Shown: positions 1-35,871 of the stretch, one piece after another | Layout of the letters: every line of letters starts with the position of its first letter | Numbering within the stretch: position 1 is the stretch's first letter | Assembly: GCA_012735215.1 (NCBI GenBank) | Contig: JAAYHX010000022.1 | Location: forward strand, 1-35,871 | Source of the DNA: Tissierellia bacterium | Lineage (GTDB): Bacteria; Bacillota; Clostridia; Tissierellales; Tepidimicrobiaceae | Reading direction: 5' to 3' | DNA: 35,871 bases | Notes under the pieces: generated by a model | Database searches by the model: none | What the model was told of the DNA's origin: nothing | What the model saw: only the letters and a program-made list of their open reading frames with translations | Made by a program: the position numbers and the translations under genes

Positions 1-71
1 ACAACATACTACCTATAAAAACATCTGTTTTTTTCCTCTTGCTTTTAGCCTAGTTCATTCCCCTTCTACCC

Positions 72-125
72 TAAAAAACAAATGCCGCGGTAAATGAAAG
101 ACAAATCCTCATTTACTGCGGCATT
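72..125 (-). terminator. Rho-independent terminator of glmS
   Basis: Two 17-base arms (81-97 and 109-125) pair almost perfectly with one G-U pair. On the minus strand the stem is followed by a T-rich run (complement of the A run at 72-80). It lies 17 bases past the glmS stop codon. The first 70 bases of the window hold nothing I can support. Confidence 0.85.
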
Positions 126-141
126 TTGGGACAAGCTTTTT

Positions 142-1968
142 CTATTCCACAGTTACGCTCTTTGCTAAGTTTCTTGGTTTATCTATATCACAACCTCTAT
201 TAAGTGCTACGTAATATGCTAGCATCTGTAGTGGTACTACTGCAATAGGAGTAGCCAATTCGTCCATTACTTCTGGAATATATATTACTTTGTCTACAAT
301 CTCTTCTATTTCTTTATTAGTTTCCTTAGCTACACCAATTACATAGGCTCCTCTTGCCTTTACTTCCTTTATGTTGCTCAGCATCTTATCATATAGACTA
401 TCTTGAGTTGCAATTGCTATAACTGGAGTTTTCTTATCTATTAAAGCCAATGTACCGTGCTTTAACTCTCCAGCTGCCATGGCTTCTGAGTGGATATAGG
501 ATATTTCCTTTAGCTTCAAGGATCCTTCTAAGGCTAGATAGTAGTCTAGACCTCTTCCAATGTAGAAGATATCTTCTGATGTATGGATCTCATTTGCCAT
601 ATCCTTTATTTCTTCTTCCCTATTTAATATCATTTCAATTTTATCTGATAGTTTCCAAATTTGCCCAACTATTTCTTTAACCTTTATCTCATCTATTGTG
701 CCTCTCTTTAGTGCCATATCTAAGCTTATTAAAGCTAGGCCTATTATCTGAGTAGTATATGCCTTGGTTGAAGCCACAGCTATTTCTGGTCCAGCCCAGG
801 TATAGAATACATAGTCTGATTCCCTAGCTATGGAGCTGCCAACTACATTGGTTACTGCTAATACCTTAGCTCCTTTCTCCTTAGCAAGTCTCAAGGCTGC
901 TAGTGTATCTGCTGTTTCCCCAGATTGGCTCACTACTATCATCAAAGTATTCTCGTCTATAAAGGGATTTGCATACCTAAACTCTGAAGCTATATCTGCT
1001 ACAACCGGAATATTAGCATACTTTTCAATAAATGCCTTTCCTATAAGGCCTGCATGATAAGCAGTACCACAGGCCACCATGTACACCTTGTTTATTCTCT
1101 TTATATAGTCTTCATCTAATTTCAAGTCTTTGATGTTGACCATTCCGTCCTTATCTACTCTTGGAGACAAGGTGTCCTTTACAGCTTTTGGCTGTTCATG
1201 TATTTCCTTTAACATGAAATGAGCATATCCGCCTTTTTCAGCTGCTTCCACATCCCACTCTACATTATATATTTCCTTATCTACCTTAGTCCCATCAGTT
1301 TTCATTATCTCAACGCTGTCATTGGTTAATACTGCCATTTCGTTGTTATCAATCAAGTATACTTGTCTTGTGTAGTTGAGAATGGCTGGTATATCTGAAG
1401 CAATGAAGTTTTCCCCTTCTCCCACTCCGATTACAAGGGGACTATCCTTCCTTACCGCAATAAGCATATCTGGATGATGCTTATGAATTATACCTAAGGC
1501 ATAGGCTCCCTCTAGTCTTGATATGGTCTTCTTAACCGCTTCTACCAGATCTCCCTCATAATAGTAATCAATTAGGAAGGGAAGCACTTCAGTATCTGTT
1601 TCTGATTTGAATGTATATCCTTTTTCAGTAAGCTCCTGCCTTAGTGAAAGGTAATTCTCTATTATGCCGTTGTGAACAACCGCCACTGTATGCTCATTGT
1701 TTAAATGAGGATGGGAGTTGACATCTGATGGCTCTCCATGGGTTGCCCATCTGGTATGTCCAATCCCTACATTCCCCTCTACATGATTGTCTTCTAAGCT
1801 TTCTTTCAATACTGCTAGCCTTCCTTTACGCTTTTCAACTTGTATACTATTATCCTTAATTACAGCTATGCCAGCTGAGTCATATCCCCTGTATTCTAAT
1901 TTCCCTAAACCTTCTAACAAAATATCAGTTGCATTTTTACTTCCAATATAGCCGACTATACCGCACAT
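142..1968 (-). CDS. glmS: Glutamine--fructose-6-phosphate aminotransferase (isomerizing)
   Basis: Makes glucosamine-6-phosphate from fructose-6-phosphate and glutamine, the first step toward UDP-GlcNAc and peptidoglycan, in the cytoplasm. The protein begins MCGIVGYIG, so Cys2 becomes the N-terminal nucleophile of the class II glutaminase domain (about 2-215; RGYDSAGIAV, GHTRWATHG). Two SIS sugar-isomerase domains follow (about 285-420 with SQSGETADT, and 455-590), ending in the typical PRNLAKSVTVE tail. Its 608 aa match the family. The reading frame stays open 48 codons upstream, but the ATG at 1968 is preceded by AGAGGTG, family members start at MCGIVG, and the upstream codons coincide with a glmS ribozyme. 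I therefore place the start at 1968. Expression should be controlled by that ribozyme in response to glucosamine-6-phosphate. Family assignment is certain. Confidence 0.98.
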   Translation of the reverse strand: MCGIVGYIGSKNATDILLEGLGKLEYRGYDSAGIAVIKDNSIQVEKRKGRLAVLKESLEDNHVEGNVGIGHTRWATHGEPSDVNSHPHLNNEHTVAVVHNGIIENYLSLRQELTEKGYTFKSETDTEVLPFLIDYYYEGDLVEAVKKTISRLEGAYALGIIHKHHPDMLIAVRKDSPLVIGVGEGENFIASDIPAILNYTRQVYLIDNNEMAVLTNDSVEIMKTDGTKVDKEIYNVEWDVEAAEKGGYAHFMLKEIHEQPKAVKDTLSPRVDKDGMVNIKDLKLDEDYIKRINKVYMVACGTAYHAGLIGKAFIEKYANIPVVADIASEFRYANPFIDENTLMIVVSQSGETADTLAALRLAKEKGAKVLAVTNVVGSSIARESDYVFYTWAGPEIAVASTKAYTTQIIGLALISLDMALKRGTIDEIKVKEIVGQIWKLSDKIEMILNREEEIKDMANEIHTSEDIFYIGRGLDYYLALEGSLKLKEISYIHSEAMAAGELKHGTLALIDKKTPVIAIATQDSLYDKMLSNIKEVKARGAYVIGVAKETNKEIEEIVDKVIYIPEVMDELATPIAVVPLQMLAYYVALNRGCDIDKPRNLAKSVTVE

Positions 1969-1990
1969 ATTTTCACCTCTTCTAAAAATT

Positions 1991-2126
1991 TTTGCTGCTG
2001 AACTACTTTTGTCCCTGTAATCACTTACAAGATTTGTGTAGTTCTTAGGATGGCAGCTCACCCCATGGCATCCGCCGAAAACTCGATAAACCATGTCCTC
2101 GTCAGCTCTCATGAGCTCTGGCGCTT
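1991..2126 (-). ncRNA. glmS ribozyme (glucosamine-6-phosphate-activated riboswitch)
   Basis: Reading the minus strand from 2125, the leader shows the conserved glmS ribozyme core: AGCGCC (2125-2120, cleavage expected between A2125 and G2124), a short P2 hairpin, GACGAGG, GGTTTATCGA, then TTCGGCGGATGCC. A P4 helix forms between GAACTAC and GTAGTTC (left arm near 2040, right arm 2000-2006), enclosing a small TGTAA/TTACA hairpin. It ends about 25 bases before the glmS start. In the known mechanism, glucosamine-6-phosphate acts as the catalytic cofactor, the RNA cleaves itself and glmS mRNA is degraded. The 3' boundary is approximate. Confidence 0.93.
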
Positions 2127-2130
2127 TAAT

Positions 2131-2162
2131 GTCATAATATATACCACCTAATATATGGTGGT
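2131..2162 (-). promoter_or_regulatory. Probable glmS promoter region with inverted repeat
   Basis: Just upstream of the ribozyme, minus-strand ACCACC and GGTGGT arms (2157-2162 and 2143-2148) flank an 8-base AT spacer. They are followed by a TATATT-like -10 near 2135-2140. No good -35 is visible. The repeat may be an operator or simply an mRNA or promoter structure. The remaining 180 bases to the hom stop show no convincing gene or terminator. Confidence 0.35.
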
Positions 2163-2343
2163 GGTTTATATTTTAACATTTGTCATAGGCTCATGTCTAT
2201 TAAAAATAATATACAGAAGTCTTTATTGGAAAGAGAATATAAAGTAGCAGTCATATATTCCCAATAGAATTAAAGTTAAAGTTAAACTTAAGGCATAAAG
2301 CTTTGAAATATACAGATATTTAAGGTTCATGTAATAGATTAAC

Positions 2344-3564
2344 TTATGTGTTAATCTTATCAAATTTAGCAATAAAGTAATCCTTCTCTTCTATCCCTAA
2401 ATTCTCGAAAAGATCAATCAAATCTTTTCTTAATATGTGCTTTGTAACAAGGGCAAACTGAGCACCCGTTGATAATACCTTATCAGCTAAGGATTTAAAT
2501 ACATCCATTAGCTCACCGTTTATCTTAGATATTCTCAGATAATAACTTCCTTTAATAGCTAAACTTAAGTCCATTAGCTTCTTATTTCCCAATGGATTGT
2601 TTAATCTGTAGGAACCTGCTATTATATCCATTAGGTCGCATAAAACTGCATTGGCAGTGGGCAACATACCTGCCCCATTTCCATAGAACATCAAGTCTCC
2701 AACATTGTCTCCCTTTACAAATACTGCATTTTCCTCATAACCTACATTATAAAAAGGCGAAGAACTTTCTACTATGACAGGCTCAACTATGGCTGTGTAT
2801 CCACCTTCACAGCTTTTTACTTCTCCTATTAGTTTTACAGAGGCTCCCATCTTATTAATATTTGATATATCAAAGGCAGTAATATTGCTTATGCCCCTTA
2901 CTATTATGTTTTCTTCCGGCATTTGGCCCTGTAAGGCCAAAGTGCCTAATATTCTAAGCTTTCTCCTAGTGTCAAGCCCTTCTACATCATCTGTAGGATC
3001 TGCTTCGGCAAAACCTTGTTCTTGAGCAATCTTTAATGCTTCAGCATAGTCTAGCCCCTCTTCCATTCTGGTCAATATGTAATTACAGGTACCATTTAGT
3101 ATCCCCCTAACCTCTTTTATGTCATTAAAAGGAATTAACTCCTTAAGGGGCTTTATTACAGGTATGCCTCCACCTACGCTGGCTTCATATAGCAAGGCTA
3201 GTTTCTTCTTGTGGGCTAAATCTGACAGCTCTTCAAAGTACTTGGATACAAGGGCCTTATTGGCAGTTACCACATGTTTGCCAGCCCTTAGGGACTCACT
3301 AACATACTTGTAGCCTTCCTCCAAGTCCCCTGTAACCTCTACTATAATAGTTATATCTTCATCCTTTAGTATCTCATCAAAATTATCAGTTATTATACCC
3401 CCTTCCAGTTCTATATCCCTTTTCTTAGCTAAATCCCTTACTAATATTTTCTTTATATTGATGTCATCTCCAGTAATCTTTATTAGCTCTTCTTTTCTCT
3501 TTTCAAGTATTTTCAGCACTCCAGTCCCAACAGTTCCTAGTCCTAGCAAGCCTATGTTTATCAT
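2344..3564 (-). CDS. hom: Homoserine dehydrogenase
   Basis: Reduces aspartate semialdehyde to homoserine with NAD(P)H, the branch step to threonine and methionine. The N-terminal Rossmann motif is GLGTVGTG. It is followed by EVTGDLEEGYKYV and HVVTANKALVS, then the catalytic-domain signatures ASVGGGIPVIKPL, GILNGTCNYILTRM and AEADPTDDVEGLD. The last 65 or so residues look like a short regulatory ACT-type tail. At 406 aa it is slightly shorter than the 430-aa B. subtilis type. An in-frame upstream ATG would add 19 residues, but the start at 3564 has GGGGGAATGAGAA in front and begins directly at the Rossmann strand. No thrB or thrC lies next to it. It is divergent from the YaiI-like gene across about 90 bases. 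Confidence 0.96.
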   Translation of the reverse strand: MINIGLLGLGTVGTGVLKILEKRKEELIKITGDDINIKKILVRDLAKKRDIELEGGIITDNFDEILKDEDITIIVEVTGDLEEGYKYVSESLRAGKHVVTANKALVSKYFEELSDLAHKKKLALLYEASVGGGIPVIKPLKELIPFNDIKEVRGILNGTCNYILTRMEEGLDYAEALKIAQEQGFAEADPTDDVEGLDTRRKLRILGTLALQGQMPEENIIVRGISNITAFDISNINKMGASVKLIGEVKSCEGGYTAIVEPVIVESSSPFYNVGYEENAVFVKGDNVGDLMFYGNGAGMLPTANAVLCDLMDIIAGSYRLNNPLGNKKLMDLSLAIKGSYYLRISKINGELMDVFKSLADKVLSTGAQFALVTKHILRKDLIDLFENLGIEEKDYFIAKFDKINT

Positions 3565-3654
3565 TTTCTCATTCCCCCTAGTGAAATTTCCATTGTTATC
3601 AATTAAATTATATATTACCATTATTATATATGTAAACTTATTGGGAGTGTTATT

Positions 3655-4098
3655 ATGGTTATTTTCGTAGATGCAGATGGCTGTCCTGTAGTGGATGTAG
3701 CTATTAAGGTTGCTAAGGAGTACAATATAAGGATTGTAGTTGTAAAGAACTATGCAGTTTGGCTAGATGACCCTTATGCAGAAATAGTATCTGTAGATGT
3801 TTCAAGGGATAGTGCCGACTATTATATAGCAAATAGGATAAATAAAGGGGATATACTCATTACTCAAGACTATGGCCTAGCGGCCATGGGGCTTACAAAA
3901 GGAGCCTACTGTATTAACCAAAATGGTTTTTACATTACTGATGAAAACATAAGCTCCTTGTTGGATAGGAGGCATATCAATGCCAGCTTAAGAAGAAAGA
4001 AGATATATACTAAATTCAAAAAAAGAAGTTCTCAAGCTGATGAGAACTTTGAAAGAAGCTTAATAAGTCTTATAGAAAAGCTTCAAGCAGAATCCTAA
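3655..4098 (+). CDS. YaiI/YqxD family protein (DUF188, UPF0178)
   Basis: A conserved cytoplasmic protein of 147 aa, the usual family length. The signatures seen are FVDADGCPVVDVA at the N terminus, SRDSADYYIANRI in the middle, and ITQDYGLAAM, all with conserved acidic residues. The family has a PIN-like nuclease fold by established classification, but no confirmed substrate, so function is left open. The start has GGGAG eight bases upstream. It ends head-to-head with the pyrophosphatase gene, with a hairpin between them. Confidence 0.9.
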   Translation: MVIFVDADGCPVVDVAIKVAKEYNIRIVVVKNYAVWLDDPYAEIVSVDVSRDSADYYIANRINKGDILITQDYGLAAMGLTKGAYCINQNGFYITDENISSLLDRRHINASLRRKKIYTKFKKRSSQADENFERSLISLIEKLQAES

Positions 4099-4125
4099 TA
4101 TAACCATCTCCATTGCCTAGGTCTA

Positions 4126-4154
4126 AAGTAGCCCCCACTACTTGGAGGCTACTT
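4126..4154. terminator. Hairpin between convergent genes, weak terminator
   Basis: AAGTAGCC and GGCTACTT arms plus extra pairing form a strong stem. It overlaps the last codons and stop of the minus-strand pyrophosphatase gene. Neither strand has a clear T run, so terminator function is uncertain. Confidence 0.45.
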
Positions 4155-5817
4155 CTGTAACACCGTATTCTTTAATATCAGATAAGTACTCCATAACTGG
4201 TGGAACCACCTGTTTCTTCCTAGAGAGGACACCAGAAGCATAGAAGGAGTTGTTTACAAGCTTCTGTCCAAAGGCTTGGGCTGCCAATTCCTTATGGGTT
4301 CCAACCACTACTATTTCTGAAGCTTCTTTTATAATGTCTGTCAGCATTAGCATGAAGATTGAATATTTCTCTTTATCAGCCCTGTCTTCCATTAAGGCTA
4401 TTAACTCATCTTTCATGTCCTGAATGCTCTCTGGATCTGTTGTGAATACCTGTGCAATTCCCATCTTTTCATCATCTATATGGAATGTCTTAAAGTCTTG
4501 CTCCAACAACTCCTTTGGAGTTCTACCCTTTAAGGATGTGCCTGCCTTAAACATCTCATGGGCAAACTCTTCCACATCAAGATTTGCAATTTTGGCCAGT
4601 CTGTCCAACATTATCTTGTCAGTATTAGTTGAAGTAGGGGATCTTAATAATAGGGTATCGGATATTATAGCTGCTGCTAGTATTCCTGCTATCTTCTTAG
4701 AAGGTCTCCTACCATTTTCAAACATGATGGAAGCAACTATGGTAGAGGTGCTTCCCACTGGCTCATTTCTGAAGTATATGGGATTGCCAGTAAATACATC
4801 GGCTATCCTGTGATGGTCTATAATTTCTAGTATTTCACACTCTTCTATTCCATCTACAGATTGACTTCTCTCGTTGTGGTCAACCAATATGACTTTCTTC
4901 TTCATACTGGAAATAAGGTGATATCTTGATATCAGTCCTACAACCCTATTGCTGCTATTGCTATCAACTACTGGGTAGGATCTATATCTAGTTTGGGACA
5001 TGTGCTCCCTAACATTGTCCACTAGATCATCTAGGCTGAATTTTATGATGTTTTCGCTGGTCATCACATTCTTTATAGGTACAGACTTAGAAATAAGCCT
5101 TGAGGTAGTAAAGGTATCATGGGGAGTGGAGATAATTATTACACCCTTTTCCCTGGCTTTGTCTACTATTTTTTCATCAACTTTTGAATCTCCAGTAACA
5201 ATCATCAAAGAAATATTGCTGTTTAAAGCAATGTCCTGAACATCAGCCCTATCTCCACAGATTACTATATCATTTTCCTCTATATACCTTTGAGCTGTTT
5301 TAGGTTCCATAGCCAGCACTAATATTTTACCATCAAAGGTTCTTGTATTAGCTGGCATTACTACTATGTCTGCTGATAGGGTGTCTATTATGTTCTCCAA
5401 GGAGGTGCCTGCTTTTCCTAATACATTGCTATCCCACACATCTATATAGGAACTAATTATATCAGATATGGATACAATCCCTATCAATTGTTCCTTATCA
5501 TTGGCTACGGGAAGGCTATTTAAGTTGTTTTTCTTCATCAGGTCCAAGGCCATGCCTAAGTATATATCTGGGCTAACAGGAGCTACCCTATCAATATTTA
5601 AGTCGTTAACGCTGAGTCTAACCGTTTCCAATAGCATTGGTGGCTCTACTCCGAAGTAGTCAAGTATAAACTTAGTTTCCCTATTCAACTCTCCTAAACG
5701 GGCTGGTATGGCATTGATCTTGCCACTGGCATTTTTATATTCTGCATAGGCCAAGGCTGCACATATGGAATCTGAATCAGGATTTTTATGCCCTAGTATA
5801 TACACTTTTTCTTTCAT
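4138..5817 (-). CDS. ppaC: Manganese-dependent inorganic pyrophosphatase with CBS and DRTGG domains (family II)
   Basis: Hydrolyses pyrophosphate to phosphate in the cytoplasm. A split DHH phosphoesterase domain carries the metal-site motifs GHKNPDSDSI (N terminus), LVDHNE and IIDHHR (about 320-350). A DHHA2 domain with SRKKQVVPP closes the protein. Inserted in the DHH domain are a CBS motif (about 65-125), a DRTGG segment (about 130-240) and a second CBS motif (about 245-305). In characterised clostridial CBS-pyrophosphatases these bind adenine nucleotides and diadenosine polyphosphates to control activity; that is family knowledge, not seen here. The 559-aa length fits this subclass. The ATG is preceded by GGAGGTAAGCA. 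Confidence 0.93.
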   Translation of the reverse strand: MKEKVYILGHKNPDSDSICAALAYAEYKNASGKINAIPARLGELNRETKFILDYFGVEPPMLLETVRLSVNDLNIDRVAPVSPDIYLGMALDLMKKNNLNSLPVANDKEQLIGIVSISDIISSYIDVWDSNVLGKAGTSLENIIDTLSADIVVMPANTRTFDGKILVLAMEPKTAQRYIEENDIVICGDRADVQDIALNSNISLMIVTGDSKVDEKIVDKAREKGVIIISTPHDTFTTSRLISKSVPIKNVMTSENIIKFSLDDLVDNVREHMSQTRYRSYPVVDSNSSNRVVGLISRYHLISSMKKKVILVDHNERSQSVDGIEECEILEIIDHHRIADVFTGNPIYFRNEPVGSTSTIVASIMFENGRRPSKKIAGILAAAIISDTLLLRSPTSTNTDKIMLDRLAKIANLDVEEFAHEMFKAGTSLKGRTPKELLEQDFKTFHIDDEKMGIAQVFTTDPESIQDMKDELIALMEDRADKEKYSIFMLMLTDIIKEASEIVVVGTHKELAAQAFGQKLVNNSFYASGVLSRKKQVVPPVMEYLSDIKEYGVTEVASK

Positions 5818-5858
5818 TGCTTACCTCCGTAATTCTTCTTTAGTTTTCTCAGAAGTAT

Positions 5859-5867
5859 ATTATAGCA
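5859..5867 (-). promoter_or_regulatory. Extended -10 promoter of the pyrophosphatase gene
   Basis: The minus strand reads TGCTATAAT about 40 bases before the start codon, a consensus extended -10. The -35 region is weak. Confidence 0.5.
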
Positions 5868-5921
5868 TCTATGTAAGTTCTCTAGTAACAAACTTTAAGT
5901 GAAAATGCAAAAGCTAAGAAA

Positions 5922-5950
5922 TTGACAAAAGTTTATAATTAATATAAACT
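5922..5950 (+). promoter_or_regulatory. Promoter plus palindromic operator candidate for the MATE gene
   Basis: TTGACA at 5922-5927 and TATAAA at 5943-5948 are spaced by 15 bases. A perfect inverted repeat, AGTTTATA-N5-TATAAACT (5930-5950), covers the spacer and the -10. This is where a dimeric repressor would block transcription. The regulator is not in the window next to this gene. Confidence 0.5.
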
Positions 5951-6025
5951 ATTTTTTGCCTTTATTCAAATCTTTTAGTAAAATATTATCATTCCATAAA
6001 TATTAATAGCCTGGAGGTTATGCCA

Positions 6026-7414
6026 ATGGCAAGTATTAAAGAAATGTTTGCTCCAAAAGATCTGACTGTGGGGCCCCCTTGGAAACGGATTGTTGAATTT
6101 TCAATACCCTTATTAATTGGCAATGTTGCACAGCAACTTTATAATACAGCTGATTCAATTATCGTAGGAAGGTATGTAGGAGATAATGCTCTTGCTGCTG
6201 TTGGTAGCGCATCTCCTATATTGAATCTTCTGCTGGTTTTGTTTGTTGGGATTTCAGTGGGTGCTAGTATTATGGTATCCCAGTATTATGGTGCTAGGGA
6301 TAGGAAAAAACTTTCTCATACTATTGGTGTGTGTATGTCCCTTACAGCTATCGCTTCCCTAATCATTATGATTATTGGACCCCTAGTTACCCGACCTATG
6401 CTTAAGTTTCTCAATACACCAGATAGTATTATGGACTGGAGTGCAGGATATCTAATTATATTCTTCTTAGGCATAGCAGGATTTGCTTATTACAATATTC
6501 TATCAGGTGTCCTAAGAGGACTAGGTGATTCAATATCAGCCCTTGTCTTCTTGCTGATTTCTACAGCTCTAAATGTAGTACTTGATATAATATTTGTTAC
6601 CAAGTATGACATGGGAGTCCCTGGTGTAGCACTAGCAACCATTATTGCACAAGGAATCTCAGCAGTACTATGTGTTCTTAAGCTAATCAGTATGAAGGAT
6701 ACCTTTGATATAAGCTTGCAGTTTTTAAAATTACACAAAGAGTATGCCTATGGATTAATAAAACTTGGACTACCCTCAGGCTTAACCCAAGCCATCTTAT
6801 CTCTAGCTATGATTGCAGTTCAATCTCTTACTAATACCTTTGGAGAACTGGTCATTGCATGTAATGTTATAGTTATGCGGGTAGATGGTTTTGCCATGAT
6901 GCCAAACTTTTCCTTTGGAAATGCAATGACTACCTATTCTGGTCAAAATATTGGAGCCAATAAGATGGACAGGGTAGTAAAGGGAAGCAAACAGGGTACT
7001 ATGATTGCTGTTGGCGTTTCTGCTACAATAACTGTTATTATCTTGGTCTTTGGAAGATATCTTATGGAAATCTTTACAGATACAAAGGAATTGGTTGATT
7101 TAAGTATGCACATGATGAGGATCCTTGCAGTAGGTTATGTTGCCATGGCTGTAACCCAGAGCCTATCTGGAGTTATGCGTGGAGCTGGGGATACCATGAC
7201 ACCTATGTGGATTTCCCTTTTTACCACAGTACTTCTTCGTATACCAATTGCCTATGGACTGGCCTATCTTACAAGAAGTGAAGCATATCCTAATGGAAGA
7301 CCAGAGTCAGTATTTATCTCACTGTTAACAGCCTGGACAATGGGAGCCATTATTACAACCATTTTCTATAAAAGGGGCAAATGGCGCAATAAGTCTCTTG
7401 TTAACAAGCAATAA
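6026..7414 (+). CDS. MATE family multidrug/cation antiporter
   Basis: An integral membrane exporter of about 462 aa with the two-fold repeat of six helices typical of MATE pumps. It probably uses Na+ or H+ influx to expel drugs or metabolites. Visible family features are PWKRIVEFSIPLLIGN, QLYNTADSIIVGRYVGD and VGASIMVSQYYGA in the first half, and SGQNIGANKMDRV and SGVMRGAGDTMTPM in the second. The ATG at 6026 lies 8 bases after GGAGG and is preferred over the ATG at 6020, which is only 2 bases away. It stands alone behind a promoter with a palindrome. Substrate unknown. A second, distinct MATE gene is at 19003-20364. Confidence 0.93.
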   Translation: MASIKEMFAPKDLTVGPPWKRIVEFSIPLLIGNVAQQLYNTADSIIVGRYVGDNALAAVGSASPILNLLLVLFVGISVGASIMVSQYYGARDRKKLSHTIGVCMSLTAIASLIIMIIGPLVTRPMLKFLNTPDSIMDWSAGYLIIFFLGIAGFAYYNILSGVLRGLGDSISALVFLLISTALNVVLDIIFVTKYDMGVPGVALATIIAQGISAVLCVLKLISMKDTFDISLQFLKLHKEYAYGLIKLGLPSGLTQAILSLAMIAVQSLTNTFGELVIACNVIVMRVDGFAMMPNFSFGNAMTTYSGQNIGANKMDRVVKGSKQGTMIAVGVSATITVIILVFGRYLMEIFTDTKELVDLSMHMMRILAVGYVAMAVTQSLSGVMRGAGDTMTPMWISLFTTVLLRIPIAYGLAYLTRSEAYPNGRPESVFISLLTAWTMGAIITTIFYKRGKWRNKSLVNKQ

Positions 7415-7419
7415 ATCTA

Positions 7420-7447
7420 AAAAATTCAGCCTCCCACAAGGGAGGCT
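7420..7447 (-). terminator. Terminator of the 48-aa protein gene (may serve both strands)
   Basis: AGCCTCCC (7428-7435) and GGGAGGCT (7440-7447) form a perfect 8-bp stem with a 4-base loop. On the minus strand it is followed by GAATTTTTTAG. On the plus strand it sits 14 bases past the MATE stop with only a poor T tract. Confidence 0.8.
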
Positions 7448-7450
7448 CTT

Positions 7451-7597
7451 CTATCTTAAGAAGAAATATAGGATTAAGGCTGAGGCAATTATTAAAGCAA
7501 GGGGTATTATTCTCCTATTGCCTTTGTTTTCAGCAGAACCTGTTTCCCCTATCTCCTTTATACGCCTTTTCTTATTGTTTCCTCCACAACAGCTCAT
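7451..7597 (-). CDS. Small cysteine/membrane protein, 48 aa, unrecognised
   Basis: A short ORF reading MSCCGGNNKKRRIKEIGE at its start. It has a vicinal Cys pair followed by Gly-Gly, a basic stretch, a polar linker, and a C-terminal hydrophobic segment IIPLALIIASALILYFFLR that would span the membrane once. GAGGTG lies 5 bases before the ATG, an extended -10 (TGTTATAAT) lies 60 bases upstream, and a terminator follows directly. The gene is thus complete with its own signals. Function unknown. The Cys-Cys-Gly-Gly N terminus could bind a metal or be modified, but that is speculation. Confidence 0.75.
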   Translation of the reverse strand: MSCCGGNNKKRRIKEIGETGSAENKGNRRIIPLALIIASALILYFFLR

Positions 7598-7656
7598 TTA
7601 AACACCTCATTTAAGTATAGTCAAATGCATTCCATAAAGTTACAATATTTATAAAT

Positions 7657-7681
7657 ATTATAACATAAAGCAGACTGCTTT
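7657..7681 (-). promoter_or_regulatory. Promoter and palindrome upstream of the 48-aa gene
   Basis: The minus strand has the extended -10 TGTTATAAT (TATAAT at 7657-7662). Immediately upstream is the 15-base palindrome AAAGCAG-A-CTGCTTT (7667-7681), in the -35/-10 spacer. The rest of the 268-base gap up to the ABC exporter shows only AT-rich sequence and the exporter's ribosome binding site AGGAG. Confidence 0.45.
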
Positions 7682-7865
7682 TATATTTATTAAATTTTTA
7701 TCATAATATATATGAGTCTTGACTTTATCTCATATTAAGGGACATGATAGATCTCCTATGAAAAATATGGAATATTATTGGTTTATTTGATATACTATAT
7801 TTTATTCCTATGTAATAGCAAATATATGTTCAAATAATATATAAGAAAAAACAGGAGATGATTAA

Positions 7866-10226
7866 ATGCTTCAACTAAAAGATATCACAAAAAGCTACAC
7901 CACTGGTGAATTTAAGCAAGTAGCTCTAAATAATGTAAGCATAAATTTCAGAAAGAGTGAGTTTGTGGCTATTTTAGGACCTAGTGGTTCTGGAAAGACC
8001 ACCCTTTTAAACATAATTGGAGGTCTTGATCGCTACGATAACGGGGACTTGATAGTTAATGGCAAATCTACAAAGAACTTTAAGGATTCAGAATGGGATG
8101 CTTATCGTAACAACAGTATAGGATTTGTCTTTCAAAGCTATAATCTAATACCCCACTTAAATATACTGGATAATGTGGAGATGGGCATGACCTTAAGTGG
8201 CGTTAGCTCATCTATAAGGCATGAAAAGGCCTTTGAAGTATTGGAAAAGGTAGGCCTTAAGGATCACATACACAAAAAACCCAACCAGCTTTCTGGAGGT
8301 CAGATGCAAAGGGTGGCCATTGCCAGAGCATTAGCAAATGATCCAGACATAATTCTAGCAGATGAACCTACAGGAGCCTTAGATACCACAACAAGTATAC
8401 AGATTATGGACCTGATTAAGGAAATATCTCATGATAAACTGGTAATAATGGTAACTCACAATCCATCCTTGGCAGAAAAATATGCAGATAGGATAATAAG
8501 GATTGAAGACGGGATAATAGTTGATGATACAAACCCTTACCAAGATATTAAAGAAGAAAGTAGTTATAAGCTTAAGAGAACCAGCATGAGCTTTTTCACT
8601 GCATTGAAACTTTCAGGCAAAAATATATTGACTAAGAAGTTTAGAACAACACTAACGGCCTTTGCTTCATCTATTGGGATAATAGGTATAGCCTTGATCC
8701 TTAGCCTGTCTTCAGGCTTTCAAATTAAGATTGACGAGTTTCAAAGAGATGCTCTTTCAGAATTTCCTATTATCATATCACAAACTGCAGCTCAAATGGA
8801 TAAGGAAACCATGGAAAAAATGAGGGGGGAAATGAAGTCTCTTCATGAGAGCAAGGATGAGTATCCAAAGGAAGAAAAAGTCTATTTATATGACCCAGAA
8901 GAGTTTTCAGTGGTTCATACTAATAAGTTTTCAGATGAATATATGGACCATATAAATAATATAAGTCCTGAAATCTGCAGCAGGATTGGCTACTTAAGAA
9001 TGGTTGGTATGAACCTTCTTAGGCAAACAGATGAAGGGACTGTCCCTGTTAGTATTTCAACAGGTTTTAGTGGCAGCTCCCAAGCTGCACCAACTAATAT
9101 AACTAGCACCAGCGGCTTGGGGATGACTACCTATCCCGACAATATTGATAATTCAGAGGAAAGCTATCTGGAAGAAAACTATGATCTATTAGCTGGTGGC
9201 TATCCATCAGATGAAACAGATTTGGTTCTAGTGGTAGATAGAAAAAATAGGATAAACTTAAACATATTGAAGAATCTAGGCTTTGACACTGAGAATGTGG
9301 AAGATATAGATTTTGATGAAATAATAGGAACTAAATTTAAACTAATACCCAATGATGAATATTATACTAAGACAAACTTTGGTACATTCATTCCCAGAAA
9401 TGATTATGAAGACATGTATGATTCTGAAGATGCCATAACCCTTAGAATTTCTGGAATTGTTAGGCTTAAGAAAGGCATAGACATAGACCTATTAGGAAAT
9501 GGGATTGTATATAGCGATAAGCTGCTCCAAAGAGTAATTGATATAGAAAAGGACTCAGAAATTGTAAAGGCTCAGAAGGAATCTAACTTCAATGTCTTGA
9601 CCATGGAAGAATTAGATGATGAAGGCAAGAAAAACCTACTTTCATACTTAGGAGCAGACTCCATACCATACATGATATTCTTATATCCTAGTGATTTTGA
9701 CTCAAAGGAGCTGGTAAAGGAATATCTGGATGAGTACAATAGTGGAAAAGCGGAGGAAGATACCATAGTATATACGGACCTGGCAAGTACCATTACTGAA
9801 ATGACTGGCAGCATAATGAATGCAATTACACTGGTACTAATAGCCTTTTCATCAATTTCCCTTATTGTATCCTTGATAATGATTGGTATAATAACCTACA
9901 TTTCTGTACTTGAACGAACAAAGGAAATTGGAGTATTAAGGGCCCTTGGAGCAAGGAAAAAGGATATTACCAGAGTATTTAATGCTGAGACCTTTATAAT
10001 AGGCACCTTCTCTGGCCTTTTAGGTATTGGAATTGCTTATGCTCTAACCTTCCCTGTAAACAGGATAATTGAAAACTTGACAGAGCTTGAAAATGTAGCT
10101 CAATTAAACCCACTCCATGCAATTATGCTAATTGTGATTAGTGTTATACTAACCCTAATCGGAGGGGCAATACCTGCCAAGATGGCTGCTAATAAGGATC
10201 CTGTTGTAGCATTGAGAAGTGAGTAG
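7866..10226 (+). CDS. ABC transporter, fused ATPase-FtsX/MacB-type permease
   Basis: A 786-aa fusion. The N-terminal LolD/MacB-like ATPase (about 1-225) has Walker A GPSGSGKTT, signature LSGGQMQRV and Walker B IILADEPTGAL with a following H-loop VTHN. The permease half has one helix at about 260-285 (ASSIGIIGIALILSLSSGF), a large extracellular domain of some 370 residues, and three C-terminal helices. The ERTKEIGVLRALGARKKDI motif identifies the FtsX family. MacB-type transporters act as mechanotransmission machines exporting peptides, lipids or antibiotics, or signalling. The substrate cannot be read from sequence. No accessory membrane-fusion protein, sensor kinase or response regulator is adjacent. 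AGGAGATGATTAA precedes the ATG. Confidence 0.92.
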   Translation: MLQLKDITKSYTTGEFKQVALNNVSINFRKSEFVAILGPSGSGKTTLLNIIGGLDRYDNGDLIVNGKSTKNFKDSEWDAYRNNSIGFVFQSYNLIPHLNILDNVEMGMTLSGVSSSIRHEKAFEVLEKVGLKDHIHKKPNQLSGGQMQRVAIARALANDPDIILADEPTGALDTTTSIQIMDLIKEISHDKLVIMVTHNPSLAEKYADRIIRIEDGIIVDDTNPYQDIKEESSYKLKRTSMSFFTALKLSGKNILTKKFRTTLTAFASSIGIIGIALILSLSSGFQIKIDEFQRDALSEFPIIISQTAAQMDKETMEKMRGEMKSLHESKDEYPKEEKVYLYDPEEFSVVHTNKFSDEYMDHINNISPEICSRIGYLRMVGMNLLRQTDEGTVPVSISTGFSGSSQAAPTNITSTSGLGMTTYPDNIDNSEESYLEENYDLLAGGYPSDETDLVLVVDRKNRINLNILKNLGFDTENVEDIDFDEIIGTKFKLIPNDEYYTKTNFGTFIPRNDYEDMYDSEDAITLRISGIVRLKKGIDIDLLGNGIVYSDKLLQRVIDIEKDSEIVKAQKESNFNVLTMEELDDEGKKNLLSYLGADSIPYMIFLYPSDFDSKELVKEYLDEYNSGKAEEDTIVYTDLASTITEMTGSIMNAITLVLIAFSSISLIVSLIMIGIITYISVLERTKEIGVLRALGARKKDITRVFNAETFIIGTFSGLLGIGIAYALTFPVNRIIENLTELENVAQLNPLHAIMLIVISVILTLIGGAIPAKMAANKDPVVALRSE

Positions 10227-10227
10227 T

Positions 10228-10270
10228 AAAAAACTCCCACCTTATATTTACCTTAAAGGTGGGAGTTTTT
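10228..10270. terminator. Bidirectional terminator between the ABC exporter and the hemerythrin gene
   Basis: Arms AAAAACTCCCACCTT (ending 10243) and AAGGTGGGAGTTTTT (10256-10270) pair perfectly, with T runs on both strands. It abuts both stop codons. Confidence 0.92.
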
Positions 10271-10271
10271 A

Positions 10272-10676
10272 TTATAGTTTAGGGTACAGCTCCTTATCTT
10301 CCTTGTTTAGTCTAACTTCAAGCAATTGGAAGGTTTCCTTGGTATCCCTAATAAAAGCATCCACATTGCTTTCAATCTTTGTTTTTGTATTGTAATTGTC
10401 CTTATACTTCATGAACTTGTCCCCTATACTGGTCATTTCATCCATGTATGCCTCTGCTAGCTCTTTTACTTTTAAATTAGAGCTTTTTAGTAGATCTGGA
10501 TACAAGAAATCATTTTCAGATATGAGATGAATCTTCAACTTGCCTGCAAGCATATTCAACTCTTTAGCTATGTCTGCTGCACTATCTGCTAAATTATTTT
10601 TACTTATATAATTTAAGACATTGTCCATACAAGCTCTTATTTCTTCATGTTGTCTTGTCAAATTGCTTATATTCAT
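10272..10676 (-). CDS. Hemerythrin HHE-domain protein
   Basis: A 134-aa four-helix protein expected to bind a di-iron or mononuclear metal site and sense or scavenge O2/NO-type species. Visible ligand motifs are LTRQHEEI (first His) and IHLISENDFLYPDL (HxxxE). The last motif reads RLNKEDKELYP, where classical hemerythrins carry a His before the acidic pair, so the metal site is partly altered, as in some members of this family. The frame can also start at a GTG at 10685, but that codon overlaps the AGGGGTG ribosome binding site. The ATG at 10676 is properly spaced and is chosen. It lies downstream of the DUF438/hemerythrin gene on the same strand, 108 bases away. Confidence 0.85.
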   Translation of the reverse strand: MNISNLTRQHEEIRACMDNVLNYISKNNLADSAADIAKELNMLAGKLKIHLISENDFLYPDLLKSSNLKVKELAEAYMDEMTSIGDKFMKYKDNYNTKTKIESNVDAFIRDTKETFQLLEVRLNKEDKELYPKL

Positions 10677-10784
10677 ATCTTTCACCCCTACTTACAATAC
10701 TTTACTACTGCATAATAGCACATAATCAAGGTTTTTACGGTAATATTTGTTACAAAGTGAAAATTACACCAGATGTAAGATTAC

Positions 10785-11960
10785 CTATTCCCATTGTAGG
10801 AGCCTTCTCTCCCCTTCTAAATTTAGAATCTCGGTTATATCCTGAGTAACTTCCAATACTCCCTTATATTCACCCTTTGAATTCCTCAATGGGAAGTATT
10901 GGATTAATAGCTTTCTTCCCTTAAAATCTATCCAGAAGGTGGCTGAATCCTTGGTTCCCTTCTTAAACTCATCGATTATCTTATTTACCACATGCAAACT
11001 CTTTTGAGGATGACAGTTTCTAACATCCCGACCTATTACAGCAGGGGAACGGGGAAAAGTCCTATCCTTAGGCCTTGTAAAATATCTAACCTTATTATTC
11101 TCATCCACATAGGTTAGGTCTACTGGCAAGGCATCCATCAATAGGACCAACTGTTCAAAGGTAAGTTCTCCTGTGCCCGTTTTAAAGGTCATGTCCTTAA
11201 ATCCATGGACTTCTATCTTCTCTCCTGGATCAATATCTGGCCTTTCTATAAAGGGGAAGCCGTACTCTAAGCTCTGTTTGTTCATATCCTCCCATTCTGC
11301 ATCATCCATTACTTCCATAGCTGCAGGGAACAAGATCAAGTCTTCCTTCTTCGCTATTCCAAGCATAGCAAAGAATAGCTTGCCAACCTCAACATTAAAG
11401 TCCTTTAAGGAAAAACTATCAGCCTCTAGTACATCAATTACCCTATTTATGCTTTCCCTTGCATGATCATGTAGGGTCCACATTATGCTAAGGCCGTTAA
11501 ATGTTTGGTGTTTCTTCTCCATATAGGGAAATAGAATATTCTCTTTCTTTAGATAGTGTTCGTTAAACTCCTTAAGGGACTTAACTATCCCTAATATTTC
11601 ATCCCTTTTTTCTTCTACTTGTTTATTCAATATAATCTCCCTTATTCCATTCAGTCGCCTTTCTAAGGCAGTATTTTCCTGGATGAGGATGTCAAGGAAG
11701 CTGTTTTTCTTTGGTCTCTCCCATGAGTAGCTGCTGAGGGATTTGTGGAATACATTAATCACCTTATCTAGGACTGTTAAAATATCCTCAGGAGTATAGC
11801 CTCTTTCTATCTTGGAAGTAAATATCTCAAAGCATTCCTGGGGAGTTACCGCTTCAATATCCTCCCTGTATTTATCATAAAGGGTCTTACCATCCTCATT
11901 ATCCAAAACCCCTTGAACATATGCTTTTAGTCTTTCTATCCTTTTTTCATCCCTTTTCAT
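10785..11960 (-). CDS. DUF438-hemerythrin-PAS domain protein
   Basis: 391 aa with three parts. An N-terminal DUF438 region (about 10-80) is followed by a hemerythrin-like helical domain (about 88-225) with HYLKKENILFPYMEKK, LHDHARESI and AKKEDLILFPAAMEVM. A C-terminal PAS-type domain runs from about 265 to 385 and contains LTYVDENNKVRYF, RDVRNCHPQKS and GVLEVTQDITEI. No kinase, cyclase or DNA-binding domain follows, so it is a stand-alone sensor or metal-handling protein. Family knowledge suggests redox, oxygen or NO sensing in anaerobes; the actual partner is unknown. GGGAGGTATGT precedes the ATG, and an 18-base palindrome lies just upstream of it. Confidence 0.88.
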   Translation of the reverse strand: MKRDEKRIERLKAYVQGVLDNEDGKTLYDKYREDIEAVTPQECFEIFTSKIERGYTPEDILTVLDKVINVFHKSLSSYSWERPKKNSFLDILIQENTALERRLNGIREIILNKQVEEKRDEILGIVKSLKEFNEHYLKKENILFPYMEKKHQTFNGLSIMWTLHDHARESINRVIDVLEADSFSLKDFNVEVGKLFFAMLGIAKKEDLILFPAAMEVMDDAEWEDMNKQSLEYGFPFIERPDIDPGEKIEVHGFKDMTFKTGTGELTFEQLVLLMDALPVDLTYVDENNKVRYFTRPKDRTFPRSPAVIGRDVRNCHPQKSLHVVNKIIDEFKKGTKDSATFWIDFKGRKLLIQYFPLRNSKGEYKGVLEVTQDITEILNLEGERRLLQWE

Positions 11961-11971
11961 ACATACCTCCC

Positions 11972-11989
11972 ATAGAATATTTATTCTAT
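11972..11989. promoter_or_regulatory. Palindrome upstream of the DUF438/hemerythrin gene
   Basis: ATAGAATA-TT-TATTCTAT is a perfect inverted repeat. It sits directly before the ribosome binding site of the minus-strand gene and could be an operator for a redox regulator. It does not match a regulator consensus I can name. Confidence 0.4.
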
Positions 11990-11996
11990 TGAATAC

Positions 11997-12255
11997 TTAC
12001 CCTAATTTGAATCTATTTATCTTATATAGGATTACTTCAGGCTTTCCAAACTCCTTTCCAGAGAGCCTTTCTGTAGGATCCATCGGATGGGCAGCTGTAT
12101 ATATTTGAACATAGGGTCCAATAAGTACATTATCCCCTATGGTGACTTTGTTGACCTCAAGTATGACGCATCCGAAATTTGCAAAGAAGTTTTCTCCCAC
12201 TTCAATATTATATCCGTAATCACAATAAAAAGGCGCTTCAATAAGAGTCTCCTCC
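11997..12255 (-). pseudogene. Remnant of maltose/galactoside O-acetyltransferase (hexapeptide family)
   Basis: The minus strand encodes ETLIEAPFYCDYGYNIEVGE, then ENFFANFGCVILEVNKVTIG, GPYVQIYTAAHPMD and SGKEFGKPE. This is the characteristic middle of maltose O-acetyltransferase, about 75 residues of a protein normally near 185 aa. No start codon or N-terminal maltose-acetyltransferase segment is present upstream; the LysR gene ends exactly there. After EFGKPE the expected IGDNVWIGGGA hexapeptide repeats are replaced by VILYKINRFKLG and a stop. Both ends are therefore lost, and it is very unlikely to be functional. Confidence 0.85.
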
Positions 12256-13155
12256 TCAATCCTGTAGTTTATCCTTGTTTTCTAAATACTGGACAAATTT
12301 TTCTGCCGCAGATGATAAGGATACGCTTTTCAAAAAACTTACACCTATGCTTCTTTTAGGTATCTCTTCAACCAATCTTACCTCATATATAATTTTCTTT
12401 TCTAGATACTCCTTGGAAAATTCTTTTATGACACAGGATATGCCTAAATTTATCTTGGCAAACTCCAATAGTAGGTCATGAGAGCCTAGTTCGATTTCAG
12501 GTTCTATCTTCACTCCCTTGGATAGGATGTATTTCTCCACATACTGTCTGGAATTGGATTTATCCTCTAAGAGTATTAGCGGTAGCTCTGCTAATTCCTT
12601 AAAGGATATCTTTTTACAGGTCAATGGCTTATATTTTTCACCACAGACAAATATATCCTGTATATCCATCAACTTTATTACATTTAGTGCAGTATCCTCA
12701 ATTGGAAGATTGCAGATTCCAAGATCCACTTCACCGGACTTTAACAGATCGCATATTTCCAAGGTGGTCCTGTTTATTATCTTCAGTTTTATATTTGGAT
12801 GTTCCTTGTGGAAGGTCTCTAAACAAGGAAGGAGATAATAGCGAGAAATGGTGTCTCCTACCCCTACTCTTAAGACTCCAGACATTAGATTTTTGGACTC
12901 TACAAGCTTGGCCTCTCCTGCCCTTATTAGATTCATGGCTGAGTTTACATATTCAAATAGTATCTTGCCCTCATTTGTTAGTACTACCCCTCTAGGTGTA
13001 CGTGTAAAAAGCCTTAAGCCAACTTCTTCCTCCAGCTGCTGAATTGCTTGACTTACAGCAGGCTGTGTCATATATAGATTCTTTGCTCCCTTTGAAAAAC
13101 TACCACTTATGGCTACTTCTAAAAAGATTTTATACAGATCCAATTTTATTGACAT
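12256..13155 (-). CDS. LysR-family transcriptional regulator
   Basis: A 299-aa DNA-binding regulator. The N-terminal winged helix-turn-helix (about 1-65) reads YKIFLEVAISGSFSKGAK, YMTQPAVSQAIQQLEEEVG and LFTRTPRGVVLTNEG. The effector domain spans about 90-295 (GVLRVGVGDTISRYYLLP, GEVDLGI, GSHDLLLEFAKINLGISCV). AAGGAG precedes the ATG. It is divergent from the CofE-like gene with 121 bases between starts. The usual LysR arrangement suggests that it controls that gene and itself. The effector is unknown; the effector-domain fold resembles CysL/CysB-type regulators but that is not enough to name it. Confidence 0.93.
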   Translation of the reverse strand: MSIKLDLYKIFLEVAISGSFSKGAKNLYMTQPAVSQAIQQLEEEVGLRLFTRTPRGVVLTNEGKILFEYVNSAMNLIRAGEAKLVESKNLMSGVLRVGVGDTISRYYLLPCLETFHKEHPNIKLKIINRTTLEICDLLKSGEVDLGICNLPIEDTALNVIKLMDIQDIFVCGEKYKPLTCKKISFKELAELPLILLEDKSNSRQYVEKYILSKGVKIEPEIELGSHDLLLEFAKINLGISCVIKEFSKEYLEKKIIYEVRLVEEIPKRSIGVSFLKSVSLSSAAEKFVQYLENKDKLQD

Positions 13156-13198
13156 ATAACTGCTCCTTATATCTAATATTAATTATATTTACTTTACT

Positions 13199-13221
13199 TA
13201 TATCACTTAATAGTGTATATT
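13199..13221. promoter_or_regulatory. Candidate LysR operator dyad
   Basis: ATATCACT-TAAT-AGTGTATAT is an imperfect inverted repeat with a single-base bulge. It lies midway between the divergent LysR and CofE-like genes, where LysR-type regulators normally bind. Confidence 0.4.
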
Positions 13222-13276
13222 ACAAGTATAAAGATGTTATTCTTTTCTCAAACTATTACAAAGGAGAGATAATTAG

Positions 13277-14470
13277 ATGGATAGAATGGTTGGAACTGTT
13301 GCCAGAGGGCTTAGAACTCCAATAATGCAAGAAGGAGATAATCTAGTAGAAATAGTTGTAGATACTGTTTTAAAGGCTTCAGAAGTAGAAGGCTTCCCAA
13401 TTAAGGATAGGGATATTGTTGCAATAACTGAATCTGTAGTAGCCCGTACTCAAGGCAATTTTGCTGATATCAATGCTATTTCAACAGACATTAAATCTAA
13501 GTTTGGTGATGAAACTCTTGGGGTAATTTTCCCTATATTAAGCCGCAATCGCTTTGCAACATGCTTGCAAGGAATTGCAAAAGGAATGAAGAAAATAATA
13601 CTTATGCTTCAATATCCAGCCGATGAAGTAGGAAACCAACTGGTAACTATAGATGATCTTGATGAAAAAGGAATAAATCCATGGACTGATGTGTTGACTG
13701 AAAAGCAGTTTAGAGATCTATTTGGATATAGAAAACATCCTTTTACAGGCTTAGATTATATAGAATACTACAAATCTCTAGTGGAAGAAGCTGGGGCAGA
13801 ATGTGAAATAATACTTTCCAATGATCCAAGAACAATACTAGAATATACTAAGAACGTTCTTACCTGCGACATCCATTCAAGAAAGAGAACAAAAAGGATA
13901 TTGAAATCTAACGGTGGGAAAAAGGTCTATGGTCTAGATGACATATTAACCCAACCTGTAAATGGTAGTGGTTATAATGAAGAATATGGTTTACTTGGCT
14001 CAAATAAGGCTACAGAGGATACAGTAAAGCTCTTCCCAAGGGATTGTCAGCCTACAGTGGAAAAAATCCAAGAAATACTAAAAGAAAAAACAGGAAAGAC
14101 TGTTGAAGTTATGATATATGGGGATGGAGCTTTTAAGGACCCAGTGGGCAAGATTTGGGAACTGGCTGACCCTGTTGTGTCCCCTGCTTATACAAAGGGA
14201 TTGGAAGGAGTCCCTAACGAGATAAAGATAAAATATATAGCAGATAATGAGTTCCCTCATTTAAAGGGAGAGGAATTAAAAAAAGCTATCTCCCAATATA
14301 TAAAGGAAAAGAAATCAGATCTTGTAGGAGATAGGTTATCTTTGGGTACTACCCCTAGAAGGCTTACCGATCTTATAGGCACCCTATGTGATTTAACTTC
14401 TGGAAGTGGAGATAAGGGAACCCCTGTTGTATATATCCAAGGCTATTTTGATAGCTATATAAGTAAGTAA
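13277..14470 (+). CDS. CofE-like protein (coenzyme F420-0:L-glutamate ligase family)
   Basis: 397 aa, longer than the roughly 250-aa archaeal CofE. The N terminus [20 protein letters not shown] and the [20 protein letters not shown] segment are typical of the F420-0:gamma-glutamyl ligase family, as is the C-terminal region with [20 protein letters not shown] and [13 protein letters not shown]. The founding enzymes add glutamate to F420-0 using GTP. Nothing else of F420 biosynthesis is in the window, and most Firmicutes lack it, so the substrate is uncertain. CofE-related proteins in some bacteria have been linked to folate glutamylation, which is one alternative. It is probably controlled by the divergent LysR regulator. 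AAAGGAG lies 10 bases before the start. Confidence 0.8.
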
Positions 14471-14477
14471 AAGATAA

Positions 14478-14509
14478 GCCTCTATTTGGAATGGATTTCA
14501 AATAGAGGC
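14478..14509. terminator. Bidirectional terminator hairpin
   Basis: GCCTCTATTTG and CAAATAGAGGC form a perfect 11-bp stem between the convergent CofE-like and nudC genes. The T-rich tails are moderate on both strands (TTATCTTTTAC on the minus strand). Confidence 0.7.
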
Positions 14510-14526
14510 CTTCCTATATATGAATA

Positions 14527-15357
14527 TTAATGGGTTTCAATAAACCATTCTATTAGCCTAGTCCCTATACTTATGGACTCGTCATACTTACCCTTTATTT
14601 CATCTTTCGTGAACCAGCCAGCGTGGACAATTTCTTCTCCATCTTCTTTGATCTCTCCATCTAGATACTCAGCAGTAAATGCTATTAACATGGAATTTGG
14701 AAAAGGCCAAGGTTGGGAACCAAAATATCTTATATTTTTAACCCTGATTCCTGTTTCTTCATACACTTCCCTTTTTACACATTCCTCAAAGGTTTCTCCA
14801 TATTCCACAAAACCAGCCACTACACTATACTTTCTTTCTGGGAACTGTTTATTATATACTAATAATAGTCTATCTTCCTTTGTTACAGCTACTATGATGG
14901 CTGGAGATGTTCTAGGCCAGGTTGTATTACCACATTTAGAACATACCAAGGCCCTTTCATAAAAGCTGTCCTTTATGTAGGTAGGAGATCCACATACCCC
15001 ACAGTGCTTATTCAACTTTAGCCAATTTAAGAAAAGGTTGCCTTTCATAGCCAGGGTGTATATTTGCTTGTCTCCCTTAGACAAAGTCCACAGGTCTAGA
15101 TATTCTATGTTTTTAGTTTCCACCCTCCTATCCATCTCTCCACAGAAGCAGTTTAAACCTAGAAATTCCCCAATACACTGCACATGGTCTGGTTGTATAT
15201 TTAAATCCAATAGGTCCCTTAGCCTGGGAATAATATACTTCCCATCTTTATTTATCAACATCATCTTGTTTTCATAAAACAATACCCAAAAGTCATCCTT
15301 AGATTCCTTATGAAGAGCTTTAGGAGATGGTTTTAACAGCATATAATAATCATCCAT
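14527..15357 (-). CDS. nudC: NADH pyrophosphatase / NAD-capped RNA hydrolase (Nudix)
   Basis: 276 aa. A zinc ribbon (CGVC and CSKC, about 120-140) precedes a Nudix domain with the box GETFEECVKREVYEETG (about 190-206). The SQPWPFPNS signature that defines the NudC subfamily follows at about 215. These enzymes cleave NAD(H) to NMN(H) and AMP and remove NAD caps from RNA. AGGGGAC precedes the ATG at 15357. The gene starts 16 bases after the thymidine kinase stop and is probably cotranscribed with it, linking nucleotide salvage and turnover. Confidence 0.93.
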   Translation of the reverse strand: MDDYYMLLKPSPKALHKESKDDFWVLFYENKMMLINKDGKYIIPRLRDLLDLNIQPDHVQCIGEFLGLNCFCGEMDRRVETKNIEYLDLWTLSKGDKQIYTLAMKGNLFLNWLKLNKHCGVCGSPTYIKDSFYERALVCSKCGNTTWPRTSPAIIVAVTKEDRLLLVYNKQFPERKYSVVAGFVEYGETFEECVKREVYEETGIRVKNIRYFGSQPWPFPNSMLIAFTAEYLDGEIKEDGEEIVHAGWFTKDEIKGKYDESISIGTRLIEWFIETH

Positions 15358-15373
15358 GGCTTGTCCCCTATTC

Positions 15374-15958
15374 TCAACTATTAATACCTTCTGTTTCTTT
15401 CAAAAAGCATTTCCTGCACAGTGGTTCATATTCATCTTCTGCTCCAATTTTGATCCTATCCTTATCCTGAGATTTTCTGTGGCTAACCCACGCATCTGAA
15501 CCACATTTTACACATACAGCATGGTGCTTATATAGATAATCTGCTATGGGCATTAACTCCTTTACTATTTCAAAGGCAGTCCCTGTAAAGTCCATATCCA
15601 ATCCTGCCACTACTACTGTTATGTCCTGGCTGAGAAGTCTCTTAATACTTGAAATGATCTTTTGGACAGATCCTCCTAAAAACTGTACTTCATCTATTGC
15701 TATGACACAGGGATTTATTTTATTGCAATATTCCATTATCTCATCAATATCATCTACCAAAATGCATTCTATAGACGTCATATCGTGAGTTACAATTTCA
15801 CTTTTTCTGTATCTGTTGTCAATGGAAGGCTTAAAGGCCACCGTCTTATAACCTGCTAGGTTGAATCTTTTAACTTCATTTTTTAAGCTGGATGTTTTGC
15901 CTGAAAACATGGATCCAGTATGTACTATTAGTTTTCCCTTGTATTGATGCAAGTTCAT
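15374..15958 (-). CDS. tdk: Thymidine kinase (type II, zinc-binding)
   Basis: Phosphorylates thymidine to dTMP with ATP (salvage). The P-loop GSMFSGKTSSL, Walker B AIDEVQFL, GLDMDF motif and a structural zinc site (CVKCG and CRKC) are all present, as is the YEPLCRKC substrate loop. At 194 aa it has normal length. The ATG at 15958 follows AAAGGAGG by only 2 bases. A TTG two codons later (15952) would have an ideal 8-base spacing, so the true start may be TTG. It heads the tdk-nudC unit behind an extended -10 at 15982-15987. Confidence 0.95.
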   Translation of the reverse strand: MNLHQYKGKLIVHTGSMFSGKTSSLKNEVKRFNLAGYKTVAFKPSIDNRYRKSEIVTHDMTSIECILVDDIDEIMEYCNKINPCVIAIDEVQFLGGSVQKIISSIKRLLSQDITVVVAGLDMDFTGTAFEIVKELMPIADYLYKHHAVCVKCGSDAWVSHRKSQDKDRIKIGAEDEYEPLCRKCFLKETEGINS

Positions 15959-15981
15959 TCCCTCCTTTAAATGCTCCTTAT

Positions 15982-15995
15982 ATTATACCACTAAA
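15982..15995 (-). promoter_or_regulatory. tdk promoter (extended -10)
   Basis: The minus strand reads TTTAGTGGTATAAT, containing TGGTATAAT (extended -10), about 24 bases before the start. The identical 14-mer precedes the nitroreductase gene at 23242-23255. Confidence 0.6.
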
Positions 15996-16094
15996 CCCAA
16001 CAATTTTCCCTCAAATTCTTCCAATATATTCACAGAAAAATTTTTCATGAATATTATAAAGTATCACGAATTGTCCGCCAAAGGAGAGTTGCCT

Positions 16095-16877
16095 ATGAGT
16101 AAAGAGCCAATATTAAAGATAAGGGATTTAAGTATGACCTATCACAGGTTAAATGGAGAAGTTAAAGCTATTGAAAGAATAGATCTAGATGTATATGAAG
16201 GTGAAATAATCGGCATAGTAGGCCCTAGTGGTTGTGGAAAATCTACCTTGCTATCTATTATAGCTGGTTTAATTAAACCCTCTAGTGGTCAAGTATTATT
16301 AAATGGAAAGAAAGTTGAAAAACCTACAAAGGATATTGGCTACATGTTCCAAAGTGATCAGTTATTCCAATGGAGAACTATACTAGACAATGTGTTACTT
16401 GGTCTAGAGATACAAGGGAGAGTTACAAAAGAGTCTAAAAAGAATGCAGAAAACATGTTGGAAACCTATGGGTTAGGAGATTTTATAAATAGCTATCCTG
16501 GTCAGCTATCCGGGGGAATGAGACAGAGGGCAGCCTTGATTAGAACCCTAATTGTTGAACCTAAACTATTGCTGTTGGACGAACCCTTTTCTGCCTTGGA
16601 TTACCAAACAAGGCTGGCCATATCTGATGAAGTTGGCCTAATACTGAAAAAAGAAAAGAAGACAGTCTTAATGGTAACCCATGATATTGCTGAGGCAATT
16701 TCCATGTCAGATAGGATAGTAGTACTTTCTAACAGGCCAGCTACTATTAAGGATATAATCGAAATAAAATTGACCGTTCCTCAAGGTATATGGAGTCCTA
16801 TTAAATGCCGAGAAGCTCCCGAATTTAGACACTATTTCAATAAAATATGGAAGGAGCTAGATGTCCATGTCAAATAA
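16095..16877 (+). CDS. ABC transporter ATP-binding protein, SsuB/TauB type
   Basis: 260 aa from the ATG at 16095, which has AAAGGAGAGTTGCCT in front. The frame is open 16 codons further upstream without a good ribosome site. Walker A is GPSGCGKST, Q-loop MFQSDQLFQW, signature LSGGMRQRAAL, Walker B LLLDEPFSALD, H-loop VTHD. The sequence type powers import of small organic anions such as sulfonates, taurine, nitrate or thiamine precursors. It overlaps the permease gene by 17 bases (translational coupling). No periplasmic-type binding lipoprotein is nearby, so the substrate cannot be assigned. Confidence 0.92.
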   Translation: MSKEPILKIRDLSMTYHRLNGEVKAIERIDLDVYEGEIIGIVGPSGCGKSTLLSIIAGLIKPSSGQVLLNGKKVEKPTKDIGYMFQSDQLFQWRTILDNVLLGLEIQGRVTKESKKNAENMLETYGLGDFINSYPGQLSGGMRQRAALIRTLIVEPKLLLLDEPFSALDYQTRLAISDEVGLILKKEKKTVLMVTHDIAEAISMSDRIVVLSNRPATIKDIIEIKLTVPQGIWSPIKCREAPEFRHYFNKIWKELDVHVK

Positions 16878-17673
16878 CAGCATTTCTCAAGAACACTATA
16901 AGTATCTAAAGAAAATTAAAAGAAGAAAGCAGATAATATCCATCACCCAAGTTACTATATTCATATTAGCCATCATATTGTGGGAAATAGCTGCTAGGTT
17001 AGATCTAATAGATACCTTCCTAACCAGCAGCCCTTCAGATATAGTCAAAATGTTTGTAAAAATGGTTGAGGGAGGTGACCTGGCCTACCATGTTGGTATA
17101 TCCATTGTAGAGAATATTGTAGGATTTACAGCTGGTACCTTCCTTGGAGTAATAATAGCTACAGCCCTATGGTGGTCAGATTTTTGGGCAAAGGTGTTGG
17201 AACCCTACTTGGTGGTTCTAAATACTCTGCCAAAAACTGCCCTAGCCCCCATTATAATCATTTGGATTGGAACAGGATATCAGGGTATAATAGTAACTGC
17301 TATAATCACTTCTGTTGTGATCACAATAATGAACATGTTCAATAGCTTCATTTCAGTAGATGAGGATAAAATTAAACTTCTTAAAACCTTTGGTGCTTCA
17401 AAACTTCAAACCTTCACCAAGTTAGTTTTCCCTCAATCCATTCCTGCCATGATAAGCACCCTAAAGGTAAATATTGGCCTATCCTGGATTGGAGTAATAG
17501 TAGGAGAATTCTTGGTATCCAGAGCAGGAATTGGATACCTTATAGTATATGGTGGCCAGGTGTTCCAGTTCGATCTGATTATGATGAGCCTGTTCATCCT
17601 AACAATCGTATCAGTAGTTATGTATAAGCTGGTATCCATCATAGAAAACAAGTATCTAAAATGGCACCAATAA
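16861..17673 (+). CDS. ABC transporter permease, SsuC/TauC type
   Basis: 270 aa with about six membrane helices and the binding-protein-dependent transporter EAA-type loop, GASKLQTFTKLVFPQSIPAM (about 178-197), which contacts the ATPase. The first helix is at about 25-48. The start overlaps the end of the ATPase gene; ATGs at 16861 and 16867 are both possible behind AAGGAG. It works with the preceding ATPase as an importer of the sulfonate/nitrate/taurine superfamily. The missing solute-binding protein must be encoded elsewhere. Confidence 0.92.
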   Translation: MSMSNNSISQEHYKYLKKIKRRKQIISITQVTIFILAIILWEIAARLDLIDTFLTSSPSDIVKMFVKMVEGGDLAYHVGISIVENIVGFTAGTFLGVIIATALWWSDFWAKVLEPYLVVLNTLPKTALAPIIIIWIGTGYQGIIVTAIITSVVITIMNMFNSFISVDEDKIKLLKTFGASKLQTFTKLVFPQSIPAMISTLKVNIGLSWIGVIVGEFLVSRAGIGYLIVYGGQVFQFDLIMMSLFILTIVSVVMYKLVSIIENKYLKWHQ

Positions 17674-17692
17674 TATATTAGGCATATTACAA

Positions 17693-17712
17693 GAGGGAGC
17701 TTTAGCTCCCTC
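17693..17712. terminator. Hairpin terminator after the ABC permease
   Basis: GAGGGAGCT and AGCTCCCTC pair around a two-base loop 20 bases after the permease stop. The T tract is weak (CTTATCAATTT). The minus-strand nitroreductase ends on the other side. Confidence 0.6.
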
Positions 17713-17741
17713 CTTATCAATTTACCTTTAACCTGTTGTAT

Positions 17742-18251
17742 CTACCAAGTATTGTAATGGATCTTGTTTTCATCATACCTATCCTTAGGCTCTTTATCCG
17801 CAGCCTTTTTGCCTACTACAACTAGCCCTATGGGTATGATCTTTTCAGGAAGGTTGAGAAGCTCTGACATGGATTTTACTAGATTCTCAACTGCATATAT
17901 TCCACACCAAACTGCCCCAAGACCTAATCCATGAGCTGCCAAAAGCATATTCTGTATAGAGGCGGAACAGTCAGCTACTAAAAATCCCATTTGTGGTTGC
18001 TTTTCCCTATCTCCACATACCACTATACCACAGCCAGCCTCAGGCAGCATCTTTGAATAAGGATGAAACTCAGTAATCCTTTCGATTATTTCCCTATCCT
18101 TTATGACCACATAGTCCCTAGGCTCAAGATTGTGGGCTGAAGGAGCTTGAAATCCTGCTTTCAAAATGGCTTTCAACTCATCATCACTGATAAGCTCTCC
18201 TGTAAACTTCCTTATGCTCCTTCTGGTATTTATAGCTTCTAATACATCCAT
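17742..18251 (-). CDS. Nitroreductase family protein (FMN-dependent)
   Basis: 169 aa. It begins MDVLEAINTRRSIRKF, the standard FMN-phosphate binding start of the family. It also has KAGFQAPSAHNLEPRDYVVI, VADCSASIQNMLLAAHGLGLG, WCGIY and PIGLVVVGK. Such enzymes reduce nitroaromatics, quinones or flavins with NAD(P)H. The ATG at 18251 is chosen over an upstream in-frame ATG because AAAGGGG and the family N terminus fit. The start lies 2 bases after the stop of the CWC gene, so the two are probably translationally coupled. Confidence 0.92.
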   Translation of the reverse strand: MDVLEAINTRRSIRKFTGELISDDELKAILKAGFQAPSAHNLEPRDYVVIKDREIIERITEFHPYSKMLPEAGCGIVVCGDREKQPQMGFLVADCSASIQNMLLAAHGLGLGAVWCGIYAVENLVKSMSELLNLPEKIIPIGLVVVGKKAADKEPKDRYDENKIHYNTW

Positions 18252-18253
18252 AA

Positions 18254-18451
18254 TCACATACCCCTTTCCTTTGCATATTTTTCTATGCAAGATATGCATA
18301 TACAAACCTTTCCTCTTTTATCCTCTGGAACCATTTCTATTATGTGTTTTGGAATTACCACCTCTTGACACCAGCAGCTGGCTTCTCCATGCTGGCAGTT
18401 GTTTGGACCTCCACATATGGGACATATTTTTTCTTCCTTTGTCAATGGCAA
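18254..18451 (-). CDS. Cysteine-rich CWC family protein
   Basis: About 65 aa with KICPICGGPNNC, SCWC and CICISC, the cysteine pattern of the CWC family, probably binding zinc or another metal. The frame can be opened from a TTG at 18481, but a TTG at 18451 (reading MPLTKEEKICPICGG) has GGGGAG 8 bases before it and is the better start. Function of the family is unknown. Its tight coupling to the downstream nitroreductase hints at a shared redox or metal role, which is inference. Confidence 0.8.
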   Translation of the reverse strand: MPLTKEEKICPICGGPNNCQHGEASCWCQEVVIPKHIIEMVPEDKRGKVCICISCIEKYAKERGM

Positions 18452-18603
18452 AACCACCACTCCCCGTATATAATTTTTCAACTTGAAATTTTACAATATA
18501 TTACAATAATTATATCACATATTTTATATCACTTATGCTAACATTGTAATATCATATAACTATAAGATATTATTCATAGTTGACATGGAGGAGAGGAAGC
18601 AAT

Positions 18604-18999
18604 ATGGAAAGGATAATAAAGAAATGCAAAATATGTCCTATTGGATGTGAATTGATAATAAGTGAAAATCCAGGAGAGCCATCCGGTTTTTCTGTAGAAG
18701 GAAATAGCTGTAATAGGGGTAGGGATTTTGCTATAGAGGAGGTTACTACTCCATCAAGGGTGCTGACTGGCAGAGTACTACTTAGAAACGCGCCCATGGG
18801 GCATCTGCCTGTTAAAACTACTGGAGTTATTCCAAAGAATAAGGTTGAAGAATGCTTAAAAGTCATAAACTCTACTGAAGTTTCAGCCCCAGTCAACAAG
18901 GGAGATGTAATAATAAAAAACATACTGGGGCTAGGAGTAGATGTTATCTCCCAAAGAAAGGTTAAGAGGATAGATAATAGCCATGAACAATTAGCATAG
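18604..18999 (+). CDS. DUF1667 family protein
   Basis: 131 aa. It begins MERIIKKCKICPIGCEL and has SVEGNSCNRGRDFAIEE, giving four conserved cysteines. TPSRVLTGRVLLRNA and LPVKTTGVIPK are also family signatures. Homologues usually sit beside a GlpA-like FAD dehydrogenase and an FAD/NAD oxidoreductase and are thought to be an electron-transfer or cofactor-binding subunit. Here neither partner is adjacent. GAGGAAGCAAT precedes the ATG at 18604; an upstream in-frame ATG at 18580 overlaps no good ribosome site. It ends 3 bases from the convergent MATE gene. Confidence 0.88.
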   Translation: MERIIKKCKICPIGCELIISENPGEPSGFSVEGNSCNRGRDFAIEEVTTPSRVLTGRVLLRNAPMGHLPVKTTGVIPKNKVEECLKVINSTEVSAPVNKGDVIIKNILGLGVDVISQRKVKRIDNSHEQLA

Positions 19000-19002
19000 G
19001 CC

Positions 19003-20364
19003 TTAATAATCCATTATCGTCTCCAACTTATTTCTCAATAGGTAGATATATAATCCTGGAGAAACTATCCCCTTAATAATACTGGATATGCTAATTGACC
19101 ACCAGATACCCAAGAGCCCCAATGAAGTACTGCTCAACAATAAGGCTAGGGGTATTCTCAATAGGTTGAATATAATTCCAATCAGGGTTGGGGGCAAGGT
19201 CTTCCCTAATCCATTAAAGGCCCCCGCTGTTCCTATTTCTGTTGCCATGAAAAATTGAGATAATCCCAATATTCTCAAATAGTTTATGCCATGCTGTATG
19301 GCTACAGGGTCATGGGGTGTAAAGATCCTAAACAGTGGTTCTGCCCCAAATATCAGTAACGAGGAAGCGAAAAGGCCTATAAAACCTAAAATCTGCATAC
19401 CACTCTTGTAGCCTTGTTTAATCCTCGACTTCTTTTTAGCCCCAAAATTTTGTCCTATGAAGGCGGATATGGCAGAGGAAAAACCTTCTGCAGACATCCA
19501 TGCAATGGATTCAATTTGAGATCCCACATTTAAAACTGCAACGGCAACATCTCCAAAATTAGCAATAAATCTAGTCAGGATCATGCTTATGCTGGCATGG
19601 ATAGCAGTTTGGGCAAAGGGAGGTAGCCCTAAGCTGATGATTCTCTTTATATACTGTAAATCTGGTTTAATAAACAGCTTAACCTTTGAATAAATTTCAC
19701 CATTTTTCTTGCCCACATAGATAAAGGCTATTGTCACCAATATTTGAGCAAAAGTGGTTGCAATAGCGGCCCCTTTTACACCCATGGAAGGAATAGGTCC
19801 TATTCCAAAGATTAGGATTGGGTCTAAAACCATGTTAACAATTAATCCTATAGTGCTCAATTTAAAGGGAGTAACACTATTCCCTCCACTATTTAATATT
19901 GTTGAAAATATAGGGTTTAAGAATTGGAATATAACCCCTACTCCAACAATACCTAAGTAGTTTTCTGCCATGCTTATCACTTCTGCTTGGTTTAGATTGA
20001 AAAATCCTATGATCTGCTTTCTACATAAGACTAAGAAGAGGGAATATAAAATAGATATGAGCAAATTTAGTTGTAGCCCATTGGATATGTATCTTTTTAC
20101 TTGATCTAGGTCTCTTCTCCCATAGGCATGGGCAACGCTGACCCCTAAGCCTACCTGGGTGATCAGTATCAGGCCGGAACCAAACCACAAAAGGTTTCCT
20201 GCAGTCCCTACTGCAGCAACTGCTTCAGTACTGTATCTACCTATCCACATGGTATCCGTCAAACTGTAGGCCATCTGGATAAAGGCTGTGCCCATGATAG
20301 GTATTGCTAGTTTAACTAAGTTTCTGGTAATACTTCCTTCCGTCAAATTCAAGTTTCTGTTCAT
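19003..20364 (-). CDS. MATE family efflux transporter
   Basis: 453 aa, 12 predicted helices, with MATE features LVKLAIPIMGTAFIQMAYSL, DTMWIGRYSTEAVAAVG and, in the second half, SAFIGQNFGAKKKSRI and GTAGAFNGLGKTLPP. It differs clearly from the other MATE protein in the window, so the two are not a recent duplication. It is probably a cation-coupled drug or metabolite exporter; substrate unknown. GGAGGATGAA precedes the ATG, and a good promoter lies at 20398-20426. Confidence 0.92.
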   Translation of the reverse strand: MNRNLNLTEGSITRNLVKLAIPIMGTAFIQMAYSLTDTMWIGRYSTEAVAAVGTAGNLLWFGSGLILITQVGLGVSVAHAYGRRDLDQVKRYISNGLQLNLLISILYSLFLVLCRKQIIGFFNLNQAEVISMAENYLGIVGVGVIFQFLNPIFSTILNSGGNSVTPFKLSTIGLIVNMVLDPILIFGIGPIPSMGVKGAAIATTFAQILVTIAFIYVGKKNGEIYSKVKLFIKPDLQYIKRIISLGLPPFAQTAIHASISMILTRFIANFGDVAVAVLNVGSQIESIAWMSAEGFSSAISAFIGQNFGAKKKSRIKQGYKSGMQILGFIGLFASSLLIFGAEPLFRIFTPHDPVAIQHGINYLRILGLSQFFMATEIGTAGAFNGLGKTLPPTLIGIIFNLLRIPLALLLSSTSLGLLGIWWSISISSIIKGIVSPGLYIYLLRNKLETIMDY

Positions 20365-20397
20365 TTCATCCTCCAGTTTTATCTAGTGTGTGAAAAT

Positions 20398-20426
20398 ATT
20401 GTATAGGAAAAAACAAGATTGCTCAA
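20398..20426 (-). promoter_or_regulatory. Promoter of the second MATE gene
   Basis: Minus-strand TTGAGC (20421-20426), a 17-base spacer and TACAAT (20398-20403) lie about 35 bases before the start codon. Confidence 0.55.
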
Positions 20427-20448
20427 GTAGAATTAGTTAATTAAGTAA

Positions 20449-20470
20449 GGCAGGTATTTTTAAACCTGCC
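20449..20470 (-). terminator. Hairpin terminator of map
   Basis: Arms GGCAGGT and ACCTGCC enclose an AT-rich loop 2 bases past the map stop codon. The T tract on the minus strand is weak (TTACTTAATT). Confidence 0.55.
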
Positions 20471-20472
20471 TG

Positions 20473-21231
20473 CTATTCTAACTCCTCTTGATCTGTTAAT
20501 ATGATTGGACCGTCTTTTGTAATGGCTATAGTATGTTCATATTGGGCAGATAGCTTCCCATCTATGGTTCTTGCAGTCCATCCATTGCTATCAAGGACAG
20601 ATTCGTATCTTCCTGCATTTACCATAGGTTCAATAGTTATTACCATTCCTTCCATCAATCTAGGACCCCTTCCTGGTGCACCAAAGTGGGGTACCTGTGG
20701 ATCTTCATGCATTCTTTTTCCTATACCGTGGCCTACAAAATCCCTTACAATGGAAAAGCCTTCTGATTCCACATAGGTCTGTATAGCATGGGATATGTCC
20801 CCTATCCTATTGCCAATAATGGCCTTTTCTATTCCCACATACAAGGATTTCTTGGTTACCTCTAACAATTTCCTTGCTTCATCGGATATGTTTCCTACTG
20901 CATAGCTCCAAGCAGAGTCTGCTAGCCATCCGTCTATGTTGACCACCATGTCTATTGCAACTATATCCCCATCCTTTAGGGGTTCCTTCCTAGGAAAACC
21001 ATGGCAAATCTCATCGTTTATAGAAGCACATGTAGCATATTGGTACCCTCTATAGCCTTTTTGCTCAGGTATTGCTCCATGTTCTTTCAAATATTCTTCT
21101 ACAAACTGGTCTATTTCGTAGGTACTTATACCGGGCCTTATCATCTTGGCAATCTCCTTGTGAACTCTTGCCAGAAGCTGCCCTGATCTTTTCATCATTT
21201 CAATTTCTTCTGGTGTCTTAATAAATATCAT
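20473..21231 (-). CDS. map: Methionine aminopeptidase, type I
   Basis: Removes the initiator methionine from nascent proteins. It is a 252-aa enzyme with the pita-bread metal site: AIDMVVNIDGWLADSAWSY (two Asp ligands), FVGHGIGKRMHEDPQVPHF (His), TIEPMV (Glu) and QYEHTIAI (Glu). It starts MIFIKTPEEIEMMKRSG like other type I enzymes. It is not in the ribosomal-protein operon where map usually sits in Firmicutes, so it may be a second copy. AAGGGAATGAAGTAAT precedes the ATG. Confidence 0.95.
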   Translation of the reverse strand: MIFIKTPEEIEMMKRSGQLLARVHKEIAKMIRPGISTYEIDQFVEEYLKEHGAIPEQKGYRGYQYATCASINDEICHGFPRKEPLKDGDIVAIDMVVNIDGWLADSAWSYAVGNISDEARKLLEVTKKSLYVGIEKAIIGNRIGDISHAIQTYVESEGFSIVRDFVGHGIGKRMHEDPQVPHFGAPGRGPRLMEGMVITIEPMVNAGRYESVLDSNGWTARTIDGKLSAQYEHTIAITKDGPIILTDQEELE

Positions 21232-21287
21232 ATTACTTCATTCCCTTTCTATATACATTATTTTAAGCACACTTTTTATTTTATGCT

Positions 21288-22226
21288 TTAATCCCCTAAT
21301 TTTAAGAGTCTTATAAACCTGTCCTCTTTCCTAAGATTATCCAAATCAGGATCAACCTTTATCATATCAACAATATCCGGACTCAAATCTACTGCCTTCT
21401 CTAGATCATCAAGTGCCTCATCTATTTTGCCTAACCTTGCATAGCAACATGCCCTATTGTAGTAGAGATATTTTGCATCGGAATTATATCTAATTCCTTC
21501 AGTAAGAATATTAATAGCACTTGTTAATTGCCCCTCTTCAATATATATGGCTGACATATTCAAGTATGAATCAGAATACCTGTTGTTGTTTTCAATGGAC
21601 TTTCGATAGTATTCAAGAGCCTTTTTATTGTTGCCTAGTTTCTTATAAATAACTCCCATGTTGAATAATGCCCTAAAATAGTCGGGATTTATCATTAGGC
21701 TATTCTTAATCATCTCATAAGCTTTCTCATATTCCCTTCTTTCCTCATAAATGGACCCAATATTATTATATGCCATATAGTCATCTGGCTTCAGGCTGAT
21801 AACCTTATTATAATAAAAAATGGCCTTTTCATCATCCCCCTTTTCATCATATATGTTTGCTATATAGAAATAGGCCCTTTCATAGCGGGGATCTATTTCC
21901 GTTGCCTTAAAGTAATACTCTAAGGCTTTATCCTTATCATTTAACCTTTCATACATGGTAGCCATGCCATAAAAAGCCCCTGCTGCATTTCCATCTATTT
22001 CAGTTATTTTTTTATATGCTAAAAGAGCCTGCTCTGGCTTATTTAACTCATCATATAATATAGCTATATTATATAATATCTGTATGGTTTCATTCTTGTC
22101 ACCCTTGAATTCCAATGCCTTATTATAAAATTTAATAGCCCTATCTTTACTTCCATTGAGATATGAGTTCTCTGCAAGTATAATGTAGTTTTTCCTTCGG
22201 TCATATCTGCTAAGATGCCTTGTCAT
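21288..22226 (-). CDS. Tetratricopeptide repeat (TPR) protein
   Basis: 312 aa made almost entirely of about eight 34-residue TPR units, for example NIAILYDELNKPEQALLAYK, AYFYIANIYDEKGDDEKAIF, AYNNIGSIYEERREYEKAYE and LYYNRACCYARLGKIDEALD. No signal peptide, membrane helix or catalytic domain is visible, so it is a cytoplasmic protein-protein scaffold of unknown partner. GAGGTGTAAAAA precedes the ATG. It lies 56 bases upstream of map on the same strand and may be read into it. Confidence 0.9.
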   Translation of the reverse strand: MTRHLSRYDRRKNYIILAENSYLNGSKDRAIKFYNKALEFKGDKNETIQILYNIAILYDELNKPEQALLAYKKITEIDGNAAGAFYGMATMYERLNDKDKALEYYFKATEIDPRYERAYFYIANIYDEKGDDEKAIFYYNKVISLKPDDYMAYNNIGSIYEERREYEKAYEMIKNSLMINPDYFRALFNMGVIYKKLGNNKKALEYYRKSIENNNRYSDSYLNMSAIYIEEGQLTSAINILTEGIRYNSDAKYLYYNRACCYARLGKIDEALDDLEKAVDLSPDIVDMIKVDPDLDNLRKEDRFIRLLKLGD

Positions 22227-22363
22227 TTTTTACACCTCTAAGTATTATAGTCTAATTATAGTTTAACACAAATTCCGCTTAAAATATTACATTATGAAAT
22301 AAAAGTACCCACTAATGGATTTTAACAGTTTATCATACTTTTTTGAAGCCCTAATATACAAAT

Positions 22364-22395
22364 AAAAAAAGAAAAGCAGACTTTTTAGTCTGCTT
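22364..22395 (-). terminator. Terminator of the nitroreductase-like gene
   Basis: AAGCAGACT and AGTCTGCTT form a perfect 9-bp stem with a 4-base loop 2 bases after the stop. On the minus strand TTTTCTTTTTTTATTTG follows. Confidence 0.92.
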
Positions 22396-22397
22396 AA

Positions 22398-23210
22398 CTA
22401 TATATTATACTCTCCAACTGGTCTATATTGCTTGCCATCATACTCAATGGGCTCTTCTTCTATTAGCTTCCATTTATTACTTAGGCCTACTGTCTTTGCC
22501 ATCTCCTCAAAGTAATACATTATTATGCCTGCATCCATTAGGTCTGTTCTACCTTGATCCACTTCTAGCAGAAGTGTAATCTTATTCTCATTGAGTATAA
22601 ATCTCCAAGGCTGTTTGTTAAAATTGGAGGGTGCAAATCTTATATAATAGAATAGATCATCTAGTCCTCTGTTTTCAAGCTCCTGTAAGGAGATGCTGTT
22701 ACCCATTTCATTCTTGAAGACTATCTCCTCTATACTAAACCTGGCACTGAATGGATCCTCTAAAAATGGATTCTTGGCCTTTGGATGACCAATAGCTACT
22801 AGGTATCCAATATTCTTGTTATCTTCACCTAGGGCTTCAGCTTTAATGGCCTTGTCCACATCCTTTACATTTATCCAGCAGCTGCCAAGGTTTAACTCAG
22901 ATAATTTGCTCATCAACTTTTCTGTGTAGTAGGAAGCTTCTACTATTGATTCTTTAGTTACTTCTTTCAATCTTATTCCTATGTAATGGGGGCTTTTGAT
23001 CATAACACCTGAATATCCTGCTTTTCCCTCTAAAAGCTTGTACACCTTTTCCCCATCTTTGAATAAAATGAAGTTAAAGCTTTTAGAATTAGACTCTTCC
23101 TCCAGTTCCTTAAATATGTCCAGTAGTTTGTTCATAACTCCTTCATTAATTGCCTTATCTTTGTACTCCCTTATAGACTTTCTATTTTTCAAGAAGTTAC
23201 TCATCAACAT
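22398..23210 (-). CDS. Nitroreductase family protein, TM1586-like
   Basis: 270 aa resembling the TM1586-type subfamily: two nitroreductase-like halves within one chain. The first half has NFLKNRKSIREYKDKAI; the second has LDDLFYYIRFAPSNFNKQPW, the flavin-binding signature, and VDQGRTDLMDAGIIMYYFEE. It is likely an FMN oxidoreductase of unknown substrate. Three ATGs are close together; the one at 23210 has AAAGG 9 bases upstream and is preferred. It has its own extended -10 promoter and terminator, so it is monocistronic. Confidence 0.85.
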   Translation of the reverse strand: MLMSNFLKNRKSIREYKDKAINEGVMNKLLDIFKELEEESNSKSFNFILFKDGEKVYKLLEGKAGYSGVMIKSPHYIGIRLKEVTKESIVEASYYTEKLMSKLSELNLGSCWINVKDVDKAIKAEALGEDNKNIGYLVAIGHPKAKNPFLEDPFSARFSIEEIVFKNEMGNSISLQELENRGLDDLFYYIRFAPSNFNKQPWRFILNENKITLLLEVDQGRTDLMDAGIIMYYFEEMAKTVGLSNKWKLIEEEPIEYDGKQYRPVGEYNI

Positions 23211-23241
23211 GGCTACCATCCTTTCATGTTTAGTTACTTAA

Positions 23242-23255
23242 ATTATACCACTAAA
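23242..23255 (-). promoter_or_regulatory. Promoter of the TM1586-like gene (extended -10)
   Basis: Minus-strand TTTAGTGGTATAAT, identical to the tdk promoter element at 15982-15995, lies about 32 bases before the start codon. Confidence 0.6.
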
Positions 23256-23279
23256 GTAATGATTTAATCTTTAAAATGT

Positions 23280-23828
23280 TTAGAAAAACTCAAACAAATA
23301 CATAAGTATATCCATCATGTATAGGTGGACAAAAATTCCAGAGCCTACACCTACTAGGATTCCTGCCAGCACATCTGTTGGATAGTGGACTGCCAGATAT
23401 ATTCTGGATATTCCAACTAGCAGGGCCCCTATCAATACCAGTATGGACAGTTTTGGTATGTTAAAGGCAACAATGGTAGCTATAGAAAAACTAGCAGAAG
23501 TATGGCCTGAAGGAAAGGAGTAGTCCTTTAAAAATATATTATAGGTGTTTAAATCCTTAAGTACATTGTATGGCCTTTCTCTACTGAGAATTGACTTTAA
23601 GGTATAAGTAATCCCTTGACTTACAATCAAGGTTACAGCTAGTTCAAAGCCTGTATGGCGTAACCTATCCCTACCGAATATAATCAAGGCCAAAGTAAGG
23701 GAGCAAACAAACATGAGGCTTCCTAAATTTGTGAATATAACCATAAATCTATCCATAAACTTTGATTTCATATTCTTATTTATTATCTTTATGAGTTTTT
23801 TGTCAATTAAGCTAAATATGTTCTTCAT
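23280..23828 (-). CDS. PAP2-family membrane phosphatase (undecaprenyl-diphosphatase-like)
   Basis: 182 aa with about five membrane helices. The three catalytic motifs are KSILSRERPYN, SFPSGHTSASF and GISRIYLAVHYPTDVLAG. Family members dephosphorylate lipid phosphates at the outer membrane face, commonly undecaprenyl pyrophosphate or phosphatidylglycerophosphate; the substrate cannot be chosen here. AGGTGATTAG precedes the ATG. Confidence 0.92.
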   Translation of the reverse strand: MKNIFSLIDKKLIKIINKNMKSKFMDRFMVIFTNLGSLMFVCSLTLALIIFGRDRLRHTGFELAVTLIVSQGITYTLKSILSRERPYNVLKDLNTYNIFLKDYSFPSGHTSASFSIATIVAFNIPKLSILVLIGALLVGISRIYLAVHYPTDVLAGILVGVGSGIFVHLYMMDILMYLFEFF

Positions 23829-23986
23829 CTAATCACCTGCAATGACATTTTATATATTATTATAACCTATATTTACCCATAAAAAAAACAAATCCTATCA
23901 TGCTTTTTTTAGAATAAAATATATGGTAAATTATATAAGGAAACATGCTAGTAGATTAAGTAAATTATATAAGTAGGTGTTACAAT

Positions 23987-25855
23987 ATGAATCTAAGTAA
24001 AGAACAAAAAAGAGCCATATCCCATGTTAATGGACCAGCCTTAGTTCTGGCTGTTCCTGGTGCTGGAAAAACCACTGTAATAATCCATAGGACAGCCAAT
24101 CTTATTCTCAACCACAAAGTAAGCCCCGATAAAATACTGTCCATAACCTTTAGCAAGGCTTCTGCTAGGGATATGAAGGAAAGATTCAATAAACTATATA
24201 AAGACAAATTTTCACTGCCTGTTCATTTTTCAACTATTCACAGCTTTAGTTATAGCTTAGTCAGAGAATATGCTTTCAAGAACAATTTAAAATATACCTT
24301 AATTGAAAATATGGATAGAGAGGTAAACAAGATTAACATACTTAAAAGCATATATAACTCCATAAACCAATCCATCATCACTGAAGAAAAACTTGAAAAC
24401 CTAATGAACTACATAAGCTATATAAAGAATATGTTGATTACTCCTGAAGAATTTCTAGACAACTTTAAAATAGATATAAAAAATTTTAAGGAAATATATA
24501 GGGCCTATGAAAACTACAAGTCTTCAAATAGATTTGTCGACTTTGATGATATGCTAACCCTGTCCTTAGAAATCCTCAAAAGGGATAAGCATATTCTAAA
24601 CAAATACAGGAGTAAATATGAATATATACAGGTTGATGAGGGGCAGGATACCTCAAAGGTTCAAATGAAAATAGTAAAGATCTTATCCTATCCTAAGAAC
24701 AACCTTTTCATAGTAGCCGATGATGATCAATCCATATATAGCTTTAGGGGAGCCTATCCAAAGGGCCTGTTTGAATTAAGAAAAACCTACAAAGACTGCA
24801 AAATATTCTACATGGAGCAAAACTACAGATCAAGCAGCAATATAGTGTCCGTATGTAATAAGTTTATAAAGAAAAACACAATAAGATATGACAAGAATAT
24901 ATATACTGAAAACCCTTATCTGGAACCTATAAGCATAGTAAAAGTAAAGTCTACAGAAGATCAGTATTATTTCCTAATAGAAGAGCTAACAAAACATCAA
25001 AAGGATGATATAGCTATTCTATATAGAAACAATCTGTCCTCCATTGGAGTAATTGAACACCTTGAAAGAAACAATATTGACTTCCACATGAGAGATAGGA
25101 AGTTGAAATTTTTTAACCACTGGGTCATTAAGGATATAATGAGCTTTTTCATGCTGTCCATAGACGACAGGGACATGGATTCCTTTGAAAATATCTATTA
25201 CAAGATGAAGGGATTTATATCTAAAAAACAGCTAAACTATATAAGGACTTTAAACAACAGCATATCTGTCTTCGATAGGCTTTTAAAGATTCCAGGGTTG
25301 AATAGTTTTTATAGAAACATCTTTTTAGACTTAAAGCTGGAATTTAAAAAGCTGACCAAGTTAAGCCCCTACGAAGGCATATGGTATATTGAAAAGATAC
25401 TAGGTTATGAGGATTATCTAAGGGAAGCTAGTAAAAAGTTCTGCCACAATTTTGATACCTTAAAAAAGATTATTGATTATTTAAAGATAATCGCCAAAGA
25501 CACTAAGGATTTAAAAGAGTTCACAGAAAGGTTGGAATACTTGGAAAAGCTTTGTAATGATTCCAATAAAAATAAAAAAGGAGTTTTTTTATCAACTATT
25601 CATTCTGCTAAAGGTCTAGAGTTTGATAGGGTTTATATGCTGGATCTATATGATGAAGAATTCCCAACAACAAGCAGTATAGATGCCTTTAATAATGGAG
25701 ACTTTCATGCTCTTGAGGAGGAAAGAAGGCTTTTTTATGTAGGAATGACCAGAGCAAAAAGCCACCTTACCCTAATCACCATGGATGATAAAAAAGGGGA
25801 AATAAAACCCTCAAGGTTTATTGATGAACTAGAAAAGCTGTTTCCTAATTGCTAG
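23987..25855 (+). CDS. UvrD/PcrA-type superfamily 1 DNA helicase (compact)
   Basis: 622 aa, about 100 shorter than PcrA. All helicase motifs are present in order: AVPGAGKTTVI (Walker A), ITFSKASARDMKERF, FSTIHSFSY, VDEGQDTSKVQ (Walker B), VADDDQSIYSFRGAYP, MEQNYRSSSNIV, LSTIHSAKGLEFDRVYML and ERRLFYVGMTRAKS. It unwinds DNA 3' to 5' with ATP by family knowledge. It lacks the C-terminal RNA-polymerase-interacting tail of PcrA, so it is probably an accessory Rep/UvrD helicase rather than PcrA itself. TAGGTGTTACAAT precedes the ATG. A 37-aa basic protein gene follows 128 bases downstream. Confidence 0.93.
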   Translation: MNLSKEQKRAISHVNGPALVLAVPGAGKTTVIIHRTANLILNHKVSPDKILSITFSKASARDMKERFNKLYKDKFSLPVHFSTIHSFSYSLVREYAFKNNLKYTLIENMDREVNKINILKSIYNSINQSIITEEKLENLMNYISYIKNMLITPEEFLDNFKIDIKNFKEIYRAYENYKSSNRFVDFDDMLTLSLEILKRDKHILNKYRSKYEYIQVDEGQDTSKVQMKIVKILSYPKNNLFIVADDDQSIYSFRGAYPKGLFELRKTYKDCKIFYMEQNYRSSSNIVSVCNKFIKKNTIRYDKNIYTENPYLEPISIVKVKSTEDQYYFLIEELTKHQKDDIAILYRNNLSSIGVIEHLERNNIDFHMRDRKLKFFNHWVIKDIMSFFMLSIDDRDMDSFENIYYKMKGFISKKQLNYIRTLNNSISVFDRLLKIPGLNSFYRNIFLDLKLEFKKLTKLSPYEGIWYIEKILGYEDYLREASKKFCHNFDTLKKIIDYLKIIAKDTKDLKEFTERLEYLEKLCNDSNKNKKGVFLSTIHSAKGLEFDRVYMLDLYDEEFPTTSSIDAFNNGDFHALEEERRLFYVGMTRAKSHLTLITMDDKKGEIKPSRFIDELEKLFPNC

Positions 25856-25983
25856 ATATAGGCCACGACACTTTTACAAATCTTTCTAAGAAAATAGCTA
25901 TATAACTAATATTTTTTATTTTATTAGGAATAATAAGGAGGAAAGCCAACATTAAAATAAAGAGTTGAAAGAGGAGGTTTGTC

Positions 25984-26097
25984 GTGGCTAAAAATAAAAA
26001 GAACAAAAACAAAAATAAGAGCAATGCTAACAACAATAACAACATCAACGTAAAAGATAAAAAAGATAACGACTCTAACAATGACGGAAACTCCTAA
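25984..26097 (+). CDS. Small Lys/Asn-rich protein, 37 aa, unrecognised
   Basis: A short ORF beginning with GTG, with a near-perfect AGGAGG 6 bases upstream and a terminator 8 bases after the stop. The product starts MAKNKKNKNKNKSNANNNNN and ends in an acidic DKKDNDSNNDGNS tail. It has almost no hydrophobic residues, so it should be disordered and soluble. It resembles small basic proteins of spore formers in composition only; a nucleic-acid-associated or spore role is a guess. The strong Shine-Dalgarno suggests abundant translation. Confidence 0.7.
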   Translation: MAKNKKNKNKNKSNANNNNNINVKDKKDNDSNNDGNS

Positions 26098-26105
26098 CTA
26101 ATGAT

Positions 26106-26132
26106 TAAAGAACCCTTAACCGGGTTCTTTAA
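26106..26132 (+). terminator. Terminator of the 37-aa protein gene
   Basis: TTAAAGAACCC and GGGTTCTTTAA pair perfectly around a 6-base loop. Only a short T-rich tail follows. Confidence 0.7.
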
Positions 26133-26171
26133 TCCTTGTCTAATTATCTTGTGAAAAATATCTCAAAAATA

Positions 26172-26253
26172 TGTTATAATAGGTATTGTAAAACAATATA
26201 CTCCTCTCCCTAATTACATACAAGGCCTCGCTACTATTGTTAGCGAGGCCTTG
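26172..26253 (+). ncRNA. Candidate small structured RNA (promoter plus two hairpins)
   Basis: An extended -10 TGTTATAAT (TATAAT at 26175-26180) is followed by a small TATTGT/ACAATA hairpin. After about 20 unpaired CU-rich bases comes a perfect 13-bp GC-rich hairpin: CAAGGCCTCGCTA at 26221-26233 and TAGCGAGGCCTTG at 26241-26253. No ORF fits in it. There is no T run after the stem on either strand, so it is not a standard terminator. Identity unknown. Confidence 0.35.
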
Positions 26254-26301
26254 CTATATTAATCCTGCATAAAAATATTTGATAGGGGTCAAGTATGGGT
26301 C

Positions 26302-26342
26302 AAAAACAAAAACACTTCTAAACCTAGGTCTAGAAGTGTTTT
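26302..26342 (-). terminator. Terminator of tRNA-Lys
   Basis: The minus strand has AAAACACTTCTA and TAGAAGTGTTTT arms followed by TTGTTTTTG, starting 9 bases after the CCA end of the tRNA. Confidence 0.92.
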
Positions 26343-26350
26343 AATTCATT

Positions 26351-26427
26351 TGGTGCTCCTTCAGGGACTCGAACCCCGGACACCCTGATTAAGAGTCAGG
26401 TGCTCTAGCCAGCTGAGCTAAAGGAGC
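26351..26427 (-). tRNA. tRNA-Lys (anticodon CUU)
   Basis: A 77-base cloverleaf with encoded CCA. The acceptor pairs GCTCCTT with AAGGAGC, the D arm is GCTC/GAGC, the anticodon stem is CCTGA/TCAGG with loop CTCTTAA giving anticodon CTT, and the T loop is TTCGAGT. It reads AAG codons. It has its own promoter (26448-26476) and terminator. Confidence 0.97.
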
Positions 26428-26447
26428 ATCTTCAATTAACAGTATTA

Positions 26448-26476
26448 ATTATAACACCATTAATTGAATTTGTCCA
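26448..26476 (-). promoter_or_regulatory. tRNA-Lys promoter
   Basis: Minus-strand TGGACA (26471-26476), an exact 17-base spacer and TATAAT (26448-26453), with an extended -10 TG, lie 20 bases before the tRNA. Confidence 0.8.
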
Positions 26477-26494
26477 TAGGTTTTTAAAAAATTT

Positions 26495-27373
26495 TTATCC
26501 CTCATAATTTTTATTATGGAAGAAGAGAGATATAGTCCCTGGACCTACGTGAGCTCCAATGGCACAGCCAATATAGTTTACAATAAAGTCCTTGCAGCCG
26601 TATTTTTCTTCAATCATACTCTTTAATTTTAAGGCATTTTCTATATCATCACTGTGACTAATTCCTATAGTTTGAGTGCTTAAGTCCGCCTCTTTAGAAC
26701 GTTCATCCATAATCTCCATCATTCTTTTAAGGACTTTTCCTTTTCCCCTAACCTTTTCCAAAGGACGAAGCTTACCTTCTCTGGTAACATCTAAAACAGG
26801 CTTTATATTCAATAATCCACCAAAAAAGGCTTGAGATCTTGTAACCCTGCCCCCTCTAAACAGGTACTCTATATCATCTACAGTAAATATATGTTCAATA
26901 CTGTTTTTGTAGAAGTCTAACATGCTCAGTATTTCTTCCTTGCTTCTGCCTTCCTTGGCCATCTTTGCAGCCTTGTGTACTAACAAGCCAAAGCCTAATG
27001 ATGCTGATTTGGAATCTACAATAGTAATATCCAAATCAGGATATCGTTCCTTCATGTTGTCCCTTGTTATTACCGATGTTTGATATGTTGCTGACAGCCC
27101 AGAAGAAAAGGCAATATAAATAGTGCTCCTACCCTCTTTCCCTATTTCCTCAAACTTAGCTTGGAAAGTGCTTAAGGATATCTGGGCTGTTTTATAGGTC
27201 TTGCCATTTCTCATACTGTCATATAGGGTCTTAGGCTTAATTGTAACATTATCCAAATACTCTACATCATTATCTATTACTACAATTGGCATTACATCAA
27301 TATCATACTCATTGATTATATGATCAGGCAGGTCACAGCCACTATCGGTTAATATCTTCACAGTCAAATCCAT
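26495..27373 (-). CDS. DegV family protein (fatty-acid-binding)
   Basis: 292 aa. Begins VKILTDSGCDLP, with the conserved lipid-binding TAQISLSTF, FSSGLSATYQT, VDSKSASLGFG, FRGGRVTRSQAF and IKPVL segments and the C-terminal GCAIGAHVGPGT. DegV/FakB proteins bind a fatty acid and present it to the FakA kinase for phospholipid synthesis; no fakA is in the window. AAAGGAGG lies only 2 bases before the ATG, and a TTG at codon 3 has optimal spacing, as in tdk, so the exact start is open. Confidence 0.93.
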   Translation of the reverse strand: MDLTVKILTDSGCDLPDHIINEYDIDVMPIVVIDNDVEYLDNVTIKPKTLYDSMRNGKTYKTAQISLSTFQAKFEEIGKEGRSTIYIAFSSGLSATYQTSVITRDNMKERYPDLDITIVDSKSASLGFGLLVHKAAKMAKEGRSKEEILSMLDFYKNSIEHIFTVDDIEYLFRGGRVTRSQAFFGGLLNIKPVLDVTREGKLRPLEKVRGKGKVLKRMMEIMDERSKEADLSTQTIGISHSDDIENALKLKSMIEEKYGCKDFIVNYIGCAIGAHVGPGTISLFFHNKNYEG

Positions 27374-27500
27374 TCCCTCCTTTATATGTATATATAATAC
27401 CTGTTTATTCCCAACTTTAAAATACTTTCATAAAAATTATTGCATATATTTATGTATTGTTAAATAGATTATAGTACAGAGGATAGTAAGGGGTGGTATT

Positions 27501-27596
27501 ATGAAATTCTTCTTCATCCGCAAAAAGACCTTCTTTTGGATTATTTGTACTGTCATAGTTTTAATTATTTTAGCTGTACTTTATTTCTTTTTATAA
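27501..27596 (+). CDS. 31-aa single-pass membrane peptide, unrecognised
   Basis: A short ORF with AAGGGGTGG 4 bases before the ATG. It begins MKFFFIRKKTFFW, basic and aromatic, followed by a continuous hydrophobic helix, IICTVIVLIILAVLYFF. A bidirectional terminator lies 43 bases downstream. It may be a genuine small membrane protein or the leftover N-terminal anchor of a larger protein; no continuation is readable downstream. Function unknown. The neighbouring Spo0E-like gene suggests looking at sporulation. Confidence 0.6.
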   Translation: MKFFFIRKKTFFWIICTVIVLIILAVLYFFL

Positions 27597-27638
27597 TTTT
27601 ACTACAGTTGAATAAGAAAAGCTCTTTTGGACCATTAA

Positions 27639-27675
27639 TAAAAATAAGCAGATTATACAATGCTGCTTATTTTTA
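27639..27675. terminator. Bidirectional terminator of the 31-aa and Spo0E-like genes
   Basis: TAAAAATAAGCAG (27639-27651) and CTGCTTATTTTTA (27663-27675) form a 13-bp stem, with A/T runs inside both arms serving as tails for both convergent genes. Confidence 0.85.
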
Positions 27676-27840
27676 TTAGCCCAACTTTAACTCATAGAAC
27701 CTTCTTATAAGGTCGTCCAACTCTACGCTAAATTTTAAAACTGCCTCCTTGTCTACACTGTCAACAACCATTTCATTTAGCCTTTTTCTTTTCAGCTCTA
27801 TCTCTTCCTTCAGCTCTTCTATTAGTTCATTTTTGCACAT
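27676..27840 (-). CDS. Spo0E-like aspartyl-phosphate phosphatase
   Basis: 54 aa reading MCKNELIEELKEEIELKRKR, then the signature FSVELDDLIRRFYELK, which matches the S-x-x-L-D-x-L-I-x-x-[FY] core of Spo0E proteins. These helical-hairpin proteins dephosphorylate Spo0A~P and hold back sporulation. AGAGG lies 10 bases upstream of the ATG. It marks the organism as a likely endospore former. It is followed by a bidirectional terminator. The 250 bases upstream to the L,D-transpeptidase are AT-rich with no gene. Confidence 0.85.
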   Translation of the reverse strand: MCKNELIEELKEEIELKRKRLNEMVVDSVDKEAVLKFSVELDDLIRRFYELKLG

Positions 27841-28059
27841 TCACAACATTCCTCTCAAACACATTTTTATCTGTTGGTTATTAGTATTATTTACCAATAT
27901 AGTCAAAAATATAGGCTCAAAAAATAATTGCCTATACTTATTTTTTTGTAAAATCTTGCCTTGGCAATTCCCTAATAATTATATCAATAAGAATGGGTTT
28001 TGTATATTAAAAAAAGTTAATATTCTGATTTAATTTTCTACATTTTTTTCACATATAAA

Positions 28060-28091
28060 CAGCAGTAGGCTGCCTATAGCAGCCTGCTGTA
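28060..28091 (-). terminator. Hairpin after the L,D-transpeptidase gene
   Basis: The minus strand has ACAGCAG and GCTGC paired with GCAGC and CTGCTGT around a TATAG loop, with a small bulge. It directly follows the stop codon; the T tract is weak. Confidence 0.55.
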
Positions 28092-28856
28092 TCAATACAT
28101 ACACTGAAAAAATCGCCCTGGTTCAATTCTTCTCTCATAATATTCAAGGTACTGTTCTACACCCCACTGTTTAAGCACTTCTTCCGTACCAATCCAAACA
28201 TCAGTACTAATAGGTATATACTCAAATAGCTCTTCTACATCTTCATTTATCATCCTAATGCAGCCAGATGAGATGTATTTACCTATGGAAAAAGGACTTG
28301 AGTTACCGTGTATACCGTAGCCCCAGTATTTTTCTGTTGAAAGGCCTAACCATCTCTTACCTAGTGGATTGTTAGGAGCTCCTCCTCTTACTGGCTTGTA
28401 TTTTCCTCCCATGCCTCCCCAGTAAGGGTTAACGAATTTATTTATGATTATAAACTTATAGTCTGGTGTAGGACTAGATTTCTTCCCTAAGGCTACAGGA
28501 TACTTCTCATAAACTTCTCCATAGTTATAAACGGTTAGTATCTTTTTATCCTTGTTAATCACTATAAACCACTCTTTTTCCTTTATTTCCTGGGGGACCT
28601 TGTCAACAACCCTTTTGTCCTTCTCCCTCAGAGCCTTATTGGTTTCCTTTCCAATGATCCCATCTACAGTTAGGTTGTATTTGGCTTGAAACTTGAGGAG
28701 TAGATTTCTCTGTTCTAGGTTTCCTCCATTATATCCTTTGCTTATGTGTTCAATTAATTGAGCTTCCTTGTAATCAGTTTCTGCTGATACTCCCTTTGGT
28801 AAAAATATCAATAAAATAATAATGCTTAAATATAATAATCTTCTGATAAGAACCAT
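28092..28856 (-). CDS. L,D-transpeptidase with peptidoglycan-binding domain, secreted
   Basis: 254 aa. A signal peptide (about 1-26, RRLLYLSIIILLIFLPKGVSA) is followed by a PG-binding-like helical region (about 35-82, FQAKYNLTVDGIIGKETNKAL). A YkuD catalytic domain spans about 95-225, with IHGNSSPFSIG and the active-site SSGCIRM (Cys nucleophile, Arg, upstream His). It cross-links or modifies peptidoglycan outside the cell. GAGGGGGTTCTGTT before the ATG at 28856 and the signal peptide fix the start; an upstream in-frame ATG adds 10 residues without support. Some YkuD proteins act on the spore cortex, which fits the neighbourhood but is not proven. Confidence 0.93.
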   Translation of the reverse strand: MVLIRRLLYLSIIILLIFLPKGVSAETDYKEAQLIEHISKGYNGGNLEQRNLLLKFQAKYNLTVDGIIGKETNKALREKDKRVVDKVPQEIKEKEWFIVINKDKKILTVYNYGEVYEKYPVALGKKSSPTPDYKFIIINKFVNPYWGGMGGKYKPVRGGAPNNPLGKRWLGLSTEKYWGYGIHGNSSPFSIGKYISSGCIRMINEDVEELFEYIPISTDVWIGTEEVLKQWGVEQYLEYYERRIEPGRFFQCMY

Positions 28857-28920
28857 AACAGAACCCCCTCTATATATACTATTCAATAGAGGGGAATAAT
28901 TTATCTTTTTTTACCACAAG

Positions 28921-29871
28921 CTATTCATCAGGAAACTTTAAACTTGTGGTATATCTATCATAACCAATTAGAGTATTTGCAAAGATAGATTTGGCATTAC
29001 ATATAAACTCCTCCGGATTATCCATAGCTGGACTAAAATGGGTAAGTATAAGCTCTCCCACCTTTCCTTCATGAGCAATACTTGCCGCTTCAGAAAAGGT
29101 CATATGCTTATTCTCTATTGCCTTATTTATGTCATCTTCATCCCCATAGGTTCCTTCACATATAAGCAGCTGGCTATCCCAAACAAAGGCAGCCATTTTT
29201 TCTACAGGCCTTGTATCGGTTATATAGGAAATCTTTACCCCTTTCCTTGCTTGATCCAATACCATAAGAGGGCTGATTAATTGGCCATCATGTACAACAT
29301 TTTCTCCCCTTTGTAAAGCCTTCCAAAGCTTCTTTGGTAAGCCATAGCTTAAGGCTTTTTCAACATTAAATCTTGGCCTTCTAGGCATATAGAAGGAATA
29401 GCCTATACAGGGTGCTGAATGGTCTAATTCTAAGGTGGATATAATCAAGTCCCTGTGTAGTTCACCCTTGTCTATCTCAATACCCTGGTCCGATAGATTA
29501 ACTGCCAAGGAGGTTTCCCTTGCTTCTACCAAAAAGACATCATAAGGAAGGTAGGGAACAGCTATCAACAAGCCCTTTACTATTTGGCCAATTCCCTTAG
29601 GTCCTATTATATAAACCGGCTCTTCCCTTCCACTATTTCCCATAGTGGAAAGAAGTCCAGGCAGGCCTAGGATATGATCCCCATGGCCGTGGGTTATACA
29701 GATTATATCAATAGACTTAAAGCCCCATTTTAACAACCTTAAGGATACCTGAGTGCCTTCTCCACAGTCTACCAGGATTTTTCTTCCCTTATACCTGATC
29801 AGCATGGAGGCCAAAAATCTATTTGGCATTGGCATATTGCCACCAGTTCCTACAAGTGCAATGTCTATCAA
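28921..29871 (-). CDS. rnz: Ribonuclease Z (tRNA 3'-processing endonuclease)
   Basis: 316 aa metallo-beta-lactamase-fold nuclease. The zinc motif reads ITHGHGDHILGLPGL, with HGHGDH in place of the usual HLHGDH. DCGEGTQ, LDHSAPCIGY, SYITDTRP and LTHFSP complete the site. It removes 3' trailers from tRNA precursors lacking CCA; the tRNAs in this window encode CCA, so its substrates are elsewhere. The frame opens at a TTG at 29889, but a TTG at 29871 (reading MIDIALVGTGG) has GAAGGG 6 bases upstream and matches the family N terminus. Confidence 0.92.
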   Translation of the reverse strand: MIDIALVGTGGNMPMPNRFLASMLIRYKGRKILVDCGEGTQVSLRLLKWGFKSIDIICITHGHGDHILGLPGLLSTMGNSGREEPVYIIGPKGIGQIVKGLLIAVPYLPYDVFLVEARETSLAVNLSDQGIEIDKGELHRDLIISTLELDHSAPCIGYSFYMPRRPRFNVEKALSYGLPKKLWKALQRGENVVHDGQLISPLMVLDQARKGVKISYITDTRPVEKMAAFVWDSQLLICEGTYGDEDDINKAIENKHMTFSEAASIAHEGKVGELILTHFSPAMDNPEEFICNAKSIFANTLIGYDRYTTSLKFPDE

Positions 29872-29940
29872 TGAATTCCCTTCTTTCAAGCATACTTTAT
29901 CAATTATTATACGATATGTTCTATCAGAAAAGAATAGATT

Positions 29941-30609
29941 CTAGTTAGTTTTTCCCTTAGAATTCACTATTATTGCATCATATCCCTTGACTTTAAGCTC
30001 CTCTACTAACTTTTCTGCATTGGATCTGATTCTAAAAGCCCCTACTTGTACCCTATAGAGTGGAGGCTTATCATCAGTATAGGGTATTTGTAAATAATTC
30101 AGTATCCCTTCTGCTATTGCCCTTGATAAGTCTTCCTGCTTGTCTTTTAATATATAGGCATCCCCTTTACTTGTTATAAAGCCCATTTCCACTAGGGCTG
30201 CGGGCATATAGGTTAATCTCAATACTGCAAAGTTTGCTTCTTTTACTCCTCTGTTAGTCATAGATAGTCTGGAGACTATGCTGTCCTGTATTAACTTTGC
30301 TAACTTTTGCCCCTTACTGTTGCTTGGATAGCAGTATGTTTCCACTCCCCTTGCTGAAGGATTGCTAAATCCATTACAGTGTATTGATAGGAACAAGTGA
30401 GCACCAAAACCATTTGCCATTGCTGCCCTGTCAGCTAAGTCTACAAATCTATCATCAGTTCTTGAATGGGCAACTTCTATGCCCTTATTTGTTAAAAGCT
30501 CCCCTACCCTTAGTGCAACAGATAGATTTATATCCTTTTCCTTCAATCCACTGCCTAGGGCACCTGGATCCCTGCCCCCGTGACCAGCATCTAAAAATAC
30601 CTTTACCAT
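29941..30609 (-). CDS. N-acetylmuramoyl-L-alanine amidase with SPOR domain (CwlC-like)
   Basis: 222 aa. The Amidase_3 domain (about 1-170) has zinc ligands in FLDAGHGGRDPGA (His), LKEKDINLSV (Glu) and LSIHCNG (His), and the catalytic Glu in ALVEMGFI. A SPOR domain (about 180-218, LYRVQVGAFRIRSNAEKLVE) binds denuded glycan strands. There is no signal peptide, as in B. subtilis CwlC, a mother-cell enzyme released at lysis. A sporulation role is therefore a reasonable inference. AAGGAGGTAATCTT precedes the ATG. The 217 bases upstream, shared with the divergent ureohydrolase, contain a perfect palindrome. Confidence 0.9.
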   Translation of the reverse strand: MVKVFLDAGHGGRDPGALGSGLKEKDINLSVALRVGELLTNKGIEVAHSRTDDRFVDLADRAAMANGFGAHLFLSIHCNGFSNPSARGVETYCYPSNSKGQKLAKLIQDSIVSRLSMTNRGVKEANFAVLRLTYMPAALVEMGFITSKGDAYILKDKQEDLSRAIAEGILNYLQIPYTDDKPPLYRVQVGAFRIRSNAEKLVEELKVKGYDAIIVNSKGKTN

Positions 30610-30775
30610 AAGATTACCTCCTTCTTTTTTGGGTCCTTAAAACTACTACTTCCCCTTTATGCTTAAATATATCTATAGAAGGCTATTTACTATAAGAAAT
30701 AAAAATAAAAACAAAAGAAGGAATTGTTCTATCTTTGTAGAATAATAAACAATGATGTAAGTAGGTCAAAATAGA

Positions 30776-30791
30776 CAGTGAATCTTCACTG
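30776..30791. promoter_or_regulatory. Palindrome upstream of the ureohydrolase gene
   Basis: CAGTGAA-TC-TTCACTG is a perfect inverted repeat about 35 bases before the start codon, a possible operator. No guanidine riboswitch motif (ACGG-loop hairpins) was found in the leader. Confidence 0.35.
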
Positions 30792-30826
30792 CTTATTCAA
30801 TACTACTGTATAAGGGGGATTTTACC

Positions 30827-31789
30827 ATGAAAGAAAAAAAGAATTTCCAACCTGCCGCAGCCCTATCTTCTCCTAGATTTTGTAATACTGGCAATTTTAT
30901 GAGGATGCAGAGGTTTGATGATGCAGAAGGATTAGATTTTGCAATTTATGGGGTGCCTTTTGACACCACCTGTTCCTACAGGATAGGGGCTAGATTTGGT
31001 CCTCAAGCTATTAGAAACATATCGGTAATGATCAAGCCCAACAACCCAATCCATGAAATCAATATATTTGACTATCTAAAAGGAGGAGATTTGGGAGATA
31101 TCAATGTAATACCAGGATGTACCCAACCAACCTTTGAAAGAATAGAGGAATTTACTTTATCTATCCTTAAAGCCGGAGCAGTTCCCATTGCACTTGGAGG
31201 AGACCATTCTATAACCCTGCCTGAATTGAGAGCCATTGCAAAAGAACACGGCCCTGTTAGCTTATTGCATTTTGATGCCCATGCAGACATAAATGATGAA
31301 ACCTTTGGCGATAAGTACAACCACTCCACTCCAATTAGGAGAGCAATAGAAGAAAACTTGATTGACCCAACCAAGTCTGTTCAAATAGGAATGCGTGGCT
31401 CCCTATATGATGCTAGTGATTTTAAAGTGGCAAAAGAGTTAGGCCTTACCTTAATACCCACCCATGAAGTAAGAAGCATAGGAATTGAAGAGACCATTAA
31501 AAGAGCAAGGGAAGTTATTGGGAACAACAAGGTCTTCTTGACCTTTGATATTGACTTTATTGATCCTGCCTATGCTCCCGCTACCGGTGGACCAGAAGTT
31601 GGAGGATATACATCCTACGAAGGCCTTCAATTTATAAGAGGTTTTAAGGGCCTAAACTTTGTAGGTATGGACATAGTAGAAGTTGCTCCCATGTATGATG
31701 TAGCTGAAATAACTTCTCTTCTAGCAGCCTATCTTGTGTTTGAATTCCTGTCCATACTAGCAATAAATAAAAAGGAAAAGAAAGAATAA
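30827..31789 (+). CDS. speB: Agmatinase-family ureohydrolase
   Basis: 320 aa manganese ureohydrolase with the complete binuclear site: GGDHSITLPEL (His), LLHFDAHADIND (Asp, His, Asp) and LTFDIDFIDPAYAP (two Asp). It hydrolyses a guanidino compound to urea and an amine; agmatine to putrescine is the default annotation. Segments such as SPRFCNTGNFMRMQ, RFGPQAIRNISVMIKPNN and FGDKYNHSTPIRRAIEENLI are also close in layout to guanidinobutyrase and guanidinopropionase. The usual TGTPE of agmatinases is TGGPE here, so the substrate is not settled. No other polyamine gene is adjacent. Start preceded by AAGGGGGATTTTACC. Confidence 0.88.
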   Translation: MKEKKNFQPAAALSSPRFCNTGNFMRMQRFDDAEGLDFAIYGVPFDTTCSYRIGARFGPQAIRNISVMIKPNNPIHEINIFDYLKGGDLGDINVIPGCTQPTFERIEEFTLSILKAGAVPIALGGDHSITLPELRAIAKEHGPVSLLHFDAHADINDETFGDKYNHSTPIRRAIEENLIDPTKSVQIGMRGSLYDASDFKVAKELGLTLIPTHEVRSIGIEETIKRAREVIGNNKVFLTFDIDFIDPAYAPATGGPEVGGYTSYEGLQFIRGFKGLNFVGMDIVEVAPMYDVAEITSLLAAYLVFEFLSILAINKKEKKE

Positions 31790-31803
31790 TAAGTCCATAA
31801 ACA

Positions 31804-31829
31804 AAAGGCTAGGTTTTTACCTAGCCTTT
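31804..31829. terminator. Bidirectional terminator between ureohydrolase and glutaredoxin genes
   Basis: AAAGGCTAGGT and ACCTAGCCTTT form a perfect 11-bp stem with a TTTT loop. The T tract is better on the minus strand (TTTTGTTTAT). Confidence 0.8.
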
Positions 31830-31840
31830 AGATATGATCC

Positions 31841-32098
31841 TTAACCTTTAAAATTCTTGTAGTCAAATATTATCTCTTCTCCATCATTTACCACTATACA
31901 AGGAATACCTACCTTACCTGATTTTTTGATTTCAGCAAACTCTTCCTTTGTATCCCTATATTGTAAAAACTTCTTCAGGTTGAACATATTCTCACTGATA
32001 TCTAGATATAAAAATTTAATTCCTAGATTAGTTAGATACTCTCTTGCAGGGGCACAGTCTGGACAGTGCTTGCTTCCAAAAACTACTATCTTCTTCAT
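31841..32098 (-). CDS. Glutaredoxin-like thiol-disulfide protein
   Basis: 85 aa thioredoxin-fold protein with an N-terminal CPDC redox pair (FGSKHCPDCAPAREYL) and the cis-proline segment KVGIPCIVVNDGE. It probably reduces disulfides or mixed disulfides in the cytoplasm; the CPDC centre is not the classical CPYC, so the reductant is uncertain. GGAGAGATGTAA precedes the ATG. Confidence 0.88.
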   Translation of the reverse strand: MKKIVVFGSKHCPDCAPAREYLTNLGIKFLYLDISENMFNLKKFLQYRDTKEEFAEIKKSGKVGIPCIVVNDGEEIIFDYKNFKG

Positions 32099-32203
32099 TT
32101 ACATCTCTCCTCTCATTATGCTTCTACCTCTAATATACCATGAGAAAGTCATTGATAAACTTCACTGTATAAATGCTCTTTCATAAAGTGGATTTATAAA
32201 AAT

Positions 32204-33139
32204 CTATAACACATCTTTTATTACCCTTAAGGCATTCTTATAGAATATCTTATCAATTTCCTCTTCTGTAAACCCCTTATCCTTTAAACTATAGGCAAGC
32301 TTTTCTATTTCCCCAATATTTTTTATTTCATAATTGGGGTGGGAACCATCATAGTCAGATCCTAAGGCAATAACTTCTATGCCTCCAATATTCTTAATAT
32401 GTTTTATATGCCTTATCATATCCTCTATCCTAGCATTTTCTGAATCTCCCAAGAAATCTCTTTCAAAGCATATGCCCATAACCCCTCCACATTCAGAAAG
32501 AGTTCTTATCATAGGATCTGTAAGGTTTCTAGGATGTTCTTTCATGGTTCTTGAATTTGAGTGGGAGGCTATAAAGGGCTTTTTACTTTCCCTTGCCACA
32601 TCATAAAAGCCTTTGTCTGATAGATGGGATACATCAATTAGCATACCTAATCTATTCATCTCCTGGACAACCTCAAAACCAAAATCCGTTAACCCCTTGT
32701 CCCTAAATTCTTCATAGTAATTAGGATGGCCTATTTCATTTACATTGTTCCAGGTTAAGGTAAGGGATCTAGCTCCTAGCCTGTAGAAATTTCTTAAGTT
32801 GGATAATTCTCCTTTGATAGCAGCTCCTTCTTCTATGGTGAGGATTGCGGAAATCTTGCCCTTTTCATCATTTCTTTTAATATCCTCATAATTGGTTGCT
32901 AAGGAAATATATGAAGAGTTCTTTTCAAGCTCTATGTAAAACCTATCTATCATCTTTAAACAAGTTTCCAAGGGATCCTGGCCATTTTTTAAGTCCACCC
33001 ACATGGCGAAGAACTGAGCCAATGAATTGCCCTTCTTAAGCTTTTTAATATCTACACTCAGATCGTTTTCATAAAGTCCCTTATTCCCATCATTCATCAA
33101 CTTTAGTATGGTATCGCAGTGCATGTCTATGGGCCTCAT
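32204..33139 (-). CDS. Membrane dipeptidase (peptidase family M19)
   Basis: 311 aa zinc dipeptidase of the renal dipeptidase family, acting on L-Xaa-L/D-Xaa dipeptides. Metal ligands are seen in PIDMHCDTILKL (His, Asp), ILTIEEGAAI (Glu), LIDVSHLSDKGF (His) and IASHSNSR (His). The Asp of IALGSDYDGSHP completes the site. No signal peptide, so the Gram-positive enzyme is cytoplasmic. TAGGAGGTGGTTAG precedes the ATG. No transporter or peptide operon surrounds it. Confidence 0.94.
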   Translation of the reverse strand: MRPIDMHCDTILKLMNDGNKGLYENDLSVDIKKLKKGNSLAQFFAMWVDLKNGQDPLETCLKMIDRFYIELEKNSSYISLATNYEDIKRNDEKGKISAILTIEEGAAIKGELSNLRNFYRLGARSLTLTWNNVNEIGHPNYYEEFRDKGLTDFGFEVVQEMNRLGMLIDVSHLSDKGFYDVARESKKPFIASHSNSRTMKEHPRNLTDPMIRTLSECGGVMGICFERDFLGDSENARIEDMIRHIKHIKNIGGIEVIALGSDYDGSHPNYEIKNIGEIEKLAYSLKDKGFTEEEIDKIFYKNALRVIKDVL

Positions 33140-33165
33140 CTAACCACCTCCTAATCATATATTAA

Positions 33166-33192
33166 TTAAAAAACCAGCCCTTAAGACTGGTC
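33166..33192 (-). terminator. Terminator of the dodecin gene
   Basis: ACCAG and CTGGT arms plus two further pairs form a stem with loop TTAA, 12 bases after the dodecin stop. TTTTTTAATT follows on the minus strand. Confidence 0.88.
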
Positions 33193-33204
33193 TAAATCCA
33201 ACTG

Positions 33205-33411
33205 CTATTTGGAATCTACAACGAAGGAGATCTTTACATTTACCCTATAGTTGACAACCTTATTATCCTCAACTATAGCCTGCATATTGCTAACATATAC
33301 ACTCTTAATGTTTTCAATGGTCTTTGCTGCCTCTGTTACAGCTTCTTGAACTGCAGCTTCCCAACCATTGGCTGATTCAGAAAGAAGCTCTATAACTTTT
33401 ACAACTGCCAT
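33205..33411 (-). CDS. Dodecin family flavin-binding protein
   Basis: 68 aa, the family length. It reads AVVKVIELLSESANGWEAAV, then VTEAAKTIENIKSVYVSNMQ, and ends in NYRVNVKISFVVDS. Dodecins form 12-mers that store or buffer flavins (riboflavin, FMN, lumichrome). The conserved Trp of NGWEAAV is the flavin-stacking residue. GGAGGGGTAAT precedes the ATG. Its own terminator makes it monocistronic. Confidence 0.93.
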   Translation of the reverse strand: MAVVKVIELLSESANGWEAAVQEAVTEAAKTIENIKSVYVSNMQAIVEDNKVVNYRVNVKISFVVDSK

Positions 33412-33564
33412 ATTACCCCTCCAATCTGCTTATTCTTGTTGGGCTTATTATAACCAGATTTAGATTTAATATTATTGGATTGATTTCTAATGTATGGGGA
33501 GGGGAAAACTTAAATAATCTACATACAAGTATATCATGGAAGAGAAAAAGTTATCAAGGGAAAT

Positions 33565-33592
33565 ATAAAAAAGACATCCTATTTGGATGCCT
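33565..33592 (-). terminator. Terminator of the TM2 protein gene
   Basis: AGGCATCC and GGATGTCT arms with loop AAATA directly follow the stop. TTTTTTATATTT comes after on the minus strand. Between this and the dodecin start (33412-33564) only AT-rich sequence is seen. Confidence 0.85.
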
Positions 33593-34075
33593 TTATAACT
33601 TCCATTCATGCCCACATTTTAAACACTTTACATAACCATAATGTTTTTTACTTGTCATAGCTCCAACTGCTCCACCAATAGGGCCAGCAATAGCTGTACC
33701 AACAATTCCTCTGCCTATACTTAATCTTTTTCTTCTATCAACATACTGTATTGATGTACTTAAATATTTAGGGCAATATGCTACTCCTTTTTTTTCTAGT
33801 TCTTGAATTCGTTCATTTCTAGCAGCTAATGCTTGTTCTTGTTGAAGTTTTAACTGACGTTTTGCTTCTTCAGCTTTCTCACCTTTGATCCTATAATATT
33901 CTTCAATATCTTCACCTTTTATACCTTTAATAAATAAAGTTATCGTATCTACAATCCATCCAATGCAAAATAACCCAACTGTAATCAAATAAATTATTCC
34001 CATTTTGTAATCCTTGCGATAAAACTTATGTAATCCAAACCAACCTCCAAATAAACAGAGCCAAAAATCTTTCAT
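33593..34075 (-). CDS. TM2 domain protein with C-terminal zinc-ribbon-like tail
   Basis: 160 aa. The N-terminal TM2 domain (about 1-55) has two helices and the family motif GGWFGLHKFY plus GIIYLITVGLFCIGWIVD. A charged coiled-coil-like segment (about 58-95, EAKRQLKLQQEQALAARNER) follows. A Gly-rich stretch (GRGIVGTAIAGPIGGAVGAM) sits before a terminal CLKCGHEWKL. The expected partner knuckle reads YCPKYLSTSIQ, so one of the four zinc cysteines is Tyr. The pattern may be natural or decay. Function unknown. AAGGGATTGGAGT precedes the ATG. Confidence 0.85.
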   Translation of the reverse strand: MKDFWLCLFGGWFGLHKFYRKDYKMGIIYLITVGLFCIGWIVDTITLFIKGIKGEDIEEYYRIKGEKAEEAKRQLKLQQEQALAARNERIQELEKKGVAYCPKYLSTSIQYVDRRKRLSIGRGIVGTAIAGPIGGAVGAMTSKKHYGYVKCLKCGHEWKL

Positions 34076-34156
34076 ACTCCAATCCCTTCTTTATATGTTA
34101 TTCTAGTTTTATTATATCTCTATAAGAAGGGATTTTCTATAAAGTTTTCACATGAT

Positions 34157-34180
34157 GAAAAAAAAGAGCCTTGTTGGCTC
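34157..34180 (-). terminator. Terminator of the interrupted ferritin-like gene
   Basis: GAGCC and GGCTC arms with a 5-base loop on the minus strand are followed by eight T residues. Confidence 0.88.
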
Positions 34181-34204
34181 GATAATATTTTTAAAGTAAA
34201 CTTT

Positions 34205-34459
34205 TTAGTTTTTCATGAGTTTAATATCTCCCATTTTCCCCTTCATACCAAGGTTTTCCTTTGGCTGTCCTCCAATATCTTGTATATAACTTGCTAGTTT
34301 ATCAATATTCTATCTATGTTGTTTTTGAATCTCCTGAAAAACATTTTTGATTTTATCATCTTCTAGTCTGGATATGAAATTATTAAAGCTTTCTACTGCC
34401 ATATATTCACCTTGTAATAATTCATTTAGTGCATTTATAGTTTCAGACTTATTCCACAT
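34205..34459 (-). pseudogene. Ferritin-like (DUF2383-type) protein interrupted by an amber codon
   Basis: From an ATG at 34459, with a perfect AAGGAGG 7 bases upstream, the frame reads MWNKSETINALNELLQGEYM, AVESFNNFISRLEDDK and NVFQEIQKQHR for 49 codons. A TAG (34312-34310) interrupts it. The same frame then continues as NIDKLASYIQDIGGQPKENL and MKGKMGDIKLMKN to TAA. The two pieces together look like the start of a ferritin-like DUF2383 helical protein. The C-terminal half normally present is also missing. The amber codon is one C-to-T change from CAG, and the family has a polar residue there. It is probably a recent pseudogene that still has its expression signals. Confidence 0.75.
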
Positions 34460-34708
34460 CTGTTTTCCTCCTTAAGGGGTCTGTTTGTTTATATCTATAT
34501 TTTTCCATTTCCATCTATATTGCCCTTTTTATATATCAATCCATACTACTCCTACTTTCATGAGACACATAATAACCAAATTGGGTAGTCAATTTTTGTA
34601 TTAACACTTGCCTCCTTATACTTTTCCCATCAGCTACAGGGATTTATAAATAAAGAAAATGGCACACAAAGTGGCACATAAAGACCAAAATTACTATTGA
34701 TAAAGTGA
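34460..34708. other. Intergenic AT-rich stretch with a tandem 12-base repeat
   Basis: No gene seen. The only feature is a tandem pair, TGGCACACAAAG and TGGCACATAAAG (34660-34671 and 34672-34683), between the decayed ferritin-like gene and the tRNA-Arg terminator. Confidence 0.4.
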
Positions 34709-34746
34709 AATTAAAAACCTCTACACATATTTAAATGTAGAGGTTT
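34709..34746 (-). terminator. Terminator of tRNA-Arg
   Basis: AAACCTCTACA and TGTAGAGGTTT form an 11-bp stem just after the CCA end. TTTTTAATTT follows on the minus strand. Confidence 0.9.
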
Positions 34747-34752
34747 ATTTAT

Positions 34753-34829
34753 TGGCGCACCCTGAGGGACTCGAACCCCCGACCAACTGATTCGAAGTCA
34801 GCGACTCTATCCAACTGAGCTAAGGGTGC
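34753..34829 (-). tRNA. tRNA-Arg (anticodon UCG)
   Basis: A 77-base cloverleaf with encoded CCA. The acceptor pairs GCACCCT with AGGGTGC (discriminator G), the anticodon stem is GCTGA/TCAGT with loop CTTCGAA giving anticodon TCG, and the T arm is GGGGG-TTCGAGT-CCCTC. It reads CGA and possibly other CGN codons. Confidence 0.96.
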
Positions 34830-34847
34830 ATATTTATTTGTACTTAT

Positions 34848-34876
34848 ATTATAAATGAAATCTAACCCATAGACAA
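34848..34876 (-). promoter_or_regulatory. tRNA-Arg promoter
   Basis: Minus-strand TTGTCT (34871-34876), a 17-base spacer and TATAAT (34848-34853) lie 18 bases before the tRNA, just past the metallophosphoesterase stop. Confidence 0.75.
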
Positions 34877-34885
34877 ATATATTCT

Positions 34886-35698
34886 TTATTGTTTTTCTTC
34901 CATAGATTTTACTGTAATATTGCTTATTTGTACCCTGTTAAATAGTCTAATTGGTAGCAGGCTGTTTCCTAAGCCACTGTCTATATAAAGAATAGTGCTG
35001 CCTAGTCTAAAGCTACCCTTATCATATTTAGGGAAAAGTCCTTGGTCTGGAGCTAATATGGCACCAATAATAGGGAGTCTTATCTGGCCACCATGGGTAT
35101 GACCTGATAGTATCAAGTCTTCAAGTCCTGATGAGTAAACAATAGGTTTATCTGGTGAATGGGATAATAGGATATTAAAGCTCTCATTATCAAGTCCTTC
35201 TATGCTTCTTTCATAATCTTCCAAGTCAGCATCATAGCTTAACCCAGCAATATTTATAATATCACCATTTACCTTCAAAGTTGTATGCTTATTGTCCAGT
35301 ACTTTAATCCCCATCTCCTCTAATCCCCATACAAAGTCTTCTCCCTTAGGATTTCTAAGTTCATGGTTTCCAATTACAAAAAACACATTTCTATTTACCT
35401 TATGTATCATTTCAATGGATTTTAAAATGGGAGAGATCTCTTCAGTTCTGCCATCTATAATATCTCCAGTTAGCATAATCATATGAGGATTGAATTTCCT
35501 AATTTCATCCAGCAATCTATCTTGGTCAATTAATCTATTAGAGTGGTAGTCAGATATTTGGGTAATTCTTAATTCTCCCGATAGCTTCTTGCTGTTAAAA
35601 ATCTGATTGCTAACACAAAAACTGCTTATCTGGTTATAGATGTATAGGATAACAGCCAGCATGATTAACCCTAATATGCACAACACGATGCGATTCAT
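34886..35698 (-). CDS. Membrane-anchored metallophosphoesterase (YaeI/YkuE type)
   Basis: 270 aa. An N-terminal hydrophobic anchor (about 4-24, IVLCILGLIMLAVILYIY) precedes a calcineurin-like domain. All metal motifs are present: QISDYHSN (D-x-H), LTGDIIDGR (GD-x-x-D), VIGNHELR (GNHE), LLSHSPD and LSGHTHGGQ. Related proteins are phosphodiesterases or lipid/nucleotide phosphatases facing the outside; substrate unassigned. GGTGACTAG precedes the ATG. It sits between two tRNA genes with its own start region. Confidence 0.9.
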   Translation of the reverse strand: MNRIVLCILGLIMLAVILYIYNQISSFCVSNQIFNSKKLSGELRITQISDYHSNRLIDQDRLLDEIRKFNPHMIMLTGDIIDGRTEEISPILKSIEMIHKVNRNVFFVIGNHELRNPKGEDFVWGLEEMGIKVLDNKHTTLKVNGDIINIAGLSYDADLEDYERSIEGLDNESFNILLSHSPDKPIVYSSGLEDLILSGHTHGGQIRLPIIGAILAPDQGLFPKYDKGSFRLGSTILYIDSGLGNSLLPIRLFNRVQISNITVKSMEEKQ

Positions 35699-35719
35699 CT
35701 AGTCACCGCCTAAATTTTT

Positions 35720-35747
35720 GTAAAAAAAAATTGGCTATTGCCAATTT
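35720..35747 (-). terminator. Terminator of the tRNA-Leu transcript
   Basis: AAATTGGC and GCCAATTT pair around a 4-base loop. The minus strand continues with nine T residues. It starts 2 bases after the tRNA-Leu CCA. Confidence 0.93.
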
Positions 35748-35749
35748 AG

Positions 35750-35833
35750 TGGTGCGGGAGAGAGGACTTGAACCCCCACGTCAAAGACACTAGATCCTAA
35801 GTCTAGCGCGTCTGCCAGTTCCGCCACTCCCGC
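35750..35833 (-). tRNA. tRNA-Leu (anticodon UAG)
   Basis: An 84-base class II tRNA with long variable arm and encoded CCA. The acceptor pairs GCGGGAG with CTCCCGC, the anticodon stem is CTAGA/TCTAG with loop CTTAGGA giving anticodon TAG, the variable arm is TGTCTTTGACG, and the T loop is TTCAAGT. It reads CUN codons, mainly CUA. Confidence 0.96.
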
Positions 35834-35841
35834 ATGCTTAT

Positions 35842-35871
35842 TGGTGACCCATCGGCGACTCGAACGCCGGA
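35842..35871 (-). tRNA. 3' part of a tRNA, probably tRNA-Lys, cut by the window edge
   Basis: The minus strand shows a T arm (CCGGC-GTTCGAGT-GCCGA region) and an acceptor ending in ATGGGTC-A-CCA, followed 8 bases later by tRNA-Leu. The anticodon lies outside the window. The acceptor/T-arm sequence resembles Firmicute tRNA-Lys(UUU), but this is a guess from the 3' end only. Confidence 0.75.

Follow-up and report, generated by a model that had tools for sequence, protein, structure and literature searches.

A 48-residue CC-GG protein of a Tissierellia bacterium and its microprotein relatives, most of them encoded in bacterial copper-handling gene clusters

An overlooked 48-residue protein of a Tissierellia bacterium is very likely the product of a real gene, and the genes of its relatives lie mostly in bacterial copper-handling gene clusters, the present copy being outside such clusters. 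The gene is found on a contig of 35,871 nucleotides (JAAYHX010000022.1, assembly GCA_012735215.1), which was analysed over its full length and is referred to as the window. From the setting of these relatives, the product probably binds metal as a very small protein anchored in the membrane. The best explanation, to which we give a probability of about 0.55, would be a single-pass membrane protein with a Cys-Cys site for a soft metal, with Cu(I) as the likeliest candidate, acting as a tethered sponge or carrier. Genes of such small size are readily missed, and the family goes unnamed in Pfam and NCBIfam. If confirmed, it would provide a small extra part for the copper-handling operons of anaerobes, a two-cysteine peptide for studying the retention of copper at the membrane, and a motif with which similar parts could be sought in other phyla.

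The gene and its local signals

The preliminary description of this locus had proposed a short open reading frame (ORF) under the usual length limit with a CCGG start, a basic stretch and one C-terminal helix. This layout is supported, and the AlphaFold model places the helix at residues 30-47, with the tail disordered (mean pLDDT 69.1, pTM 0.32). The minus-strand coordinates likewise confirmed the extended -10 element, the well-placed GAGGTG and the T-run terminator around the ORF (Table 1); a sigma-70 scan for two hexamers did not return its promoter, indicative of the absence of a good -35. The ORF stands alone, both flanking genes being on the opposite strand, and the palindromic stem of its terminator would on paper serve the convergent MATE gene too. 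Matches to the divergent ABC gene in other genomes of the taxonomic family covered the ATPase part only, and no shared synteny was seen there. A glmS ribozyme was also identified in the window.

Table 1. Positions of the features discussed, in the window or in the locus named.
Feature	Position	Strand	Remarks
glmS ribozyme	window 1990-2136	-	Rfam RF00234, 106.6 bits
MATE family transporter	6020..7414	+	convergent neighbour; Pfam PF01554
Terminator stem-loop	7428..7447	.	minus-strand stem then T run GAATTTTTTA
Stop codon of 48-aa ORF	7453-7451	-	
48-aa ORF (48 codons)	7451..7597	-	MSCCGG start, basic linker, C-terminal helix (residues 30-47); translation of minus-strand 7597-7451, MSCCGGNNKKRRIKEIGETGSAENKGNRRIIPLALIIASALILYFFLR
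GAGGTG, Shine-Dalgarno site	7603..7608	-	5 bases upstream of ATG
Extended -10 element TGTTATAAT	7657..7665	-	good -35 absent
15-bp perfect palindrome AAAGCAGTCTGCTTT / AAAGCAGNCTGCTTT	7667..7681 (7681-7667 on minus strand)	.	abuts extended -10; possible local operator
786-aa ABC ATPase plus FtsX-like permease	7866..10226	+	divergent neighbour; Pfam
HMA-DsbD proteins	L022 3250-5043, L023 4905-6704, L024 2719-4509, L076 3080-4876		weak cupredoxin match in one scanned
103-aa CCGG-His/YHS proteins	L042 7535-7846, L043 6592-6903		
Helix-first microproteins in copper clusters	L083, L087, L089, L091-L095, L101, L104, L107, L108, L110, L111		
Feo-like and copper genes, own genome, contig 8	L123 1679-7311		labels partly by eye
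Short ORFs with repeated reading	L121 83-578		CRISPR-type look, by eye
75-aa repeat ORF (G555)	L029 1461-1688		not a family member

The palindrome upstream of the gene was found as described, with 15 bases, but it does not overlap the -10 element as had been claimed: a single base separates it from the TG of that element, and it occupies the spacer/-35 zone. The sequence TGNTATAAT occurs 13 times in the window versus a mean of 4.35 across 20 shuffles. The window holds 12 perfect palindromes with arms of at least 7, compared with a mean of 8.3 across 10 shuffles, so the palindrome taken alone carries little weight as evidence. Among the 12, only two have at least 6 G/C, this one included. A genome-wide search allowing up to 2 mismatches returned 9 places (1 exact, 1 with one mismatch) versus 2 for the reversed control. 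As the genome contains a single exact copy, a regulon is unlikely; the regulated expression suggested in the preliminary description would depend on this one palindrome, which may at most be a local operator.

A family of M-x-CC-GG microproteins

We defined the M-x-CC-GG one-helix microprotein family by an N-terminal M-x(1-2)-CC-[GS]-[GSE], a length of 37-58 residues and one C-terminal helix, a definition that the window protein satisfies. The family comprises 25 distinct genes (16 from the genomes sampled by rank, 8 further from named genomes, and the window gene) coding for 37-58 residues, in which the N-terminal M-x-CC-GG is followed by a variable linker (with His in 18/25) and the helix. 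Tyr within the last five residues together with a terminal K/R occurs in 17/25 members, including the window protein, which ends YFFLR. A profile built from the other 24 members recovered the window protein at 33.8 bits (E 4.9e-8, Z=20000); CC-GG having been the search key, the independent part of this match lies in length, helix, C-terminal end and context.

Relatives were recovered by pattern and profile. Single-sequence searches with the window protein identified none in the genus sample (this genome only), in the family sample (1 real match among 20 genomes, the window's own) or in the genome contigs, where 591 pattern stretches yielded no confirmed relative; a match in G019 (32%, E 0.97) was rejected. 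Among plasmids, no relative was detected by DNA search or by tblastn with the LH_M71 relative. The pattern ATG-NNN-CC-GG matched 19 of the 249 genomes of the order; in six of these genomes besides that of the window it starts a small ORF that encodes a helix at the C-terminus, and the remaining 12/19 lacked such an ORF and were rejected. A profile search of the order matched 166/249 genomes at E up to 0.5, of which nine were kept, at E 9.6e-5 or better; matches at 0.00108 or worse were dropped, those listed mostly lacking the N-terminus and some having stops. This search added G245, G183 and a second G248 gene, giving 9/249 genomes and 10 genes for the order, with the window among them.

The class sample (391 genomes) contributed members in G302, G327, G328 and G421, the last with two intact copies; a third copy in G421 is interrupted by an in-frame stop and was excluded from the count. 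Pattern candidates in 8/11 genomes of this sample were rejected, as were two of 7 candidates (G468 and G531) lying inside long frames. In the family to which G421 belongs, 3/6 genomes carry a member. The phylum sample (398 genomes) added G739 and G848, with two of 5 candidates (G964 and G832) rejected for internal stops. A search of named genomes with MGCCGGGH returned 31 contigs, 10 with the motif first (two repeating G220 and G248), 14 with the helix first and 7 with neither; named carriers of the family include Soehngenia, Sporosalibacterium, Natronincola, Anaerovirgula, Anaerosolibacter, Clostridium mobile and Candidatus Petromonas. A 75-residue ORF of repeated MGCCGGMMM-like units in G555 is not a family member.

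The relatives evolve under protein-level constraint. In six pairs of relatives, none including the window gene, dN/dS was 0.26, 0.14, 0.19, 0.15, 0.37 and 0.30 (two of the six dS values exceeding 1), and differences at codon positions 1, 2 and 3 numbered 41, 22 and 67. The preliminary description had looked to homologues with a Cys-Cys-Gly-Gly start and to substitutions that respect the reading frame; the family supplies both, with 24 other CC-G-start members and none of the six pairs reaching a dN/dS of 0.4. The family is new to the libraries checked: no Pfam or NCBIfam cut-off was reached by any of the 17/25 members scanned (12 plus 5 further), the window protein matched no Pfam family at E up to 10, and no description of the motif or family in bacteria was found among the matches listed in the open-access literature.

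Genomic neighbourhoods

Copper and heavy-metal neighbourhoods are common in the family and form no part of its sequence definition. Neighbouring families identified by Pfam include Lgt, PEMT/ICMT, YNCE propeller, RseC, HMA P-type ATPase, HMA-DsbD, DUF2933 and YHS, while the CcdA-like, CsoR-like, CopZ, Feo and ArsM-like labels were given by eye without a family scan. Using phmmer, metal-cluster markers, chosen from the members' own surroundings, were detected near 21/25 members versus 1/20 control regions (a weak YNCE hit), the controls being placed at round coordinates of our choosing on the same contigs in 10 genomes, with loci of approximately 6 to 20 kb. Strict copper/heavy-metal markers (HMA proteins, CPC/CPH ATPases, CsoR-like, DUF2933-like and YHS genes) were present near 18/25 members versus 0/20 control regions (Fisher 3.0e-7, a value that overstates certainty because relatives are not independent, four members being in one genus and others forming close pairs). 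Clostridium mobile had been removed from the strict count (19 to 18), its ATPase having no CPx motif. In G328 the DUF2933 label was assigned by phmmer, the Pfam score of 16.0 bits falling short of the 21-bit cut-off, and likeness extended it to G302 and G421b; G302 and G328 carry YHS too, and the strict count without G421b is 17/25. The later members (G302, G328, G421b, G739 and G848) have a marker in 5/5 and a strict marker in 4/5 cases, the neighbours of G739 and G848 having been seen before the marker list was fixed; the G739 marker is a CcdA-like gene only. One locus labelled as a PVC metagenome-assembled genome (MAG), L082, is similar to that of the Clostridiaceae LH_M71 and is possibly misbinned.

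Linkage is often tight, a same-strand marker gene lying no more than 41 bp away in 11/25 members. Neighbouring ATPases are either CPC proteins with HMA domains or CPH proteins with a His-rich start, both copper types. In four genomes of one genus, HMA-DsbD proteins of approximately 600 residues directly follow a 37-40-residue CCGG gene. Two loci (L042 and L043) encode, in the same clusters as the microprotein, 103-residue proteins composed of an N-terminal helix, a CCGG-His-rich stretch and a YHS domain. Members without any marker are the window gene, G245, G248b, which adjoins an ArsM-like gene (labelled by eye), and a Clostridiaceae MAG. No copper/heavy-metal marker was detected in the 20 kb locus of the window gene (L028), and the copA-copZ locus of the same genome is on another contig, away from the ORF. 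In this genome, Feo-like genes lie back to back with HMA copper-type ATPase, CopZ-like and CsoR-like genes. At L121, the repeated reading 'YIRLTRIMGIERG' in short ORFs has the look of a CRISPR-type repeat array.

Proposed function and alternatives

We infer the topology, the metal binding, the identity of the metal and the retention of this role by the window copy as follows. The N-terminus is probably cytosolic, with the single C-terminal helix anchoring the protein in the membrane. On the inner side of the membrane, the vicinal cysteines of M-x-CC-GG would serve as a binding site for a soft metal, Cu(I) being the likeliest candidate, and the protein could then supply exporters or redox partners as a tethered metal sponge or carrier. 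Many relatives have His in the linker, their genes lying beside P1B copper ATPase, HMA-DsbD, DUF2933, YHS, CsoR-like and Lgt/ICMT-like genes. Placement of CC-GG in the cytosol follows from the positive-inside rule and the excess of K/R before the helix: K+R are more numerous before than after it in 19/25 members, tied in 5 and fewer in 1, and the window protein has 8 before and 1 after. In the stretch before the helix, positive charges are often balanced by acidic residues, which leaves this topology with weak support in the His-rich members.

The window copy is atypical, having no His, a basic linker and no metal genes nearby, and G245 is similar. Its two cysteines are the only ones, and another clear ligand is absent. 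Linker His is lacking in 7/25 members, five of which are still in metal contexts, so its absence is compatible with a metal role for the window copy. As the window copy has neither His nor a metal neighbourhood, its role may nevertheless differ, or have shifted, from that of its relatives. A less likely alternative is that it forms with G245 a side branch gone from metal clusters, now regulating or stabilising a hypothetical membrane partner and using CC-GG for contact with a thiol, an Fe-S centre or a metal other than copper. Neither copy is in a metal cluster or has linker His, each has 7-8 K/R before the helix, and they share with G239 a K-[ED]-[WI]-G stretch; however, G239, which also has no His, resides in a DUF2933/ICMT/Lgt cluster, and the neighbours of the window gene are on the opposite strand.

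The tethered Cu(I) site is also preferred to a lytic membrane peptide, whether a small hydrophobic toxin from a type I toxin-antitoxin pair or one of another kind. The size, single helix, basic charges and strong local promoter and terminator would fit a toxin, but the conserved CC-GG start, the close same-strand linkage of relatives to metal genes and the lack of any Rfam match at the ORF at gathering thresholds make it very improbable. With regard to coding status, the codon score of the ORF (0.274 bits per codon) was reached by 0/411 antisense 48-codon pieces, 35/137 real coding pieces score at or below it, and the opposing 67-residue ORF scores 0.062. An untranslated chance ORF is the least credible reading, since, although ATG ORFs of at least 48 codons arose in 597/5000 dinucleotide shuffles of the 451-base intergenic stretch and only 1/20 family genomes has the gene, ORFs of this length with a Shine-Dalgarno-like site arose in only 19/5000, and codon use is coding-like and the leave-out profile recovers the protein.

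Helix-first proteins with the same motif

In 14/31 MGCCGGGH contigs the order is reversed: a helix is followed by basic and Gly residues, MGCCGGGH and a charged tail. Sources of the helix-first GGMGCCGGGH are mostly Deltaproteobacteria MAGs, with Chloroflexi and related MAGs. Strict markers lie near 14/14 of these contigs, a set picked by the eight-residue pattern alone, with no control regions of its own and with L104 and L110 from one genome. The three proteins scanned matched no Pfam or NCBIfam model. Both forms have the CCGG motif, one helix and copper-cluster neighbours in common, whereas the opposite order of helix and motif makes it likely that they are not homologous end to end. We tentatively suggest, at less than even odds, that CC-GG microproteins may constitute a class of minimal Cu(I) carriers tethered to the membrane, which would hold cytosolic copper beside P1B ATPases and DsbD-like proteins. 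The class would occur in two mirror-image layouts, with the motif leading in Bacillota and the helix leading in Desulfobacterota/Chloroflexota-type bacteria, and the window copy would be a stand-alone version.

Comparison with known systems

FeoB-associated Cys-rich membrane proteins are short, Cys-bearing and encoded beside a metal transporter, with a single helix first and a Cys-rich tail last; their Pfam model is not matched by the window protein. Copper clusters of Alteromonas combine a copper ATPase, a cupredoxin, DUF2933 and an isoprenylcysteine methyltransferase (PMC8478169), resembling the surroundings of many members, in which DUF2933 and ICMT-like genes accompany copper ATPases; they belong to a different phylum, and the excerpted text of that paper names no CC-GG microprotein. 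Plant type-2 metallothioneins, which are metal-binding proteins, start with MSCCGGN (PMC5192482), as does the window protein. According to the same excerpted source, CsMTL2 carries 11 cysteines, found in its two Cys-rich ends, compared with two cysteines and a membrane helix in the window protein, and we assume the likeness to be convergence. CupA of Streptococcus pneumoniae is described as a Cu(I) chaperone bound to the membrane, encoded in a copper operon and handing copper on to CopA (PMC5646241). It has a cupredoxin fold and an N-terminal leader, whereas the window protein has a two-Cys tail and a C-terminal helix and matched neither a cupredoxin nor an HMA domain (as in HMA/CopZ copper chaperones) in Pfam. 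The likeness between CupA and the window family would be in the proposed action, that of a Cu(I) binder held at the membrane.
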